From Lentibacter algarum (GTDB lineage Bacteria; Pseudomonadota; Alphaproteobacteria; Rhodobacterales; Rhodobacteraceae), in contig NZ_CP158687.1 in assembly GCF_040580765.1 (NCBI RefSeq), positions 372,001 to 436,000 of the forward strand: 64,000 bases of DNA, in the 5' to 3' direction. Below are positions 1 to 64,000 of this stretch, in pieces (within the stretch, counting starts at the first letter, position 1; each line of letters starts with the position of its first letter). A program made the position numbers and the translations under genes. The notes under the pieces are model-generated. The model saw nothing but the letters and a program-made list of their open reading frames with translations, searched no databases and was not told the origin of the DNA.

Positions 1-224
1 AGAAGGATGTGTCTTGGCCGGAAGCATTGGCGCGGCTTGACGCTGCGCAGGAAGAACTTGTCGCGCTCATTGATACCCTGAGTGATGCGCAGCTTTATGG
101 CGGGCCGATGGCGGGCTCACACAACAGTTGGAGCACGGGGCGTTGGGCCGAGGCCGCTGGACCAAGTCATCTCCGACTGGCTTTAAAATATGTCCGAAAG
201 AGGCTTCGGGATATGAAGCAGTGA
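1..224 (+). CDS. ClbS/DfsB-family protein, C-terminal part (cut by window start)
   Basis: The reading frame is open from base 3 and runs to the TGA at 222-224, so the true start lies outside the window; the GTG at 9 is internal. The visible 73 residues match the C-terminal half of the neighbour at 387-881: both share an SWPEA/SWPET block, the LYG-x-PM segment and a GRWAEAAG-x-xH motif followed by a basic helix. This motif set is that of the ClbS/DfsB (DUF1706) four-helix family, which includes the colibactin self-resistance hydrolase ClbS. Substrate unknown. Family membership is fairly sure; a resistance role is only a possibility. Confidence 0.75.
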   Translation, partial: KDVSWPEALARLDAAQEELVALIDTLSDAQLYGGPMAGSHNSWSTGRWAEAAGPSHLRLALKYVRKRLRDMKQ

Positions 225-386
225 TGACAAGAACCTAAATGCACGGCTGCGGAAGGAGCTGGTCATAACGTGTTGAGCCACTAGGCCAATATCCGCGTAG
301 AGCGCCAACGTTGTGCCAGATTCGATTGTACAGTGTGTAAATACCTGCGAAAATTTCAATATGAGTCGTGTTTAAGGGGTGGTAAT

Positions 387-881
387 ATGCGCGTAGCTCA
401 AACAAAGGTTGATCTTGTTGGTATCTCTCGGGCGGAGTGGAGCAAGCTTATGCTCACCCTGGAATGTGTGCCTGATGATGTGGCGGAAAGGTTGGATGCT
501 GACGGCCAGTCTATCAAAGATGTTGTGGCGCATGGCGCGCTGGCGATCGGGCTTGTGCTTGGCTGGTATGCTGATGGACAGGCAGGACGCGACGGCCCGC
601 CCAAGAAATACTGCTCGCGTGATCTGAAATTTAATCCGACCACATTGCGCACATGGCAAGAAGAGCTGAGCTGGCCTGAGACGCGGACATTGCTCGGGTC
701 TGCGCATGAGCGCCTGATGGGGCTGGTGGAAGAGCTTGACGACACTGCGCTCTACGGCTGCCCTATGAAAGGTGTACGCAACAACTGGAGCATGGGCCGC
801 TGGGCGGAAGCTGCTGGGGCAGGGCATTACCGCAGCACGCGGCGCTATATCAGCAAGCGCATGAAGCCTCTTGTGGCTTAA
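387..881 (+). CDS. ClbS/DfsB-family four-helix protein
   Basis: A 164-residue protein, the usual length for the ClbS/DfsB (DUF1706) family. The ATG at 387 is preferred over the upstream GTG at 333 because AGGGGTGG lies just before it. The N-terminal helix carries the ISRAEWSKLM block. The middle has VAHGALAIGLVLGWYADG, where many relatives have a metal-site helix, and the C-terminal part has GRWAEAAGAGHYRS followed by a basic helix typical of the family. It is a paralogue of the partial gene just upstream, so this is a tandem pair. Known relatives act in colibactin self-protection or are uncharacterised; the substrate here cannot be inferred. Confidence 0.8.
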   Translation: MRVAQTKVDLVGISRAEWSKLMLTLECVPDDVAERLDADGQSIKDVVAHGALAIGLVLGWYADGQAGRDGPPKKYCSRDLKFNPTTLRTWQEELSWPETRTLLGSAHERLMGLVEELDDTALYGCPMKGVRNNWSMGRWAEAAGAGHYRSTRRYISKRMKPLVA

Positions 882-939
882 ATATGTGTGAGATAGGAGC
901 CTAAGCTCTGGGCCAGAGGGCCTGCGCGAAAGGACTCTT

Positions 940-1155
940 GTGAAAACTGTCGATGTTGTGAAGTGGGTTGCCACTGCCGTCCAGCTTGTTGGCTATGGTC
1001 TTACGGGGCTGAATATTGTGCCGTGGAATGTGTTTGCTTTCTTTATTGGTATCTTTCTTTGGTTTGCCGTTGGAGTGATGTGGAAGGACCGTGCGATTAT
1101 GGTTGTCCATGTCGGGGCGTTTGTCTCACTCTTTGCGGGCTATCTGAACTCTTGA
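940..1155 (+). CDS. Small two-TM membrane protein, unknown function
   Basis: A 71-residue protein starting at GTG with AAAGGA 6 nt upstream. Two hydrophobic helices are clear, around residues 8-25 and 28-47, with a third hydrophobic stretch near 52-68. The short polar link MWKDRA lies between the second and third. It resembles small conserved roseobacter membrane proteins of the DUF6552 type, but I cannot assign a function. It lies between the ClbS-like pair and rpmC, inside what is normally an uninterrupted S10-spc ribosomal gene run. Confidence 0.65.
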   Translation: MKTVDVVKWVATAVQLVGYGLTGLNIVPWNVFAFFIGIFLWFAVGVMWKDRAIMVVHVGAFVSLFAGYLNS

Positions 1156-1187
1156 GGGACAGGCGCAAAAGCTTTTCCCGATAGGGC

Positions 1188-1216
1188 TTGCCAGCACACC
1201 AAAAGGAGCCTATACG
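1188..1216 (+). promoter_or_regulatory. Candidate promoter for the rpmC-rpmD unit
   Basis: TTGCCA at 1188-1193 and TATACG at 1211-1216 are separated by exactly 17 nt. It lies 84 nt upstream of the rpmC ATG and after the last inserted gene. It closely resembles the candidate before rplO (TTGCGC-17-TATACG). Seen in sequence; promoter activity is inferred. Confidence 0.45.
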
Positions 1217-1299
1217 GCCCACTTCTACCCATGAACTCCACTGGAATCAGGGTCACGCTTGCTTGCGGCCTACCAGTGATGTTGAAAAAGGAAATAACC

Positions 1300-1503
1300 A
1301 TGAACGCATCAGACCTGCGTGACAAGTCGGTTGACCAGCTCAAAGAAGAGCTGTCAAACCTCAAGAAAGAAAGCTTCAACCTGCGCTTCCAGTCGGCCAC
1401 AGGCCAAATGGAAAACACTGCACGTGTGCGTGAAGTGAAGCGGACAACAGCCCGCGTGCTGACAATCCTCAACGAAAAAGCCGCTGCTGCGGCTGCAGAA
1501 TAA
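1300..1503 (+). CDS. rpmC: 50S ribosomal protein L29
   Basis: A 67-residue L29, normal length. The ATG at 1300 is chosen over 1231 because the L29 N-terminus ([10 protein letters not shown]) begins there and AAAAAGGA lies just upstream. The two-helix body is recognisable: [20 protein letters not shown] followed by the arginine-rich [17 protein letters not shown] segment that binds 23S rRNA. The protein sits near the peptide exit tunnel. It heads the rpmC-rpsQ-rplN run here rather than following rplP, because other genes are inserted upstream. The alanine-rich C-terminal tail is unremarkable. Confidence 0.97.
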
Positions 1504-1516
1504 GGGAGCCTGAGTT

Positions 1517-1747
1517 ATGCCAAAGCGTATCCTCACAGGCGTAGTAACAAGCAACCAAAACGAGCAAACCGTAACGGTTTCTGTTGAACGTCGCTTCACA
1601 CACCCTGTTCTGAAGAAGACAATCCGTAAGTCCAAGAAGTACCGGGCTCACGATGAGAAGAACGCCTACAACGTAGGTGACCAAGTGCGGATCGTCGAAT
1701 GTGCGCCCCGTTCAAAAACCAAACGTTGGGAAATTCTGGAGGCGTAA
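1517..1747 (+). CDS. rpsQ: 30S ribosomal protein S17
   Basis: A 76-residue S17, an OB-fold protein that binds 16S rRNA early in 30S assembly. The family pattern is plain: [20 protein letters not shown], then [19 protein letters not shown] and a C-terminal [19 protein letters not shown]. It follows rpmC after 13 nt, as is standard in spc-type clusters. The 76-nt gap to rplN is unusually wide for this operon and holds a stem-loop. Confidence 0.97.
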
Positions 1748-1774
1748 GCCTTTAGAGCAACCAATATTAGAAAC

Positions 1775-1809
1775 CCTGGGGAAAAGGCCACGCATCGGCC
1801 CCCCATAGG
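1775..1809 (+). promoter_or_regulatory. GC stem-loop between rpsQ and rplN
   Basis: The transcript can fold with CCT/AGG at the base, GGGG/CCCC above it and GGCC/GGCC at the top, around a 7-nt loop (ACGCATC) with an AAAA internal bulge. There is no T tract after it, and the rplN Shine-Dalgarno CAGGAG follows immediately. It is not a standard terminator; a role in processing, stability or translational control is inferred. Confidence 0.5.
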
Positions 1810-1823
1810 TCAGGAGAAACCAT

Positions 1824-2192
1824 ATGATCCAGATGCAAACAAATCTGGATGTTGCTGACAACTCAGGCGCTCGCCGAGTTCAGTGCATCAAGGTTCTGGG
1901 TGGTTCCAAGCGTCGTTACGCTTCGGTCGGCGATATTATCGTCGTATCCGTTAAGGAAGCCATCCCACGCGGTCGCGTAAAGAAGGGTGACGTGCGTAAA
2001 GCTGTCGTCGTTCGTACGGCCAAAGAAGTTCGTCGCGATGACGGCACAGCGATCCGCTTTGACCGTAACGCGGCCGTTATCCTCAACAACAACAACGAGC
2101 CTGTCGGCACCCGTATCTTCGGGCCAGTTGTTCGTGAGCTGCGCGCCAAGAACTTCATGAAAATCATCTCACTCGCGCCGGAGGTGCTGTAA
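1824..2192 (+). CDS. rplN: 50S ribosomal protein L14
   Basis: A 122-residue L14, exactly the usual bacterial length, a beta-barrel protein at the 30S/50S interface. The protein starts [27 protein letters not shown], the L14 signature region, and ends with [20 protein letters not shown]. The start is preceded by AGGAGAAACCAT. One base separates its stop from the rplX start, indicating translational coupling. Confidence 0.98.
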
Positions 2193-2193
2193 G

Positions 2194-2505
2194 ATGGCTG
2201 CAAAGTTGAAAAAAGGTGACAAGGTCACTGTTCTGACTGGCAAAGATAAGGGCAAAGAGGGCGTTATCACGTCTATCGACCCTAAAGCCGGTAAAGCACT
2301 GGTTGACGGTGTGAACATGGCGATCCGCCACACCAAGCAAACTCAGACAAGCCAAGGTGGCCGCATCCCGAAAGCGATGCCAATCCAGCTCAGCAATCTG
2401 GCAATTCTTGACAAAAATGGCAAAGCGACTCGCGTTGGCTTCAAAATTGAAGGCGACAAGAAGGTTCGTTACGCCAAGACCACGGGGGACGTGATCGATG
2501 CTTGA
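2194..2505 (+). CDS. rplX: 50S ribosomal protein L24
   Basis: A 103-residue L24 with the KOW motif at the N-terminus ([20 protein letters not shown]). L24 is an assembly initiator that binds 23S rRNA near the exit tunnel. The C-terminal half is the conserved [19 protein letters not shown] block. Its last 8 bases overlap the rplE start at 2498. Confidence 0.97.
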
Positions 2506-3061
2506 TACAGCAACCTACACCCCACGCCTCAAAGAGCTTTATGACACGACAATTCGTGCCGCTCTGAAAGAGGAGTTCGGCTATAAGAACGCGATGCAGA
2601 CACCTGCACTCGAAAAAATCGTTCTGAACATCGGCTGTGGCCGTGCCGCCGTAAAAGACAGCAAAAAAGCCAAGTCAGCCGTGGAAGATCTCACGCTGAT
2701 CGCTGGTCAACAGGCTGTTATGACCATTGCGAAGAACTCCATCGCGGGTTTCCGCGTTCGTGAAGGCATGCCAATGGGCGCGAAAGTGACCCTGCGCGGC
2801 GCGCGTATGTACGAATTCATGGATCGTCTGATCACGATTGCTATGCCACGTATCCGCGACTTCCGCGGCGTATCTGGCAAGAGCTTTGACGGCCGTGGCA
2901 ACTATGCCATGGGTCTCAAAGAGCACATCGTTTTCCCAGAAATCGACTTTGATAAAGTCGACGAAAACTGGGGTATGGACATCGTTATTGCCACAACCGC
3001 AAAGACCGACGCGGAAGCCAAGAGCCTGTTGAAAGCTTTCAACATGCCCTTCAACAGCTGA
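2498..3061 (+). CDS. rplE: 50S ribosomal protein L5
   Basis: A 187-residue L5, which binds 5S rRNA in the central protuberance. Family blocks are clear: [20 protein letters not shown] near residue 22, the [19 protein letters not shown] segment, and the [18 protein letters not shown] block, with a C-terminal [19 protein letters not shown]. It starts inside the last codons of rplX, so translation is coupled. Confidence 0.97.
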
Positions 3062-3081
3062 TCCGCGGGAGGAAAGAGACA

Positions 3082-3387
3082 ATGGCTAAGAAATCAATGG
3101 TAGCTCGCGAAGTTAAGCGCCAAAAGCTGGTGGAGAAATTCGCCGCTAAACGCGCTGCTCTCAAAGAGATCATCAGTGACCAAAGCAAGCCTATGGAAGA
3201 GCGTTTCCGCGCTTCTCTCGCGCTTGCAAAACTTCCGCGCAACAGCTCGGCCACACGCTTGCACAACCGTTGCCAGCTGACAGGCCGCCCTCACGCTTAC
3301 TACCGTAAGCTGAAGGTTTCGCGGATCATGCTTCGGGAACTCGGCTCAAACGGCCAGATCCCCGGCATGGTTAAATCGAGCTGGTAA
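3082..3387 (+). CDS. rpsN: 30S ribosomal protein S14 (zinc-independent form)
   Basis: A 101-residue S14 of the long, zinc-independent (C-minus) type. Only one cysteine is present (RCQLTGRPH), so the CxxC pairs of the short zinc-binding form are absent. The C-terminal signature [19 protein letters not shown] and the final MVKSSW are diagnostic. GGGAGGAAAGAG upstream is a strong ribosome-binding site. The gene is in its standard position between rplE and rpsH. Confidence 0.98.
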
Positions 3388-3399
3388 GGAGAGCATAAC

Positions 3400-3792
3400 A
3401 TGAACGATCCTATCGCCGATATGCTCACACGCATCCGCAACTCACAAATGCGCGGCAAGTCCACAGTGATGACGCCTGCATCTAAGTTGCGTGCTTGGGT
3501 ACTCGATGTACTGGCTGACGAAGGCTATATCCGTGGCTACGAAAAAGTTACGGGCGCCGACGGCCACCCAGCACTTGAAATCAGCCTCAAGTATTATGAA
3601 GGCATTCCTGTAATTCGTGAGCTTAAGAGGGTTTCAAAGCCTGGCCGCCGCGTTTACATGAGCGCCAATGACATCCCCGAAGTCCGTCAGGGCCTTGGTG
3701 TGTCGATTGTCAGCACGTCTAAGGGCGTGATGTCGGACGCAGCTGCACGCAATGCCAAAGTTGGCGGCGAAGTGCTCTGCACAGTCTTCTAA
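3400..3792 (+). CDS. rpsH: 30S ribosomal protein S8
   Basis: A 130-residue S8. It starts [20 protein letters not shown], the classical S8 N-terminus. The C-terminal domain has the [20 protein letters not shown] block that contacts 16S helix 21. In enterobacteria S8 represses the spc operon by binding mRNA near rplE; no obvious mimic site was worked out here. AAGGAGAGC precedes the ATG. Confidence 0.97.
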
Positions 3793-3802
3793 GGAGGGGA
3801 AT

Positions 3803-4339
3803 ATGTCTCGTATTGGTAAAAAACCTGTCGATCTGCCTTCCGGTGTGACTGCGACTCTCTCGGGTCAGACCATTGAAGTGAAAGGCCCGAAAGCGACACA
3901 AACGTTCACTGCGACGGACGATGTGACACTGACTGTTGAAGAAAACGTAGTCAAAATCACACCGCGTGGAAACTCTAAGCGCGCGCGCCAGCAGTGGGGC
4001 ATGAGCCGCACTGTTGTGGCCAACATGGTCACAGGCGTAAGCGTTGGCTTTAAGAAAGAGCTCGAAATCAACGGTGTTGGTTATCGTGCCTCTATGACGG
4101 ATGCAAAAACACTCAAGTTGATGCTCGGTCTTAGCCACGACGTAAACTATGAAGTGCCTGAAGGTGTCACGGTAACCTGCCCTAAGCAGACCGAGATCAT
4201 CATTGAAGGTGATAATGCACAACTCGTTGGTCAAGTCGCGGCAAACATCCGTGAATACCGCAAGCCAGAGCCCTACAAAGGCAAAGGCATCAAATACAAA
4301 GACGAGTATATCTTCCGCAAGGAAGGCAAGAAGAAGTAA
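3803..4339 (+). CDS. rplF: 50S ribosomal protein L6
   Basis: A 178-residue L6. The start at 3803 ([14 protein letters not shown]) is chosen over an upstream in-frame ATG at 3752, which lies inside rpsH, because it gives the normal L6 N-terminus and follows AAGGAGGGGA. Two L6 domains are present, with the signature [16 protein letters not shown] near the C-terminus. L6 lies near the sarcin-ricin loop. Confidence 0.97.
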
Positions 4340-4350
4340 GGACCAGCATA

Positions 4351-4710
4351 ATGGCAAACAGCAAAAGAACCCTGTTTCTGAAGCGCCGCATGCGCGTCCG
4401 GAACAAACTTCGCAAGGTAAACAGCGGCAAGATGCGCTTGTCTGTTCACCGTTCAAACAAAAACATCAGCGTGCAGCTGATCGACGATGTAAACGGCGTA
4501 ACAGTCGCTGCAGCATCGACGCTCGAAAAAGCACTTGGTGTTGTCGGCAAGAACAACCTCGAAGCGGCAACGAAAGTTGGCGCGGCGATTGCCGAACGTG
4601 CGAAAAAAGCCGGCGTGGAAGTAGCATACTTCGACCGCGGTGGCTTCCTCTTCCACGGCAAAGTGAAGGCCTTGGCCGAAGCTGCGCGTGAAGGCGGTTT
4701 GAAAATCTAA
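4351..4710 (+). CDS. rplR: 50S ribosomal protein L18
   Basis: A 119-residue L18, a 5S rRNA-binding protein working with L5. The basic N-terminus ([21 protein letters not shown]), the [17 protein letters not shown] strand and the terminal [23 protein letters not shown] block are diagnostic. It is followed by a 112-nt gap carrying two stem-loops before rpsE. Confidence 0.97.
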
Positions 4711-4717
4711 GACTTGT

Positions 4718-4766
4718 GGGCGGCGCCCGTCGCCGCCCCGATGACTCAGGGGTGCTTCTTGCACCC
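4718..4766 (+). promoter_or_regulatory. Two adjacent GC stem-loops between rplR and rpsE
   Basis: The first is GGGCGGCG / CGCCGCCC (4718-4725 with 4731-4738), a perfect 8-bp stem with a CCCGT loop. The second is GGGTGC / GCACCC (4750-4755 with 4761-4766), a perfect 6-bp stem with a TTCTT loop. Neither is followed by a T tract. They may attenuate, stabilise or mark processing of the spc transcript; the function is inferred. Confidence 0.5.
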
Positions 4767-4822
4767 ACTAGGGTTGAAACAAACGGCGTGATAAGCGCGC
4801 CACCAATTGAAGGAATTGCCTC

Positions 4823-5389
4823 ATGGCAGAACGTGAAAACCGTCGCGGCCCACGCCGCGAACGTGAGGAAGCACCAGAATTCGCAGACCGCTTGGTTGCG
4901 ATCAACCGTGTTTCAAAAACAGTAAAAGGTGGTAAGCGCTTTGGTTTCGCCGCCCTCGTCGTTGTTGGCGACCAAAAAGGCCGCGTCGGCTTTGGCAAAG
5001 GTAAAGCCAAAGAAGTTCCTGAAGCGATCCGCAAAGCCACAGAGCAAGCGAAGCGCCAGATGATCCGCGTTCCACTGCGCGAAGGCCGCACTTTGCACCA
5101 CGACACATCAGGCCGTCATGGCGCTGGTAAAGTGGTTATGCGGACAGCCCCACAGGGTACTGGTATCATCGCCGGTGGTCCAATGCGTGCCGTCTTCGAA
5201 ATGCTCGGTGTTCAGGATGTTGTTGCGAAGTCTATCGGTTCGCAAAACCCTTACAACATGATCCGCGCCACAATCGATGGTCTGCAAAGCGAAAGCAGCC
5301 CACGTATGGTTGCACAGCGTCGTGGCAAAAAAGTAGCTGACATCCTCAAGCGTGAAGATGCCCCAGCTGCTGAAGCGCAAGACGCGTAA
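4823..5389 (+). CDS. rpsE: 30S ribosomal protein S5
   Basis: A 188-residue S5 with a roughly 20-residue charged N-terminal extension. The double-stranded-RNA-binding domain is followed by the S5 C-terminal domain. Conserved stretches include [20 protein letters not shown] and [18 protein letters not shown], with [14 protein letters not shown] near the end. S5 contributes to decoding accuracy and mRNA helicase activity. AGGAATTGCCTC precedes the start and rpmD follows after 12 nt. Confidence 0.98.
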
Positions 5390-5401
5390 GGAGATAAGCA
5401 C

Positions 5402-5590
5402 ATGACAAAAACAATCGTTGTCAAACAGATCGGCTCTCCGATCCGTCGCCCCGCAAAACAGCGTGAAACGCTGATTGGCCTGGGCCTCAACAAAATGCAC
5501 AAGACCCGCGAACTGGAAGACACTCCTTCCGTACGTGGAATGGTCAACAAGATCCCGCATCTTGTAACGATCATTGAAGAAAAGGGCTAA
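5402..5590 (+). CDS. rpmD: 50S ribosomal protein L30
   Basis: A 62-residue L30, normal size. The [20 protein letters not shown] start and [21 protein letters not shown] centre are diagnostic. In most bacteria rplO follows at once. Here the unit ends at a strong terminator and rplO lies about 2.3 kb further on, so rpmD is the last gene of a separate transcription unit. Confidence 0.97.
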
Positions 5591-5630
5591 GTGCCCTGAT
5601 CGGCTAACGCCTGTCTTTCGAAATAGAGAG

Positions 5631-5662
5631 CGCCCTCAGCCCAGCTGAGGGCGTTTTCTTTT
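5631..5662 (+). terminator. Rho-independent terminator after rpmD
   Basis: CGCCCTCAGC / GCTGAGGGCG form a perfect 10-bp stem with a 3-nt loop (CCA), followed by TTTTCTTTT. It closes the rpmC-rpmD unit in the middle of what is one operon in most bacteria. Confidence 0.9.
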
Positions 5663-5708
5663 GCGCTGTCGTGATGGGACGCTAAGGTCGGGTCAAACGG
5701 AGTGCGCT

Positions 5709-6095
5709 ATGATTGTGAAACATCTCAAAGACATCCTCGGCACTAAAGCTCATGCTGCGGGCGAAGGCTGGGAAAGCCGTCGCATCCTGTTGGCAGCGGA
5801 CGGGCTGGGCTATTCGTTGCACGACACTTTGGTGAGCGAAGGGGCGGCGCTTGAGCTTGAGTATAAGAACCATGTCGAGACAAACTATTGCATCGCGGGT
5901 GAGGGCGAAGTCGAAGAGGTCTCGACGGGGCGTGTCTGGCCGTTGGCGGCAGGAAGCGTTTATGTGCTCAATGCTCATGAGCGGCATATCTTGCGCGCTC
6001 TCAAGGGCGACTTGCGGCTTGTTTGCGTCTTCACCCCCGCATTGACGGGCGAGGAAGTGCACGACGAAAGCGGAAGCTACGCAGCAGAGGGCTGA
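5709..6095 (+). CDS. ectC: L-ectoine synthase homologue, orphan
   Basis: A 128-residue cupin, full length for EctC, which cyclises N-gamma-acetyl-diaminobutyrate to ectoine. The ATG at 5709 gives the standard MIV N-terminus. Blocks diagnostic of EctC are present: GEGW (18-21), R25, YKNHVET (52-58), CIAGEGEVEE (61-70) and LTGEEVHDE (112-120). E57, Y85 and H93 fall where EctC has its iron ligands, and W21, R25, T40, C106 and F108 match positions known for substrate contact. No ectA, ectB or ectD is nearby, so this is a solitary copy. It may use imported or salvaged precursor or act on a related substrate. Confidence 0.85.
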   Translation: MIVKHLKDILGTKAHAAGEGWESRRILLAADGLGYSLHDTLVSEGAALELEYKNHVETNYCIAGEGEVEEVSTGRVWPLAAGSVYVLNAHERHILRALKGDLRLVCVFTPALTGEEVHDESGSYAAEG

Positions 6096-6099
6096 AAGA

Positions 6100-6133
6100 A
6101 AAACGCCCCGAAGGATGAACCTCGGGGCGTTTT
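6100..6133. terminator. Bidirectional terminator between ectC and the DEAD-box helicase
   Basis: AAAACGCCCCGA (6100-6111) pairs with TCGGGGCGTTTT (6122-6133), with a 10-nt loop. The flanking A and T runs let it serve both converging genes. Confidence 0.85.
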
Positions 6134-6139
6134 GATTAC

Positions 6140-7462
6140 TTAGGCTGCGTTAGACGGGCGGCGTCTGCGCTGTTGGGGCTTGCCGCCACCGCCGCCCGCG
6201 TTGGCGGCTCCGCCACCGGGCTTGCCGCGACCACGGCCGCCGCCGCCACCGCCAGCTTTACCGCCACGACCACGACCGCCTCCGCCGCCGTTGGGGCGCT
6301 TTGCGCCTGCTTTGGTTTTTTCAAGAAGTTCGGCGGCCCATGAGGCTTTGCCTTCAACAGGGATATCCTTGCCGATGAGCTTCTGAATATCTTTCAATTC
6401 ACCGATCTCTTCTGGCGAGCAATACGCGACCGCGCTGCCATCACGACCTGCGCGCGCTGTACGGCCGATGCGGTGCACATAGTTGTCCGCGACATTGGGC
6501 AGCTCGTAGTTGTAAACGTAGCGCACAGTCGGGATGTCGATGCCGCGTGCGGCGACGTCTGTGGCGACGAGAACTTTAACCTTGCCCTCTTTGAAGGCTT
6601 TGATTGCACGTTCGCGCTGGCCCTGGCTTTTGTTGCCGTGGATGCTGTCGGCGGCAAAGCCCGCCGCTTCGAGCTTTTTCTTCAGCTTTTCGGAGCCGTG
6701 CTTTGTGCGTCCGAAGACTAGCGCTGCTTCGTCTGGGTGCTTGCCGAGGTGCTCGATGAGCAGGGCAGGCTTGGCTGCTTGGGACACGAAGTGAACTGAT
6801 TGGTCAATTTTATCAGCGGGTTTGCCGGGAGGGGCTGTTTCCACACGGATCGGATCGGTCAGGTAGGCGTTGGCGATCTCGTTCATGTTTTTCGGCATAG
6901 TGGCCGAGAATAGCATGGTCTGGCGCTCTTTGGGCAGAAGTGTCGCGATTTTGCGCAATGCGTGGATAAAACCGAGATCAAGCATTTGGTCAGCTTCATC
7001 GAGAACGAGGAAGCGCGCTTCGTCAAGGCGCACGGCGCGACGATCGATCAGATCAAGCAGACGGCCGGGTGTCGCGACGAGAATATCTGTGCCGCGCTCA
7101 AGCTTATTGGCCTGCACATTGAGGGAGGCACCGCCGATGACGAGGTTGATCCGTGTGCCTGTGCCTTTGGCGAAGCCGATCATGGCTTCCTGAATTTGTT
7201 TGGCCAGCTCACGCGTTGGCGCAAGGATAAGGCCGCGCACGGACTTGGGCGCTGGCTTGCCTTCCATACGGCCAATGGCTGTCAGGATGGGCAGGGAGAA
7301 GGCGGCTGTTTTGCCTGTGCCCGTTTGGGCGAGGCCGAGCACGTCACGGCCGTTCATGGCGTGGGGGATGGCTTTGGCCTGAATGGGCGTGGGCTCTGTG
7401 AGGCCAAGCTCTTGCAGGTTTGTCGAAAGGCGGGCGGGAAGGCCCAGCATGTCAAAATCCAA
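6140..7462 (-). CDS. DEAD-box RNA helicase, RhlE-like, with Gly/Arg-rich tail
   Basis: A 440-residue ATP-dependent RNA helicase. The TTG at 7462 is the likely start, giving MDFDMLGLPARL and following AAAGGA by 8 nt; ATG at 7450 is an alternative. Motifs in order are the Q motif (PTPIQAKAIP), I (AQTGTGKT), Ia (PTRELAKQI), II (VLDEADQML), III (SAT), then IV-VI including VATDVAARGIDIP and HRIGRTARAG. The last roughly 50 residues are a glycine-rich, RGRGG-containing low-complexity tail, common in cold-induced helicases acting on rRNA or mRNA. It lies convergent to ectC, inside the split spc operon, which fits a ribosome-assembly role. Confidence 0.95.
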   Translation of the reverse strand: MDFDMLGLPARLSTNLQELGLTEPTPIQAKAIPHAMNGRDVLGLAQTGTGKTAAFSLPILTAIGRMEGKPAPKSVRGLILAPTRELAKQIQEAMIGFAKGTGTRINLVIGGASLNVQANKLERGTDILVATPGRLLDLIDRRAVRLDEARFLVLDEADQMLDLGFIHALRKIATLLPKERQTMLFSATMPKNMNEIANAYLTDPIRVETAPPGKPADKIDQSVHFVSQAAKPALLIEHLGKHPDEAALVFGRTKHGSEKLKKKLEAAGFAADSIHGNKSQGQRERAIKAFKEGKVKVLVATDVAARGIDIPTVRYVYNYELPNVADNYVHRIGRTARAGRDGSAVAYCSPEEIGELKDIQKLIGKDIPVEGKASWAAELLEKTKAGAKRPNGGGGGRGRGGKAGGGGGGRGRGKPGGGAANAGGGGGKPQQRRRRPSNAA

Positions 7463-7881
7463 GATGGATATCCTTTGTATGTCACGCGCCAAAAGCGCGC
7501 ATAAGTGCGCCGAAGCCCTAATACTGGGCTGCGCCTCACTCGTGGGTGACGCCAAAGAAGAAATACAGCCGAATTGCCGCACATCGCCTATGGCGTGTGA
7601 CCCCCCGCGTGAAATGGGAACCGTTGGGAAAGTTTGCACTCCGATCAGCGCCATGATGCGCGGGCCCGCTCACGCGGCGGGCTCGGTTGTGCTGAGGGGG
7701 ATATGGGGGAAGGGAAGGGATATGTCAATGGGCACGCGTTGCGGGCGCGTGAGGGGCTTGCGCTGTGACCTCTATCTGTCTATACGCCGCGAGTGGCCAA
7801 TAATGGCTGCAGAATCAAAATCAAGAAACGCCGTGTTCGCCCATTACCGCTTCGGGGGCGCTTCCGGCTAGGAGAAGCGAC
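7463..7881. other. Divergent intergenic region between helicase and rplO (419 nt)
   Basis: No gene is supported here. On the helicase side there are two inverted repeats: GCGC-CGA-AGCCC / GGGCT-GCGC (7507-7534) and CACA-T-CGCC / GGCG-TGTG (7580-7599). Either could form in the helicase 5' leader. The rplO side contains the candidate promoter at 7758-7786. Short in-frame readings here are not protein-like. Confidence 0.5.
7758..7786 (+). promoter_or_regulatory. Candidate promoter for rplO-secY-adk
   Basis: TTGCGC at 7758-7763 and TATACG at 7781-7786 with 17-nt spacing, about 95 nt upstream of the rplO ATG. The same -10 hexamer and spacing occur before rpmC. Activity is inferred. Confidence 0.45.
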
Positions 7882-8355
7882 ATGAAACTTCACGAACTGC
7901 GCGACAACGCTGGCGCAACAAAAGCCCGCAAACGTATTGGCCGTGGTCCAGGCTCCGGCACTGGTAAGACCGGTGGCCGTGGTATCAAGGGTCAAAAGTC
8001 ACGTTCAGGTGTGGCGATCAAAGGCTTTGAAGGCGGCCAAATGCCGCTCTACCAACGCTTGCCAAAGCGTGGCTTCAACAAGCCAAACCGTAAGAAATTT
8101 GCTGTTATCAACCTTGGTCTCATCCAGAAATTTGTGGACGAGAAGAAGCTTGATGCATCAGCGGCCATCACAGAAGAAGCACTCGTTGCAAGCGGCCTCG
8201 TGCGTCGCGTGCTCGACGGTGTGCGCGTTCTGGCGAAGGGCGAGATCACTGCCAAGTTGAACCTCGAAGTCACAGGCGCTTCTAAAGCTGCGATCGACGC
8301 AGTTGAAAAAGCAGGTGGCTCACTCAAGGTAACGGTCGCGGCAGCGGCAGAATAA
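7882..8355 (+). CDS. rplO: 50S ribosomal protein L15
   Basis: A 157-residue L15. It starts [20 protein letters not shown] and contains the glycine/arginine-rich [19 protein letters not shown] stretch that threads into 23S rRNA, followed by the globular C-terminal domain. AGGAGAAGCGAC precedes the ATG. It is separated from rpmD by ectC and the helicase and seems to have its own promoter. Confidence 0.97.
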
Positions 8356-8409
8356 GAGGTTGTGAGGCGCGCCTAAGCGCCTTACATACCCTTACAAGTT
8401 TTCCCAAAA

Positions 8410-8442
8410 CGCCGCCTGTGCTTGGAAAATGCGCAGGCGGCG
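8410..8442 (+). promoter_or_regulatory. 12-bp stem-loop between rplO and secY
   Basis: CGCCGCCTGTGC (8410-8421) pairs with GCGCAGGCGGCG (8431-8442), 12 pairs with one G-T wobble, around a 9-nt loop. The following bases (TTCATGCAT) are not a T tract. It is the strongest non-terminator hairpin in the ribosomal region. An attenuation or processing role is inferred. Confidence 0.55.
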
Positions 8443-8464
8443 TTCATGCATAAGAGAGACCCTA

Positions 8465-9835
8465 ATGGTATCCGCCGCAGAACAAATGGCCGCCAACACG
8501 AGCTGGGGGACGCTTTTTAAAGCTTCTGATCTGCGCTCGCGTATCCTTTTCACCCTTGGTTTGCTGATCGTTTATCGCCTTGGCACGTTTATTCCCGTAC
8601 CGGGCATCGACGGCGCGGCGCTTCGTGAGTTTATGGAGCAGGCTGGGCAGGGCATCGGCGGGATGGTCTCGATGTTTACGGGCGGTGCGCTCGGACGGAT
8701 GGGCATCTTTGCGCTCGGCATTATGCCTTATATCTCCGCGAGCATTATTGTTCAGCTTCTGACGTCGATGGTTCCTGCACTGGAGCAGTTGAAAAAAGAG
8801 GGCGAACAGGGCCGTAAAAAAATCAACCAATACACACGCTTCGGGACAGTTGCTCTGGCAACTCTGCAGTCCTACGGGCTTGCTGTGAGTATTTTTGGCG
8901 GCGATCTTGTGCAGCCGGATCTGCCCTATTGGTTCTTTGTGACCTCTTGCATGGTGACGCTGATCGGCGGCACGATGTTCCTGATGTGGCTCGGTGAGCA
9001 GATCACTGCACGCGGGATTGGCAACGGGATTTCACTTATTATTTTCGTTGGCATCATTGCCGAAGTGCCTGCTGCTTTGGCGCAGTTCTTTAGCCAAGGT
9101 CGCTCTGGCGCAATCAGCCCAGCAGTTCTTATTGCTGTGATCTTGATGGTTGTTGGCACGATTATGTTTGTGGTGTTCATGGAGCGCGCCCTGCGCAAGA
9201 TCCACATCCAATATCCGCGCCGCCAAGTTGGCATGAAGATGTATGACGGCGGCTCAAGCCACTTGCCTGTCAAGGTTAACCCTGCGGGTGTTATTCCTGC
9301 GATCTTCGCGAGCTCGCTTCTTTTGCTTCCAACAACGATCAGTACGTTCAGCGCACAGGGGTCAACTGGCCCAGTGATGTCTTGGCTCTTGGCGTTCTTT
9401 GGCCCAGGTCAGCCGCTTTACCTTTTGTTCTTCGCGGGCATGATCGTGTTTTTTGCGTATTTTTATACGTTCAATGTGAGCTTCAAGCCTGATGAAGTTG
9501 CGGACAATCTCAAGAACCAGTCCGGCTTTGTCCCCGGTGTGCGCCCCGGCAAGAAAACGGCGGAGTATCTGGAGTATGTCGTGAACCGTATTCTGGTGCT
9601 TGGTGCGGCTTACCTTGCGGCAGTTTGTCTCCTTCCTGAGTTTCTGCGTGGTCAATTCACAATTCCGTTCTATTTTGGCGGCACATCGGTGCTGATTGTT
9701 GTGTCCGTGACTATGGACACAATCCAGCAAGTGCAGAGCCACTTGCTTGCGCACCAATATGAAGGTTTGATCGAAAGATCGCAGCTTTCTGGCAAGGGCC
9801 GGAAGCGCAAACGTAAAGGGACTACACGGCGATGA
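8465..9835 (+). CDS. secY: Preprotein translocase channel subunit SecY
   Basis: A 456-residue, ten-helix membrane protein, the channel of the Sec translocon that exports or inserts proteins with SecE, SecG and SecA. The ATG at 8465 gives [15 protein letters not shown]; the upstream GTG frame start is disfavoured. The SecY signatures are present: [13 protein letters not shown] near TM1, the plug region, the [20 protein letters not shown] block in TM4-5, and [15 protein letters not shown] in TM7. The C-terminus is very basic ([11 protein letters not shown]). It ends in an ATGA overlap with adk. Confidence 0.98.
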
Positions 9836-10407
9836 ATATTATCCTACTCGGACCACCCGGAGCCGGCAAAGGCACGCAAGCAGCAAAACTTGTTGAAGAG
9901 CGCAATATGATTCAGCTCTCGACAGGCGACATGCTCCGTGAGGCGAAGACTTCGGGCACCGAGATGGGTAAAAAAGTTGCCGCTATCATGGATGCGGGAG
10001 AGCTTGTCACCGACGAGATCGTGATTGGCCTTATTCGCGAGAAGCTTGAAGGCGATAAAAAGGGTGGTTTCATTTTTGATGGCTTCCCACGCACGTTGCC
10101 TCAGGCTGACGCTTTGGCGGATCTTCTCGACGAGAAAGGCGAGAGCCTTGATGTAGTGATCGAAATGCAGGTCAATGATGAGGTGCTCGTTGAGCGTATC
10201 CTCAACCGTGCTGCCGAAGCTGTCGCCGCCGGTGGCGAAGCGCGTGCAGACGACAACGCCGAAAGCCTCAAGGTTCGCCTCATGGCGTACTACAAACAGA
10301 CAGCGCCGCTGATTGGCTATTACTATGCTAAAGGCCAGCTGACCTCTGTTGATGGGCTTGGCGAGATCGAGGCTGTTAAGGCTGATATTGCGAAGGCTTT
10401 GGCGTAA
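9832..10407 (+). CDS. adk: Adenylate kinase (short LID form)
   Basis: A 191-residue enzyme catalysing AMP + ATP to 2 ADP in the cytoplasm. The P-loop GPPGAGKGT is at residues 7-15, followed by STGDMLREA (AMP binding) and the [11 protein letters not shown] block. At just over 190 residues it lacks the long zinc-binding LID; the LID region is reduced to a short loop near residues 120-140. The start overlaps the secY stop by ATGA, an arrangement typical of alphaproteobacteria. Confidence 0.97.
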
Positions 10408-10432
10408 GTCGGCTTTGCCTCTTTCAGAGGGG

Positions 10433-10461
10433 TTGACGCCCCACTGAAACACTCCTAAGAC
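10433..10461 (+). promoter_or_regulatory. Candidate promoter for rpsM-rpsK-rpoA-rplQ
   Basis: TTGACG (10433-10438) and TAAGAC (10456-10461) with 17-nt spacing, about 157 nt upstream of rpsM in the 210-nt adk-rpsM gap. The -10 is a weak match. Activity is inferred. Confidence 0.35.
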
Positions 10462-10537
10462 GCCCTATCTCTTAATTGAGTTTGATTCTGGTTCGGGTCG
10501 CCCCCAGGTAGAATCGCATCACCTCGAATTCAGCTGC

Positions 10538-10560
10538 GGCCCGAGCAAATGCTTCGGGCC
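10538..10560 (+). promoter_or_regulatory. Stem-loop in the rpsM leader
   Basis: GGCCCGAGC (10538-10546) pairs with GCTTCGGGCC (10551-10560), with one bulged T and an AAAT tetraloop. It lies 58 nt upstream of the rpsM ATG. The following sequence TACGTTGTG is not a T tract. A leader regulatory role is inferred. Confidence 0.45.
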
Positions 10561-10617
10561 TACGTTGTGAAAAAAGGGTCTGGAATTACGGACCCGCAAC
10601 GAAAGGACAAAAGACGT

Positions 10618-10986
10618 ATGGCACGTATCGCCGGCGTAAACATCCCGACCAATAAACGGGTCCCGATCGCCCTCACATATATCACTGGTATTGGTAACAC
10701 TTCTGCCAAAGCCATCTGCGAAGCTGTTGGCATTGATGCCACACGTCGTATTAACGAGCTTTCCGACGCCGAAGTATTGGCTGTTCGTGAGCACATCGAT
10801 GCGAACTACATGGTTGAAGGCGATCTTCGCCGTGAGACCTCTATGAACATCAAGCGCGCAATGGACCTTGGCTCATACCGTGGTCTTCGTCACCGCCGCA
10901 ACTTGCCTGTTCGTGGTCAGCGCACGCATACCAATGCGCGCACCCGTAAAGGCCCGGCGAAAGCAATCGCCGGCAAGAAGAAATAA
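10618..10986 (+). CDS. rpsM: 30S ribosomal protein S13
   Basis: A 122-residue S13. The start at 10618 ([15 protein letters not shown]) is preferred to an upstream in-frame ATG at 10549 because it gives the canonical N-terminus and follows GAAAGGACAAAAGACGT. The helix-two-turn-helix core and the [20 protein letters not shown] signature are present. S13 contacts the P-site tRNA and 50S bridge B1. First gene of the alpha-type operon; rpsD is not part of it. Confidence 0.98.
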
Positions 10987-11001
10987 GGGAGGGTTTAATC
11001 A

Positions 11002-11391
11002 ATGGCACGTGATACAAAACGCACCAAGCGTAAGGTCTCCAAGAACATCGCCACAGGTGTGGCGCATGTTAACTCGTCCTTCAACAACACCAAGATCCTG
11101 ATCTCGGATGTTCAAGGCAACGCAATTGCATGGTCTTCTTCAGGCACAATGGGCTTTAAGGGCTCACGTAAGTCTACGCCTTATGCGGCGCAGATGGCTG
11201 CTGAAGATGCAGGCCGCAAGGCACAAGAGCACGGCGTCAAGACGCTTGAAGTTGAAGTTCAGGGCCCAGGCTCTGGCCGTGAATCAGCGCTCCGTGCGTT
11301 GGCGGCTGTTGGCTTCAACATCACGTCGATCCGTGACGTGACGCCTATGGCACACAACGGCTGCCGCCCACCAAAGCGTCGCCGCGTATAA
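11002..11391 (+). CDS. rpsK: 30S ribosomal protein S11
   Basis: A 129-residue S11. Diagnostic blocks are [36 protein letters not shown] and the C-terminal [19 protein letters not shown]11 lines the mRNA exit channel on the 30S platform. GGGAGGG lies upstream of the ATG. A hairpin-containing 109-nt gap separates it from rpoA. Confidence 0.98.
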
Positions 11392-11404
11392 GCAATCTAC
11401 TCTT

Positions 11405-11431
11405 TGGGGCTGTGCATTCTGCGCGGCCCCA
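11405..11431 (+). promoter_or_regulatory. Stem-loop between rpsK and rpoA
   Basis: TGGGGC (11405-11410) pairs with GCCCCA (11426-11431). An inner GTGC/GCGC stem sits around the loop ATTCT. The TAACGTCATTTTAGC that follows is only weakly T-rich, so this is at best a partial terminator. Confidence 0.5.
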
Positions 11432-11500
11432 TAACGTCATTTTAGCCTCGGGCGCGTGTGTCTTTAGGACATGGGACAACACGCAGGAATGGAGGGACGC

Positions 11501-12517
11501 ATGATCCATAAGAATTGGCAGGAACTGATCAAGCCGACACAGCTTGATGTAAAGCCAGGCAACGACCCGTCGCGTCAGGCGACGCTGGTTGCAGAGCCGC
11601 TTGAGCGTGGCTTTGGTCTGACGCTCGGCAACGCCCTGCGCCGTATTCTGATGAGCTCGCTGCAAGGCGCGGCCATTACGTCGGTACAGATCGACAACGT
11701 ATTGCACGAGTTCTCAAGTGTTGCTGGTGTGCGTGAAGACGTCACCGACATCGTCTTGAACCTCAAAGGCGTCGCCGTTCGTATGGACGTCGAAGGCCCA
11801 AAGCGTGTTTCTATCAATGCCAAAGGCCCAGGTGTTGTCACTGCCGGTGACATTTCTGACAGCGCTGGTATCGAAATCCTGAACCGTGACCACCTGATCT
11901 GCCACCTTGATGATGGCGCCGATCTCTACATGGAGCTGACTGTCAACACTGGCAAAGGCTATGTGGCTGCGGATAAGAACAAGCCAGAAGACGCGCCTAT
12001 CGGCCTTATGCCGATCGATGCGATCTTCTCACCTGTGAAGCGCGTCAGCTATGACGTTCAGCCCACACGTGAAGGTCAGGTTCTGGACTATGACAAACTC
12101 ACGATGAAAATCGAAACAGACGGCTCGGTGACGCCTGATGACGCGATGGCTTATGCTGCGCGCATCTTGCAAGACCAGCTTTCTATCTTCGTGAACTTCG
12201 ATGAGCCTGAGGCCGCTGGCCGTCAGGAAGAAGACGATGGTCTCGAGTTCAACCCACTTCTCCTGAAGAAAGTGGACGAGCTGGAACTGTCTGTTCGTTC
12301 GGCAAACTGCCTGAAGAACGACAACATCGTTTACATCGGCGATCTGATCCAGAAAACCGAAGCCGAAATGCTGCGCACGCCAAACTTTGGCCGCAAGTCG
12401 CTGAACGAGATCAAGGAAGTGCTTTCGGGCATGGGCTTGCACCTCGGCATGGACGTAGAAGACTGGCCACCAGACAATATCGAAGATCTGGCGAAGAAAT
12501 TCGAAGACGCCTTTTAA
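11501..12517 (+). CDS. rpoA: RNA polymerase alpha subunit
   Basis: A 338-residue alpha subunit. The start at 11501 ([12 protein letters not shown]) follows GGAGGGACGC; an upstream GTG/ATG start would add an unlikely 10 residues. The N-terminal dimerisation domain contains the [19 protein letters not shown] signature. The C-terminal domain after about residue 255 contains [14 protein letters not shown] and the [20 protein letters not shown] helices that bind UP elements and activators. Confidence 0.99.
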
Positions 12518-12522
12518 GAATT

Positions 12523-12560
12523 AGTAGGGTGCGCACTGGCTGCGCACCTTGCTTACTACT
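12523..12560 (+). promoter_or_regulatory. Stem-loop between rpoA and rplQ
   Basis: GGTGCGCA (12528-12535) pairs perfectly with TGCGCACC (12541-12548) around CTGGC. An outer AGTAG/CTACT stem (12523-12527 with 12556-12560) extends it across an internal loop. There is no T tract. The role is inferred to be mRNA processing or stability. Confidence 0.5.
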
Positions 12561-12649
12561 GGGCATACCGCCCCAAGGAGAGCGGCTGACACGCATCGGC
12601 CGCCAGACAAAGCAAAAACGCTCGTAGAGAGCACATTTAGGAGAAGACT

Positions 12650-13069
12650 ATGCGTCACGCACGTGGATACCGCCGCCTGAACCGCACACATGAGCACCGC
12701 AAGGCGCTCTTTGCAAACATGGCAGGCTCGCTCATCGAACATGAGCAAATCAAAACAACTTTGCCAAAAGCAAAAGAACTGCGTCCGATCATCGAAAAGC
12801 TGATCACGCTCGGCAAGCGCGGCGATCTGCACGCGCGCCGTCAGGCCGCAAGCCAACTTAAGCAAGACGCTTATGTTGCGAAACTTTTCGAAATCCTCGG
12901 CCCACGCTACAAAGACCGTCAAGGCGGCTATGTGCGCATCATGAAAGCGGGCTTCCGCTATGGTGACATGGCGCCAATGGCGATCATCGAATTCGTAGAG
13001 CGCGACGTCAACGCAAAGGGCGCAAACGACAAAGCCCGCGTTGCTGCTGAAGACGCTGCTGCCGAATAA
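12650..13069 (+). CDS. rplQ: 50S ribosomal protein L17
   Basis: A 139-residue L17. It starts [20 protein letters not shown], the L17 signature, and has the [19 protein letters not shown] helix. The last about 15 residues form an acidic/alanine tail seen in many alphaproteobacteria. L17 sits at the exit-tunnel rim. It is the last gene of the unit and is followed by a strong terminator. Confidence 0.98.
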
Positions 13070-13094
13070 GAATTTGCGCAATTGCGCATGAAGA

Positions 13095-13124
13095 AGCCCC
13101 TTGCGAGAGCAGGGGGCTTTTTTT
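13095..13124 (+). terminator. Rho-independent terminator after rplQ
   Basis: AGCCCCTTGC (13095-13104) pairs with GCAGGGGGCT (13109-13118), with loop GAGA, followed by a run of seven T. It ends the alpha-operon transcript. Confidence 0.92.
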
Positions 13125-13132
13125 GTGCGCGC

Positions 13133-13161
13133 TTGCAATCTGCTCTGGAGCTTCGCATATC
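13133..13161 (+). promoter_or_regulatory. Candidate promoter for the degP-type gene
   Basis: TTGCAA (13133-13138) and CATATC (13156-13161) with 17-nt spacing, 23 nt before the ATG at 13185 and just after the rplQ terminator. Activity is inferred. Confidence 0.35.
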
Positions 13162-13184
13162 ATGGGGCAAGAAGGAGCCTGCCG

Positions 13185-14564
13185 ATGTTAAGACTTTTTG
13201 TGATGATCTTCGCTTTGGGAGCGGCGCCTCTGCTGGCCGAAACGCGTGTGCCGACGAGCCAAGCCGAGATTGGCCTCGGGTTTGCGCCGCTTGTGAAGGC
13301 CGCTGCGCCCGCTGTTGTGAATATATACGTCAAACGCGTGGTGCAGACGCGGTCTAGCCCGTTTCAGAATGATCCGCTCTTTGCCGATATGTTTCGCAAC
13401 TTTGGCGAGCTGAAGCCGCGGGTCCAAAATTCGCTTGGCTCGGGGGTCATCCTGTCGAGCGATGGGTATGTGGTTTCAAACTATCATGTGGTGGGTGAGG
13501 CGACAGATATTCGCGTGGTGCTCAATGACCGCAGAGAATTTGAGGCGCGGGTTGTTCTTGCTGATGAGGAAAGCGACTTGGCGCTTTTGCAGCTTGAGGA
13601 CGCGAGCGGCATGCCGCATCTCAGCCTGCGTGACAGTGATACTGTCGATGTTGGCGAACTGGTTCTGGCGATCGGGAACCCGTTTGGTGTTGGGCAGACT
13701 GTCAGCTCGGGGATTGTGTCGGGCTTGGCGCGTTCTGGCGGGGCAATGGGCTCGGCGCGTGGGTATTTCATTCAGACAGATGCGCCGATCAATCCGGGCA
13801 ATTCGGGTGGGGCTTTGATTGATGTGAATGGCGCTTTGATTGGCGTGAATACGCGGATTGTGAGCCGCTCGGGTGGCTCAAATGGTATCGGATTTGCGAT
13901 TCCTGCGAAGCTTGTGAAGGCGTTCATGGAGCAGGCCGAAGCAGGCAACACGCGTTTTGAACGGCCTTGGGCGGGAATCAACGGACAAGTTGTGGACGGC
14001 GATATTGCAGAGAGCATTGGGCTACGGGTTCCAAGCGGGATTATGATCACAGAGATGCACAGCGAGAGCCCGTTCTTTAAGGCAGGGATCGCGGCGGGGG
14101 ATGTTATTTTGTCAGTCGATGAACAGGCTGTGAACACGCCGTCTGAGATGATCTTTCGGATGAGCGTTGTCGGGATTGGTGAAGATGTGAAGGTGACATT
14201 TTTCCGTGAGCAGGAGATCAACAGCCGTGCTGTCACATTGATGAGCGCGCCAGATGTGCCTGCGCGCGCGCCTGTGGTGACAGGCGATGAAACGCCGATG
14301 CCTGAGGTGACGCTGATCAATATCAATCCGAGGGTTTTGGCGCAGTTTGGTTTGCCTTTGTCTTCCGATGGTGTGGTTGTGGCCGAAACGGGGCCTTATG
14401 GCGCACGTGCAGGTCTGCGCGCGGGTGATGTGATCGCTGAGATCAACGGCGCGCGGGTCTCAGACACAAGGGAGGCGCTGCGTAAGCTTGAAGCCTCTGG
14501 CCGCTGGCTCGGTTTGCTTATTGTGCGGGGCGGTAAGCCGCTTCAGCTCAAGTTCAGGCTCTGA
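13185..14564 (+). CDS. degP: Periplasmic serine protease of the DegP/HtrA family
   Basis: A 459-residue protease with chaperone-type quality-control function in the periplasm. The ATG at 13185 gives a signal peptide of about 19 residues (hydrophobic run then LAET) and follows GAAGGAG. The trypsin-like domain has a full triad: H101 (SNYHVV), D131 (ESDLALL) and S207 (NPGNSGGAL). Two PDZ domains follow, around residues 265-350 and 375-455. It could equally be DegQ-like. rarA starts one base after its stop. Confidence 0.93.
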   Translation: MLRLFVMIFALGAAPLLAETRVPTSQAEIGLGFAPLVKAAAPAVVNIYVKRVVQTRSSPFQNDPLFADMFRNFGELKPRVQNSLGSGVILSSDGYVVSNYHVVGEATDIRVVLNDRREFEARVVLADEESDLALLQLEDASGMPHLSLRDSDTVDVGELVLAIGNPFGVGQTVSSGIVSGLARSGGAMGSARGYFIQTDAPINPGNSGGALIDVNGALIGVNTRIVSRSGGSNGIGFAIPAKLVKAFMEQAEAGNTRFERPWAGINGQVVDGDIAESIGLRVPSGIMITEMHSESPFFKAGIAAGDVILSVDEQAVNTPSEMIFRMSVVGIGEDVKVTFFREQEINSRAVTLMSAPDVPARAPVVTGDETPMPEVTLININPRVLAQFGLPLSSDGVVVAETGPYGARAGLRAGDVIAEINGARVSDTREALRKLEASGRWLGLLIVRGGKPLQLKFRL

Positions 14565-14565
14565 G

Positions 14566-15891
14566 ATGGCGGATCTGTTTGACAGCGCGCCCGAAGGCGG
14601 CAGAGCGAAGGCGGGGCCACGCCCCTTGGCAGACAAGCTGCGGCCCAAGACGCTTGGCGAATTGATCGGTCAGCCTAAAGTGATCGGCCCTGATGCACCG
14701 CTGACGGTCATGCTGGCGTCAGGCACGCTGACCTCGCTTGTCTTTTGGGGGCCGCCTGGTGTGGGCAAGACGACGATTGCGCGGCTTTTGGCGGATGAAA
14801 CTGATCTGCATTTTGTCCAGATCAGCGCAATCTTCTCGGGTGTCGCGGACTTGAAGAAAGTCTTTGAGGCGGCCAAGCACAGGCACGCCAACGGACAGGG
14901 AACGCTTCTGTTTGTGGATGAAATCCATCGCTTCAACAAAGCCCAGCAGGACGGCTTTTTGCCCTTCATGGAGGACGGTACGATCCTGCTTGTCGGTGCG
15001 ACAACCGAAAACCCAAGCTTTGAGCTGAATGCGGCTTTGCTGTCGCGGGCGCAGGTTTTGGTGTTGGAGCGCTTGGGGCTGGCTGATCTTGAGAAGCTTG
15101 CACAGCGCGCCGAGAAGGAGCTGGGACGTGCGTTGCCGCTTGATGGCCATGCGCGTGAGGCATTGCTTGAGATGGCCGATGGCGACGGGCGGGCTTTGCT
15201 TGGCTTGATTGAGCAGGTCAATGCTTGGAGCCTTACGGGGAAGCTTGACCGCGAGGCGCTGGCCAAGCGGCTGATGCGGCGAGCGGCAAAATACGACAAA
15301 TCGGGCGATGAGCACTACAACCTGATTTCTGCGCTGCACAAATCTGTGCGCGGATCGGACCCAGACGCTGCGCTCTATTGGTTTGCGCGGATGCTGGAAG
15401 GCGGGGAAGACCCACGGTTTCTGGCGCGGCGCCTGACGCGGATGGCGGTGGAAGACATCGGGCTGGCAGACATGCAGGCGCAGGATGTTTGTTTGCAAAG
15501 CTGGCAGACTTATGAGCGCCTTGGGAGTCCAGAAGGGGAACTCGCACTGGCGCAAGCGGTGATTTATCTGGCCCTCGCGCCAAAATCTAACGCCGCCTAC
15601 GTCGCTTACAAGGGGGCACGTAAGGAGGCCAAGCGCACTGGCAGTGAGCCGCCACCCAAGCATATCCTCAATGCACCTACATCGCTTATGTCGGATCAGG
15701 GCTATGGCGCGGGCTATGCCTATGACCACGATGCGGAAAACGGATTCTCGGGACAAAACTACTTCCCCGAGACTATGAAGCGGCCTGTGCTTTATCAGCC
15801 TGTTGAGCGCGGGTTTGAACGAGAACTCAAAAAACGGATCGATTGGTTCGCAAAACAGCGGCTTTCGCGGCAAAAAGCTGGCAAAACTTGA
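14566..15891 (+). CDS. rarA: Replication-associated recombination AAA+ ATPase RarA (MgsA)
   Basis: A 441-residue AAA+ protein related to clamp-loader subunits and eukaryotic WRNIP1, acting at stalled replication forks. Walker A GPPGVGKT is at residues 62-69, Walker B LLFVDEIHR near 115-125, sensor 1 TTEN and an arginine-finger region LLSRA follow. The C-terminal MgsA/tetramerisation domain has the RGSDPDAALYWFARMLEGGEDP and NYFPE blocks. The start at 14566 is one base after the protease stop, so translation is likely coupled. Confidence 0.95.
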   Translation: MADLFDSAPEGGRAKAGPRPLADKLRPKTLGELIGQPKVIGPDAPLTVMLASGTLTSLVFWGPPGVGKTTIARLLADETDLHFVQISAIFSGVADLKKVFEAAKHRHANGQGTLLFVDEIHRFNKAQQDGFLPFMEDGTILLVGATTENPSFELNAALLSRAQVLVLERLGLADLEKLAQRAEKELGRALPLDGHAREALLEMADGDGRALLGLIEQVNAWSLTGKLDREALAKRLMRRAAKYDKSGDEHYNLISALHKSVRGSDPDAALYWFARMLEGGEDPRFLARRLTRMAVEDIGLADMQAQDVCLQSWQTYERLGSPEGELALAQAVIYLALAPKSNAAYVAYKGARKEAKRTGSEPPPKHILNAPTSLMSDQGYGAGYAYDHDAENGFSGQNYFPETMKRPVLYQPVERGFERELKKRIDWFAKQRLSRQKAGKT

Positions 15892-15922
15892 CAAAGGGGC
15901 GCGCCCCTGAGACAGACCGCCC

Positions 15923-16300
15923 ATGTTGACATCACTTTTACATGTAGCTCTTGGCGGGGCCCTTGGCGCGAGTGCGCGTTACTTGGTTGGCGTGGGGGCC
16001 GTTCGATTTTTGGGCCATGGCTTTCCTTGGGCGACCTTGGTGGTCAATGTCCTTGGTAGCCTTGCGATGGGCGCGCTTGTGGTGCTTTTGGCCCAGAAGG
16101 ATGCGACCCGCTTGGCGCCTTTGTTGATGACGGGGCTGCTTGGCGGCTTTACGACGTTTTCGGCGTTTTCGCTTGATGCCGTCACGCTCTATGAGCGGGG
16201 ACAGGTCGGCGCGGCGGCGGTATATGTTGCGGTGTCTGTGGTGTTCTCAATCGGCGCGCTGTTTGCGGGTATGACCCTTATGAAAGGAGCCCTCCAATGA
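15923..16300 (+). CDS. crcB: Fluoride exporter CrcB/Fluc
   Basis: A 125-residue, four-helix membrane protein. Family motifs are GALGASARY near the N-terminus, VNVLGSLAMG in TM2 and GLLGGFTTFSAFSLD in TM3. Fluc channels are dual-topology dimers that export fluoride. No fluoride riboswitch is visible in the 31 nt before it. It overlaps the next gene by ATGA. Confidence 0.95.
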   Translation: MLTSLLHVALGGALGASARYLVGVGAVRFLGHGFPWATLVVNVLGSLAMGALVVLLAQKDATRLAPLLMTGLLGGFTTFSAFSLDAVTLYERGQVGAAAVYVAVSVVFSIGALFAGMTLMKGALQ

Positions 16301-17340
16301 GCGGCGTTCAAATGATTACTGTAGAGGCTGGCGAAGGCGACCAGCGTCTGGACCGCTGGTTGAAGCGGCGCTTTCCGATGCTCAAGCAGGGGCAGATCGA
16401 AAAGATGTGCCGCAAGGGTGATTTGCGTGTTGAAGGTGGGCGGGTGAAGACCTCGACCCGCGTTGAAGAGGGCCAGAATGTGCGCATACCGCCGCTGCCT
16501 GAAACGCCCGCGCCCGAATATGAGCCTCCGAGCAAGATTTCGGCGGCTGACACCAAGATGATCCAGTCTTGCGTGATGTATAAAGACGATCAGATGATCG
16601 TGCTGAACAAGCCGACAGGGCTTCCGACGCAGGGCGGCTCAAAGCAGCTGAAGCATGTCGACGGGCTGGCCGAGGCTTTGAAGTTTGGTTTTGATGAAAA
16701 ACCACGGCTTGTGCACCGTTTGGATAAAGATACCTCGGGTATTCTGGTTCTGGCGCGTACGCGGCTTGCTGCGAAAACGTTGACCGAGGCGTTCCGCCAC
16801 CGTGAGACTCGTAAGATCTACTGGGCCGCTGTCGCAGGTGTACCCAATCCGCGCATGGGCATGATCCGCTGGGGGCTTGTGAAGGCTGCGGGGCATGGCG
16901 CCAAGGGCGAGGGCGAAAAGATGATGTGTGTGCATCCGCGCGCCGTGGACCGTACGGAAGGCGCAAAGCGCGCCCAGACCGATTTTATGGTTCTGGAAAA
17001 TGCGGGCCAGCGTTGTGCTTGGGTTGCGATGGTTCCTGTGACGGGACGTACGCACCAGCTCCGAGCGCATATGGCGGAACTTGGACATCCGATCATTGGC
17101 GATGGAAAGTATGGCGGCTCAAGCCAAGAGAACCTTGGTGACGGCTGGGGCGCGCAGCTTGGCGGCGGGCTGAGCAAAAAGCTGCATCTTCACGCACGCT
17201 ATTTGCGGATCGAGCATCCAGAGACACGCAAGGTGATGGAATTCCGTGCGCCTTTGCCTGAGCATATGGAAGAGACATGGGACACGTTTCAGTGGGTTGA
17301 GAGCGATGCGCTGTCTGATCCGACTGAGGAGATGTCATGA
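16297..17340 (+). CDS. rluC: RluA-family 23S rRNA pseudouridine synthase, RluC-like
   Basis: A 347-residue pseudouridine synthase. An S4-like RNA-binding domain spans about residues 8-70 (QRLDRWLKRRFPMLKQGQIE). The catalytic domain carries the HRLDKDTSGILVLAR motif with the active Asp and the C-terminal VTGRTHQLRAHMAELGHPI block. RluC modifies U955, U2504 and U2580 in E. coli 23S rRNA, but the exact target here is not proven by sequence. Member of a four-gene overlapping run from crcB to the ATP12 gene. Confidence 0.88.
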   Translation: MSGVQMITVEAGEGDQRLDRWLKRRFPMLKQGQIEKMCRKGDLRVEGGRVKTSTRVEEGQNVRIPPLPETPAPEYEPPSKISAADTKMIQSCVMYKDDQMIVLNKPTGLPTQGGSKQLKHVDGLAEALKFGFDEKPRLVHRLDKDTSGILVLARTRLAAKTLTEAFRHRETRKIYWAAVAGVPNPRMGMIRWGLVKAAGHGAKGEGEKMMCVHPRAVDRTEGAKRAQTDFMVLENAGQRCAWVAMVPVTGRTHQLRAHMAELGHPIIGDGKYGGSSQENLGDGWGAQLGGGLSKKLHLHARYLRIEHPETRKVMEFRAPLPEHMEETWDTFQWVESDALSDPTEEMS

Positions 17341-18002
17341 GAGTAGTGATCTTTGATGTCGATGGAACACTCGTCGACAGCCAAGATGATATTTGCGCCG
17401 CCATGGGCGCGGCTTTTGCGAGCGTGGGCGCGGATGTGCCGAGCCGCGCGGAGATCTGCTCGATTGTTGGTCTGTCGTTGCCTGAGGCGATGGCTGTGCT
17501 TGCGCCTGAACGCGCGGCCGATCATGTGGCGCTCGTAGAGGGCTATAAGGCATCCTATATGAGCCTGCGGGCCGAGAAGGGGACGGCCGAATCGTCTCCG
17601 CTATATGACGGGGCTTTGGCTGCTTTGGAGCGCTTGCGGGCGGAGGATGAAACGCTTTTGGCCGTGGCGACAGGCAAGTCGCGGCGCGGCCTTGATAAGC
17701 TTTTGCAAGGCCATGGGCTAACGGGGTATTTTGTTTCCGAGCAAGTGGCGGATTTTCATCCATCCAAGCCGCATCCTGCGATGCTTGAGGCTGTGTTGCG
17801 GGACACGGGGCTTGCGCCGCATCAGGCTGTGATGGTGGGCGACACCCGATTTGATATGGAAATGGCGCGGGCGGCAGGGATTGCCACTATCGGTGTCCGG
17901 TGGGGATACCATGCGCCTGAGACACTTGGCGCGGACAGGCTGATTGGCCATTTTGACGAGCTTTATGACGCGGTAAACGCGCTGTTGGGAGTATCTGCAT
18001 GA
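17337..18002 (+). CDS. HAD-superfamily phosphatase, Gph-like
   Basis: A 221-residue HAD hydrolase. Motif I is FDVDGTLVDS (residues 5-14) with the nucleophile Asp and acid Asp, motif II includes VATGKS, and motif IV is MVGDTRFDMEMARAAG. An alpha-helical cap domain lies between motifs I and II. The fold and cap are those of phosphoglycolate phosphatase and beta-phosphoglucomutase relatives, and the substrate is not determinable. ATGA overlaps join it to both neighbours. Confidence 0.9.
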   Translation: MRVVIFDVDGTLVDSQDDICAAMGAAFASVGADVPSRAEICSIVGLSLPEAMAVLAPERAADHVALVEGYKASYMSLRAEKGTAESSPLYDGALAALERLRAEDETLLAVATGKSRRGLDKLLQGHGLTGYFVSEQVADFHPSKPHPAMLEAVLRDTGLAPHQAVMVGDTRFDMEMARAAGIATIGVRWGYHAPETLGADRLIGHFDELYDAVNALLGVSA

Positions 18003-18712
18003 GCGAATGGAAAATGAAGCGCTTTTGGAGCGAAGTGACGCCAAAGCCCGTTGAGGGTGGATTTGCTATCGAGCTTGACGGACGAGGTGTGAAGACGCCT
18101 GCCAAGACGGCTTTGATTGTGCCGAATGCCGTTCTGGCTGAGCGAGTCGCGCAAGAGTGGCGTGCCGTTGAGGCCGAGATTGACCCATCAAAAATGCCCT
18201 ATACCCGCTCCGCCAATGCGGCGATTGATAAGGTGGCCGTGCAGCATAGCGAAGTGGCGGGGCTGATCGCTGATTATGCGGGAACCGACCTGCTTTGCTA
18301 TCGCGCCGAATCGCCTATCGAGCTGCAAGAGCGTCAGGCCGCCGCATGGGACGGCGCTTTGGATTGGGCGCGCGAGCGATTTGGACTTGAGCTGTCGATT
18401 GCGACGGGTGTGATGCCTGTCAGGCAAGCGGACGCGAGTCTTGCACGGGCGCTTGAGCTCTGTGAGGCGATGAGTGCGTTTTCTTTGACGGCGTTTCACG
18501 ATCTGGTCAGTATGAGCGGATCTTTTGTCTTGGGGCTGAGGGCGGCAGAGGGCTGTGATACGGCTGAAAACTTATGGAATACCTCACGAATCGACGAAAC
18601 TTGGCAGGAAGAGCAATGGGGTGTTGATGATGAGGCCAGCGAAATGGCAGCGCTCAAGATGACTCAATTCCGACATGCCTATGCGTTTTACCATGCATGC
18701 GTAAGGCCTTGA
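17999..18712 (+). CDS. ATP12-family F1-ATPase assembly chaperone
   Basis: A 237-residue member of the ATP12 family, restricted largely to alphaproteobacteria and mitochondria, where it binds the F1 alpha subunit during ATP synthase assembly. The blocks KRFWSEVTPKPVEGGFAIELDGR, GRGVKTPAKTALIVP and AGTDLLCYRAE are characteristic. Last gene of the crcB-rluC-HAD-ATP12 run. Confidence 0.92.
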   Translation: MSEWKMKRFWSEVTPKPVEGGFAIELDGRGVKTPAKTALIVPNAVLAERVAQEWRAVEAEIDPSKMPYTRSANAAIDKVAVQHSEVAGLIADYAGTDLLCYRAESPIELQERQAAAWDGALDWARERFGLELSIATGVMPVRQADASLARALELCEAMSAFSLTAFHDLVSMSGSFVLGLRAAEGCDTAENLWNTSRIDETWQEEQWGVDDEASEMAALKMTQFRHAYAFYHACVRP

Positions 18713-18915
18713 GAAACCAAGCTTAACGCTAGGTAAATCAAGGGAAAATCGAACACCTGTTAAAGGTCTTTTTACATTTCACAGTCTTGACCTTTGGCCC
18801 GAAATGCGACCAAACTCGTCGCCACTGGAGAGGCAACTCTCCGAAAAACCAACCCTGGTTTGGGAGAACTGGGATAAACCGTCTGCTCAAAGGCGGACAA
18901 TAGGAAGAGGTAATC
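18713..18915 (+). promoter_or_regulatory. Leader region of the amino-acid ABC transporter operon
   Basis: This 203-nt gap has a weak promoter candidate, TTGACC at 18787-18792 and CAAACT at 18811-18816 (18-nt spacing). A leader hairpin follows (TCTCC-GAA-AAACCA / TGGTTT-GGGAGA, 18838-18867). The aapJ ribosome-binding site AGGAAGAGG lies near 18902. A regulator cannot be assigned. Confidence 0.4.
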
Positions 18916-19935
18916 ATGAAAAAAACCGTATTTCTTGGCGCACTGACAGTCGCGGGCCTCGCGGCTGGCGTTGCAGCTGCCGGCACGCTTGACGATGTTA
19001 AAGCGCGTGGCAAGCTGAACTGTGGTGTGACCACTGGCCTCGTCGGCTTCGCGGCTCCAGACGCCAACGGCGAATGGAACGGCTTCGACGTTGCTGTATG
19101 CCGCGCTGTTGCTGCAGCGACACTGGGCGATCCAGCGGCTGTAGAATTTGTACCGACAACAGGCAAGACACGCTTCACAGCGCTTGCTTCGGGCGAAATC
19201 GACATGCTGGCACGTAACACCACATGGACATTCTCACGCGATGTTGACCTGAAGTTCACTTTCACAGGTGTTAACTACTACGACGGTCAAGGCTTCATGG
19301 CTCCTAAGGCTCTGGGCGTAAGCTCGGCCAAAGAACTTGATGGCGCGACAGTATGTATCCAGACAGGTACAACAACTGAGCTGAACCTCGCGGACTTCTT
19401 CCGTGCGAACAACATCAGCTACCAGCCAGTGCCAATCGAAACAAACTCGGAAGCACAGCAGCAGTACCTTGCTGGTGCATGCGATGTTTTCACAACAGAC
19501 GCATCAGGCCTCGCGGCGACACGCGCTACATTTGAAGCGCCTGGCGACCACGTTCTGCTGCCAGAAATCATCTCAAAAGAGCCACTCGGCCCACTCGTTC
19601 GCCACGGCGACGATGAGTGGAGCGACGTTGTCCGTTGGACACTCAACGCTCTGATCACGGCTGAAGAGCTCGGTGTGACATCAGCCAACATCGGCGAAAT
19701 GTCAGCGGCTGCCGGTGGCAACCCTGAGATCAACCGTCTGCTCGGCACAGAAGGCAACCTGGGCGAAATGCTTGGCCTGTCAGCTGACTGGGCTGCCAAA
19801 GCCATCATGGCAAGCGGCAACTACGGAGAGATCTTCGAGAAGAACATTGGTGAAGCGACACCAATCGGTCTCTCACGTGGCCTCAACGCACAGTGGACAA
19901 ATGGTGGTCTTCTCTACTCACCACCCTTCCGCTAA
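18916..19935 (+). CDS. aapJ: General L-amino-acid ABC transporter, periplasmic binding protein
   Basis: A 339-residue solute-binding protein of family 3 (AapJ/BztA). The N-terminus MKKTVFLGALTVAGLAAGVAAAGTL is a signal peptide cleaved near residue 22. Mature-protein blocks GKLNCGVTTGLVGFAAPD, WNGFDVAVCRAVAAATLGD and RFTALASGEIDMLARNTTWT are typical of AapJ/BztA, which bind glutamate, aspartate, glutamine, asparagine and other amino acids. It is the first gene of a four-gene operon and is followed by a terminator-like hairpin that would raise its level over the permeases. Confidence 0.95.
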   Translation: MKKTVFLGALTVAGLAAGVAAAGTLDDVKARGKLNCGVTTGLVGFAAPDANGEWNGFDVAVCRAVAAATLGDPAAVEFVPTTGKTRFTALASGEIDMLARNTTWTFSRDVDLKFTFTGVNYYDGQGFMAPKALGVSSAKELDGATVCIQTGTTTELNLADFFRANNISYQPVPIETNSEAQQQYLAGACDVFTTDASGLAATRATFEAPGDHVLLPEIISKEPLGPLVRHGDDEWSDVVRWTLNALITAEELGVTSANIGEMSAAAGGNPEINRLLGTEGNLGEMLGLSADWAAKAIMASGNYGEIFEKNIGEATPIGLSRGLNAQWTNGGLLYSPPFR

Positions 19936-19949
19936 GACCTGACCGGAAA

Positions 19950-19973
19950 GGGCGCGGAACTCCGCGCCCTTTT
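19950..19973 (+). terminator. Intra-operon terminator/attenuator after aapJ
   Basis: GGGCGCGG (19950-19957) pairs with CCGCGCCC (19962-19969), loop AACT, followed by TTTT. The short T run suggests partial termination, consistent with more binding protein than permease. Confidence 0.75.
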
Positions 19974-20068
19974 CATATCCGCTACGATCACAAAAATAAG
20001 AAACTGGTCTCTCACCGCGCAACGACGCGACTCTTGAGGAGAGCCAGCCAACCACGGGGACGTCCTAG

Positions 20069-21289
20069 ATGACGACACTTACCGATCCTCCAGAAGGTGC
20101 GTTTCGGCTTTCAATGTTGCTGAACGACACGCGCTATCGGTCTTATACCTTCCAAGGCATTGCGCTCGTTTTGCTTATCTCTGTTGTGGTCTATCTTGCC
20201 AACAACGTGATGACCAACCTGCGCGACTTGGGTCTCAACATCAGCTATGAGTTTTTGGGAAGCCCTGCGGGCTATGACATCAACCAAACGCTAATTGGAT
20301 ATGATAGCCAATCCACCAATTTGCGTGCCGCTTTTGTCGGGATCATCAACACGATGCTTGTTGCTGTGCTGGCATGTACAACAGCGACCTTCTTCGGTGT
20401 GATTGCTGGTGTTCTGAGGTTGTCCAACAACTGGCTCGTTCGAAAGCTTATGGCTTTTTATGTGGAAATCTTCCGCAACGTGCCCGTACTGATCTGGATC
20501 ATCATCATCTTCACTGTCCTGACGGCTGTTTTGCCAGGTTCGCGCGCTTATCTCGGCGCGGAACCAGAGAAAGAGCTATTTCTTGGATATTTTGCGTTTA
20601 CCAACCGTGGTGTTTACGCGCCTGCGCCGATTTGGAACGCGGGCTCTGGCGTCGTGATTGCGGTGTTTATCGCGTCAATCATCGGAATTTTCGCCTACCG
20701 CCGCTATGCAAAGAACCTGCTCTATGCGACAGGCAAGCTTCTTCCAACAGGGTGGCCGACACTGGCAATTCTGATTGTACCGACAGTTCTGGCGTTTTTC
20801 ATCATGGGTCAACCGATCGGCCTTGATGCGCCTGATCCTTTGGCCAACCGCTTTAACCTGAAGGGTGGCATCCAAATTGGTGCCCCATTGATTGCGCTTT
20901 GGTTCGCTCTGTCGATCTATACGGGAGCGTTCATTGCGGAAAACGTGCGGGCTGGTATTCAGGCTGTGTCGAAGGGGCAAACAGAAGCGGCTGCGGCTCT
21001 GGGGCTACGCTCGGGGCGGGTCATGAACCTTGTGGTTCTGCCACAGGCGCTGCGCGTGATCATTCCGCCGCTGATTTCGAACTATCTCAATATCACCAAG
21101 AACACATCGCTCGCGATTGCTGTGGGCTATGCCGATATCACAGCGACTTTGGGGGGCATCACGCTCAACCAAACCGGTCGTGCGATTGAATGTGTGTTGC
21201 TCTTGATGCTCTTCTATCTTGTCATTTCGCTTGGGATTTCAATGTTGATGAACGTCTATAACAACGCCATGAAGCTGAAGGAGCGCTGA
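20069..21289 (+). CDS. aapQ: Amino-acid ABC transporter permease AapQ/BztB
   Basis: A 406-residue inner-membrane permease with about eight helices, larger than most family members because of extra N-terminal helices and a long periplasmic segment (around residues 65-100), as in AapQ/BztB. The EAA loop (EAAAALGLRSGRVMNLVVLPQ near residue 310) contacts the ATPase. It pairs with AapM, which starts 3 nt after its stop. Confidence 0.93.
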   Translation: MTTLTDPPEGAFRLSMLLNDTRYRSYTFQGIALVLLISVVVYLANNVMTNLRDLGLNISYEFLGSPAGYDINQTLIGYDSQSTNLRAAFVGIINTMLVAVLACTTATFFGVIAGVLRLSNNWLVRKLMAFYVEIFRNVPVLIWIIIIFTVLTAVLPGSRAYLGAEPEKELFLGYFAFTNRGVYAPAPIWNAGSGVVIAVFIASIIGIFAYRRYAKNLLYATGKLLPTGWPTLAILIVPTVLAFFIMGQPIGLDAPDPLANRFNLKGGIQIGAPLIALWFALSIYTGAFIAENVRAGIQAVSKGQTEAAAALGLRSGRVMNLVVLPQALRVIIPPLISNYLNITKNTSLAIAVGYADITATLGGITLNQTGRAIECVLLLMLFYLVISLGISMLMNVYNNAMKLKER

Positions 21290-21292
21290 GCC

Positions 21293-22591
21293 ATGTCAGA
21301 TAAACGTGCAGACTCTGTCGCCTTTGTGCGCGAGACTTTCTTGGCGGAACAACCCGCTCCCGCATCGGCGACGGGTGTTGTCAGATGGTTGCAAGACAAT
21401 TTGTTCCCAACATGGGCCAACGGATTGCTCACGATTGTGTCGCTTTATGTGATCTATTTGCTTGTCTCATCGGCAGCGCCGTGGATGTTCAATGGATTGT
21501 GGAACACCCAGAGCCTTTCTGAGTGCCGCGAGGTTCTGGATGGAGCTACGGGAGCTTGCTTCTCGGTTCTGACAGAACGCTGGAACCAGCTTCTCTTTGG
21601 TTTCAAGTATCCACCAGACCAATACTGGCGTCCGACGCTAGCCTTTGTCTTGATGTTCGCCGCACTTGCGCCTGTTCTTTTCTTTGACTTGCCACGCAAG
21701 CTTTTGATCATCACTGCGCTCTTCCCGTTTACGGCCTACTGGCTGATCTGGGGCGGTACGATCTTTACGCCGCTGGTTGCGCTTTTGGGTGTGGTTGCCG
21801 GCTATTTGGTCTACGCACGCTTTGTCAAAGGGAGCTTCGCAACGGGTGCTCTTGGTGGCGTGGCAGCAGCCATTGCTGTTTGGATGATTGGCGGCGCATT
21901 GATCCCTGACGGCGCCAACGATACGGCCATGTTGTCTGCCGTTCCAAGCCGCGACTTGGGGGGCTTTATGCTCAACATGATGCTGGGCCTTACATGTGTG
22001 TCGCTCTCGGTTCCGATCGGGATTGCGCTGGCCCTTGGGCGTCAGTCGAGCTTGCCGCTGATCAAGATCATCTGCGTGGTGTTCATTGAATTCATTCGCG
22101 GTGTGCCTTTGATTACGCTTTTGTTCGTGGCCAACGTGATGCTTGCGTACTTCTTCCCGCCCGGCTCCGGCGTGGACCTCTTCTTGCGCGTGGTGATCAT
22201 GATCACCATGTTCTCAGCGGCCTATATCGCTGAGGTGATCCGAGGTGGCCTCGCGGCTTTGCCAAAGGGTCAGTACGAGGCGGCTGACAGTCTTGGCCTT
22301 GATTATCCGCAAGCCATGCGCCTGATCATCCTGCCGCAAGCGCTCAAGATCTCCATTCCGGGGATTGTGAACGTGGCCGTGGGCCTCTTCAAAGACACAA
22401 CACTGGTGTCTGTGATTTCTATGTTCGACCTTGTCGGCATGATCCGCGGACCCATTCTTGCCTCAACCGAATGGAACGGCATTTACTGGGAGCTCTTCAT
22501 GTTTGCTTCCGTGCTGTTCTTCATCGTTTGCTACGGCATTTCACAATATTCGCAGTGGCTCGAACGCCGTCTTGCGACAGATCACCGTTAA
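21293..22591 (+). CDS. aapM: Amino-acid ABC transporter permease AapM/BztC
   Basis: A 432-residue inner-membrane permease; the length matches BztC more than the shorter AapM. It has an N-terminal cytoplasmic segment, an extended periplasmic loop with two cysteines (around residues 77-87) and multiple helices. The EAA loop is YEAADSLGLDYPQAMRLIILPQ. It forms the heterodimeric channel with AapQ. aapP follows after 15 nt. Confidence 0.93.
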   Translation: MSDKRADSVAFVRETFLAEQPAPASATGVVRWLQDNLFPTWANGLLTIVSLYVIYLLVSSAAPWMFNGLWNTQSLSECREVLDGATGACFSVLTERWNQLLFGFKYPPDQYWRPTLAFVLMFAALAPVLFFDLPRKLLIITALFPFTAYWLIWGGTIFTPLVALLGVVAGYLVYARFVKGSFATGALGGVAAAIAVWMIGGALIPDGANDTAMLSAVPSRDLGGFMLNMMLGLTCVSLSVPIGIALALGRQSSLPLIKIICVVFIEFIRGVPLITLLFVANVMLAYFFPPGSGVDLFLRVVIMITMFSAAYIAEVIRGGLAALPKGQYEAADSLGLDYPQAMRLIILPQALKISIPGIVNVAVGLFKDTTLVSVISMFDLVGMIRGPILASTEWNGIYWELFMFASVLFFIVCYGISQYSQWLERRLATDHR

Positions 22592-22606
22592 AGGGAGGGT
22601 TGGGCA

Positions 22607-23374
22607 ATGGCCGAGACCGCACAGATGAAAGTTTCCGACGAAGTCGCGATCAGCATCGAAAATATGAACAAGTGGTATGGCTCGTTTCACGTGCTACGCG
22701 ACATTGATCTGACGGTGTATCAGGGCGAGCGTATTGTGATTTGTGGGCCGTCAGGCTCGGGCAAGTCGACGCTGATCCGCTGCATCAACGCGTTGGAAGA
22801 GCATCAGCAAGGCAAGATCGAAGTTGATGGCACATTGCTGTCTTCGGATCTCAAAAACATCGATAAAATTCGCTCGGAAGTGGGTATGTGCTTTCAGCAC
22901 TTCAACCTCTTCCCGCATCTGACGATTTTGGAGAACTGCACCTTGGCGCCGATCTGGGTGCGTAAAACGCCCAAGAAAGAAGCTGAAGAGATAGCGATGC
23001 ACTTCCTTGAGAAGGTGAAGATTCCTGATCAGGCTAACAAATATCCGGGTCAGCTTTCGGGCGGGCAGCAGCAGCGGGTTGCGATCGCACGTTCGCTCTG
23101 CATGAAGCCACGGATCATGCTGTTTGACGAACCGACATCAGCGCTTGACCCAGAGATGATCAAAGAAGTTCTAGATACGATGATCGAGCTGGCGGAAGAG
23201 GGCATGACCATGCTCTGCGTGACCCACGAGATGGGTTTTGCCCGTCAGGTCGCCAACCGCGTTATCTTTATGGACCAAGGCCAGATTGTTGAGCAAAATG
23301 AACCTGAAGAGTTCTTCAACAATCCTAAGTCGGACCGTACACAACTCTTCTTGAGCCAGATTTTGGGTCACTAA
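22607..23374 (+). CDS. aapP: Amino-acid ABC transporter ATPase AapP/BztD
   Basis: A 255-residue ABC ATPase. Walker [10 protein letters not shown] is at residues 47-55, the signature [15 protein letters not shown] follows, and Walker B is [13 protein letters not shown], with the switch His in VTHEMGF. It powers import by the AapQM channel. The operon ends in a strong terminator. Confidence 0.96.
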
Positions 23375-23396
23375 GACCAGTGAACACGATATGAAG

Positions 23397-23425
23397 AGGG
23401 CGGGAGCGAGCTTCCGCCCTTTTTT
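23397..23425 (+). terminator. Rho-independent terminator after aapP
   Basis: AGGGCGGGA (23397-23405) pairs with TTCCGCCCT (23412-23420), with a 6-nt loop and a TTTTTT tail. Confidence 0.9.
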
Positions 23426-23504
23426 CTTTGCCCCTATACAAGCGGTGCAAAAGGCTTTAAACGCGGGCGCTTGATCAGACCTTTAGCCCAAAGCAGGCCC
23501 TCCC

Positions 23505-25676
23505 TTGAAAAATGCACTCTCCCAAGCGCTTGAAACGCGCGGATATGACACGCTCACACCCGTTCAGCTCGCTGTCACCCAACCAGACCTAGAAGGCAGA
23601 GACATGCTCGTCTCGGCGCAGACGGGTTCGGGCAAGACCGTGGGCTTTGGCCTCGCGATTGCTGGCTCGGTTCTGGGCGAGGCTGAGGCCTTTGGCCCCG
23701 CGTCCGCCCCTCTGGCCTTGGTGATTGCGCCGACGCGCGAGCTTGCCTTGCAGGTGAAACGCGAGTTCGTTTGGCTCTATGGCAACACAGGAGCCCAGAT
23801 TGCTTCGACTGTTGGTGGCATGGATATGCGTGACGAACGCCGCGCACTGGACCGCGGCGCGCATGTTGTTGTGGCGACGCCAGGCCGTCTGCGCGACCAT
23901 ATCATGCGGGGCAGTATTGACCTCTCAGAGCTGAAGGCCGTCGTACTGGACGAAGCTGACGAAATGCTGGACCTTGGCTTTCGCGAAGATCTTGAGTTTA
24001 TTCTCTCTGAAGCCCCAGAAGAGCGCCAGACCTTGCTCTTTTCGGCGACTGTGCCTGCGGCGATCGCCAAGCTGGCCAAGAGCTATCAGAAAGATGCTGT
24101 GCGCGTTGAAACTGTTGCTGAGGAGAAGCAGCACGCCGACATCACTTATGAGGCACTGAATGTGTCGCAGCGCGATGCGGAAAACGCGATCATCAATGTG
24201 TTGCGCTATCACGAAGCGCCTAACACAATCATTTTTGGCAACACCCGTGCAATTGTGAACCGTCTCACAACACGGCTTTCAAACCGCGGCTTTGCTGTTG
24301 TCGCGCTGTCGGGAGAGTTGAGCCAAGCTGAGCGCACCCACGCCTTGCAGGCAATGCGCGACGGTCGTGCCCGGGTATGTGTGGCAACGGATGTCGCTGC
24401 GCGCGGGATCGACTTGCCCAAACTTGACCTCGTTATTCATGCTGAGCTTCCGAACAACCACGAAACGCTTTTGCACCGTTCAGGCCGTACAGGCCGCGCG
24501 GGGCGCAAGGGTACGTCTGTTCTGATTGTGCCGCCGAAGGCGCGTAAAAAGGCAGAGCGCCTTTTGAGCTGGGCAAAATTGACTGCCAACTGGGCAGAAG
24601 CGCCATCAGCGGACGCGGTTCTTGAGCGCGACGCCGAGCGGATGCTCGCGGATCCGGCATGGCATGAAGCCGTGCCTGAGTCCGAGGCTTCGCGTGTGGC
24701 TATGTTGGCTGAAGCCTTTACAGCTGAGCAGCTGGCAGCGGCATATTTGCGCCTCTACCAGCAGCATCACTCAGCACCTGAAGACCTTGCGAACTCTGGG
24801 GCCTCTGAGCCGCGCGCTCCGCGTGAGCCCTTTGGGCCGAGTGTCTGGTTTGCTTTGGCTGGTGGCAACAACGGCGGAGCCGAGCCACGCCGTGTCTTGC
24901 CAGCGATCTGTACGGCAGGCGGGCTGAACAAAACTGACATCGGCGCGATCCGTATTGGGCCAGATGAGAGCTATATCGAAATTCGCCAAGCCAGTGTTGC
25001 GAGTTTCCTGAGCGCCTTGGGCGACGGAATGAAAGTGGAGGGAGCCGCGATCAAGAAGCTTGATACAGCGCCTGATCTCGCAAATCTTCCCAAGCCGACC
25101 TTTAAGCCACGCGACAGCAAGCCACGCTTTGACAAAGGGCGTGGTGGTGACAAACCACGGTATGACAAGCCAAAGGGTGACGGCCCACGGGGTGATAAAC
25201 CGCGCTATGACAGGCCCACGGGCGATGCCCCCCGCGGTGACAAGCCACGTTTTGACAAACCCAAGGGCGATAAGCCACGGTTTGACAAACCTAAGGGTGA
25301 GACACCTTGGGGTGAGAAGCCTCGCTATGAGAAGCCAAAGGGTGAGCGTCCGTCAAAGCCAAAGCGCCCTGAAGACAGCCGCCCCAAAGGCGTTGTAAGC
25401 GAGCCGAAGAAGCCAGCGGGCAAGAAGCCTGCGCCACGGAACGCGGCCAACCCTTCAGAGCGGATGGATTCTAAGGGCAAACGTCCTGCGCGCGGCGCGG
25501 CGGCGGCTGGCGGCGACAAGCCACGCTGGAAGACTGCTGGCAAGAAAGGCCCGAGCGACGGCACTGCTCCGCCTAAGGGCAAAGGCAAGCCAAGCTCAAA
25601 GAAGAACAAGGCACGCCGAGCCGAGTCTGATGGCGGCGCTAAAGGCGGAAACTTTGCGCCTAAGCGTAAAGGCTAA
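23505..25676 (+). CDS. DEAD-box RNA helicase, DeaD-like, with DbpA-type RNA-binding domain and repeat tail
   Basis: A 723-residue helicase. TTG at 23505 is the best start because no ATG occurs before motif I; the ribosome-binding site is weak. Motifs are AQTGSGKT (38-45), PTRELALQV, LDEADEML, SAT, and VATDVAARGIDLP and HRSGRTGRAG. A DbpA-like RNA-binding domain (about residues 440-525) recognises structured RNA in relatives. The last 200 residues are low-complexity, with degenerate DKPR[YF]DKPKG repeats and a basic end. Such helicases act in ribosome assembly or mRNA decay at low temperature. Confidence 0.93.
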   Translation: MKNALSQALETRGYDTLTPVQLAVTQPDLEGRDMLVSAQTGSGKTVGFGLAIAGSVLGEAEAFGPASAPLALVIAPTRELALQVKREFVWLYGNTGAQIASTVGGMDMRDERRALDRGAHVVVATPGRLRDHIMRGSIDLSELKAVVLDEADEMLDLGFREDLEFILSEAPEERQTLLFSATVPAAIAKLAKSYQKDAVRVETVAEEKQHADITYEALNVSQRDAENAIINVLRYHEAPNTIIFGNTRAIVNRLTTRLSNRGFAVVALSGELSQAERTHALQAMRDGRARVCVATDVAARGIDLPKLDLVIHAELPNNHETLLHRSGRTGRAGRKGTSVLIVPPKARKKAERLLSWAKLTANWAEAPSADAVLERDAERMLADPAWHEAVPESEASRVAMLAEAFTAEQLAAAYLRLYQQHHSAPEDLANSGASEPRAPREPFGPSVWFALAGGNNGGAEPRRVLPAICTAGGLNKTDIGAIRIGPDESYIEIRQASVASFLSALGDGMKVEGAAIKKLDTAPDLANLPKPTFKPRDSKPRFDKGRGGDKPRYDKPKGDGPRGDKPRYDRPTGDAPRGDKPRFDKPKGDKPRFDKPKGETPWGEKPRYEKPKGERPSKPKRPEDSRPKGVVSEPKKPAGKKPAPRNAANPSERMDSKGKRPARGAAAAGGDKPRWKTAGKKGPSDGTAPPKGKGKPSSKKNKARRAESDGGAKGGNFAPKRKG
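25105..25365 (+). repeat. In-frame repeats in the helicase tail
   Basis: About seven degenerate copies of a unit encoding DKPR[FY]DKPKGD lie in tandem in the helicase C-terminal region. They code for a charged, disordered tail alternating Lys/Arg, Asp/Glu and aromatic residues. Copy number would be expected to vary between strains. Confidence 0.75.
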
Positions 25677-25682
25677 AAAAGC

Positions 25683-26753
25683 TTAGGGGCGCTTGATGTG
25701 GTTGACGTGACCCATCTTGCGCCCTTTTTTCACTTCGGCCTTGCCGTAGAGGTGAAGCGCTGCATCAGCTGACTTTGCAAGCTCTGGCACGCGGTCCATA
25801 TCGTCGCCAATCAGGTTTTCCATGACAATATCCGCGTGACGCGCACCATTGCCCAAGGGCCAGCCCGCGACGGCGCGGATGTGCTGTTCAAACTGATCAA
25901 CCGTGCAGCCGTTTTGTGTCCAGTGGCCTGAATTGTGAACGCGCGGGGCGATTTCATTGACGAGCAGGCCATTGGGTGTGACGAAAAGCTCGACACCCAT
26001 GACGCCGACGTACTCAAGTGCATTGAGGACGCGCGCCGCGAGCAGGACAGCATCTGTGCGCAGGCTTGCGGGGATCACGGCAGGCACAGTCGTCGTGCGT
26101 AGAATGCCGCCCTCGTGGACGTTTTCCCCAGGATCATAGCAGGACACTTCGCCTGACGGCCCGCGCGCTGCGATGATGCTGATTTCTTTGGTGAAGCTGA
26201 TGAAGCCTTCCAGCACAGACGGAGCCCCGGCCATCGCTTCCCATGCGGGGGCGATATCGGCTTCGGTCTCAAGGCGCGCTTGGCCCTTGCCATCATAGCC
26301 GAAGCGGCATGTCTTGAGGATTGCTGGGAGGCCCACTTTGGCGACGGCTGCGCGCAGATCTTCTTCTGAATTGACATGGGCGTAGGGCGCGACTGTCAGG
26401 CCGAGGTTTGTGAGGAAGTCTTTTTCGATCAGGCGGTCCTGAGAGATTCGCAGGGCCTCGCGTGAGGGGTGAATAGGGCGGATGGCTTCGAGCGTATCTA
26501 GCGCGGATGTGGGAATATTTTCGAACTCATAGGTGATCACATCGACGCTGTCGGCGAATTTTTTGAGAGCGCTTTCGTCTTCGTAGCTGGCTTGCAAATG
26601 GTAGTTCGCAACATGGCTGGCAGGGCAGTCTCCGGCAGGCTCGAACACACAAGTTTTGAAGCCGAGACGGGCTGCGGCAACTGAGAGCATACGCCCAAGC
26701 TGGCCTCCGCCGAGAATGCCGATGGTGCTGCCTTGGGCGAGAGGGTTAGTCAT
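25683..26753 (-). CDS. purK: 5-(carboxyamino)imidazole ribonucleotide synthase
   Basis: A 356-residue ATP-grasp enzyme that converts AIR, bicarbonate and ATP to N5-CAIR in purine synthesis. The start at 26753 ([20 protein letters not shown]) follows GAGGAAC and lies 8 nt inside the end of purE; a longer frame start at 26837 would sit within purE. The blocks [17 protein letters not shown] and FEPAGDCPA, and the C-terminal [14 protein letters not shown], are diagnostic. Confidence 0.96.
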
Positions 26754-27231
26754 CTGTGGGTTCCTCGGGGATGGAGGCGGAGAGGGCCTCGCGCCATGTG
26801 TCAAGGCGTGCTGCCAGTTCTGCGTCTTGCAAGGCAAGGATGCCCGCGGCCATCAGGCCAGCGTTGGCTGCGCCTGCAGAGCCGATCGCCATTGTTGCGA
26901 CTGGGAAGCCTTTGGGCATCTGGACGATGGAATAGAGGCTATCAACGCCTGAGAGCGCCTTGGTCTGTACAGGTACGCCAACCACAGGCACGCGGGTCTT
27001 GGAGGCCATCATACCAGGGAGGTGGGCGGCGCCACCAGCGCCAGCGATGATCACTTGAAGGCCACGCGCGGCGGCCTCTTTTCCATAGGTCCAGAGACGG
27101 TCTGGTGTGCGGTGTGCAGAGACAATTTTTGTCTCATAGCTCACGCCCAGTTCGTCAAGAACGATGGCGGCTTCTTTCATTGTGGCCCAGTCTGACTGGC
27201 TGCCCATAATGATCCCGATTTTGACACTCAT
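26746..27231 (-). CDS. purE: N5-carboxyaminoimidazole ribonucleotide mutase
   Basis: A 161-residue class I PurE. It has the [15 protein letters not shown] nucleotide-binding start, the [12 protein letters not shown] segment with the catalytic His, and [11 protein letters not shown]. It converts N5-CAIR to CAIR, the step after PurK. purE is upstream of and overlaps purK, a standard pairing. Confidence 0.97.
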
Positions 27232-27300
27232 GACGTAGCTCCGATCCTTAAGAAGCGCGCACTATAGGCGGTTTTGGTGGCGGCGCAATGGCACGGCGTT

Positions 27301-27525
27301 TCAGGCGATAATGTCAGGAAGAAGCCTGTCTTCGATCAGCGCGATTTTGTCTTTTAGCTGGAGCTTTTGTTTTTTCAGGCGGCGTATCGTGAGCTGGTCG
27401 GCTGTGCCCTTCTCAATAAGTGCTTCGATGGCTTGATCCAGATCGCGATGCTCGTGCTTGAAGACTTCAAGCTCAAACCGCAGCACGTCTTCGTTCTTCA
27501 TCGCGAGGTCATTGGGGGCATTCAT
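27301..27525 (-). CDS. YdcH family (DUF465) small coiled-coil protein
   Basis: A 74-residue protein of the DUF465/YdcH family. It has the typical EHRDLDQAIEAL block followed by LTIRRLKKQKLQLKDKIALIE, two short helices likely to form a coiled coil. Its function is unknown. It is transcribed with purE/purK orientation but 69 nt upstream of purE. Confidence 0.85.
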   Translation of the reverse strand: MNAPNDLAMKNEDVLRFELEVFKHEHRDLDQAIEALIEKGTADQLTIRRLKKQKLQLKDKIALIEDRLLPDIIA

Positions 27526-27590
27526 TGGCGCTGTGATTCCATTTGGGGCAAGAGCTGTAAGATACTGAAAGAATGCATTTTCGCAAAGCT

Positions 27591-27620
27591 CTTGCAGAGC
27601 TTGTGCAGCTTTCCCATATT
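27591..27620 (+). promoter_or_regulatory. Candidate RpoH (heat-shock sigma) promoter for hsp20
   Basis: CTTGCAG at 27591-27597 and CCCATATT at 27613-27620 with a 15-nt spacer match the sigma-32 pattern (CTTGAAA, 11-16 nt, CCCATNT) well. It lies about 70 nt upstream of the hsp20 ATG. This agrees with a heat-shock gene; activity is inferred. Confidence 0.6.
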
Positions 27621-27688
27621 AGAGGAAGTCAGGTTGCCACAATGGGGCCTGTGAATACACACTGTCGCTTAAGCAAAAAGGGCGTGTC

Positions 27689-28108
27689 ATGAGCAAACTT
27701 ACTTTGGGATCACATCCCTATCTCTTGGGCTTTGAACAGCTGGAGCGCCTTTTGGAGCGCACGGCCAAGTCTGGCAACGAGGGCTACCCTCCTTTCAATA
27801 TTGAGCAAACCTCGCACAATTCCTATCGCATCACGCTTGCCGTTGCTGGCTTTGCGGAGGAAGACCTAGCGATCACAATCGAAGACAAGCAGCTTGTTAT
27901 TCGTGGTCGTCAGTCAGACGACAGCGAGGAGCGGGTCTTTCTGCACCGTGGGATCGCGGCGCGCCAGTTCCAACGCTCTTTTGTCTTGGCTGATGGGGTC
28001 GAGGTGGGCGAAGCCCTCATCGAGAATGGACTTTTGCATATTGATCTTACACGCGCGGAGCCTGAGCAGGTTGTGCAGACGATCAAGATCAAGTCGGGCA
28101 AAAAGTAA
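27689..28108 (+). CDS. Hsp20 small heat-shock protein (alpha-crystallin family)
   Basis: A 139-residue small heat-shock protein. The alpha-crystallin domain spans about residues 35-130, with YRITLAVAGFAEEDLAITIED at its start and RGIAARQFQRSFVLADGVEV further on. It resembles IbpA, an ATP-independent holdase. The upstream RpoH-like promoter supports heat induction. It is followed after 11 nt by a DUF1150 gene, a pairing common in roseobacters. Confidence 0.93.
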   Translation: MSKLTLGSHPYLLGFEQLERLLERTAKSGNEGYPPFNIEQTSHNSYRITLAVAGFAEEDLAITIEDKQLVIRGRQSDDSEERVFLHRGIAARQFQRSFVLADGVEVGEALIENGLLHIDLTRAEPEQVVQTIKIKSGKK

Positions 28109-28119
28109 GGAGAGACAAT

Positions 28120-28347
28120 ATGAATACAGTTTATGATTTTGCGGACGATGTTGAGCAGCCGATTGTGTATGTACGCGAAGTGGCACTCGCGGATCTTCCT
28201 GAAGAGGTTCGCGCCGAAGCGACGGGGCTGAAAAAGCTCTATGCGTTGCATGATGCATCGGGTGAGCGCTTGGCCCTTGTGAAGGACCGCAAGCTTGCCT
28301 TCATGCTGGCGCGTCAGAACGATATGACGCCTGTTACGGCGCACTAA
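28120..28347 (+). CDS. DUF1150 family protein
   Basis: A 75-residue protein of the DUF1150 family, found mainly in Rhodobacterales and Rhizobiales. The blocks IVYVREVALADLPEEVR, LYALHDASGERLALVKDR and a C-terminal AFMLARQNDMTPVTAH are characteristic. It is small, soluble and acidic. Co-transcription with hsp20 suggests a stress link, but no function is known. Confidence 0.88.
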   Translation: MNTVYDFADDVEQPIVYVREVALADLPEEVRAEATGLKKLYALHDASGERLALVKDRKLAFMLARQNDMTPVTAH

Positions 28348-28364
28348 GCGACACGCATTGATAG

Positions 28365-28395
28365 AAAAGGCGCGGTGCTGATGCCCGCGCCTTTT
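28365..28395. terminator. Bidirectional terminator after DUF1150 and the sat-cysC gene
   Basis: AAAAGGCGCGG (28365-28375) pairs with CCGCGCCTTTT (28385-28395), with a 9-nt loop. The flanking A/T runs allow it to serve both strands. Confidence 0.85.
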
Positions 28396-28414
28396 TGCGT
28401 TGCTGGTGTATGCC

Positions 28415-30130
28415 TTACTGAGCGGCGATCAGGCCCATGCTTTCAAGCTTGAGCAGCACTTGGTGTGCGCAATTGTCGACATCGACATTCTCGGTTTCGA
28501 CGCTGAGTTCAGGGCTGGCCGGAACATCATAGGGGTCTGAAATTCCTGTGAACTCTTTGATCTTTCCTTCACGCGCGAGTTTGTAGAGACCTTTACGGTC
28601 GCGGCGCTCGCATTCTTCAATACTGGTGGCGACGTGGACTTCCACAAAGGCACCAAAGGCCTCGACGTCTTCACGGACGGCGCGGCGGGTGGTGGCGTAG
28701 GGCGCGATTGGAGCGCAGATGGCGATGCCGCCGTTCTTTGTAATTTCGCTTGCAACATAGCCGATGCGGCGGATGTTCAGATCGCGGTGCTCTTTTGAGA
28801 AGCCAAGCTCTGAGGAGAGGTTTTTGCGAACGATATCGCCATCAAGCAGAGTGACAGGACGGCCACCCATTTCCATCAGCTTGACCATGAGGGCGTTGGC
28901 GATGGTGGATTTGCCTGACCCCGAGAAGCCTGTGAAGAACACGGTAAAGCCTTGCTGTGAGCGTGGCGGGCGGGTTTTGCGCAGTTCTGATACGACTTCG
29001 GGGAATGAGAACCATTCTGGGATCTCCAAGCCCTCAGCGAGGCGGCGGCGTAGTTCTGTGCCGGAAATGTTGAGAATTGTGACATCGTCTTTGTCTTTGA
29101 TTTCGTCCATTGGCTCGTATTGGGCGCGCTCGGCGACCCAGACCATATGCTTGAAGTCCACCATTTCGATTCCGATTTCGTCTTGGTGGGTGCGGAAGAG
29201 GTCTTGGGCGTCATAGGGGCCGTAGAAGTCCTCGCCTGCGGAGTTTTTACCGGGGCCAGCGTGGTCGCGACCCACGATGAAGTGTGTGCAGCCGTGGTTG
29301 GCACGGATCAGGCCATGCCAGACCGCTTCACGCGGGCCTGCCATGCGCATCGCAAGATTGAGCAGGCTCATTGATGTCGTGGAGGCAGGATATTTGTCTA
29401 GAACTGCTTCATAGCAGCGTACGCGCGTGAAGTGGTCGACATCACCAGGTTTTGTCATGCCAACAACGGGATGGATGAGCAGGTTGGCTTGGGCTTCGCG
29501 CGCGGCGCGGAAGGTCAGCTCTTGGTGCGCGCGGTGGAGTGGGTTGCGCGTCTGGAAGGCGACAACCTTGCGCCAGCCGAGCTTGCGAAAATAGGCGCGC
29601 AGCTCGTTGGGCGTGTCGCGACGACCGCGGAAGTCATAGTGCACGGGCTGCTGGATGCCTGTCACGGGGCCACCGAGGTAGATCTTGCCTGCTTGGTTGT
29701 GCAAATAGTTCACGGCGGGGTGCGCATCATCGTCTGCGCCGAACACCATCTCGGCTTCGCGGGCTTTGTTTGGTTCCCAGCGGTCTGTGACTGTCATTGT
29801 GGCGAGGATGACGCCCTCTTGGTCACGCAGGGCGATATCTTGGCCAAGTTCGAGCTTGGCTGCGAAGTCCTCATTCACATCCAATGTGATAGGCATGGGC
29901 CAGAGCGCGCCGCTTTCAAGGCGCATGTTCTCAACGACGCCATCATAGTCTGCCTCGCTGAGAAAGCCTTTGAGCGGGTTGAAGCCGCCATTCATCAAAA
30001 GCTCTAGATCGCAAATCTGACGCGGTGTCAGATCGTGGCTGACCAAATCGGCAGCTTCGACTTTGAGTTTTTGGGCGCTTTCATAGGATACGTAAAGCTC
30101 GGGAATGGGGGCGAGATTGGGTGCGAACAT
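28415..30130 (-). CDS. Bifunctional sulfate adenylyltransferase / adenylylsulfate kinase
   Basis: A 571-residue fusion for sulfate activation: sulfate + ATP to APS, then APS to PAPS. The N-terminal PUA-like and ATP sulfurylase domains cover about residues 1-385, with the QTRNPLHRAHQE motif, the GRDHAGPGKN loop and the MNGGFNPLKGFL start. The C-terminal APS kinase covers about 390-571, with P-loop GFSGSGKST and DGDIVRKNLSSELGFS. This archaeal/PAPSS-type ATP sulfurylase fused to CysC is frequent in roseobacters. Sulfate assimilation genes cysDN or cysH are not in the window. Confidence 0.93.
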   Translation of the reverse strand: MFAPNLAPIPELYVSYESAQKLKVEAADLVSHDLTPRQICDLELLMNGGFNPLKGFLSEADYDGVVENMRLESGALWPMPITLDVNEDFAAKLELGQDIALRDQEGVILATMTVTDRWEPNKAREAEMVFGADDDAHPAVNYLHNQAGKIYLGGPVTGIQQPVHYDFRGRRDTPNELRAYFRKLGWRKVVAFQTRNPLHRAHQELTFRAAREAQANLLIHPVVGMTKPGDVDHFTRVRCYEAVLDKYPASTTSMSLLNLAMRMAGPREAVWHGLIRANHGCTHFIVGRDHAGPGKNSAGEDFYGPYDAQDLFRTHQDEIGIEMVDFKHMVWVAERAQYEPMDEIKDKDDVTILNISGTELRRRLAEGLEIPEWFSFPEVVSELRKTRPPRSQQGFTVFFTGFSGSGKSTIANALMVKLMEMGGRPVTLLDGDIVRKNLSSELGFSKEHRDLNIRRIGYVASEITKNGGIAICAPIAPYATTRRAVREDVEAFGAFVEVHVATSIEECERRDRKGLYKLAREGKIKEFTGISDPYDVPASPELSVETENVDVDNCAHQVLLKLESMGLIAAQ

Positions 30131-30389
30131 TGTTACTACTCTTGGGCTGTGGCGAAGCGCTGACGCTCGCTCGTTATCGTTTGGTCTGGGTCAGCTATGC
30201 CAGCGACAAGGTAAATTTCAAGCTAAAGGGTGGCATTGTTGTGAAAAAGCGCCGTTTGTGAGTCATTTGGAGCGCAGGCTGTGAAACGAAAAAATCTCTA
30301 GACAGAAGTGTCTATTGTGTCGAAGCTTGTCCAAAATACAGTGAGTCGGCGGAGCAGCACGTCTCCTGTGGCCAGATGGGAGAAGAGAC
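30131..30389. promoter_or_regulatory. Divergent regulatory region, sat-cysC / quaternary-amine cluster
   Basis: A 259-nt intergenic region holding the perfect inverted repeat at 30299-30314. No gene is supported in it. The side nearest sat-cysC shows no clear promoter or riboswitch. Confidence 0.5.
30299..30314. promoter_or_regulatory. Perfect 16-bp inverted repeat, candidate TetR operator
   Basis: TAGACA-GAAG-TGTCTA is a perfect 6-4-6 dyad, 76 nt upstream of the first flavoprotein gene. Its shape fits a TetR-family operator and the cluster encodes a TetR-type protein at 34345. The binding partner is inferred, not shown. Confidence 0.5.
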
Positions 30390-32792
30390 ATGAATTCGCA
30401 TTATCGCGTTGTGGTTATCGGGGGTGGCGTTGTCGGGACGTCGGTTCTGTATCATCTGGCAAAGTTTGGCTGGAAAGATGTCTGCCTTTTGGAACGTTCC
30501 GTACTGACTGCGGGGTCCAGTTGGCACGCGGCTGGCGGATTTCATGCGCTCAATGCTGATCCGAATATTGCTCAGTTGCAGGCTTATACGATTGATCTTT
30601 TTGAAGAGATTCAGGAGGAAAGCGGTCAAAATATCGGCTTGCATATGACGGGTGGCCTGACGCTTGCTGGCACGCCCGACCGTTGGGAGTGGCTCCAGTC
30701 GGCGTATCGCACGTTTCAGTCAATTGGGATTGAGGATTGTCGCCTTGTGACGCCTGAAGAGGCAGGCGAGCTTTGCCCTATCATGTCAACGGAGGGTATC
30801 CTCGGAGGGATGTGGGCAGACCGGGAGGGCTATATCGATACCACAGGTACGGTCCACGCCTATGCTGGCGCAGCCAAGAAGCGCGGTGCGAGCATTTTTG
30901 AGCACACAAAGGTCGAGAGCCTTGAGCAGACAGCAGATGGCTGGCGCCTGATCACCGATAAGGGTGAGATCACTTGCGAGCATGTTGTCAACGCGGCGGG
31001 CCTTTGGGCCAAGCAAGTGGGGCGTATGGCCGGAATCGAGCTACCTGTTGCACCGCTTAAGCATCATTATTTAATTTCTGACACGATCCCTCAGCTGGAG
31101 GAGATCGACTTTGAAGTGCCGATGACAGTCGATCTGGAGGGGTTCACTTACCTTCGTCAGGATCAGAAGGGTGTTTTGCTCGGGATCTATGAGATCGACC
31201 ACGAGCACTGGGCGCTGGATGGTGCGCCTTGGGATTATGGTATTGAGCTTTTTCAAGAGCAGACCGACCGGATAGAAAACGAGCTGACGCTGGGCTTTGA
31301 GCGGTATCCAGCGCTGCAAGAGGTGGGGGTTAAGACTTGGGTCAATGGCGCGTTTACCTTTGCGCCTGATGGCAATCCGCTGGTTGGCCCTGTGCGCGGC
31401 AAGCCAGGCTATTGGTGCGCTTGTGCTGTAATGGCTGGCTTCTTGCAGGGCGGCGGTGTTGGCAAATCGCTGGCCGAATGGATCATCCATGGCGAGCCTG
31501 AAGCCGATGTCTTTGGTATGGATGTGGCGCGCTTTGGGGATTTTGCCGAGAACCGCCAGTATATCAAGGAAACGACGGGTCAGTTTTATACCCGCCGTTT
31601 CGTGATGACCTACCCGAATGAGCAGCTGCCAGCAGGGCGACCTCTCAAGATGGCACCTGCCTATAGTGATATGACCGAGGCGGGCTGTCGCTGGGGCGTA
31701 AGCTATGGACTTGAAGTGCCGCTTTACTTTGCGCCCAAAGACTTTGTCGAAACGCCCACGCTCAAGCGCTCAAATGCGCATGACCTTGTGGCTGCAGAAT
31801 GCAAAGCGACACGTGAGGCTGTTGGCTTGCTTGATATCTCGGGCTTCTCGCGCTTTGAGGTGACTGGTGAGGGCGCTGAGGCGTGGCTTGACCATATCAT
31901 GGCCTCCAAGCTCCCAGCGCCAGGGCGTGCAAAGCTTGCGCCAATGCTCTCGGAAGCGGGCAAGCTCAAAGGGGATCTCACGATCTTTAATTGGGGCGAT
32001 GGAACCTACTGGATCATGGGCAGCTACTATCTGCGCGAATGGCATATGCGCTGGTTTGATGATCATATGGGCGAGGGTGTGACCCTAAGCGATATTTCGG
32101 ACAAGATGGTGGGCTTCTCCCTCTCTGGACCAAATTCTCGCAAAGTTTTGGAGAGGCTCACTGTTGATCCGATTGGCGACCTCAAATTCATGGGGTGTGG
32201 CAGCTACGACTTGGGCTTGCTTAAGTGTAAGATTGGGCGGCTCTCGCTGACAGGAGAGCTGGGGTATGAAATCAATTGTTCGGCTTCTGAGCACATTGCT
32301 CTGCGTAAAATGCTACTTGAGGCAGGAGCTGATCTTGGCATGCGCGAGGTTGGTTTTAATGCGATGCTCAGTATGCGGCTTGAAAAGAGCTTTGGGATCT
32401 GGAGCGCGGAGTTCACCCAAGGCTATACGGCGGCGCAGACGGGTATGGACCGCTGGATTGACTGGGATAAAGAATTTGTCGGTAAAGCAGCAGCACTGGC
32501 TGAGCAAAGCGGCAGCGGCCCCGCGCAAAAGCTGGTCATGCTTGAAGTCGAGGCCGACGGGGCCGATGCGAGCGGGTATGAGCCTATCTGGTCGGGCGGC
32601 GCGCTTGTCGGGTTTGTGACCTCGGGGGGATATGGCCACACCTTGGGCAAGTCCTATGCCATGGCCATGGTCAATCGCGAGCTGACGTCGGAGGGCACTG
32701 AGCTTTTGGTGCACGTCGTTGGCGCAGAGCGTGCAGCAAAAGTCATTGCGGCTTCGCCTTGTGACCCTGCTGGCAAAGCGATGCGGGGCTGA
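30390..32792 (+). CDS. FAD-dependent oxidoreductase fused to GcvT (dimethylglycine/sarcosine dehydrogenase family)
   Basis: An 800-residue, two-part protein. Residues 1-380 are a DAO-type FAD domain with the GGGVVGTSV dinucleotide fold and GSSWHAAGG, whose H46 aligns with the His that covalently holds FAD in DMGDH and sarcosine dehydrogenase. A FAO_M linker and GcvT domains (about 430-790) follow, which in DMGDH bind tetrahydrofolate and take the methyl carbon as methylene-THF. The likely reaction is oxidative N-demethylation of a secondary or tertiary amine; the substrate is not determinable. mttB starts one base after its stop, so the two are translationally coupled. Confidence 0.9.
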   Translation: MNSHYRVVVIGGGVVGTSVLYHLAKFGWKDVCLLERSVLTAGSSWHAAGGFHALNADPNIAQLQAYTIDLFEEIQEESGQNIGLHMTGGLTLAGTPDRWEWLQSAYRTFQSIGIEDCRLVTPEEAGELCPIMSTEGILGGMWADREGYIDTTGTVHAYAGAAKKRGASIFEHTKVESLEQTADGWRLITDKGEITCEHVVNAAGLWAKQVGRMAGIELPVAPLKHHYLISDTIPQLEEIDFEVPMTVDLEGFTYLRQDQKGVLLGIYEIDHEHWALDGAPWDYGIELFQEQTDRIENELTLGFERYPALQEVGVKTWVNGAFTFAPDGNPLVGPVRGKPGYWCACAVMAGFLQGGGVGKSLAEWIIHGEPEADVFGMDVARFGDFAENRQYIKETTGQFYTRRFVMTYPNEQLPAGRPLKMAPAYSDMTEAGCRWGVSYGLEVPLYFAPKDFVETPTLKRSNAHDLVAAECKATREAVGLLDISGFSRFEVTGEGAEAWLDHIMASKLPAPGRAKLAPMLSEAGKLKGDLTIFNWGDGTYWIMGSYYLREWHMRWFDDHMGEGVTLSDISDKMVGFSLSGPNSRKVLERLTVDPIGDLKFMGCGSYDLGLLKCKIGRLSLTGELGYEINCSASEHIALRKMLLEAGADLGMREVGFNAMLSMRLEKSFGIWSAEFTQGYTAAQTGMDRWIDWDKEFVGKAAALAEQSGSGPAQKLVMLEVEADGADASGYEPIWSGGALVGFVTSGGYGHTLGKSYAMAMVNRELTSEGTELLVHVVGAERAAKVIAASPCDPAGKAMRG

Positions 32793-32793
32793 G

Positions 32794-34335
32794 ATGGCAG
32801 AGACCAAAGCCAACAGACCCAGACGGCGCGGACGTGCCGACGCTAAGGCTGCGCCGTTTGAGCGCAAGACGAACTATCGCAATCTGAAAAATCCGTTTCC
32901 GCCAATGAAGGTGTTTTCAGACGATCAGATTGAAAACATGCATGAAACGGCTCTTCGCACTTTGGAAGAGCTGGGGATGCGTGTGCTTTTGCCTGAAGCC
33001 ATCGCGATCTTTAAGGCCGGTGGTGCGCGGGTTGTGGGTGATATGGTGTACATCGGGCGCGAGATGGTTGCTGCGGCGCTTGCGAGCGCACCAAAGTCGA
33101 TTGTGGGGCGCGGGGGCGCAAGCGAGCGCGATGTAACGCTTGAGCTTGGCAGTCTCGTTTTTCAGCCAGGCGCGGGTGCGCCGAATGCAACGGATCTTGT
33201 TCGGGGGCGCCGCCCCGGTTCTGCACGTGATTTTATCGAATATACGAAAATCGCTCATCACTATGATGTCTTTCAGATGATGTCGCCCTCTGTTGAGCCA
33301 CAGGATGTGCCGACGCATCTGCGGCACTACTTTACGATGCAGACGCAGTTGGAGCTGACGGATAAGTTTCCCTTCGTTTTTGCGCGTGGGACGCCGCAGA
33401 CGATGGATGGGTTTCGTATGCTGCAAGACTATCGCGGTGTGGACGACGAGACGTTTCTGTCTGATCCGTATTGTTACACGATCATCAATACCAACAGCCC
33501 GCGCACGCTTGATATCCCTATGGCGCAGGGGCTGATCGATTTTGCCCGCCACGGACAGCTTTCGATTGTTACTCCCTTTACGCTGATGGGAGCGATGGCA
33601 CCTATTACTGTGGCTGGGGCTATCACGCTCAGTCATTCGGAGGCTTTGGCTGGCATCACGCTTACACAACTTGTCAGATCAGGTGCGCCCGTTTGTTATG
33701 GTACCTTCACCTCCAATGTGGATATGAAATCTGGCGCGCCTGCCTTTGGAACGCCTTCGCATTTTCAAGCCAGCCTTGCAGCGGGTCAGCTCGCGCGCTT
33801 TACAGGCCTGCCTTGGCGCTCGGCTGCGGGCTCGGCCTCAAACACCAATGATGTGCAAGCGGCGAACGAAAACCAGATGGGCCTTTGGGGCTGCCTCATG
33901 GCAGGGGCGACTGTGATTATTCACTCTGCAGGGTGGCTTGAGGGTGGATTGAGCGTCTCTTATGAGAAAGTCATCACCGACGCTGAAGTGCTCAATATGA
34001 TAGCGGAGCTTTGCGCCGGAGCTGAGGCAGGGCCCGATGAGATCGGCTTTGAAAAGGCGATCAGCGAGGTGCAACCATCGGGACATTTCTTCGCAACAAC
34101 GCAAACGATGGAGCGTTACAACACTGCGTTTTATGAGCCGCATGTGCATGACTACGCCAACTTTGGAACATGGACAGAGCGCGGCTCAGAGGATGCGAAC
34201 ACGCGGGCCACTAAAGTCTGGCAGGGTATCCTTGCGGCAGACAGCCGCCCTGCGGTGGACGAAACTCGGCTGGGCACGCTACAAGACTTTATTGCCAAAC
34301 GCACGGAAGAAGGCGGTGCGCCGCCTGAAAGCTGA
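32794..34335 (+). CDS. MttB-family (trimethylamine/betaine) methyltransferase, non-pyrrolysine
   Basis: A 513-residue COG5598 protein. The ATG at 32794 is one base after the previous stop. The N-terminus has a basic tail, RPRRRGRADAK. Conserved family segments include QDVPTHLRHYF, the NTNSPRTLD and MAQGLIDFARHGQ blocks and GAMAPITVAGAI. The frame has no in-frame TAG, so pyrrolysine, used by archaeal MttB, is absent; relatives of this type (MtgB, MtpB) demethylate glycine betaine or proline betaine to a corrinoid protein. No corrinoid-binding partner is nearby, so the methyl acceptor is unknown. Confidence 0.88.
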   Translation: MAETKANRPRRRGRADAKAAPFERKTNYRNLKNPFPPMKVFSDDQIENMHETALRTLEELGMRVLLPEAIAIFKAGGARVVGDMVYIGREMVAAALASAPKSIVGRGGASERDVTLELGSLVFQPGAGAPNATDLVRGRRPGSARDFIEYTKIAHHYDVFQMMSPSVEPQDVPTHLRHYFTMQTQLELTDKFPFVFARGTPQTMDGFRMLQDYRGVDDETFLSDPYCYTIINTNSPRTLDIPMAQGLIDFARHGQLSIVTPFTLMGAMAPITVAGAITLSHSEALAGITLTQLVRSGAPVCYGTFTSNVDMKSGAPAFGTPSHFQASLAAGQLARFTGLPWRSAAGSASNTNDVQAANENQMGLWGCLMAGATVIIHSAGWLEGGLSVSYEKVITDAEVLNMIAELCAGAEAGPDEIGFEKAISEVQPSGHFFATTQTMERYNTAFYEPHVHDYANFGTWTERGSEDANTRATKVWQGILAADSRPAVDETRLGTLQDFIAKRTEEGGAPPES

Positions 34336-34344
34336 GGGAAACCC

Positions 34345-35016
34345 ATGTCAAAAGCACCAGCCCTTCTTTTGCACCGTGATGATCCTGACAAGCCGCCGCT
34401 TGTGGGGCACGTCAAGGTCACGCGCGAAGACTGGCTGAATGTGGCGCGGGACATATTGATCAGTGAAGGCGTGGGGCAAGTGAAGGTGCTGGGGATTGCG
34501 GAGCGGCTCGACGTCTCGCGGTCATCTTTTTATTGGTATTTCAAGAGCCGCGAAGACTTGCTCAGCCAGCTTCTAGAGGATTGGAATGCCACCAACACAG
34601 GGATCATGATCCGTCATACAGAACTCCCTGCGAAGACCATAACGGGCGCGCTTAATAACTTCTTTCGCTGTGTTGTGGACCCAGAAGGCTTCAATCCGCA
34701 ACTCGACTTTGCTGTGCGGGAATGGGCGCGGCGCGACGGCTCTGTGCGGCGTGTCATTGACCGAGCTGATGCGGCGCGCCAAGATGCGATTACCAAGATG
34801 TTTGAGCGTTACGGATATGATCCAGCTGAAGCTGATATTCGCGCGCGCGTGCTGTATTATCAGCAGATCGGTTACTATGCGCTCGATCTGGCCGAAACGC
34901 TGGAAGAACGGCTGACGCGGGTTGAGGGCTATCTCTATTGCTTTACAGGCGTTCTGCCCACAGCTGAAGAAGTTGCTGATTTTAGATCGTTTTCGCGCTC
35001 GGTGGATTTAACGTGA
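34345..35016 (+). CDS. TetR-family transcriptional regulator
   Basis: A 223-residue regulator. The N-terminal TetR DNA-binding domain covers about residues 25-72: WLNVARDILISEGVGQVKVLGIAERLDVSRSSFYWYF, with the classic second half of the helix-turn-helix. The C-terminal half is a helical ligand-binding region. Its place inside the methylamine cluster, 9 nt after mttB, suggests local control, probably through the dyad at 30299. The effector would be expected to be the substrate or an intermediate. Confidence 0.92.
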   Translation: MSKAPALLLHRDDPDKPPLVGHVKVTREDWLNVARDILISEGVGQVKVLGIAERLDVSRSSFYWYFKSREDLLSQLLEDWNATNTGIMIRHTELPAKTITGALNNFFRCVVDPEGFNPQLDFAVREWARRDGSVRRVIDRADAARQDAITKMFERYGYDPAEADIRARVLYYQQIGYYALDLAETLEERLTRVEGYLYCFTGVLPTAEEVADFRSFSRSVDLT

Positions 35017-35120
35017 GGCGCTTATGAGGGTTGTGAGTGGAGCTAAGCTCGCTCAGTTATTTCTGTTCTTTTCTTAGGAATGCGAGCGTGTAAGCTCTGC
35101 CAAAACAAGCGAGGCTTATC

Positions 35121-37160
35121 ATGAGCAAAGATGCTCTTCTGCAACCCTATCAGCTCAAACATCTGACGCTGAAAAACCGCATCATGACGACAAGCCATGA
35201 GCCAGCCTATCCTGAAAACGGGATGCCAACAGAGCGCTATCGTGCCTATCACGAGGCACGCGCCAAGGCGGGGGTGGCTCTTGCAATGACGGCAGGTTCG
35301 GCGGCTGTGAGCCGTGATAGTCCACCTGTGTTTAACAATATCCTCGCTTACAAAGACGAGGTTGTCCCATGGATGCGGGCGCTGAGCGACGCGTGTCACG
35401 AACATGGCTGTGCCGTGATGATCCAGCTCACGCACCTTGGCCGCCGTACCGGTTGGAACAAAGGCGACTGGCTGCCCTCGCTTGCGCCATCGCACAGCCG
35501 TGAGCCTGCGCACCGTGCTTTTCCGAAGATGATGGAAGACTTCGATATTGTGCGGATCATCGAGGACTATGCCGATGCGGCGGAGAGGATGCAGGCCGCA
35601 GGCCTAGATGGCATTGAGCTTCAAGCTTACGGCCACCTCATCGATCAGTTCTACTCGCCCTTCACCAACGATTGGTCCGCGCCTTATGGTGGCAGCCTTG
35701 AGAACCGTATGCGCTTTGGGTTTGAGGTGCTTGACGCGATCCGCAAACGTGTTGGGGACGAATTCGTTATCGGGGTGCGCTACACTGCAGATGAAGCCGA
35801 GGAGGGTGGCATCACGCCCGAAGAGGGCCTCAAGATCGCCCATGCGCTGAAAGCGAGTGGACAGGTCGATTTTCTGAATGTGATTCGTGGGCGTATTCAT
35901 ACCGATCCTGCGATGACCGATGTGATTCCTGTGCAGGGGATGCGTTCGGCGCCACATCTTGATTTTGCGGGTACTGTGCGCGCTGAAACAGGTATGCCGA
36001 CTTTTCATGCCGCAAGAATTCCCGATGTGGCGACAGCGCGGCATGCTGTGACTTCTGGCCTGCTTGATATGGTGGGGATGACACGTGCGCATATGGCCGA
36101 CCCTTTAATTGTGACGAAAATTATGGAAGGGCGCGAAGATGATATCCGGCCCTGTGTGGGCGCGACCTATTGTTTAGATCGCATCTATCAAGCGGGTGAA
36201 GCGCTCTGCATTCATAATGCTGCCACGGGCCGCGAACTGAGTATGCCTCATGAAATTGTACCTTCTGACAGCCCCAAGAAGGTTGTGATTGTCGGAGCCG
36301 GGCCCGCAGGTCTTGAGGCGGCGCGTGTGGCCGCCGAGCGGGGGCACAATGTAACCGTTTTTGAAGCTGCGTCCGAAGCAGGTGGACAGATCCGCCTTAC
36401 CGCGCAAAACAAACGCCGAGCGGAAATGATCGGGATTATTGATTGGCGGATGGCACAATGTGCAGCCCGCGACGTGCAGTTTCGCTTCAATACCTATGCC
36501 GAGGCGCAGGATGTGCTCGGGCTCGCGCCTGATGTGGTGATCATTGCGACAGGTGGCTTGCCAGAGGTCACAGTGCTTGAGGCGGGCAATGAGCTTGCTG
36601 TGACAGGATGGGACATCATTGCAGGCGATGCAAAGCCTGGTGAGAATGTGCTGATCTTTGATGATGCGGGTGACCATACAGGACTGATGGCAGCGGAAGT
36701 CATCACGGCGGCGGGTGGGCATGTCGAAATTATGACCCGTGACCGCAGCTTTGCGCCTGAAGTGATGGGAATGAATCTCGTCCCTTATATGCGCAGCCTG
36801 CAAGAGAAAGATGCGGTGTTTACGGTTGGACGAACGCTGAAAAGCCTGAGCCGTAGGGGTAACAGACTATTGGCGCAGATTGGGACGGATTATTCGAGGT
36901 ACGTCTCGGACTCCGAATATGACCAAGTTATTGTCAACCAAGGGACTCTGCCTCTGGATGAGCTCTACTTTTCACTAAAGCCACAAGCGTCGAACTTTGG
37001 CGAGATTGACCACGAGGTTTTGATTGGTGGGGAGGGGAAGCTTTTCCCACAGCGCAATCCTGAAGGGGGCTTTGTGCTCTACCGGATCGGGGATGCTGTC
37101 TCATCTCGCAACACGCATGCCGCAGTTTATGACGCTTTGAGGCATGGTATTTGTTGGTAA
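35121..37160 (+). CDS. TMADH/StcD-like flavin oxidoreductase, probable N-methylproline-type demethylase
   Basis: A 679-residue protein with an old-yellow-enzyme FMN barrel (1-340), an iron-sulfur segment and a C-terminal FAD/NAD domain (from VVIVGAGPAGLEAARVAAERG). Cys345, Cys351 and Cys363 line up with the cluster ligands of trimethylamine dehydrogenase, but the fourth position is Ala348. Residue 30 is Tyr, so TMADH's covalent Cys-FMN link is absent. The N-terminus (LLQPYQLKHLTLKNRI, then HEPAYPENGMP) and RPCVGATYCLDRIY resemble StcD, the rhizobial N-methylproline demethylase. The substrate is inferred: N-methylproline or a related N-methyl amine. Confidence 0.85.
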   Translation: MSKDALLQPYQLKHLTLKNRIMTTSHEPAYPENGMPTERYRAYHEARAKAGVALAMTAGSAAVSRDSPPVFNNILAYKDEVVPWMRALSDACHEHGCAVMIQLTHLGRRTGWNKGDWLPSLAPSHSREPAHRAFPKMMEDFDIVRIIEDYADAAERMQAAGLDGIELQAYGHLIDQFYSPFTNDWSAPYGGSLENRMRFGFEVLDAIRKRVGDEFVIGVRYTADEAEEGGITPEEGLKIAHALKASGQVDFLNVIRGRIHTDPAMTDVIPVQGMRSAPHLDFAGTVRAETGMPTFHAARIPDVATARHAVTSGLLDMVGMTRAHMADPLIVTKIMEGREDDIRPCVGATYCLDRIYQAGEALCIHNAATGRELSMPHEIVPSDSPKKVVIVGAGPAGLEAARVAAERGHNVTVFEAASEAGGQIRLTAQNKRRAEMIGIIDWRMAQCAARDVQFRFNTYAEAQDVLGLAPDVVIIATGGLPEVTVLEAGNELAVTGWDIIAGDAKPGENVLIFDDAGDHTGLMAAEVITAAGGHVEIMTRDRSFAPEVMGMNLVPYMRSLQEKDAVFTVGRTLKSLSRRGNRLLAQIGTDYSRYVSDSEYDQVIVNQGTLPLDELYFSLKPQASNFGEIDHEVLIGGEGKLFPQRNPEGGFVLYRIGDAVSSRNTHAAVYDALRHGICW

Positions 37161-37209
37161 TGCGCTAAAACCGGGAGACTTCTGGTGGCGGATAAGCTCA
37201 GAAGGATTT

Positions 37210-37252
37210 CCGCCATTTCAATCACGTTTAACGATGTTGTTTGAAATGGCGG
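37210..37252. repeat. 12-bp perfect inverted repeat overlapping the tRNA-Arg 3' end
   Basis: CCGCCATTTCAA (37210-37221) is an exact inverted copy of TTGAAATGGCGG (37241-37252), separated by 19 nt. The right arm includes the CCA end and discriminator of the tRNA. It can fold the precursor's 3' trailer into a stem. It is not followed by a T tract on the tRNA strand. Confidence 0.7.
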
Positions 37253-37323
37253 ACCGAGGAGGATTCGAACCCCCGACCCCCTGATTCGTAGTCAGGTACT
37301 CTATCCAGCTGAGCTATCGGTCC
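37247..37323 (-). tRNA. tRNA-Arg (anticodon ACG)
   Basis: A 77-nt cloverleaf with encoded CCA (37247-37249). The acceptor stem is GGACCGA / TCGGTCC with discriminator G. The D arm is AGCTCAGCTGGATAGAGT, the anticodon stem CCTGA / TCAGG with loop CTACGAA, and the T arm GTTCGAATCC. ACG reads CGN arginine codons after A34 is changed to inosine. Confidence 0.97.
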
Positions 37324-37334
37324 GTCGGAGGCAG

Positions 37335-37363
37335 GGATTAAGGCCTGCGCGCGTGCTTTGCAA
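37335..37363 (-). promoter_or_regulatory. Candidate promoter of tRNA-Arg
   Basis: On the minus strand TTGCAA (37358-37363) and TAATCC (37335-37340) with 17-nt spacing, about 11 nt upstream of the tRNA 5' end. Activity is inferred. Confidence 0.4.
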
Positions 37364-37425
37364 GCGGGTTTTTGGAATAGTTTTGAACGAGCGGCAATTG
37401 ACGGGGCTGTAAGTGACGAAACGCC

Positions 37426-38802
37426 TTATTTAGCTTGGCTGAGGCGGATCAAAAAACTTGTGCCCTCTTGATCTGAGCGTTCGAGTATCAGCGCGCCACC
37501 ATGGCCTCGAATAAGCTCCGCTGCGATGGCGAGCCCCAGACCTGAGCCGCCTTTGCGCGCGCCACCGTGGAATGCTTCAAACAGATGCTTGCGGGCTTTC
37601 TCAGGAAGCCCCGGACCTGTGTCAGACACGCGAATTTCTACTGCGTTTTGGATGTTTGTTGCAGAAACGCGGACTTCGCCACTTTGGTTTGCGGTTTCAA
37701 GCGCTTGTCGGGCATTGCGCACAAGATTGCTGATGACGCGGTAGAGCTGTTCGCTGTCAGCATCGACGGTAAAGTTCTGAGGCAGATCGTCGACGAAACT
37801 GATTTCGCCATCGCTGCGGGTCAATTGTTCGGCTTCAAATACATCTTCGATGATTTCGTTGAGTTTAACTTTGGTGAGTCGTGGTGCAGGCTCTTCAGCT
37901 TTGCCAAAAGCCAATGTTGTCTCGCAGAGTTTGACCGCGCGGCTGATGGAGCCGACCAGCTTGGGGGCCATACGTTTGACTGTCGGGTCCTCGCTCATTT
38001 CGATGCGGTCGGTGAAGAGCTGGGCCGAGGTAAGGATGTTGCGCAGATCATGGCTGATTTTGGCGACAGCAGAGCCGAGCTGAGCGAGTCGCTCTTTTTG
38101 TTTGAGCGCGCTGGTCAATTGGGTTTCAAGCTTTTGCAAAGCGTCTTCGGCCTCGCGCAGTTCAGACACGCTTGCCGAGGGTTGAATGATGCGGTGCGCA
38201 TCCTCAGGATTTGCCGCATAGGCTTGGATGTCGCCAACCACACGCTTGATTGGGCGTACCAAGAGAAGCTGCACTGCGAGAAACAACAAGACCGCTGTGA
38301 ACACCGAAATGACCGCTGAAAGGAGTAGGATACGCAGGCCGTAGTCGATCATTGCGGCGCGTAGAGGGCCTGTTTCCATTGAAACTTCGATCAGCAGACC
38401 TGCTTCTCGAACAGGGTTTCCGATCACACGGATGACGCGATCTTCGGTATCAAAGAGCCGCGCTGTTGCATCGCGGATCAAGACGAAGGCCGAGGCGTTG
38501 CGCAGATCATAGGTTGCATAGATCGGTTTTGGCATCGGCGCAGAGAGGATCAGTTGTCGTGCTTCGTCGCGTCGCAGTACGACGTTGAACACCTCTGCAT
38601 TGCGTAGAAGCTCCTCTTCTAAGTCGGCATCAATCATGTCGTCAGCTAGGAGGGCGAGGGAGGCAATCTGGCCGCGCTCAAGGCGACTTAGGAGATAGTC
38701 TTCGCGAAACCGCGCAATCGAGGGCACAAAGATCAGGATTTCTGCCAGCATCACGAAGATGATGGTCAAAACGAGAAAGCGCCCTGAAAGGGAGTTTAGC
38801 AT
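37426..38802 (-). CDS. Membrane sensor histidine kinase, orphan
   Basis: A 458-residue kinase. There are two transmembrane helices (about 8-28 and 158-182) flanking a periplasmic sensor of about 130 residues. A HAMP linker (184-235) leads to a HisKA domain with H251 (KISHDLRN). The HATPase follows, with an N box (NLVRNARQAL) and G boxes (DTGPGLP, GSGLGLAIAAEL). No response regulator is adjacent, so it is an orphan. It is last in an operon with a MerA-like flavoprotein and a TVP38 protein, 15 nt apart. Confidence 0.93.
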   Translation of the reverse strand: MLNSLSGRFLVLTIIFVMLAEILIFVPSIARFREDYLLSRLERGQIASLALLADDMIDADLEEELLRNAEVFNVVLRRDEARQLILSAPMPKPIYATYDLRNASAFVLIRDATARLFDTEDRVIRVIGNPVREAGLLIEVSMETGPLRAAMIDYGLRILLLSAVISVFTAVLLFLAVQLLLVRPIKRVVGDIQAYAANPEDAHRIIQPSASVSELREAEDALQKLETQLTSALKQKERLAQLGSAVAKISHDLRNILTSAQLFTDRIEMSEDPTVKRMAPKLVGSISRAVKLCETTLAFGKAEEPAPRLTKVKLNEIIEDVFEAEQLTRSDGEISFVDDLPQNFTVDADSEQLYRVISNLVRNARQALETANQSGEVRVSATNIQNAVEIRVSDTGPGLPEKARKHLFEAFHGGARKGGSGLGLAIAAELIRGHGGALILERSDQEGTSFLIRLSQAK

Positions 38803-38817
38803 AACCTGTGAAACCTC

Positions 38818-40209
38818 TTACGGCAGCCAGCGCTGAACTGCGCCAACCACTCTTTTCACCATATTACTCTCAAACAGGCGTGGAGAGAAATAGGCCCCAG
38901 CGACGCGCTTGTTGATTTCTCCAATGGTCGGGTAGGGCGCGACCATTGCTGCGATCTGGCCCATCTTCATTTTGTTGGCCAAAGCAAGCGCCCAAGTGTT
39001 GATCAGCTCGCCAGCTTGATGGCCCACAATGGTCGCGCCGACAGGGCGGCCTTTGACGATCATCACCTTGGCAAAGCCTTTTGTCTGGCCCTCGGCTATT
39101 GCGCGATCATTGCCCGCATAGTCAAAGCGGACGACTTCAAGATTGCCGCCGTGCTCTGCGCGGGCTTGGGCCTCTGTGAGGCCAACTTGAGCCAATTCAG
39201 GTGTGGTGTAGGTGGACCAAGGGATGTGGCGGTCACTTGCCTTTGCAGGAAGACCAAAGAGGGCTGAGCGGATAACCACGCCAGCGTGGTAGCCTGCAAC
39301 ATGAGTGAATTGCAGCCCGCCCGCCACGTCGCCAATGGCGTAGACGCGGCGATTGGTGGTTTTGAGGCCAGCATCGACCTTGATGCCTGTACGGGTTGTT
39401 TCGATCCCTGCAGCGCCAAGATCGAGCTTGTCGATATTGGCTTTGCGGCCCACGGCGACAAGCAAATGTGTGCCTTTGAAAACGCGACCATCTTTGGCTT
39501 CGACCTCGATGGCTCCAGCGGTGCCGCGAATTTCGGATGCGAGAGCGTCTTCTTCGATGAGAATGCCTTCTTTGCGCAAGCTGTCGAGCAAGACGCTTGC
39601 AGCCTCGGGATCGTCTTTACTTAAAGCTTTTGCGCCTTCGATTACGGTCACTTCGCAGCCAAGGCGTTTGTGCGCTTGGGCCATTTCTAGCCCGATTGGT
39701 CCGCCGCCGATGATCAGCAGGTGGTCGGGACGCTTGCGCAGCTGAAAGAGGGTTTCGTTGGTCTCATAGGGGACGCTCTCAAGACCTGGAATCGGCGGCA
39801 CAAGCGGGCTTGAGCCAGTGGCAATAATGATGCGCCGTGCTTTGATTTCATAGTTGTCCGCCCGCACGATCTCTGGCGAGATAAACTGCCCATAAGCTTC
39901 AATGACACGGACGCCAAGGCCTTCGAAGCGCTCTACAGAATCATGTGGTGCAATCGTATCGATCACGGCCTGAACATGGTCTTGAGCGGCAGAGTAAGCC
40001 TTGGCGGGTGCACTGCCCTTGGCATGTGCCGCTTTGGCTTGGGAGAGAAGGGCTTTTGACGGGACACAGCCATAGTTTAGGCAGTCGCCACCCATTTTAT
40101 GACCCTCAAGCAGCACCACGCTTGCGCCCATCTGTGAGGCGCCTGCCGCGACGGACAATCCGCCTGAGCCGCCGCCGATGACCAATAAATCTGTTTGAAT
40201 GCGTTCCAT
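38818..40209 (-). CDS. Class I pyridine nucleotide-disulfide oxidoreductase, MerA/Lpd-like
   Basis: A 463-residue FAD enzyme. It has the GGGSGGLSVAAG fold, a redox CxxxxC pair C43/C48 (GGDCLNYGCVPSK) and an NADH fold GGGPIGLEMAQAH, then a dimerisation domain. At the C-terminus the His of the His-Glu dyad of glutathione reductase is replaced by Tyr426, with Glu431 kept. It lacks MerA's terminal Cys pair and N-terminal metal-binding domain. It is neither a proven mercuric reductase nor a lipoamide dehydrogenase. The pairing with TVP38 is common in bacteria and the role is unclear. Confidence 0.88.
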   Translation of the reverse strand: MERIQTDLLVIGGGSGGLSVAAGASQMGASVVLLEGHKMGGDCLNYGCVPSKALLSQAKAAHAKGSAPAKAYSAAQDHVQAVIDTIAPHDSVERFEGLGVRVIEAYGQFISPEIVRADNYEIKARRIIIATGSSPLVPPIPGLESVPYETNETLFQLRKRPDHLLIIGGGPIGLEMAQAHKRLGCEVTVIEGAKALSKDDPEAASVLLDSLRKEGILIEEDALASEIRGTAGAIEVEAKDGRVFKGTHLLVAVGRKANIDKLDLGAAGIETTRTGIKVDAGLKTTNRRVYAIGDVAGGLQFTHVAGYHAGVVIRSALFGLPAKASDRHIPWSTYTTPELAQVGLTEAQARAEHGGNLEVVRFDYAGNDRAIAEGQTKGFAKVMIVKGRPVGATIVGHQAGELINTWALALANKMKMGQIAAMVAPYPTIGEINKRVAGAYFSPRLFESNMVKRVVGAVQRWLP

Positions 40210-40244
40210 ACTGTCTTCCTAAATCAGAGAGCCTTTGAGAAAGC

Positions 40245-40985
40245 TTAAAGCGTTTTGCCGCCGCGAAGTTTTTTCAGGGCGATGGGCAGCGCTGCAAGAG
40301 CGGCAAGGCCCAGAATCGGCCAGAGAATATGAGGCTCAAAAATAATGCCAAGGTTGGGCGTTTCTCCGCGCGCAAAAACCTCACCAAGGCCCGCGCCGAC
40401 AGACGTGTAGACAACCGCGCCAGGAATGATCCCGAAGAAGGTGCTTATGACAAAGCGCCTCAAAGGCACCTCAAGAAAGGCGGGAAGCAAGTTGGCCACA
40501 AAGAAGGGCACGGCGGGGACTAAGCGGATGAGAAACAGCATCGACCATTGGTTTTCATCGATGCCGTCTTTGATGGCTTTGATCTTGCCATCTGATTCTT
40601 CGAGCTTTGCGCCCAACCGCTCGCCAAGGCCCCAGCGTGCGGCAAGAAAGATCAGCGTGGCGCCGAGTGTTGCGCCCGTGACGTTAAATAGAGCCCCTGG
40701 AAATGTGGAAAAGAGAAATCCGCCTGTTAGGGTGGCTATTGTTGCGCCCGGCAGCGAGAAGCCGACAATCACAACGTATGTCGCAACAAAGGCGGCGACA
40801 GTGAGCAGGTAGTGAGAATCACGGAAGGTGAGGAGCGCCTCGCGATTTTCGCGAAGGGCGTCAAAGCTCAGATAGTCTTTCAAGAAGATCGCGCCCAACA
40901 GGGCGGCCAACGCGATAGCAGCTAAGGGCAATAGCCGCGCTGCAGATGATTTTTCGATCTCTGTGCCGTTTGACATATCTGCCAT
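40245..40985 (-). CDS. TVP38/TMEM64 (DedA-like) membrane protein
   Basis: A 246-residue membrane protein with five to six helices. The start at 40985 (MADMSNGTEIEK) follows AGGATTGGAACA; an alternative is ATG at 40976. The VTT/SNARE-associated domain is in the middle: GFSLPGATIATLTGGFLFSTFPGALFNVTGATLGA and FLIRLVPAVPFFVANLLPAF, with the conserved Arg. Relatives include lipid scramblases. First gene of the operon. A 16-bp palindrome lies 31 nt upstream of its start. Confidence 0.88.
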   Translation of the reverse strand: MADMSNGTEIEKSSAARLLPLAAIALAALLGAIFLKDYLSFDALRENREALLTFRDSHYLLTVAAFVATYVVIVGFSLPGATIATLTGGFLFSTFPGALFNVTGATLGATLIFLAARWGLGERLGAKLEESDGKIKAIKDGIDENQWSMLFLIRLVPAVPFFVANLLPAFLEVPLRRFVISTFFGIIPGAVVYTSVGAGLGEVFARGETPNLGIIFEPHILWPILGLAALAALPIALKKLRGGKTL

Positions 40986-41016
40986 TGTTCCAATCCTGCC
41001 TTGTGTTGTGTGTCCC

Positions 41017-41032
41017 CAACCTGCGCAGGTTG
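41017..41032. promoter_or_regulatory. Perfect 16-bp palindrome upstream of the TVP38 operon
   Basis: CAACCTGC-GCAGGTTG has no spacer and no mismatch. Its position 31 nt upstream of the start is consistent with an operator or with a 5'-leader hairpin. No regulator gene adjoins it. Confidence 0.5.
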
Positions 41033-41191
41033 AACGCAAAACCCAAGGGGGCTTACTGTTGTCTCACGGGGCCTTGATCAGAGAGGCGCGTTTTCGTGAT
41101 CTCACAGCGTGTATTCTATGATACTGTAACAAAGCACGGGCCCAGCGGGGGCTTTTTGTTGCAAAATGTGTTAAATCCCTACGCTACGGGT

Positions 41192-41220
41192 TTGACAGCC
41201 CACGACGCGCCCCCTATAGA
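41192..41220 (+). promoter_or_regulatory. Promoter for rpmH-rnpA-yidD
   Basis: TTGACA (41192-41197) and TATAGA (41215-41220) with 17-nt spacing give a near-consensus sigma-70 promoter, the best in the window. It is 69 nt upstream of rpmH, fitting a strongly expressed ribosomal gene. Confidence 0.75.
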
Positions 41221-41289
41221 GCGGGCTTCAAGTATTCACGAGGCATCCGAGCGACTCGCGCGCCTGCCTTATAAATCGGAGACGGAGCG

Positions 41290-41424
41290 ATGAAGCGCAC
41301 CTACCAACCAAGCAACCTCGTGCGCAAGCGGCGCCATGGTTTTCGCTCACGCATGGCCACAAAAGCCGGCCGTAAAATCCTGAACGCGCGTCGTGCGCGT
41401 GGCCGTAAGTCGCTTAGCGCGTAA
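41290..41424 (+). CDS. rpmH: 50S ribosomal protein L34
   Basis: A 44-residue L34, the standard size. It begins [20 protein letters not shown], followed by the basic [20 protein letters not shown] and ends in SLSA. It has a strong promoter and an attenuator hairpin before rnpA, as is usual for the rpmH-rnpA pair. Confidence 0.98.
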
Positions 41425-41471
41425 GTCGGCCTTGCTCCTTTTCGGGGCAACGGATTGCGAAAAAGATATAG

Positions 41472-41500
41472 AACCGCTTGGGAGTTTCTCAGGCGGTTTT
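41472..41500 (+). terminator. Partial terminator between rpmH and rnpA
   Basis: AACCGCTTG (41472-41480) pairs with CAGGCGGTT (41490-41498), with a 9-nt loop and a TTTT tail. It would reduce rnpA transcription relative to rpmH. Confidence 0.7.
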
Positions 41501-41538
41501 CGCTTGTTCTTCTCTCGATTTGGTAAGAAAAACCCCTG

Positions 41539-41880
41539 ATGGCAGCCTCTATCGAAATATTAAAGAAACGGTCTGAGTTTTTGGCCGCGTCACGCGCGCA
41601 AAAGTGCGGCACGAAGGGTATGATGCTTCAGGGACGTGCACGAGGCGATGAGGCTCCGATGCGGGTTGGCTTTACCTGCTCTAAGAAAGTAGGCAACGCC
41701 GTCGCGCGTAACCGTGCCAAGCGCCGTCTGCGAGAAGCGGCGCGAGCAGTGCTGCCAGAATTGGGACGCGCGGGATATGATTACGTTTTGATCGGACGTT
41801 TTGAGAGCACGGCGAGCCGCGATTTTGAGGCGCTCAAAGGCGATCTGGCCTATGCGCTTGAAAAGGTGCACAGCGCATGA
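41539..41880 (+). CDS. rnpA: Ribonuclease P protein component
   Basis: A 113-residue protein that with RNase P RNA matures the 5' ends of tRNAs. It has the start IEILKKRSEFLAASRAQK and the signature RNR motif region VGFTCSKKVGNAVARNRAKRRLREA. The C-terminal helix ends DLAYALEKVHSA. yidD overlaps its end by ATGA. Confidence 0.96.
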   Translation: MAASIEILKKRSEFLAASRAQKCGTKGMMLQGRARGDEAPMRVGFTCSKKVGNAVARNRAKRRLREAARAVLPELGRAGYDYVLIGRFESTASRDFEALKGDLAYALEKVHSA

Positions 41881-42098
41881 CCCCATTGGCTTTTGTTGTT
41901 TCGCTGCCTGTACGGTTTTACCGTCTCGTGTTCAGCCCTTGGGTCGGCCACGGCTGTCGCTATCATCCGACCTGCTCTGCCTACGGGATGGAAGCTCTGC
42001 GCAAGCATGGCGGCATCAAGGGCACATATCTCATGATCCGTCGTATTCTGCGCTGTCATCCGTGGGGGGGCAGCGGTATCGACAATGTGCCTGACTAG
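41877..42098 (+). CDS. yidD: YidD family membrane-insertion efficiency factor
   Basis: A 73-residue protein of the YidD family. It has the FYRLVFSPWVGHGCRYHPTCSAYG motif, with its conserved cysteines C38? and C-S-A-Y region, and RILRCHPWGGSGIDNVP at the end. YidD helps YidC insert membrane proteins. In many relatives yidC follows; here the next gene is a convergent DMT transporter, so yidC is elsewhere. Confidence 0.94.
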   Translation: MTPLAFVVSLPVRFYRLVFSPWVGHGCRYHPTCSAYGMEALRKHGGIKGTYLMIRRILRCHPWGGSGIDNVPD

Positions 42099-42104
42099 GA
42101 TGCT

Positions 42105-43085
42105 TCAATAGCGCCTGTGAACGCGCTTTTTAATCATCGGGCGGCTTTTGATGCGTTCGCGCAGGAAGACGAAAAGCCCTGATCCCATGATGAGCGCGAT
42201 TCCCGCAAGAACCAGTGGAGCCGGGAATTCAGCCCAGATCACCCAGCCCCAGAAGACCGCCAGTGGGAGGCCAAGATATTCAAAAGGTGCAACTGTGGCC
42301 GCGCTGGCAAGTCGATAGGCTTGGCCCAAGGAATAACCGATGATTGCTGAGTTGAGCCCCAAGCCTAGGAAGAGCCAACGGTCTGGACCTTCGGGCCAGA
42401 CCCACGCCCGCAGAAGGAAGATGATGCTCTCATTGCTTGCGTCTTGGGCAAAGCGGCCATCGCCAGCAACGAGGAAGAACCCGAGCGATACGAGGATGAA
42501 CATCGCCTGAATATAGACCGCCATTGCGCTTGCTTTGCTGGCAACGCCGAGTTTGCGGGTCATAAGCTGATTGAGCGCATAGGTCAGCGCCGAAAACATT
42601 GGTAGAACCAAAATGAGCCAATGCACGTCTGCGGGCGCGCTCTCGCCGCGCCACGCTTGCATCATCAGGATAACACCCCCAAAGCCGACAACAACTGCGC
42701 CCATGCGCCATGGGCCTACTTTTTCGCCGAGGATCGGGATCGACAAGAGTGTGATCATTAGCGGAGCGACGAAGAATAGGGCTGTCGCGTCGGCCAAGGG
42801 GAGAACCGCAAGTGCTGCGAAATAGCTTAGGTTTGAGACGACAACCAGCCCGCCGCGCAACAGATGTAACCCTGGAGTCTTGGTCTTGAGTATTTGCCAG
42901 CCGCCTTCGAGCTGAACCAAGACAAGGCTAAAGCAAATGCCGATGCCCGACCGGATGAAGACCATCTCATGTAGAGGATAGCCGCCAGACAGAAGCTTGA
43001 TCAGCAGGTCGTTGACGCTGATTGCGAGTATCCCTGCGATTACAAACAAGATACCAGCCGCGGGTCGGTTCAAAGCTTCGGTCAT
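42105..43085 (-). CDS. DMT-superfamily (EamA) transporter
   Basis: A 326-residue transporter with about ten helices and two EamA repeats. The start at 43085 (MTEALNRPAAGI) follows AAAGGACAG; a longer upstream ORF is not supported. The pattern EYLGLPLAVFWGWVIW near the end is typical of roseobacter DMT family exporters. The substrate is unknown; relatives export amino acids, metabolites or drugs. Confidence 0.9.
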   Translation of the reverse strand: MTEALNRPAAGILFVIAGILAISVNDLLIKLLSGGYPLHEMVFIRSGIGICFSLVLVQLEGGWQILKTKTPGLHLLRGGLVVVSNLSYFAALAVLPLADATALFFVAPLMITLLSIPILGEKVGPWRMGAVVVGFGGVILMMQAWRGESAPADVHWLILVLPMFSALTYALNQLMTRKLGVASKASAMAVYIQAMFILVSLGFFLVAGDGRFAQDASNESIIFLLRAWVWPEGPDRWLFLGLGLNSAIIGYSLGQAYRLASAATVAPFEYLGLPLAVFWGWVIWAEFPAPLVLAGIALIMGSGLFVFLRERIKSRPMIKKRVHRRY

Positions 43086-43216
43086 AAACTGTCCTTTTGC
43101 TAACCTGTTAACCGAGTGCAGCCGACTGCGCGCGCCAAATTGCGACAAAGATGCTTTCGCGGTTTTACTCGCCTGCTGCGAGGGATAGGGTCGCGACGCG
43201 AAGAGGAGGACAAGGC

Positions 43217-44155
43217 ATGGCCATTGTCGAGATTAACGATCTGCAAAAAACATATGACGGCGGGTTTCAGGCGCTTAAGGGTGTCAGTCTCGAAATTGGG
43301 GAAGGCGAAATTCTTGCGCTGCTTGGCCCCAATGGCGCGGGCAAGACCACGCTTATTTCTGTTCTTTGCGGCCTTGTCTCTCCAACGGGAGGGCAGGCGC
43401 GCATTGGCGGGTATGATATCGTTTCGGACTATAGAAAGGCGCGCCAGCTTGTTGGGCTGGTTCCACAAGAAATTTCGCTTGAGCCTTTCACCAAAGTGAT
43501 TGACGCGGTGCGCTTCTCGCGCGGGCTTTTTGGCCTCGAACGCGATGAAGCGAAGATTGAGCATATTCTCAAGCAGCTCTCGCTTTGGGACAAGCGCAAC
43601 AACCGAACGATGCAACTTTCTGGCGGTATGAAACGCCGTGTCCTGATCGCTAAGGCGCTGGCGCATGAACCGCGTGTCCTATTCCTCGATGAGCCGTCAG
43701 CGGGTGTGGATGTTGAGCTTAGGCGGGATATGTGGGAGCTCGTTGCCAAGCTGAAAGCTGATGGCGTCACGATCATCCTTACGACGCATTATATCGAAGA
43801 GGCTGAGGCCATTGCCGACCGCATTGGTGTCATCAACAAGGGTGCCTTGCTTCTTGTGGAGGATAAAGCTGCGCTGATGGAACGGATGGGGCGCAAAGAG
43901 CTGCGTATTTCTCTGCGCGCGCCTGTTGGCGCGGTGCCTGACGCTTTGTCTCGCTATGGGCTTGAGCTTGCGGATGAGGGCGGAACGCTCGTTTATACCT
44001 ATGATACAAAAGGCGAGGCGACGGGGATTACTGCGCTTTTAGCAGATTTGGCTGCCGCGGGTTTGAAACTTGCTGACCTGAAGACAACCCAGTCGAGCCT
44101 TGAGGACATTTTTGTTGGCCTTACCACCGAAACTTCTGGGGAGGATGCAGCATGA
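43217..44155 (+). CDS. ABC-2 type exporter, ATP-binding protein
   Basis: A 312-residue ABC ATPase. The start at 43217 ([16 protein letters not shown]) follows GAGGAGG. Walker A is GPNGAGKTT, the signature [15 protein letters not shown], Walker [14 protein letters not shown] and the switch His TTHYIEEAE. The C-terminal 80 residues are a DUF4162-like extension. It is a NodI/DrrA-type exporter. Partner permease follows, overlapping by ATGA. Confidence 0.93.
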
Positions 44156-44913
44156 ATTGGTCTGCTGTTTTCACAATCTATCGCTCCGAAATGATCCGCT
44201 TTTTTCGCACGTTTGTGCAGAGCTTTATCTCGCCTGTGATCTCGACCTCGCTCTATTTTGTTGTCTTTGGAACGGCGATCGGTAGCCGCATCCAACAGGT
44301 TGAAGGGGTGAGTTATGCGGCCTTTATCGTTCCTGGTCTGATCATGCTTTCGGTTATGACGCAGTCGATTTCGAACGCGAGCTTCGGGATATTTTTCCCC
44401 AAGTTTACAGGCACGATATATGAGCTGCTTTCAGCACCGATCAATTTCTTGGAAATTGTGCTGGGCTATGTTGGCGCAGCGGCCACCAAAGCGCTTTTTA
44501 TCGGGCTTGTGATCCTTGCGACGGCTTCGCTCTTTATCGATCTTCATATTACGCATCCGTTGGCGATGTTGGCATTTCTCATGCTTACTTGCCTGAGCTT
44601 TGCGCTTTTTGGCTTCATCATTGGAATCTGGGCGGGGAATTTTGAACAGCTTCAGCTTATCCCGCTCTTGGTGTTGACGCCGCTGATTTTCCTTGGGGGT
44701 GCATTTTATTCAATCACGATGTTGCCTGACATCTGGCAGAAGCTTTCGTTGTTTAATCCCGTTGTCTATCTGATCTCCGGTTTCCGTTGGTCCTTCTTCG
44801 GCTCTGCTGATGTTTCTATTGGCCTGTCCCTGTTGGCCATTGCTGGCTTTACGGGGGTCTGTCTGCTCGTCATCGGCTGGATCTTCAAGTCGGGCTACAG
44901 GCTCAAGCCGTGA
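44152..44913 (+). CDS. ABC-2 type exporter, permease
   Basis: A 253-residue membrane protein with six helices, typical of ABC-2 (NodJ/DrrB) permeases. The [15 protein letters not shown] block and preceding [23 protein letters not shown] motif are the family signature. It forms the channel for the ATPase at 43217. The substrate is not determinable from sequence. Confidence 0.92.
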
Positions 44914-45012
44914 ACACGTGATGCCGCGGATACTCTTTTTTGATAAAAAACTTTCGAGCCGTACGGGGAGCCTCCCTTGTTTACCTTCCCGCGCGGCTTT
45001 ACATGGGAAATT

Positions 45013-45810
45013 ATGATATTGAAGTTGCCCTTTCTTAAGAAGCCGCCCCGTGTGGCCGTCATTCGGCTCGCCGGGAGTATTGCCTCTGGTACGCGCGGCA
45101 GCTTGTCGGACGAGGCCTTGGCCCCTCTGATCGAGAAAGCCTTTCGCAAGGGCAAGCCTAAGGCGGTTGCACTGATTTTAAATTCACCTGGCGGTTCGCC
45201 TGTCCAGTCAGGGCTGATTGCCGCACGCATTCGTCGGTTGGCGGATGAGAAGAAGCTCCCTGTGCATGCCTTCGTTGAAGATGTGGCGGCTTCGGGCGGC
45301 TATTGGCTCGCGGCGGCGGCAGACGATATCTGGGCGGATGGCGGCAGTATCATCGGATCTATCGGTGTGATTTCGGCTGGTTTCGGGGCGCAAGAGCTTT
45401 TGGAGCGCCAAGGCATTGAACGGCGTGTTTACACGGCAGGCAAATCCAAATCGACGCTGGATCCGTTTCAGAAAGAGAAACCTGAAGATGTGAGGCGCCT
45501 CAAGTTGCTTCTTAATGATATGCACGCGCTGTTTATTGAGCATGTTAAAACCCGACGCGCGGGCAAGCTTGATGAAAGTGCCGATCTGTTCACAGGCGAG
45601 TTTTGGCTCGCGGGCCGTGCGCTTGAGCTGGGTCTGATTGATGGCATCGGGCACATCGAACCGAAGCTCAAAGAGCTCTATGGCGACAAAGTCCGGATGA
45701 TCCGATACGGCCGCCGCAAGCCACTTCTGTCACGCTTTGGGGCACAGGTTGTCGGCGACGGGTTGGCAGCGCTAGAGGAGCGTGCAATTTTTGCCCGCTA
45801 CGGGCTCTGA
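45013..45810 (+). CDS. S49-family (SppA-like) signal-peptide peptidase
   Basis: A 265-residue S49 peptidase of the half-length SppA type. The start at ATG 45013 follows GGGAAATT; TTG at 44977 is an alternative. Ser94 (EDVAASGGYW) is the nucleophile and Lys146 (TAGKSKST) the general base. The ILNSPGGSPVQSG block forms the oxyanion region. There is a basic N-terminus but no strong TM helix, so it may be cytoplasmic or peripheral. It is followed by a small Cys-rich membrane protein. Confidence 0.9.
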   Translation: MILKLPFLKKPPRVAVIRLAGSIASGTRGSLSDEALAPLIEKAFRKGKPKAVALILNSPGGSPVQSGLIAARIRRLADEKKLPVHAFVEDVAASGGYWLAAAADDIWADGGSIIGSIGVISAGFGAQELLERQGIERRVYTAGKSKSTLDPFQKEKPEDVRRLKLLLNDMHALFIEHVKTRRAGKLDESADLFTGEFWLAGRALELGLIDGIGHIEPKLKELYGDKVRMIRYGRRKPLLSRFGAQVVGDGLAALEERAIFARYGL

Positions 45811-45814
45811 GCAT

Positions 45815-45979
45815 ATGATTTTCAAGATCGTCACCCTATTTCTTGTGTCCATGGGCGTTTTGGCCATGTTTGGCAAATTGAAGGTCCCAGGGGTAAAAGC
45901 AATCGCGGATAAACGCTGCCCCAAGTGCAAGCGCTTTCGCATCGGCAAGGGGCCATGCCCCTGCAAGACAAAAGGGTAA
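45815..45979 (+). CDS. Small membrane protein with a four-Cys motif, unknown function
   Basis: A 54-residue protein starting at ATG 45815, 4 nt after the S49 gene and 3 nt before the antiporter gene. A single TM helix covers residues 2-20. A cytoplasmic tail carries C35-x2-C38 and C48-x-C50, spaced like a minimal zinc ribbon. I do not recognise a named family. Its close packing suggests co-translation. Confidence 0.65.
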   Translation: MIFKIVTLFLVSMGVLAMFGKLKVPGVKAIADKRCPKCKRFRIGKGPCPCKTKG

Positions 45980-45982
45980 CGC

Positions 45983-46948
45983 ATGGATTGGCTGCTGGCG
46001 GCTCTTGGTCTGGTGATTTTGCTGTTGGCGGGCGACAGCCTTGTAAGAGGCGCGGTCAATCTGGCGCTGCGTATGGGCATCCCTGCCTTGATCGTCTCGC
46101 TGACAATCGTGGCTTTCGGGACATCTGCGCCTGAGCTTCTGATTGCCATCAAGGCGGTCTTTGAAGGGGCGCCTGATATCGCTATGGGAAATGTCGTTGG
46201 CTCCAATACAGCTAACATACTTATGGTTTTAGGCTTTCCCGCACTTCTAGCTGCGATGCATACCTCCGAATGTGACACTCGCAAAAACTATCTCTACATG
46301 ATCGCAAGTTCGGTGCTCTTTATAGCGCTGGCGTTTCGCGGGGTATTTGATGCACTCGCGGGGCTTGTATTGCTTGCGGCATTGGCTGCTGTCTTGGCGG
46401 ACAGCGTTTTACATGCGAGCAGACATCGCCGTGAGACGCGCGCTGCTGCAGCACTTGAAGACGAGGTGCTTGAAGAGCTGGAAGGTGCAGACCCTGAACT
46501 CCCTTGGTGGAAGATTGTCGTTTTTCTCGTGCTTGGGCTCGTCGGGTTGCCATTGGGTGCTGATATTCTGGTCAACAGCGCGGTGAATATCGCACGTGAG
46601 TTTGGCGTAACCGAGACGGTGATTGGCCTTACGCTTGTTGCGCTGGGAACATCCCTTCCCGAGCTTGCCACAACGGTGATGGCGGCGCTTCGACGTCAGG
46701 CAGATGTTGCTCTGGGTAACGTGATTGGCTCCAATATGTTCAACCTGCTAGCGATCATCGGCCTGACTTCGCTTCTTGGCGATATCCCTGTTGACGATCA
46801 GTTCCTGCGCTTTGATCTCTGGGTTATGCTGGCCTCATCTCTCCTGCTTGTTCCGTTTGTTTTCTTCAAGCAGGACATTACGCGGATTTGGGGGATTGTG
46901 CTGGTGGCGCTTTACGTGAGCTATATTTCTGTTGTGGTGATGGCATGA
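45983..46948 (+). CDS. CaCA-family calcium/sodium antiporter (YrbG-like)
   Basis: A 321-residue antiporter with about ten helices in two repeats. Both alpha repeats are present: FGTSAPELLIAI and GNVVGSNTANIL in the first half, LGTSLPELATTVM and GNVIGSNMFNLLAI in the second. The charged loop between the repeats (about residues 148-172) is acidic. It exports cations using the sodium or proton gradient. Its stop overlaps the next start by ATGA. Confidence 0.94.
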   Translation: MDWLLAALGLVILLLAGDSLVRGAVNLALRMGIPALIVSLTIVAFGTSAPELLIAIKAVFEGAPDIAMGNVVGSNTANILMVLGFPALLAAMHTSECDTRKNYLYMIASSVLFIALAFRGVFDALAGLVLLAALAAVLADSVLHASRHRRETRAAAALEDEVLEELEGADPELPWWKIVVFLVLGLVGLPLGADILVNSAVNIAREFGVTETVIGLTLVALGTSLPELATTVMAALRRQADVALGNVIGSNMFNLLAIIGLTSLLGDIPVDDQFLRFDLWVMLASSLLLVPFVFFKQDITRIWGIVLVALYVSYISVVVMA

Positions 46949-47727
46949 GCGGCGCGGCTCTCATCACGGGGGGTGCGCAGCGCCTCGGTGCGGCTATGAC
47001 GCGTTATCTGGCAACGCGCGGCTATGCTGTTGCCATCCATTATAACAGCTCTTCTGGCGAGGCTGACGCACTTGTCGCGGAGCTAAAAGGGCAGGGCGTA
47101 AATGCTGTTGCGTTACAAGCGGACCTGCTTGATGAGGCCGCGACTGAGACGCTTGTGACTCGTGCCACTGAGGCGCTTGGACAGCCACTTACCTGTTTGA
47201 TCAATAACGCATCTATCTTTGAATACGATACGCTGCAAAGCGCGACTCGCGAGAGCTGGGACCGTCACATTGGCTCAAACCTGCGCGCGCCATATGTTCT
47301 GACGCAGGCTTTTGCGGCGCAAGCGCCTGCGGCACTCAGAGATGAGCGCGATGAACCTTTGGCGAACTCTTTGATTATCAACATGATTGATCAGCGCGTT
47401 CGTAAGCTGACTCCAGAGTTTAGCACCTACACTATTGCCAAGATGGGCCTCTGGGCTCTGACCCAGACGGCGGCACAAGGGCTTGCGCCTGCTGTTCGTG
47501 TCAATGCGATTGGGCCGGGTCCGACGATGCAGGGCGCGCGCCAAACCGCCAGTCACTTTGCGCGCCAACGCGAAAATACGGTCCTTGAGCGCGGATCAAA
47601 TCCGGCAGATATCACAGCAGCACTTGGCTATTTTCTCGATGCTGCCGCTGTCACTGGACAGTTGCTGTGCGTAGATGGCGGCCAACATTTGTCATGGCAA
47701 ACGCCTGATGTTTTGGGTGTTGAGTGA
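46945..47727 (+). CDS. Pteridine-reductase-like short-chain dehydrogenase (FolM/PTR1 type)
   Basis: A 260-residue SDR starting at ATG 46945. The nucleotide motif is TGGAQRLG (8-15), the TGxxxRxG form typical of pteridine reductases rather than TGxxxGxG. Active-site residues D149, Y162 and K166 show the 13 and 4 residue spacing of PTR1 (D181, Y194, K198). It likely reduces dihydromonapterin, dihydrofolate or biopterin with NADPH. Substrate choice is inferred. Confidence 0.85.
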   Translation: MSGAALITGGAQRLGAAMTRYLATRGYAVAIHYNSSSGEADALVAELKGQGVNAVALQADLLDEAATETLVTRATEALGQPLTCLINNASIFEYDTLQSATRESWDRHIGSNLRAPYVLTQAFAAQAPAALRDERDEPLANSLIINMIDQRVRKLTPEFSTYTIAKMGLWALTQTAAQGLAPAVRVNAIGPGPTMQGARQTASHFARQRENTVLERGSNPADITAALGYFLDAAAVTGQLLCVDGGQHLSWQTPDVLGVE

Positions 47728-47993
47728 GTAAATTTGCTGCATGTGCAATGCAAGTTTTGCACGGGGCGAGTAGACTGTTACAAAACGTTTAGAAAAACCT
47801 AACGAAACCAAAGAGTTGTAAATTTGCAATAATAATATCATTGTAAATCAACGGCTTATATTTTTGCTTAATTTTTAAGCACTTCAAGCAAGGCCGCTAA
47901 AAACAAAGGAAAATTCTACTTAGCCTTTGGTTATACTCAGACTTATCCACAGGAATCGGGGACAGCTTTCCTCTTGCCCCTGACCGGGTAGCA
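47728..47993. other. AT-rich intergenic region with DnaA box before uvrC (266 nt)
   Basis: No gene. The region is AT-rich from about 47800 to 47930. It carries a perfect DnaA box TTATCCACA (47943-47951), a dyad TGCTTAA-TTT-TTAAGCA (47865-47881), and a nested TGCAA/TTGCA dyad (47749-47761). Only one box was found, so an origin is not established; it could be the uvrC promoter region. Confidence 0.55.
47943..47951 (+). promoter_or_regulatory. Perfect DnaA box (TTATCCACA)
   Basis: An exact match to the high-affinity DnaA-box consensus, 43 nt before the uvrC start codon. A single box may serve DnaA-dependent transcription control rather than replication. Confidence 0.5.
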
Positions 47994-49895
47994 TTGCAGC
48001 CACAGACGAATCGAGACAGACCCTTGATAGACGAAACCGACGCACAAATTATTCCTTTGGGTCACACGGTGATTGCCGATTATGTGAAGTCCCTCACGGG
48101 TGCGCCAGGTGTCTACCGCATGCTCGATGCACAGGCGCGTGTTCTGTACGTTGGTAAGGCGCGCAACTTGAAGGCGAGAGTGTCAAGCTATGCTCGACTG
48201 TCTGGCCATTCGGGGCGAATTCTTCGGATGATTTCAGAAACAGCAACAATGATGTTTCTGACGACGAAGACTGAAACCGAGGCGCTGCTGCTTGAACAAA
48301 ACCTGATCAAACAGCTGAAGCCAAAGTATAACGTCTTGCTACGGGATGATAAAAGCTTTCCCAATATTTTGGTGACCAATCATGCTTTTCCAATGATCAA
48401 AAAGCATCGGGGCGCGAAGAAAGAAAAGGGACACTATTATGGCCCCTTCGCGTCAGCGGGGGCGGTGACACGCTCATTGGCTCAGCTTCAGCGTGTTTTT
48501 TTGCTGCGCAACTGTTCGGACAGTGAGTTTGAGGGTCGTACACGTCCCTGCCTGCAATATCAGATCAAGCGCTGTGCAGGCCCCTGCGTGGGCAAGGTCA
48601 CGGCGGATGAGTACCGCGAGCATGTGCGGGATGCTGAGCGCTATCTTTCAGGGCGCTCGACCGACCTTCAGGAAAAGCTCGCAGCAGATATGCAGGCCGC
48701 CTCTGATGAGATGGAGTTTGAAAAGGCTGCGGCGCTGCGCGACCGTATCAAAGCGCTGACACAAGTGCAGAGCACTCAGGGTATCAACCCGCGTGGGACA
48801 GCTGAGGCTGATGTGATTGCACTGCATATGGACAAGGGACAAGCCTGTGTGCAGGTCTTCTTTATCCGCGCCAATCAGAATTGGGGTAATCGCGACTTCT
48901 ACCCTCGGGTCGGGTCTGAGGAGATTGAGGCGTCAGAAGTGCTGGAGGCGTTTATCGGGCAGTTTTACGACGGCAAGGAGCCACCGCGCCTTTTGCTTTT
49001 GTCGCATCCTATTGAAAACATTAACCTGATGGCTGAAGCTTTGAGCGAAAAGGCCGAACGCAAAGTGGAAATTCTTCTGCCTAAGCGTGGCGAGAAGGCT
49101 GAATTGATCGAGTTTGCTTTGCGCAACGCGCAGCAAAGCCTTGCCCGTAAGAGTGCCGAGACAGCGACGCAAGCCAAGCTACTTAAGGGATTGGCGGAGG
49201 CCTTTGACTTGCCAAAGACGCCGCAACGCATCGAAGTATATGACAACTCGCATATCCAAGGCGCGCATGCAGTCGGTGGTATGATCGTGGCCGGTCCAGA
49301 TGGATTTATGAAAAACCACTATCGAAAATTCAACATCAAGGGCGATGACCTGACACCTGGGGACGACTTCGGGATGATGAAAGAAGTCTTGGAGCGGCGT
49401 TTCAAACGGCTGATTAAGGAGGACCCGCTTAAGAAAGAGGGCCTCTGGCCTGATCTTCTCTTGATTGACGGGGGTATTGGACAAGTTTCTGCAGTGCGCG
49501 CCATCATGGACAAAATGGGTGTCTCAGATATCCCAATGGTTGGTGTTGCCAAAGGGGTCGACCGCGACGCAGGCAAAGAAGAGTTTTATCGTACGGGTAA
49601 GCCGCCATTTGCGCTTCGGCACAATGATCCTGTGCTCTACTTCATTCAGAGGATGCGCGACGAGGCGCACCGGTTCGCCATCGGCACACACCGTGCCAAG
49701 CGGTCCAAGGCAATCAGCGCGACTCCTCTGGATGATGTGCCTGGTATCGGGGCAACGCGCAAACGCGCCTTGCTGACGCATTTCGGGAGTGCCAAAGCTG
49801 TCAGCCGTGCTGCTCTGGCCGATTTGAAAGCTGTTGATGGGATATCGGATACGATCGCAGAAACAATCTATGACTACTTCCATGAAAAGGGCTAA
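47994..49895 (+). CDS. uvrC: Excinuclease ABC subunit C
   Basis: A 633-residue nuclease subunit that makes both incisions in nucleotide excision repair. The GIY-YIG domain is at residues 35-115 ([20 protein letters not shown]), a UVR motif near 210-245 ([18 protein letters not shown]), an RNase H-like endonuclease with [18 protein letters not shown], and two HhH motifs at the end ([20 protein letters not shown]). TTG 47994 is used as start, but TTG 48024 is possible; both have weak ribosome-binding sites. Confidence 0.95.
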
Positions 49896-49999
49896 CGCAG
49901 ATCGCGTCCTAGGGTGGTGAATTTTGCCGTGCGGTCTGAGCTTGCGATTGCTATTGAAGCTTTTCCCCCGCGCTTAAACGGGCTAAAAGGCTGGGTATT

Positions 50000-50665
50000 A
50001 TGATTTGGAATGTTCCTAATATTTTGACGGTCTTGCGTCTGCTCGCTGCACCAGCGGTTGCGGTGATGTTTCTTTATTTTACAAGACCCTATGCGGACTG
50101 GTTCGCACTCATTCTCTTTGTGACGGCGGCTGTGACCGATTGGTTTGATGGCTATCTTGCGCGCACATGGAAACAGGAAACCAAGCTAGGTGCGATGCTC
50201 GACCCGATCGCGGATAAGGCGATGGTCGTCATCGCTTTGATGATCCTTGTGGGCTACTCGGATACAAGCTGGACGCCCTGGCTTGTGCTGCCCGCCACAT
50301 TTATTCTCTTCCGCGAAGTCTTTGTTTCGGGGTTGCGCGAATTTCTCGGTGATACGGCTGGCACCCTTAAAGTGACTAAGCTTGCAAAGTGGAAAACCAC
50401 ATTGCAGATGGTCGCGATCGCCGTGCTGTTCTCTCGTGGCGTGTTTGAACATTATCTTGTGATGTCGGCTTGGGGTATGGATGAGGCGCTCTTTGACGCT
50501 GTTATGGCGGGCGAGGAGGACGATCTTCTGGGGCTTCGCTGGAAGGCGCAAGGCATGCATCTGGCAGGTCAGATCGGTATCGCTTTGCTCTGGCTGGCGG
50601 CCATTTTGACGATGATCACAGGCTGGGATTATTTCCGTAAGGCGCTGCCGTATCTGAAGGATTGA
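50000..50665 (+). CDS. pgsA: CDP-diacylglycerol-glycerol-3-phosphate 3-phosphatidyltransferase
   Basis: A 221-residue CDP-alcohol phosphatidyltransferase that makes phosphatidylglycerol phosphate at the inner membrane. The family motif D-G-x2-A-R-x8-G-x3-D-x3-D is clear (DGYLARTWKQETKLGAMLDPIAD, from about residue 53). Roughly five helices are predicted. It is followed directly by moaD and moaE. Confidence 0.95.
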   Translation: MIWNVPNILTVLRLLAAPAVAVMFLYFTRPYADWFALILFVTAAVTDWFDGYLARTWKQETKLGAMLDPIADKAMVVIALMILVGYSDTSWTPWLVLPATFILFREVFVSGLREFLGDTAGTLKVTKLAKWKTTLQMVAIAVLFSRGVFEHYLVMSAWGMDEALFDAVMAGEEDDLLGLRWKAQGMHLAGQIGIALLWLAAILTMITGWDYFRKALPYLKD

Positions 50666-50668
50666 ACT

Positions 50669-50914
50669 ATGGATGTGCTTTACTTTGCTTGGGTGCGCGA
50701 ACGTATTGGCCTACCGCGAGAGCAGGTTGACACGGAGGCTGCTACAGTCGCTGATCTTGTTGCTGAGCTTTGCGCGCGCGAAGAGCGTTATGCAGCGGCC
50801 TTTGCTGATCTGACAGCGCTCCGAGTTGCGGTTGACCAGGAGTTATCAGACTTTGGAGCCTCGCTGAAAGGCGTGCGCGAAGTTGCCTTTTTTCCGCCAA
50901 TGACGGGTGGGTAA
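50669..50914 (+). CDS. moaD: Molybdopterin synthase sulfur carrier subunit
   Basis: An 81-residue ubiquitin-fold protein. It ends in the essential Gly-Gly (FFPPMTGG) that is thiocarboxylated and donates sulfur to precursor Z. moaE starts at the next base, so the pair is made together. Confidence 0.95.
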   Translation: MDVLYFAWVRERIGLPREQVDTEAATVADLVAELCAREERYAAAFADLTALRVAVDQELSDFGASLKGVREVAFFPPMTGG

Positions 50915-51364
50915 ATGGACATTCGTGTTCAAGACACCGTGTTTGATCTGGGTGTTGAGGCGCAAGCCTTTGCCGACAGAACATCCGCATCGGGAGCCGT
51001 TGTCACCTTTACAGGGATTGTGCGGAACAATGCCGAGGGTACGCTCGATTATATGGATATCGAACATTACCCTGGGATGACGGAAGCGGCGCTGCGGCAG
51101 ATCGCTGAGGAAGCTCATGCCAAATGGTCGCTTGAAGACGCTTTGATCATCCATCGTGTTGGTAAGATGCGGGCAGGTGAGATGATCATGATGGTGGCAA
51201 CGGCATCCCGTCATCGTAAAGATGCTTTTGAAGCCGCTGAATTTTTGATGGATTTTCTTAAGTCACGCGCACCCTTTTGGAAGAAAGAAGTCTCTCGAGA
51301 AGGCGCTGATTGGGTTGCCGCGCGCGACGAAGACGAGACTGCGCTGGCCCGCTGGCAGACATGA
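50915..51364 (+). CDS. moaE: Molybdopterin synthase catalytic subunit
   Basis: A 149-residue MoaE. The blocks GAVVTFTGIVRNNAEG and LDYMDIEHYPGMTE, the VGKMRAGEMIMMVATASRHRKDAFEA segment and the FWKKEV end are diagnostic. It acts with MoaD to make molybdopterin. Its stop overlaps the next start by ATGA. Confidence 0.96.
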   Translation: MDIRVQDTVFDLGVEAQAFADRTSASGAVVTFTGIVRNNAEGTLDYMDIEHYPGMTEAALRQIAEEAHAKWSLEDALIIHRVGKMRAGEMIMMVATASRHRKDAFEAAEFLMDFLKSRAPFWKKEVSREGADWVAARDEDETALARWQT

Positions 51365-52518
51365 GTGATGTCCACCTAAGCAACGGCGCGGCGCGCAGGC
51401 TTTGGTTGGAGAGACACGGTCTTTTTTATTCGCCTACGGGGCCGCTGGATGTGCCACAGATTGGACATGCACTTGGGTTTGTCCAGCTTGACTCGATCCG
51501 GCATGTCGAGCGCGCCCATGATCATATTCTCTGGTCACGAAATCAATCGTATCGTGCAGGCGGACTAGACAAACATCTTCAAGAGCGAGACTTTTTCGAG
51601 CATTTCACTCATGATGCGAGCCTTATCCCGATGCAGTTTCTGCCGATGTGGCAGCGTCAGTTTCAGCGCCATGCAGAGAAAATTGTTCAGGCCGGCTGGT
51701 GGAAGAATATGCCTGATGAGGAGGGACGGGCTGCTCTGAAAGCGCGTATTGATCGCGAAGGACCGCTTTCAACAAAAGACTTCGAGAGTGAGGGCCCTCG
51801 CCCTAAAGCGATGTGGCATCGTCCTGCGCACAAGCTTGGGCTTGATTATATGTGGTACGCCGGAGAGCTGGCGACATCTTATCGTGAAAAATTTATCAAG
51901 TATTACGATCTGGCCGAGCGCATTTTTCCAAAAGATTTGAGGGGCGTTCGCTTGAGCCATGACGAGCAGATCGACTGGCTTTGCCGTGCAGCTCTTGAAC
52001 GGCTTGGCTTTGCCAGCTTGGGCGAGATCCAACGGTTTTGGGGGGCTTGTAGCGCCACTGAGGTCAAAATATGGCTGAGCAAGCATCAGGGGGCGCTCAT
52101 GTCGGTTTCTATAGAGCTGGCCGACAAGAGTGTGGCAGAAGGCTGGGCTTTGCCGAGTGTCGAGCAGAGGCTAGCCAAGCTGGGTGCACCGAGCCAGTCC
52201 ATGCGTCTTCTCAACCCGTTTGATCCTACAATCCGCGACCGCAAGCGGACCGAGCGCTTGTTTGGGTTTTCATATCGCAATGAGATATTCGTTCCCGAAG
52301 CACAGCGACAGTGGGGTTATTATGTGTACCCGTTGCTTGAGGGAGAGCGGTTTGTTGGACGTGTGTTGTTGCGGGCTGATCGCAAGGCGGGCAGCTTGCA
52401 CATCATGCGACTTTGGCCAGAGGATGGCGTGCGTTGGGGCACTGAGCGAGAGCGCAAGTGGCAGGCGGAGTTCAGACGGTTTGCGCGCTTCGCAGGCCTT
52501 GAGGCCGTTAGTGCTTAG
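51361..52518 (+). CDS. YcaQ/AlkX-like DNA glycosylase (HTH_42 family)
   Basis: A 385-residue winged-helix protein of the YcaQ/AlkZ family (formerly DUF1006). Residues 42-44 are QLD, the QxD catalytic motif of the AlkX branch, rather than QxQ of AlkZ. AlkX unhooks interstrand crosslinks and excises alkylated bases. The start at 51361 overlaps moaE by ATGA. Co-transcription with moaDE has no obvious functional logic. The 3' end overlaps the convergent gene by 4 nt. Confidence 0.85.
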   Translation: MSDVHLSNGAARRLWLERHGLFYSPTGPLDVPQIGHALGFVQLDSIRHVERAHDHILWSRNQSYRAGGLDKHLQERDFFEHFTHDASLIPMQFLPMWQRQFQRHAEKIVQAGWWKNMPDEEGRAALKARIDREGPLSTKDFESEGPRPKAMWHRPAHKLGLDYMWYAGELATSYREKFIKYYDLAERIFPKDLRGVRLSHDEQIDWLCRAALERLGFASLGEIQRFWGACSATEVKIWLSKHQGALMSVSIELADKSVAEGWALPSVEQRLAKLGAPSQSMRLLNPFDPTIRDRKRTERLFGFSYRNEIFVPEAQRQWGYYVYPLLEGERFVGRVLLRADRKAGSLHIMRLWPEDGVRWGTERERKWQAEFRRFARFAGLEAVSA

Positions 52519-52850
52519 CCGTTGTTGGCTGCACTAATGCGCTCAACATAGGCGCGCATTTCCTCGGCCTCATGGCGGGCATCACGCAATCCATCCATTG
52601 CGGCAGACAATTCTGCTTCCGTCTGGGACAGTTGATTGGTGAGCTCGGCTTCACGCTGCTGAAGATAGGTGATCGCTTGATCGCGTGTTTCTTCGGCTTC
52701 ATGCAGCTCTTGAGCCATCTTCTCAAGTTCTTCCATGTCTCCGCGCGAAACGCGCGTGAAACGATGTACAAGCCAGTTTACGAACCAGCCCATGCAAAAG
52801 GCAATAAAGAGGATGATCGCCGTTGCGATAATGAACTCTGTTCTCGTCAT
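52515..52850 (-). CDS. Membrane-anchored coiled-coil protein, unknown function
   Basis: A 111-residue protein with one N-terminal TM helix (residues 5-29, type II) and a long coiled coil (about 39-105, rich in Glu, Gln and Ala). The coil is cytoplasmic or periplasmic depending on topology. Its start overlaps the OmpA-family gene by ATGA, so it follows that gene in one transcript. No named family recognised; a structural or envelope role is suggested by context only. Confidence 0.75.
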   Translation of the reverse strand: MTRTEFIIATAIILFIAFCMGWFVNWLVHRFTRVSRGDMEELEKMAQELHEAEETRDQAITYLQQREAELTNQLSQTEAELSAAMDGLRDARHEAEEMRAYVERISAANNG

Positions 52851-54766
52851 TGATCTTGCCCTTCGCTCGTTGCCGCTTCTTCATCGGCTTGATCTGTGGT
52901 GTCTGATGCACCAGTTTGCTCTTCGCTTTCAAGCGTTGTTTCTGTTTCCGCAATGGGTTCTGGGCGTACCAGGGTGATTTCAATACGGCGGTTGGCTTCG
53001 CGGCCTTCTTCTGTGTCGTTTGACGCGATGGGCTTGGTCTCGCCATAGCCTTCGGCGGTGAAGCTGCTCGTTGCGACGCGTCTGTCGCGCAGAGCGTTCA
53101 ATACCGCGAGCGCGCGCGACTTGGACAGCGCTTCGTTCATGGTTTCACGGCCTTGGCTATCCGTATGGCCAGCTATTTCCATTCTCAGTTCTGTACAGTT
53201 TCCGAGAACTTCGCTGATTTCATCCAGTGTCCCGAGCGAGGTGGCATCGACTGTATCGCTTCCTGGCTCGAACGTTATTTTGCGCACTTTCAGAATTTCG
53301 GCGATTTTGGCTTCACATTCATCTGGTGTGAGCATGCTTGCCACAGGGTCAAGCTTTTCGAGATATGTGACTTCAACCGAAAAACGGGAACCTTCGCCAA
53401 GCTTGTCAGACAAAAGCTTGCTGATGTCAGAGCGAGCGCTTTTGCTGCCTGTGTTGCCAGTGACGGTTATGTCTTCAGCCGTCACGCGCGCTGAACCGTT
53501 CGAAAGAAGCGAGAGTGCCTCAAGGCCGGAGAGGACCCGCAGTGGCCAATCTCCCGGCAAGGCTTCGTCTGTGCGCGCGCGGTTGCTCACTGTGGCGCTT
53601 CCAAACCGAGCTATGGCAAAGCTCTCGGCAGTTTGCGCAACAATTTCGTCGTTCAGTCGCCCGTTGAGTTGCACCAGCCCTTCGGGGCTCAGCGTGGCTA
53701 CAAATTCCGCAGGGCCTTGGCTGGGATCAGACGGATCGGGCGTGAGCACTGCGTGCAATGCAAAGACATCAGGTAAGCTATTTTCAAGAGCGCCTACAAT
53801 GCGGTCAAACTCGCGCTGATCTGTTCCGGGCGGCGATATAAGCGTTACATCTGCGTCTGAAAACGTGACGGACCCGCCTTTTAGCTCTGCAATCGCCGCA
53901 ATTGACATGGCAGCAGCATCGGCCCAGTTGGGCGAAGGCACGCCAAGCCCGATGCGGCAGTCTAGATCGCCTTCAATGCCCGCCTTGCGCGCGGCTCCCA
54001 CAATTTTTGATCGGCCTTCTTCGGTATGCGCCGAACAGGTGTCAAACCTTGGGCCAGCCTCGTCTTGCAGGAAGCGCAGCGTAAACGGTGTGATGACGGG
54101 ACGAGGCGAGGAAATATCAAAGCTAACACGCAGTCCAGAGGGAACCTCACGCTTCAGGCGGGCTTCTACTTTGAGTTTGCGCTCTTCGCTCTCAGCCATC
54201 GCCGTGATTGTCACACGAAGGGCATCTATCGAAATCTTGGAGCGCGGTAGCGCCTCTAGCGCTTCAAGGCCAAAATCAACGGCGTTGTCCCAGCCATCAG
54301 GAATATCATAGTCCGCGCTTTCGAGCAGGTCGGCGATTTCATCATCGTTTGAAATACGGCTAAGGCGCTGAAGGAGATCAGCGCGGTCCGCACCTGTTGG
54401 AATGAGGCCAATGAGGGAAACTTCGTCCTCGTTGCGCAAAATTTCTATGGAGAAACGTGGTGCTGCGAGTGCGGCGAGCGCTTCGACGTCCATCTCATCA
54501 ATTACGCGGGCGGCATCAACGACTGTGCCGGCAGTGCTTATTGCAAGAAAGCGACTGGCTTCTGACGGTGCAGTCCCCGTTAGCACCACTTGTAGCCCGT
54601 CTGCATAGACTTCTGCCCATGTGAGAGACTTTGTGTCCAGCGACTGGCGGACGCTGTACTCAGATGTTTCTTCAACAAGGGTCACCGCAAAGCGCGCGGC
54701 TATCAGGCTCAACAAAGCGGCACTCGCAAAAGTACCGGCAAGTATAAGTATGGATGATACGCGCAT
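52847..54766 (-). CDS. OmpA-family protein with BON-like repeats
   Basis: A 639-residue envelope protein. It has an N-terminal TM or signal segment (residues 4-28), several BON-like repeat segments of about 70-80 residues each and a C-terminal OmpA/MotB domain (about 500-610, with RIEITL and the peptidoglycan-binding NRRIEI region, preceded by MEIAGHTDSQGRE). The final 25 residues are acidic and low complexity. Related roseobacter proteins are annotated as OmpA-family outer-membrane proteins. Function is probably peptidoglycan anchoring. Confidence 0.85.
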   Translation of the reverse strand: MRVSSILILAGTFASAALLSLIAARFAVTLVEETSEYSVRQSLDTKSLTWAEVYADGLQVVLTGTAPSEASRFLAISTAGTVVDAARVIDEMDVEALAALAAPRFSIEILRNEDEVSLIGLIPTGADRADLLQRLSRISNDDEIADLLESADYDIPDGWDNAVDFGLEALEALPRSKISIDALRVTITAMAESEERKLKVEARLKREVPSGLRVSFDISSPRPVITPFTLRFLQDEAGPRFDTCSAHTEEGRSKIVGAARKAGIEGDLDCRIGLGVPSPNWADAAAMSIAAIAELKGGSVTFSDADVTLISPPGTDQREFDRIVGALENSLPDVFALHAVLTPDPSDPSQGPAEFVATLSPEGLVQLNGRLNDEIVAQTAESFAIARFGSATVSNRARTDEALPGDWPLRVLSGLEALSLLSNGSARVTAEDITVTGNTGSKSARSDISKLLSDKLGEGSRFSVEVTYLEKLDPVASMLTPDECEAKIAEILKVRKITFEPGSDTVDATSLGTLDEISEVLGNCTELRMEIAGHTDSQGRETMNEALSKSRALAVLNALRDRRVATSSFTAEGYGETKPIASNDTEEGREANRRIEITLVRPEPIAETETTLESEEQTGASDTTDQADEEAATSEGQDQ

Positions 54767-54824
54767 AAGACCTATTTTCAGCGGTTACCCGATCTCTCTT
54801 AAGGGGTGAAATCAGGGGTTTCAA

Positions 54825-55796
54825 TCAAACTAAAAGCGCGACGGCGAAAAACAGCAGAGGGATCAAACCAGCATCGCGGTTTGAACGGAAGAGTTTTATC
54901 AATTTGGTACTGTCGTCTGGGTCAAAGTTGTTGAGCTGCCAAAGCATGTGCCAGCCCATCACGCAGGCTCCTACAAGGGCAATCACGAGCGCAATCGGAC
55001 CGCTTGCGCTGCCCAGCATTGCGCCGAGGATGGCAATGCCTAGGAGCGTCACTGTAGCGGCGAGAAAACGCGCGAGCCACATTGGGCTTTGGGTTCCGAA
55101 AAGTCGGGCTGTCGACTTGATCCCGATGAGGGCGTCATCTTCAGTGTCTTGGTGGGCATAGATTGTATCGTAGAAAAGGGTCCAGACGATTCCTGCGACA
55201 TATAGGTAAAGCGCTGGGGCTTCGAGCGCGCCACGGTGAGCTGTCCACGCGAGCAGTGCTCCCCAGTTGAACGCGAGGCCCAAGAACACCTGTGGCCACC
55301 ATGTGAAACGCTTGGCGAAGGGGTAAATGGCGACGGGGACGAGGGCCAGAACACCAAGGAAAACCGCAGCTGTGTTGAATGTCAGCAGGATGCCAAACGC
55401 GATCAGCGCTTGGAAACACATCCAAACAGCGGCTTGGCGAGCGGTCACCTGACCAGACGGGATGGGCCGTGAACGGGTACGCTCCACGGCGCCGTCAAAG
55501 TCGCGGTCCGTTATGTCGTTCCATGTGCAGCCAGCGCCGCGCATGAGAAATGCACCCGCGGCACATGCGACGAAGATCCAAAGGTCATGCCATGTGACGA
55601 CGCGGTCATGGAGCATGGCGAGCAGCAAGCCCCACCAGCAGGGAATCAGCAAAAGCCAAGTGCCAATGGGCCTGTCCGCGCGGGACAGGCGCAAGTAGGG
55701 CCGCGTGCGAAGTGGCGCATAGCTGTCGACCCAGTTTCCTTTGACGGCGTCCGAAACCTGTCCGTTCTGCTCTGGCGTATTCTTGTCGCTGCTCAT
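54825..55796 (-). CDS. ubiA: 4-hydroxybenzoate polyprenyltransferase
   Basis: A 323-residue prenyltransferase for ubiquinone synthesis in the inner membrane. The start at 55796 (MSSDKNTPEQNG) is preferred to a long upstream ORF that overlaps rsmE. The first Asp-rich motif is NDITDRDFD, with the second (YDTIYAHQDTEDD) further on. About eight to nine helices are present. It diverges from rsmE with only 12 nt between start codons. Confidence 0.94.
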   Translation of the reverse strand: MSSDKNTPEQNGQVSDAVKGNWVDSYAPLRTRPYLRLSRADRPIGTWLLLIPCWWGLLLAMLHDRVVTWHDLWIFVACAAGAFLMRGAGCTWNDITDRDFDGAVERTRSRPIPSGQVTARQAAVWMCFQALIAFGILLTFNTAAVFLGVLALVPVAIYPFAKRFTWWPQVFLGLAFNWGALLAWTAHRGALEAPALYLYVAGIVWTLFYDTIYAHQDTEDDALIGIKSTARLFGTQSPMWLARFLAATVTLLGIAILGAMLGSASGPIALVIALVGACVMGWHMLWQLNNFDPDDSTKLIKLFRSNRDAGLIPLLFFAVALLV

Positions 55797-55808
55797 ATGT
55801 TTTGGCCT

Positions 55809-56543
55809 ATGACAGATGTGAAGATCAGATTGTTTGTAGATCACCCGCTGGGGGCGGGGCAATCGCTGGCTTTGGATAAAGCGCAGTCGCACTATCTTTT
55901 TGGCGTGATGCGCCAGCAGGTTGGGGCGAAGATTGCTGTGTTCAATGGCTGTGATGGTGAGTGGCTGGCCGAGGTCAGTGAGGCAAGCAAACGGGGCGGT
56001 GTTTTGCTCTGCAAGGCGCAGCGGGGGCCACAGGTCAATCCGCCTGATCTTTGGCTTCTCTTCGCGCCGATCAAGAAGACGCGCACGGACTTTATTGTCG
56101 AGAAAGCTGCCGAGATGGGCGCTGCCCGGATTATGCCTGTGCAGACTGACTTTACCAATGCGGAGCGGATCAGGCAGGACCGTTTGCAAGCACATGCGCT
56201 TGAAGCAGCAGAGCAGTGTGGCGGCACATTTGTGCCTGAAGTGACTGACTTAACCAAGCTTTCAGCGCTCCTTGATGCATGGCCCACAGAGCGCAAGCTG
56301 ATGTTTTGCGATGAGGCTATTGCAGGGCAAGCGGGGGCACAGGAAACATTGGAGTCGGCAGGAGCCGGGCCTTGGGCTGTGTTGATTGGGCCAGAGGGGG
56401 GCTTCTCTCAGTCTGAACGCGCACGACTGCATTCTGCCGAGTTTGCCCATCCTGTGAGCCTCGGGCCACGGATATTGCGGGCCGATACGGCTGCGGTTGC
56501 TGCGCTCACGGTCTGGCAGCAGGCCTTGGGGGATTGGGCATGA
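55809..56543 (+). CDS. rsmE: 16S rRNA (uracil-1498-N3)-methyltransferase
   Basis: A 244-residue SPOUT methyltransferase. The start at 55809 (MTDVKIRLFVDHPL) gives the normal N-terminus. Conserved features are SHYLFGVMRQQ in the PUA-like region, KKTRTDFIVEKAAEMG and the knotted end LIGPEGGFSQSE and LGPRILRADTA. It methylates U1498 in the decoding centre using SAM. The stop overlaps the next gene by ATGA. Confidence 0.95.
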   Translation: MTDVKIRLFVDHPLGAGQSLALDKAQSHYLFGVMRQQVGAKIAVFNGCDGEWLAEVSEASKRGGVLLCKAQRGPQVNPPDLWLLFAPIKKTRTDFIVEKAAEMGAARIMPVQTDFTNAERIRQDRLQAHALEAAEQCGGTFVPEVTDLTKLSALLDAWPTERKLMFCDEAIAGQAGAQETLESAGAGPWAVLIGPEGGFSQSERARLHSAEFAHPVSLGPRILRADTAAVAALTVWQQALGDWA

Positions 56544-57079
56544 GCTTTATCAGGCCTGAGGCCGCAAAATTCCTGAGTAAATACAAAGAAGTATTGCTTG
56601 CGGGGGCGGTCTTTGGGCTTGGGGCGTATTGGGCGATTTTCTCTTTTGGGCTTCTGCCATGGCTTGGCTATATCGTCATGGGTGTGTCGGGGTTGTTGCT
56701 TTTTTCCTTTTTACAACGAGCGTGGTTTGCCCGTGGGGATGGCGGGCGCGGCTTTGTCGAGGTGGACGAGGGCCAAATAAGCTATTTCGCGCCCGACAGT
56801 GGTGGGATGATTGCGGTGCGTGAGCTGTCTGAACTGAGCTATGATGCGCGCCCAAACCCGCCTGTCTGGACCCTGAGCCAAGCTGGGCTGCCTGATCTTG
56901 TTATCCCTGTAAACGCAAAGGGCGCTGCACAGCTTTTTGACGCTTTTGCAGCGCTTCCTGGTCTTTCGGCGGATCGACTTCTGACCGCACAACGCGGCGC
57001 GAAGGATCACGCACGCGTCATTTGGCGAAAAGATGCGCTGCTGCGCATTGACACCCCGCGTCCACGGCTGCACTCCTAA
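56540..57079 (+). CDS. Conserved membrane protein, unknown function
   Basis: A 179-residue protein, start ATG 56540. Two TM helices cover residues 18-36 and 39-58. A soluble domain of about 115 residues follows, with the block EVDEGQISYFAPDSGGMIAVRELSELSYD. It resembles uncharacterised roseobacter membrane proteins. Translationally coupled to rsmE. No function assigned. Confidence 0.8.
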   Translation: MSFIRPEAAKFLSKYKEVLLAGAVFGLGAYWAIFSFGLLPWLGYIVMGVSGLLLFSFLQRAWFARGDGGRGFVEVDEGQISYFAPDSGGMIAVRELSELSYDARPNPPVWTLSQAGLPDLVIPVNAKGAAQLFDAFAALPGLSADRLLTAQRGAKDHARVIWRKDALLRIDTPRPRLHS

Positions 57080-57109
57080 CGCCTCACGCGAACACATCGG
57101 AGCGAACAC

Positions 57110-58480
57110 ATGTCTATTCCTCAGTCCGGCGGCGGCCCGATCGAACACCACTCACAATTGGCTGAATATATGGCCGAGGGGTGTAAACCCAAGAGTGACT
57201 GGAAAATCGGAACGGAACACGAGAAGTTTGGCTACTGTAAGGACAGTCTCTTGCCAATTCCTTACGAGGGGGAGCGTTCGGTGCGCGCCGTGCTGGAAGG
57301 CTTGCAGCAAAAGCATGGCTGGAACCCAGTGTTTGAAGGTGAAAATATTGTTGGATTAGAAAAGGATGGGGCCAATGTGAGCCTTGAGCCCGGGGGGCAA
57401 CTTGAGCTTTCTGGTGCGCCTTTGGACACCATCCACCAGACCTGTGACGAGGTGAATATCCACCTCAAAGAAGTTAAAGACATTGCTGATGCTGTTGGTG
57501 TCGGCTTTATCGGGCTTGGTGCAGCGCCAATCTGGACTCATGAGCAGATGCCGCTCATGCCCAAGGGCCGCTACAAGCTCATGAACGATTATATGCAAAA
57601 AGTTGGCACCATGGGCCGCGATATGATGCGGCGCACCTGCACCGTGCAGGTGAACCTTGATTTTGCCTCCGAGGCGGACATGGTCAAGAAGATGCGCGCC
57701 GCGATTGCGCTTCAGCCTGTGGCGACGGCGCTCTTTGCCAACTCGCCGTTTTTTGAAGGCAAACCGAATGGCCACAAAAGCTGGCGTAGCCGTGTCTGGC
57801 GCGATCTGGATGCTGCGCGTACAGGGATGGTTCCGTTTGTGTTTGAAGAGGGCTTCGGCTTTGAGCGCTGGGTGGAATACGCACTCGATGTGCCGATGTA
57901 TTTTGTCTATCGTGATGGCAAGTATATCAATGCGTTAGGCCAGTCTTTCCGCGATTTTCTCAAGGGCGAGTTGCCTGCTCTTCCCGGTGAAACGCCAACG
58001 CTGTCTGACTGGGCGGATCACCTGACCACACTCTTTCCAGAGGCGCGGATCAAGAAGTATATGGAGATGCGCGGGGCCGATGGCGGACCGTGGCGCAGGC
58101 TTTGTGCGCTGCCTGCTTTCTGGGTCGGTCTTATGTACGACGAGAGCGCCTTGGATGCCGCCTTGGACCTGACCAAAGGCTGGGATGTGGAGACACGTGA
58201 AGCGCTGCGTGTGGCCTCGTCTGAGCACGGCCTTCATGCGGAAACACATGGCGTGAAGATGTATGATCTTGCGCGCGAAGTTGTGAAAATTTCTGAGGCT
58301 GGATTGAAGGCGCGTGGCCGTGAGGGCGCGGGTGGGATGATTCCAGATGAGACCCATTTCCTGAGTGCTTTGCAGGAGTCGCTTGAAAGCGGTGAAGTCC
58401 CTGCGGATGAGCTTTTGCGCCGTTACAAGAGCGATTGGGGCGGTGATGTGAGCCGAATTTACGCCGATTATTCTTATTGA
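57110..58480 (+). CDS. gshA: Glutamate-cysteine ligase (plant-type)
   Basis: A 456-residue GCL of the plant/alphaproteobacterial class, which makes gamma-glutamylcysteine, the first step of glutathione synthesis. Blocks KIGTEHEKFGY, VSLEPGGQLELSGAPLDTIHQTC and MRRTCTVQVNLDFASEADMVKK are diagnostic, as is YALDVPMYFVYRDGKYI. It ends at an unusual GC-dyad terminator. GGAG precedes the ATG by 9 nt. Confidence 0.95.
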   Translation: MSIPQSGGGPIEHHSQLAEYMAEGCKPKSDWKIGTEHEKFGYCKDSLLPIPYEGERSVRAVLEGLQQKHGWNPVFEGENIVGLEKDGANVSLEPGGQLELSGAPLDTIHQTCDEVNIHLKEVKDIADAVGVGFIGLGAAPIWTHEQMPLMPKGRYKLMNDYMQKVGTMGRDMMRRTCTVQVNLDFASEADMVKKMRAAIALQPVATALFANSPFFEGKPNGHKSWRSRVWRDLDAARTGMVPFVFEEGFGFERWVEYALDVPMYFVYRDGKYINALGQSFRDFLKGELPALPGETPTLSDWADHLTTLFPEARIKKYMEMRGADGGPWRRLCALPAFWVGLMYDESALDAALDLTKGWDVETREALRVASSEHGLHAETHGVKMYDLAREVVKISEAGLKARGREGAGGMIPDETHFLSALQESLESGEVPADELLRRYKSDWGGDVSRIYADYSY

Positions 58481-58662
58481 TTAAGGCAGCGTTCAAGCTG
58501 GTTAACGGCGTGCTGCTCTCCCAAAATCGGGGGGGTGATATGCGTGCACAACCCGTGCACATAGCGTGCACCGCCTGAATTGCACTTTTGTTAAGAGAAA
58601 ATTAGTCAACGCACCGTTCGGTGCTGTCAGGGGTGTGCAAGTTTTGCACGCCCCTTTCTGTT
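58481..58662. other. Intergenic region with phased CGTGCAC repeats (182 nt)
   Basis: The gap between the convergent gshA and plsY genes has three CGTGCAC copies (58543-58549, 58554-58560, 58565-58571), each 11 nt apart, about one helical turn. A TTGCAC follows at 58580-58585. The terminator at 58630 contains GTGCAA-GTT-TTGCAC. A protein bound to direct repeats is possible. Confidence 0.5.
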
Positions 58663-58664
58663 TT
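58630..58664 (+). terminator. Terminator after gshA
   Basis: GGGG-T-GTGCAA (58630-58640) pairs with TTGCAC-G-CCCC (58644-58654), with GTT loop, followed by TTTCTGTTTT. The same GTGCAA/TTGCAC half-sites occur in the region upstream. Confidence 0.75.
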
Positions 58665-59271
58665 ACTTTTTGCCGCCGAATTTTGGCTCCGTGCCTGCGC
58701 GGAGGCGGTCGATGTTGGCTCGGTGGGTGAAGAACACCAGCACTGTCAGGGCAATGCCGAGCAGCAGGAGCTGATGCGCGCCAAGTGCGGCCATCCAGAC
58801 CGTTGAGGCGCTTGCGGCAGCGACAGCAGCGAGCGAGGAGATCCGCCAGATTGCGAAGGCCAAGAGCCATGTCGCGCAGACGGCGAGGCCCACAGCCCAG
58901 TTGAGCGCAAGTATTAGCCCAATGAATGTGGCGACGCCTTTACCGCCCTTGAAGCGCAGCCAAATGGGGAAGCAATGACCGAGGAACGCCATCAGGCCCG
59001 CAAGCTGGGCCGCGTCTTCGCCTGCCATAGCGCGGGCAAGGAGCACAGCGACTGCTGCTTTGCCGCCATCCAGCAGAAGCGTGAGCAACGCGGCGGTCTT
59101 GTTGCCTGTGCGCAAGACATTGGTTGCGCCGATATTGCCCGAACCGATGGCGCGCAGATCTCCGAGGTTCATCACGCGAGAGATCAAGACGCCGAAGGGC
59201 ACGGAGCCGAAGAGATAGCCGATGAGGGCCCAGAGGGCGAGAACAAGGGCGGAGTGTTCGATGAGGGGCAT
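58663..59271 (-). CDS. plsY: Acyl-phosphate glycerol-3-phosphate acyltransferase
   Basis: A 202-residue membrane protein with five helices, transferring acyl groups from acyl phosphate to glycerol-3-phosphate. The motifs GSVPFGVLISR, GSGNIGATNVLRTGNK (near residues 42-57) and FKGGKGVATFIG are the three PlsY signatures. It overlaps the pyrC stop by one base. Confidence 0.95.
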   Translation of the reverse strand: MPLIEHSALVLALWALIGYLFGSVPFGVLISRVMNLGDLRAIGSGNIGATNVLRTGNKTAALLTLLLDGGKAAVAVLLARAMAGEDAAQLAGLMAFLGHCFPIWLRFKGGKGVATFIGLILALNWAVGLAVCATWLLAFAIWRISSLAAVAAASASTVWMAALGAHQLLLLGIALTVLVFFTHRANIDRLRAGTEPKFGGKK

Positions 59272-60539
59272 CAGCCGAAGACCTTTTTACCAGCGACATA
59301 AGTTGCCACGACTTTACCTTGCAGGCGCTGGCCGTCAAAGGGCGTGTTTTTGGACTTTGACAAAAGCGTGGTGCGATCAAGCACGAAGGGCTTGTTTGGG
59401 TCAAAGAGCATCAGATCTGCGGGGGCGCCTTTGCTTAGGCGGCCAGAGGCGAGCTGAAGCCGCTTGGCCGGGTTGAGCGCGAGCGCGCGGAAGAGTTGCG
59501 CCAGCGTGAGGCTGCCGGCGTGAACAAGGCGCAGGGCGGCGGGTAGAAGTGTCTCTAGTGCAACCGCGCCAGAAGCGGCCTCGGCATAGGGCAGGCGCTT
59601 GCTCTCTTCATCTTGAGGTGTGTGCATCGAACTGATCGTGTCGATGAGGCCGCTTGCGAGGGCCTCGACTGTGGCGAGACGGTCATCCTCAGAGCGCAAG
59701 GGCGGCTTCAATTTAAAGAAGGTGCGGTAGTCAGCAACGTCTAGCTCATTGAGCGTGAGATGGTGAATCGAGGTGCCTGCGGTGATATCAAGGCCGTTGC
59801 GCTTTGCGCGCTCAAGCGCGGGCAAGGCGCGGGCTGTTGTGATCTGATCCGCGTGGTAGCGCGCGCCTGTCATCTCAAGGAGCGCGATGTCACGATCAAG
59901 GCCCATGCGCTCCGCCATGGGCGAGACGGAGGGCAGGCCACGAAGCGTTGCGAACTTGCCAGAGGTGACGGCGGCACCTGCGGAGAGGATCGGCTCTTGG
60001 GGGTGTGCTATGACGAGCGCACCGAGGGAGCGGGCGTATGTCAGCGCGCGCTGGAAGACTTTGGTGTTGGTCACGACGGCGTCGCAATCGGAAAAGCCCA
60101 CAGCGCCTGCGTCCATCAGGAAGCCGATCTCTGTCATTTCTCGGCCCTCGCGCCCCTTTGTGAGCGCGGCGAGGGGGAGGACATTGACGGCGCTGTCTTC
60201 ATTGGCGCGGCGTTTGACAAACTCGAGCGCTTCGGGCGTGTCGATCGCGGGGGAGGTATCAGGGCGGATGGCCATTGTTGTGACCCCACCAGCGGCTGCA
60301 GCGCGGGCGGCTGATGCATAGCTCTCTTTATGGCGCTCGCCCGGCTCGCCGACTTTGACACCGATGTCGACAATCCCTGGGGCGAGGCAGAGGCCATTGC
60401 AATCAATTGTTTCGTCAGCTTGGGGTGGCTCGCCCTGACCTGTTGCGGCGATTGCGCCATTCTGCACAAGGAGCCAGCCTGTGCCCTCGGTTTGGGCCTC
60501 GGGGTCGATGAGCTTTGCGTTGGTGAAGAGGGTTTTCAT
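59271..60539 (-). CDS. pyrC: Dihydroorotase
   Basis: A 422-residue amidohydrolase that cyclises carbamoyl aspartate to dihydroorotate. It is of the PyrC/allantoinase type I with about the normal 420-430 length. However, the expected DxHxH zinc motif near residue 56 reads DIGVKVGEPGER, so the two metal-binding His are missing. This matches the PyrX-like, catalytically inactive branch that in other bacteria partners with PyrB. Another PyrC may exist elsewhere. It lies downstream of pyrB with two membrane genes between. Confidence 0.85.
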   Translation of the reverse strand: MKTLFTNAKLIDPEAQTEGTGWLLVQNGAIAATGQGEPPQADETIDCNGLCLAPGIVDIGVKVGEPGERHKESYASAARAAAAGGVTTMAIRPDTSPAIDTPEALEFVKRRANEDSAVNVLPLAALTKGREGREMTEIGFLMDAGAVGFSDCDAVVTNTKVFQRALTYARSLGALVIAHPQEPILSAGAAVTSGKFATLRGLPSVSPMAERMGLDRDIALLEMTGARYHADQITTARALPALERAKRNGLDITAGTSIHHLTLNELDVADYRTFFKLKPPLRSEDDRLATVEALASGLIDTISSMHTPQDEESKRLPYAEAASGAVALETLLPAALRLVHAGSLTLAQLFRALALNPAKRLQLASGRLSKGAPADLMLFDPNKPFVLDRTTLLSKSKNTPFDGQRLQGKVVATYVAGKKVFG

Positions 60540-60540
60540 A

Positions 60541-60951
60541 TTAGCTCCTTGCGCTCAGCGCAGCGTCGCGGGTCTTTAGGATGAGGCTCGCGCCTGCGGC
60601 GGGGTCGGCTTGGTATTTGATCAGGTATTTGTCGCCCGTTTGGGTAACGACTTGCAGGGCGGAGAGCATAGTGCGGGCTTCAGCGACATTGGCGAGCGGG
60701 ATCACGCGCTCGTCGGGGCCGATGAGCTTTGTGTCGCTCAGTTTCCAGACCATGCCGAGCTGTTCGCTCATCGCGTAAGCGCCGCGCGCGCCAATGGCGA
60801 GGACGGAGCCGACGATGCCTGTCCAAGGATGGGGATTGCCGACATAGAAGAGCACACCTGACAGGAGCAACGAACCGAGGGCCGCGAGCAGGATATGCTC
60901 TCGGATGTAGGTGCTGCGGGCTGGTGGGAAGCTTGCGATGATCTGGCTCAT
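60541..60951 (-). CDS. Membrane protein with PH-like domain, paralogue of its neighbour
   Basis: A 136-residue protein with two TM helices (about 18-36 and 40-60) and a C-terminal soluble domain. The segment VIPLANVAEARTMLSALQ aligns with the neighbour's [18 protein letters not shown], followed by VTQTGDKYLIKYQADP versus [15 protein letters not shown], showing they are paralogues. The domain resembles bacterial PH-like domains. Unknown function. It sits between pyrC and its paralogue, with ATGA overlap to the upstream gene. Confidence 0.75.
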   Translation of the reverse strand: MSQIIASFPPARSTYIREHILLAALGSLLLSGVLFYVGNPHPWTGIVGSVLAIGARGAYAMSEQLGMVWKLSDTKLIGPDERVIPLANVAEARTMLSALQVVTQTGDKYLIKYQADPAAGASLILKTRDAALSARS

Positions 60952-61460
60952 GAGTTGGCTTCCTCAGCGGTGGGGATATCAGCTTCGTCGGCGATTGTGC
61001 CCATGAGGGCGAGGCGGGCGATGTCGATATCGCGCTCGATGGCGCGGGGGTTGGTGAGGTATTTCATTAGCACAGATTGACCTGTTTCAAGATCGAGGCG
61101 CAGGTTTTTGTAGAGTTTGCGCTGGGTGGCGTGGATGTCGGCGAGATTGACGGCGGCGTTCTGCTCGGGGGCGTTGCCGTTTTCGTAAATGAGGCGAAGC
61201 GATGTTAGGTGCCAGACATCGGCGCGGTGGTTGAGCCAGCTTGTATAGTCATCAAAGATGAAGGCGGAGAAGACTGTCGTGAAGCCCATGATTGGCAGCC
61301 AGTATTCGGGCGGCAGTCCGATGAGCGGGCCGAAAACCACAGCGGTCAGAAAGCCGATGATAAGGCTGCGCTGCACAAAGACCCAAATGTCGGGCTGGTA
61401 TGTGCCAAGGAAGGCCTCGTCATCCAGAAGGGTTGTGACAGGGACGGGCTGCTCAGACAT
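60948..61460 (-). CDS. Membrane protein with PH-like domain, paralogue of its neighbour
   Basis: A 170-residue protein, larger paralogue of 60541-60951. TM helices lie near 29-47 and 52-70, followed by the PH-like segment (about 100-150). It starts 8 nt inside the end of pyrB and ends in an ATGA overlap with the next gene, so translation of all is linked. Function unknown. Confidence 0.75.
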
Positions 61461-62418
61461 AGGTGTCCTTTGAAGCGGCAGCAGCGCGGCTTTCGCGCAG
61501 ATTGCGCGCCAGTAGGTCCATCGCGGCCATGCGCACGGCGACGCCCATTTCGACCTGTTCTTGAATGACAGAGCGGGTCACGTCATCGGCAATTTCGCCG
61601 TCGATCTCAACGCCGCGGTTCATTGGGCCGGGGTGCATGACGATCGCATCTGGTTTGGCGTGGGCGAGCTTTTCGGCGGTGAGACCGAAGCGGTGATAAT
61701 ACTCGCGCTCGGAGGGGATAAACCCGCCATCCATGCGCTCTTTCTGGAGCCTGAGCATCATCACGACATCGACGCCTTCAAGCCCTTCCCGCATGTCGTC
61801 AAAGACTTCGACGCCAAACTCGTCAATCTGGCTCGGCATTAGCGTGGGCGGTCCGATCAGGCGGACGCGATTTTCCATTTTGCCGAGCAGCATGATATTG
61901 CTGCGTGCGACGCGGGAGTGGGCGATATCGCCGCAGATTGCGATCGAGAGGCGGTGTAGGCGGCCCTTGGCGCGGCGGATTGTCAGGGCATCGAGCAGCG
62001 CCTGAGTCGGGTGTTCGTGGCTGCCATCGCCCGCGTTGAGCACGGCGCAATTGACCTTTTGGGCCAGAAGATCGACCGCACCTGAGCTGCCATGGCGCAC
62101 GACGAGGAGATCGGGGTGCATGGCGTTGAGAGTGAGGGCCGTATCAACCAGCGTTTCGCCCTTTTTGATAGAGCTTGCGCCCATGGCCATGTTCATCACA
62201 TCTGCGCCGAGGCGCTTGCCTGCAAGCTCGAAAGACGCCTGTGTGCGGGTCGAGTTTTCAAAGAACATATTGATCTGGGTCAGGCCCGCCAGCGCATCGG
62301 AGTGTTTGTGCGCAGAGCGATTGAGCGCAACATATTTGTCGGCCAGATCAAGAATAGAAGTGATGTCGGATTGGGAGAGCGGCTCGATCCCTAATAGGTG
62401 ACGATGTGCAAAGCTCAT
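61453..62418 (-). CDS. pyrB: Aspartate carbamoyltransferase catalytic subunit
   Basis: A 321-residue ATCase that makes carbamoyl aspartate. The carbamoyl-phosphate motif is [12 protein letters not shown] (around residue 54), followed by [14 protein letters not shown] and the aspartate-binding RLQKERM and [12 protein letters not shown] blocks. No pyrI regulatory subunit is present. First gene of pyrB-membrane pair-pyrC-plsY. Confidence 0.96.
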
Positions 62419-62521
62419 GGGCTGTCCCTCGCAAATTTCCTGAGCTTATAAAGCGGGGGCGGGGAGCGTGCAATCTGCTTTCGGTGTTTTGGCGGTCTCA
62501 GGGATGCGCTAGGGTGTTTGC

Positions 62522-63298
62522 ATGGAATCGGCACAAGAATACTGGGCGGCGCGGGCGGCTCTTGAATGGCAGGTTGAACTCGGGGCTGATGAGGCGCTGA
62601 GCGAAGGGCCTGTGAACCGCTTTGAGCTTGTTGAGAAGGTGAAGGCTAAGCCTGCCTCTGCGAAAGTCGAGGCGGCGCCACATGTGCAGTCTGGATATGT
62701 GGAAGCGCCCAAGATTGACGCTGTGGCGGAGGCCCGCACGGCGGCCGAGCAAGCTCAGGATTTGGGCCAGCTGCGTGCGGCGCTGGACCGGTTTGAGCAT
62801 TGCGAGCTCAAGCGCGGGGCGCGCAACCTTGTGTTTGCCGATGGCGCGGCTGGGGCGCGTGTGATGATCCTTGGCGAAGCGCCAGACCGAGAGGGGGACC
62901 GCGAGGGCAAGCCTTTTGTCGGGCAGTCGGCTGCCCTTTTGGGAAAGATGCTTGGCGCGATAGGTCTGAGCCTTGAAGAAAGTGTTTATGTCAGCACAGT
63001 GATGCCGTGGCGGCTTTTGAACCAGTCGGGGCCAAGTCCTGACGAGATTGCTATGATGCGGCCCTTTGTGGCGCGGCATGTCGCTTTGGCGAAGCCTGAC
63101 ATCTTGATTCTGATGGGTAATATTGCGTGTGATGCGGCGCTGGGGCAGCGCGGAATTACGCGGCTGCGCGGCACATGGGGCGAGGCGTTTGGCTTGCCTG
63201 TGATGCCGATGTTTCCGCCAGAGACTTTGATGCGCCAGCCTGAGCTGAAGCGCGCGGCATGGGCGGATTTGTTAGAGATTAAAGCGAGGCTTGCATGA
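62522..63298 (+). CDS. Uracil-DNA glycosylase-superfamily protein (family 4-like, cluster ligands lost)
   Basis: A 258-residue protein. The UDG fold is evident from GEAPDREGDREGKPFVGQSAALL (motif 1) and the DILILMGNIA strand. The N-terminal 80 residues are a low-complexity Ala/Glu-rich extension. Compared with family 4 enzymes, only one of the four iron-sulfur cysteines remains (FEHCELK); the KCRP site reads PWRL and the ACRP site MMRP. The C-terminal HPS motif is FPPE. Enzymatic activity is uncertain. The gene overlaps moaB by ATGA. Confidence 0.8.
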   Translation: MESAQEYWAARAALEWQVELGADEALSEGPVNRFELVEKVKAKPASAKVEAAPHVQSGYVEAPKIDAVAEARTAAEQAQDLGQLRAALDRFEHCELKRGARNLVFADGAAGARVMILGEAPDREGDREGKPFVGQSAALLGKMLGAIGLSLEESVYVSTVMPWRLLNQSGPSPDEIAMMRPFVARHVALAKPDILILMGNIACDAALGQRGITRLRGTWGEAFGLPVMPMFPPETLMRQPELKRAAWADLLEIKARLA

Positions 63299-63837
63299 GC
63301 AGAATTGACGAAAGCCGTGAGTTTATTCCCGTGAGGATTGCTGTTTTGACGGTCAGTGACACGCGGGAGCTGGCAGAGGACCGCTCGGGTGATGTGCTTG
63401 TGGCGCGGCTGACGGAAGCGGGGCATGTGCTGGCGAAACGCGAGATTGTGCGTGATGAGCGCGGGGATATTGCTCAGCAACTGCGCGACTGGGTGGCCAG
63501 TGGTGAAGTTGATGTCATTATCTCGACAGGCGGCACGGGGCTGACAGGGCGGGATGTGACCGTTGAGGCTCATAGGGATGTTTACGAAAAAGAGATCGAC
63601 GCCTTTGGCACGCTGTTTACGATGATCAGCTTTGGCAAAATCGGAACGAGTGCTGTGCAGAGCCGCGCGACCGCGGGTGTGGCGGGCGGGTGCTATCTCT
63701 TCGCGCTGCCAGGCAGCCCAGGAGCGTGTAAGGACGGCTGGGACGACATCCTGAAGTGGCAGCTGGATTATCGTCACCGGCCCTGCAACTTCGTTGAGAT
63801 CATGCCGCGACTTGAAGAGCACAAGCGACGCAAATGA
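63295..63837 (+). CDS. moaB: Molybdenum cofactor biosynthesis protein MoaB
   Basis: A 180-residue MoaB/MogA-type protein. Signatures are AVLTVSDTR, IISTGGTGLTGRDVT with the molybdopterin-binding region, and FALPGSPGACKDGW. It adenylates molybdopterin. The same pathway is represented by moaDE at 50669. The start overlaps the UDG-like gene and the stop overlaps the next start. Confidence 0.95.
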   Translation: MSRIDESREFIPVRIAVLTVSDTRELAEDRSGDVLVARLTEAGHVLAKREIVRDERGDIAQQLRDWVASGEVDVIISTGGTGLTGRDVTVEAHRDVYEKEIDAFGTLFTMISFGKIGTSAVQSRATAGVAGGCYLFALPGSPGACKDGWDDILKWQLDYRHRPCNFVEIMPRLEEHKRRK

Positions 63838-64000
63838 ACGATGTCTTTGAGCCATTGGGCCCTCTGATGGAGCCGCAAGACGGACCTGCTCTGATCAAAG
63901 TTGCTGCGATTTATGCCCGCGACACGCATGGCCGCGCGCTGTGCCAGCTTCGGGACGATTTGCCAGGGATTGCTGCCGGCGGGATTTGGGGCCTGTTTGG
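63834..64000 (+). CDS. Nudix hydrolase, N-terminal part (cut by window end)
   Basis: The frame opens at ATG 63834, overlapping the moaB stop, and runs off the window. The visible start MNDVFEPLGPLMEP leads to IKVAAIYARD and LCQLRDDLPGI, then GIWGLFG, the lead-in to a Nudix box. The box itself (GX5EX7REUXEEXGU) is beyond the window, so the family is inferred from the first half only. Confidence 0.65.
   Translation, partial: MNDVFEPLGPLMEPQDGPALIKVAAIYARDTHGRALCQLRDDLPGIAAGGIWGLF

Follow-up and report, generated by a model that had tools for sequence, protein, structure and literature searches.

Among the closest described systems is the glycine betaine route of Ruegeria pomeroyi, in which mtgC and mtgD mutants become methionine auxotrophs and no longer grow on glycine betaine (PMC12478193). 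MtgC also serves methionine synthesis in this organism, the B12 core is common to both uses, and a predicted BCCT carrier is induced on glycine betaine (PMC12478193). For the extra PF06253 genes of R. pomeroyi, the authors proposed further substrates (PMC12478193). The pocket of these methyltransferases has been predicted by docking on an apo structure, which gave residues Y94, N199, R309, and H345 in the available part of PMC6855144. No usable pocket residues were found in the available parts of the MtyB (PMC8604678) or choline literature.

The window, which is the whole stretch of 64,000 nucleotides that was analyzed, carries four neighboring genes, here called D, M, R, and S. This four-gene observation was confirmed, since all four are open frames on the same strand with tight spacing. 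The features are as follows.

30299..30314, no strand: candidate operator TAGACA-GAAG-TGTCTA, a palindrome 75 bp upstream of the D start, from dyad enumeration and a matrix
30390..32792, + strand: D, a DMGDH-like fusion of an FAD oxidoreductase with GcvT (folate) domains, 800 aa (Pfam DAO, FAO_M, GCV_T, GCV_T_C)
32794..34335, + strand: M, an MttB-family methyltransferase of the non-pyrrolysine branch, 513 aa (full-length PF06253 match)
34345..35016, + strand: R, a TetR-family regulator inside the operon, 223 aa (PF00440, TetR_N)
35017..35120, + strand: the R-S intergenic stretch, a probable deletion scar (the relative genome G300 has SoxB-SoxD-SoxA-SoxG there)
35121..37160, + strand: S, an OYE/TMADH-like flavoprotein (StcD-like), 679 aa (PF00724, Oxidored_FMN, and Pyr_redox)

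M was taken to start at the ATG at 32794; an alternative longer TTG start lies at 32719. We consider it likely that D-M-R-S is a TetR-controlled operon for the stepwise N-demethylation of a carboxylated quaternary amine, that is, a betaine.

M matched the whole PF06253 profile (1-500/500) with 655.6 bits against a cut-off of 25 (E 4e-197), and PDB entries 4yyc, 2qne, and 9yce at 2e-74 to 3e-73. It scored 255 against the trimeth_pyl equivalog cut-off of 525, and its frame is open throughout the gene with no in-frame amber codon. This genome encodes four MttB paralogues, and M is 32-33% identical to the MtgB-like one. That paralogue, at 1.42 Mb, is a close relative of PDB 4yyc (734 bits) and keeps the Tyr. 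In the tree, M fell in a 51-row group (100/100), and 4yyc and the genome's own paralogue 1 fell in a separate group (99/95). The M group includes the genome's paralogue 2 and Rp_L187, both with flagged long branches. M does not group with 4yyc and its close relatives, as an MtgB would, and M as the MtgB of this genome was rejected by tree and identity.

The predicted carboxylate-binding residues N199, R309, and H345 were kept in 111/111 M sequences. The predicted glycine-betaine residue Y94 was replaced by Ala in 106/111, including the M of the window, which thus has three of the four MtgB residues. The pocket bears on a rather unlikely reading in which the cluster duplicates the glycine betaine route, with M as a second glycine-betaine methyltransferase, D as DMGDH, and Sox or S for the sarcosine step. 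The three retained residues, the resemblance of D to mitochondrial DMGDH, and the SoxB and SoxA genes that follow in a minority of loci would fit such a duplicate. However, the 4yyc-like paralogue with its Tyr is already present; the tree separates M from that paralogue, and M has Ala at the Tyr place. Because the genome has this separate MtgB-like paralogue, M probably acts on a bulkier betaine than glycine betaine. GbcA, the glycine-betaine Rieske oxygenase, was not found in this genome, where the sole Ring_hydroxyl_A match scored 100.7 against the GbcA cut-off of 670.

The first-pass annotation described the cluster as having no corrinoid partner. This holds locally: no MtgC-, MtgD-, MtgE-, or MetF2-like gene was found in 143 M loci, mostly searched up to 10 kb per side with the proteins of this genome as queries (at least 38% identity and at least 60% coverage). 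It does not hold genome-wide, and the lack of a corrinoid partner was rejected because MtgC, and MtgD beside a MetF-like gene, are present on the same chromosome. There is one free-standing MtgC-type B12-binding protein, unlinked to the cluster, whose gene adjoins a Bmt/MtgE-type (betaine-homocysteine-methyltransferase-type) gene and a DUF1638 gene. The MtgD-type corrinoid/folate methyltransferase matched NF005719 with 390 bits against a cut-off of 259. The product of the adjoining MetF-like gene resembles the methylenetetrahydrofolate reductase PDB 7xg9 (E 2e-51) and is under the Pfam and NCBIfam cut-offs (11.4 vs 24 and 21.6 vs 293.7). Both the corrinoid protein and the folate methyltransferase expected for the MttB superfamily are thus encoded in this genome. 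M may therefore be a betaine:corrinoid methyltransferase that works with the unlinked MtgC, with MtgC and MtgD as its putative partners.

A corrinoid-free M, which would pass the methyl group straight to folate, for example on the GcvT domain of D, is highly improbable. The usual adjacency of D and M and the absence of a corrinoid gene nearby would suit such a transfer, but to our knowledge all characterized members of the MttB family use a corrinoid protein. Furthermore, MtgC was found in 50/53 genomes with M at at least 58%, and the remaining three are incomplete or fragmented assemblies. This co-occurrence is uninformative on the need of M for MtgC, since MtgC is present in 273/295 family genomes.

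The first-pass annotation treated the four genes as one set and named a clear lack of co-conservation as grounds for refutation; on that test D-M-R holds up, and S fails outside the genus. D lay directly before M in 44/52 and 45/53 loci, and R just after M in 39/53 loci of the family set and 39/53 of the named set; M without D alongside was seen in 16/107 loci. Chance is excluded for D-M-R because the arrangement is conserved. S was near D-M-R in 3/7 genomes of the genus and elsewhere in the other 4/7. Among 112 fetched loci with M at at least 57%, three had S near D-M-R, all within the genus. Outside the genus, S with D-M-R was found in none of the loci with enough flank (0/49 and 0/45), and there S was rejected as a conserved partner of these three genes. 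Loose exceptions are genomes G250 and G126, where about 15 kb separates S from M on a single contig.

The first base of the palindrome is exactly 30299, where the region reported by the first-pass annotation begins, and its consensus upstream of D is TRGACA-N4-TGTCYA. Dyad enumeration over 90 distinct D-upstream regions found TGGACA-N4 in 20 and TAGACA-N4 in 12, compared to a maximum of 2 over 20 shuffles. A matrix, trained on the same D-upstream regions that it scored, gave a site before D in 80/91 distinct upstream regions, with a real median of 24.4 bits and a shuffled maximum of 9.5. Of the 540,055 bases scanned, about one sixth of this genome, only the 30299 site reached 13 bits; the second-best site had 12.6 bits and the shuffled maximum was 10.2. 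Exact copies of the operator numbered 69, compared to 0.6 expected in 2.63 Mb. The eight copies not before D were all before M (L052, L080, L103, and the actinobacterial L173 and L182) or before importer genes (SBP_bac_5 in L052 and L059; DctP in L153). Five SBP_bac_5 genes at at least 70% carry the site (10.5-23.5 bits), and it is absent from two less similar copies (7.4 and -3.3). A different SBP_bac_5 gene is present at 17 clusters, with a candidate operator site in 1/17. For this 3.28-Mb genome, the scan of 540 kb gave no importer.

A palindrome ahead of the operon is the arrangement of an autoregulated TetR operon, and 30299-30314 may be the binding site of R as a TetR repressor. Judged from the sites, the palindrome before D and before importer genes in a few relatives likely marks a TetR regulon. 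The importers behind it belong to the SBP_bac_5 or TRAP types, in contrast to the predicted BCCT carrier of R. pomeroyi (PMC12478193), which also argues against glycine betaine as the substrate.

D matched mitochondrial DMGDH (PDB 5l46) at E 1.5e-147 and has the DAO, FAO_M, and GcvT domains of that enzyme. Its SSWHAAG motif aligns with the matching mitochondrial motif, and the His within it is what we take to be the flavin-carrying residue. His 46, His 225, and Tyr 254 were kept in 95/96 segments and Asp 529 in 94/96; the rest do not span the site. Transfer of function from DMGDH is unsafe because this genome has seven DMGDH-type paralogues, D among them. We infer that D carries out an oxidative N-demethylation, with the C1 unit going to tetrahydrofolate.

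Some relatives have a third flavoenzyme in the cluster. SoxB or a DAO-family oxidase was found after R in 21/49 loci (9 SoxB and 12 DAO) and 19/45 loci (4 SoxB and 15 DAO), never both, and neither was seen after R in the other 28/49 and 26/45. The DAO enzyme is weakly like N-methyltryptophan oxidase (82.6 bits vs 257). The cluster SoxB of relatives is above the TIGR01373 cut-off, and SoxA is under that of TIGR01372. Since the gene order in G300 is D-M-R-SoxB-SoxD-SoxA-SoxG-S, with SoxG assigned by position alone and without a family match, the cluster of the window most likely lost Sox. Residual similarity between the R-S gap and the G300 SoxG end was marginal, being matched by 0.7% of shuffles; the same test gave 0.6% for G299 and 18.5% for the window against G299. 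The case for a deletion thus comes mainly from gene order and the tree. A weak hairpin lies at 35033-35055, and hairpins in the R-S region were not above chance. This genome has two other SoxB genes, and relocation of the cluster Sox was rejected because both are only 48-50% identical to the SoxB of G300. That the cluster SoxB is a different paralogue from these two is another point against a second glycine betaine route. Loss of Sox alone does not give its step to S, since this genome keeps the two other SoxB genes.

S matched 2,4-dienoyl-CoA reductase (1ps9) at E 1e-61 and TMADH (1djq) at 1e-44, and it has an Oxidored_FMN barrel followed by a pyridine-nucleotide redox domain. TMADH and 2,4-dienoyl-CoA reductase carry a four-Cys 4Fe-4S motif. 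In S this motif reads CVGATYC...C and is incomplete, with Ala in place of the second Cys; the position was Ala in 39 and Thr in 1 of 40 S orthologues. S may oxidatively demethylate an N-methyl amino acid.

The available part of PMC12239276 presents StcD as the enzyme that demethylates N-methylproline. The first-pass annotation proposed proline betaine for M: M would yield N-methylproline, S would convert this to proline, and D would serve as a second demethylase for N-methylproline or another N-methyl compound. S is StcD-like by domain architecture, Ala for Tyr could widen the M pocket, and the 15-kb spacing in G250 and G126 would agree with a shared role. S orthologues elsewhere adjoin an MttB in 7/40 loci and have a ProC-like gene nearby in 14/40, and two of these loci are also near DHDPS-family and aldehyde-dehydrogenase genes. 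However, the MttB beside S elsewhere is about 48% identical to the MtgB-like L183 and about 32% to M, and thus belongs to another subfamily. In addition, S is near D-M-R in just the three genus loci out of 112, and the search of 143 M loci turned up no ProC-like gene. We found no specific support for proline betaine at M; it is a possible substrate, and the three-enzyme division of labor just described is quite unlikely.

S could instead be a neighbor with a separate function, linked in this genus, with the pathway made up of D-M-R only. We give this some credence without favoring it, and it is compatible with the other readings. S is widespread (164/295 genomes, with E of 1e-150 or lower). 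In the 40 loci examined it lies away from D-M-R save in two genus relatives. A divergent TetR gene accompanies it in 17/40, and four of these promoters have a related palindrome. In the window, no operator precedes S, and the weak hairpin lies between R and S. Its absence from the cluster in four of the seven genus genomes points the same way. On the other hand, S is on the same strand, 104 bp after R in the window and 27 bp after SoxG in G300, and three species of the genus retain it beside the cluster, two of them without Sox there.

In the favored betaine pathway, M would take the first methyl group off the quaternary nitrogen and load it onto the cobalamin of MtgC, the only corrinoid protein of its type in the genome. 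From there, MtgD would pass it to tetrahydrofolate, and the MetF-like protein would feed it into C1 oxidation. D would then oxidize the resulting tertiary amine, and its GcvT domain would deliver the second C1 unit to folate. The last methyl group would fall to the third flavoenzyme, SoxBDAG or the DAO enzyme in relatives where one is recognized, and S may take that place here, where Sox was lost from the cluster. R would repress the operon from the 30299 palindrome until substrate or product binds it. The first-pass interpretation is thus partly supported: a quaternary-amine demethylation cluster with MttB for the first step and a flavin/folate enzyme for another N-methyl is likely, and the missing acceptor and, outside the genus, S as a set partner were not borne out.

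More tentatively, D-M-R with its importer could be a widespread aerobic, B12-dependent system that removes every N-methyl group from a trimethylated amino acid, one different from glycine betaine. A single conserved operator would govern it in Rhodobacteraceae and as far as the actinobacterial relatives of M, and its last enzyme could be exchanged (SoxBDAG, a DAO oxidase, or S of the OYE type). No description of D-M-R was met in the literature searched. The homarine pathway was considered, and the available parts of the homarine literature gave no link to the D-M-R-S genes. In this operon, one of the extra MttB paralogues has D as its regular partner, together with a putative repressor and its operator, and in some relatives that operator also precedes importer genes. 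Because it supplies both leads, the substrate can be sought through the repressor ligand and the importer binding protein. If correct, the reading would bring a further osmolyte or algal betaine into marine B12-dependent carbon and nitrogen flow.

Several known systems resemble parts of this cluster. D shares its domain order and the aligned SxWHAAG motif with mitochondrial DMGDH (PDB 5l46), but D is bacterial, is one of several paralogues, and is linked to an MttB. SoxBDAG sarcosine oxidase is represented by the SoxB found after R in 9/49 and 4/45 loci; in G300 it separates R from S, but the cluster of the window lacks it. S has the OYE barrel and redox domain of StcD and trimethylamine dehydrogenase; its likeness to StcD is one of architecture only, and, unlike TMADH, it has Ala at the second 4Fe-4S Cys. 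MtpB of Eubacterium limosum, likened here by description, is of the MttB superfamily like M, and there one corrinoid protein is common to several paralogues (PMC12478193). Desulfitobacterium hafniense MtgB (PDB 2qne) and PDB 4yyc share near full-length homology and N199/R309/H345 with M, but are apart from it in the tree and have Tyr94 where M has Ala. The latter is presumably an S. meliloti protein. The MtgB-MtgC-MtgD/MetF2 system of R. pomeroyi DSS-3 (PMC12478193) likewise has a PF06253 enzyme unlinked from its corrinoid and pterin partners, and the same kinds of partner are present here. In R. pomeroyi strain SZCCDBG043, the MtgB-like L183 is about 34% identical to M and the paralogue L186 is 66% identical. 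Unlike MtgB in that system, M is tied to D, R, and the operator.

The four genes at issue are D (a DMGDH/GcvT fusion), M (an MttB-family methyltransferase), R (a TetR-family regulator) and S (a StcD/TMADH-like flavoprotein). They form a real, conserved operon, probably regulated and probably for demethylation through B12/folate chemistry of a known kind. All are open frames, co-directional and close-packed in the window (C1:372001-436000 of a 3.28 Mb, single-contig genome), and the coordinates and domain content in the first-pass annotation were borne out by the open frames and domain matches. The SSWHAAG motif is present in D together with folate domains, and M is a PF06253 protein over its full length, with no in-frame amber codon. 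The genome encodes seven DMGDH/SDH-like GcvT-fusion proteins, in seven places; D is 29-47% identical to the other six.

Conservation was counted in two partly overlapping sets: a family set of 295 genomes, one per genus, containing 54 loci with M at 57% identity or more, and a named set of 55 loci. Loci with M below 57% (n=31) were excluded from these counts. D was directly 5' of M in 44/52 family-set loci with enough sequence and 45/53 named-set loci, and R was directly 3' of M in 39/53 of each set. Downstream genes were counted only where at least 5.5 kb of downstream sequence was available (49 and 45 loci, respectively). SoxB was found there in 9/49 and 4/45 loci, and a DAO-family oxidase, weakly N-methyltryptophan oxidase-like (82.6 bits vs 257), in 12/49 and 15/45. 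The two enzymes occurred together at none of these loci, and 28/49 and 26/45 had neither. S was absent from all 49 family-set and all 45 named-set loci.

Regulation was suggested by a palindrome upstream of D. An exact-dyad search of 90 distinct D-upstream regions found TGGACA-N4-TGTCCA in 20 and TAGACA-N4-TGTCTA in 12, compared to at most 2 in the shuffle control (20 shuffles). An operator matrix, trained on the same D-upstream regions that it scored, placed a site in 80/91 (real median 24.4 bits vs a shuffled maximum of 9.5). Across the 2.63 Mb of M loci there were 69 exact copies, with 0.6 expected by base count, and 53/94 D loci had one within 250 bp. The site in the window is:

Window 30299-30314, candidate operator palindrome (exact start as in the first-pass annotation)

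This was the sole site of at least 13 bits in the 540,055 bases of the genome scanned. A copy with one mismatch at 50916-50931 (10.6 bits) is probably due to chance. Eight exact copies were not 5' of D. These were 5' of M where D does not directly precede it (loci L052, L080, L103), of actinobacterial M relatives (L173, L182), and of importer genes, namely SBP_bac_5 (L052, L059) and DctP followed by DctM (L153). For the SBP_bac_5 gene, a matrix site was present in all five loci with at least 70% identity (10.5-23.5 bits), and two more distant copies scored 7.4 and -3.3 bits. Another SBP_bac_5 gene, present at 17 clusters, had one candidate site (L067, 14.5 bits, 373 bp upstream) and matrix scores of at most 3.1 bits at the rest.

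S is widespread (164/295 genomes at E 1e-150 or better) and was found with D-M-R in 3/7 genus genomes: the window, G299 and G300. G299 repeats D-M-R-S (identities of 94, 91, 87 and 92%), and the order in G300 is D-M-R-SoxB-SoxD-SoxA-SoxG-S, with SoxG assigned by position only. Loss of Sox in the lineage of the window is most likely, given that G300 is the outgroup of the other two in the tree and that other genera have D-M-R-Sox; traces of it in the sequence are weak. Two other SoxB proteins in the genome are 48-50% identical to that of the G300 cluster. S and M also lie about 15 kb apart on the same contig in G250 and G126. Unlike TMADH, S and 40 orthologues have no Cys at the second Cys position of the TMADH-type 4Fe-4S motif (CVGA-x-YC...C, with Thr there in one orthologue).

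The first-pass annotation had paired MttB with a StcD-like enzyme. This general idea was favored, as an MttB of another subfamily was directly 5' of S in 7/40 S loci, but that partner is not M; the pairing occurs in nature with a different MttB. A ProC-like gene was present in 14/40 S loci (3' of S in 13) and a divergent TetR in 17/40. At four S loci, the S/TetR or MttB/TetR promoter contains a related palindrome. The recurrent MttB-S cluster (L203, L205, L208, L209, L211, L240, L244), whose MttB is about 48% identical to the MtgB-like L183 of R. pomeroyi SZCCDBG043, has a divergent TetR in five cases (L203, L205, L211, L240, L244), and four of the loci (L205, L208, L240, L244) carry a ProC-like gene; L205 and L208 also have DHDPS-family and aldehyde-dehydrogenase genes. 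For a proline- or hydroxyproline-betaine route built on MttB, this cluster is a better candidate than the window.

Four PF06253 genes are present in the genome. M is 32-33% identical to paralogue 1, which matches PDB 4yyc (734 bits), an S. meliloti protein, and is 85% identical to L183; the closest R. pomeroyi SZCCDBG043 gene to M is another, L186 (66%). In a maximum likelihood tree of 70 rows, rooted for drawing only, M fell in a group of 51 rows (100/100) that also took in paralogue 2 and Rp_L187, whose branches are long and were flagged. A second group (99/95) held 4yyc, paralogue 1 and the MttB found beside S elsewhere. Docking has put forward Y94, N199, R309 and H345, among other residues, as the glycine-betaine-binding site of MtgB (PMC6855144). 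In segments at least 57% identical to M, the last three are invariant (111/111) and the Y94 position is occupied by Ala in 106 segments, by Gly in four and by Ser in one; it is Tyr in DhMtgB, 4yyc, paralogue 1 and L183. The F353 position is Gly in M and also in 4yyc. On this docking model, M may retain the carboxylate site with an altered ammonium pocket. A divergent PF06253 class, comprising L004 (C1:1742070-1743560 of this genome) and L188 of R. pomeroyi SZCCDBG043, has the predicted carboxylate residues replaced (R309 to Gly, H345 to Glu). L188 is about 28 kb from MtgC in that strain, and the spacing of locus tags suggests that it could be SPO2134 (MtgB2). At L165 and L167 (Nevskiaceae-like), a stretch of about 14 kb contains a D-like gene and three MttB paralogues.

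In the proposed pathway, M with MtgC (the corrinoid protein), MtgD and a MetF-like protein would convert a quaternary to a tertiary amine, D with folate would yield the secondary amine, and the primary amine would come from Sox or a DAO oxidase, a step that S may take here. Any N-trimethyl amino acid would suit this sequence of steps; with proline betaine, M followed by D or S would suffice. The separate MtgB-like paralogue, altered pocket, distinct Sox paralogue and importer type together tilt the evidence away from glycine betaine as the only substrate, and the substrate is testable. CocE/NonD-type hydrolases (Peptidase_S15) lie near M or S at L045, L047, L054, L199, L200 and L210, accompanied at L200 and L210 by oligopeptide-type ABC transporter genes, as judged by eye; speculatively, a betaine ester or amide would fit as substrate.

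The cluster had been described as lacking a corrinoid partner, a claim that falls, as an MtgC-type protein and an MtgD-type methyltransferase are encoded elsewhere in the genome. A single protein combines B12-binding with B12-binding_2 domains, and it is encoded beside a DUF1638 gene and a betaine-homocysteine-methyltransferase-type gene of the MtgE kind (NF005718, 592 bits, cut-off 338). Of two pterin-binding proteins, one scores above the cut-off for methyltetrahydrofolate:corrinoid protein methyltransferase (NF005719, 390 bits vs 259); the preceding gene's product resembles the 5,10-methylenetetrahydrofolate reductase PDB 7xg9 (E 2e-51) and does not reach the MTHFR cut-offs of Pfam and NCBIfam. 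Full-length MetH is absent from the genome, since frames with B12-binding or pterin-binding domains reach at most 363 aa. MtgC is encoded in 273/295 family genomes, and in 50 of the 53 genomes whose full-length M is at least 58% identical; being nearly universal, it shows availability and no specific link to M. R. pomeroyi and P. inhibens are reported to have the same corrinoid and folate components (PMC12478193), so a methyl acceptor is encoded in this genome and the chemistry is probably of a known kind. The genes are dispersed in those species as well, and R. pomeroyi mtgC and mtgD mutants lost growth on glycine betaine and were methionine auxotrophs (PMC12478193).
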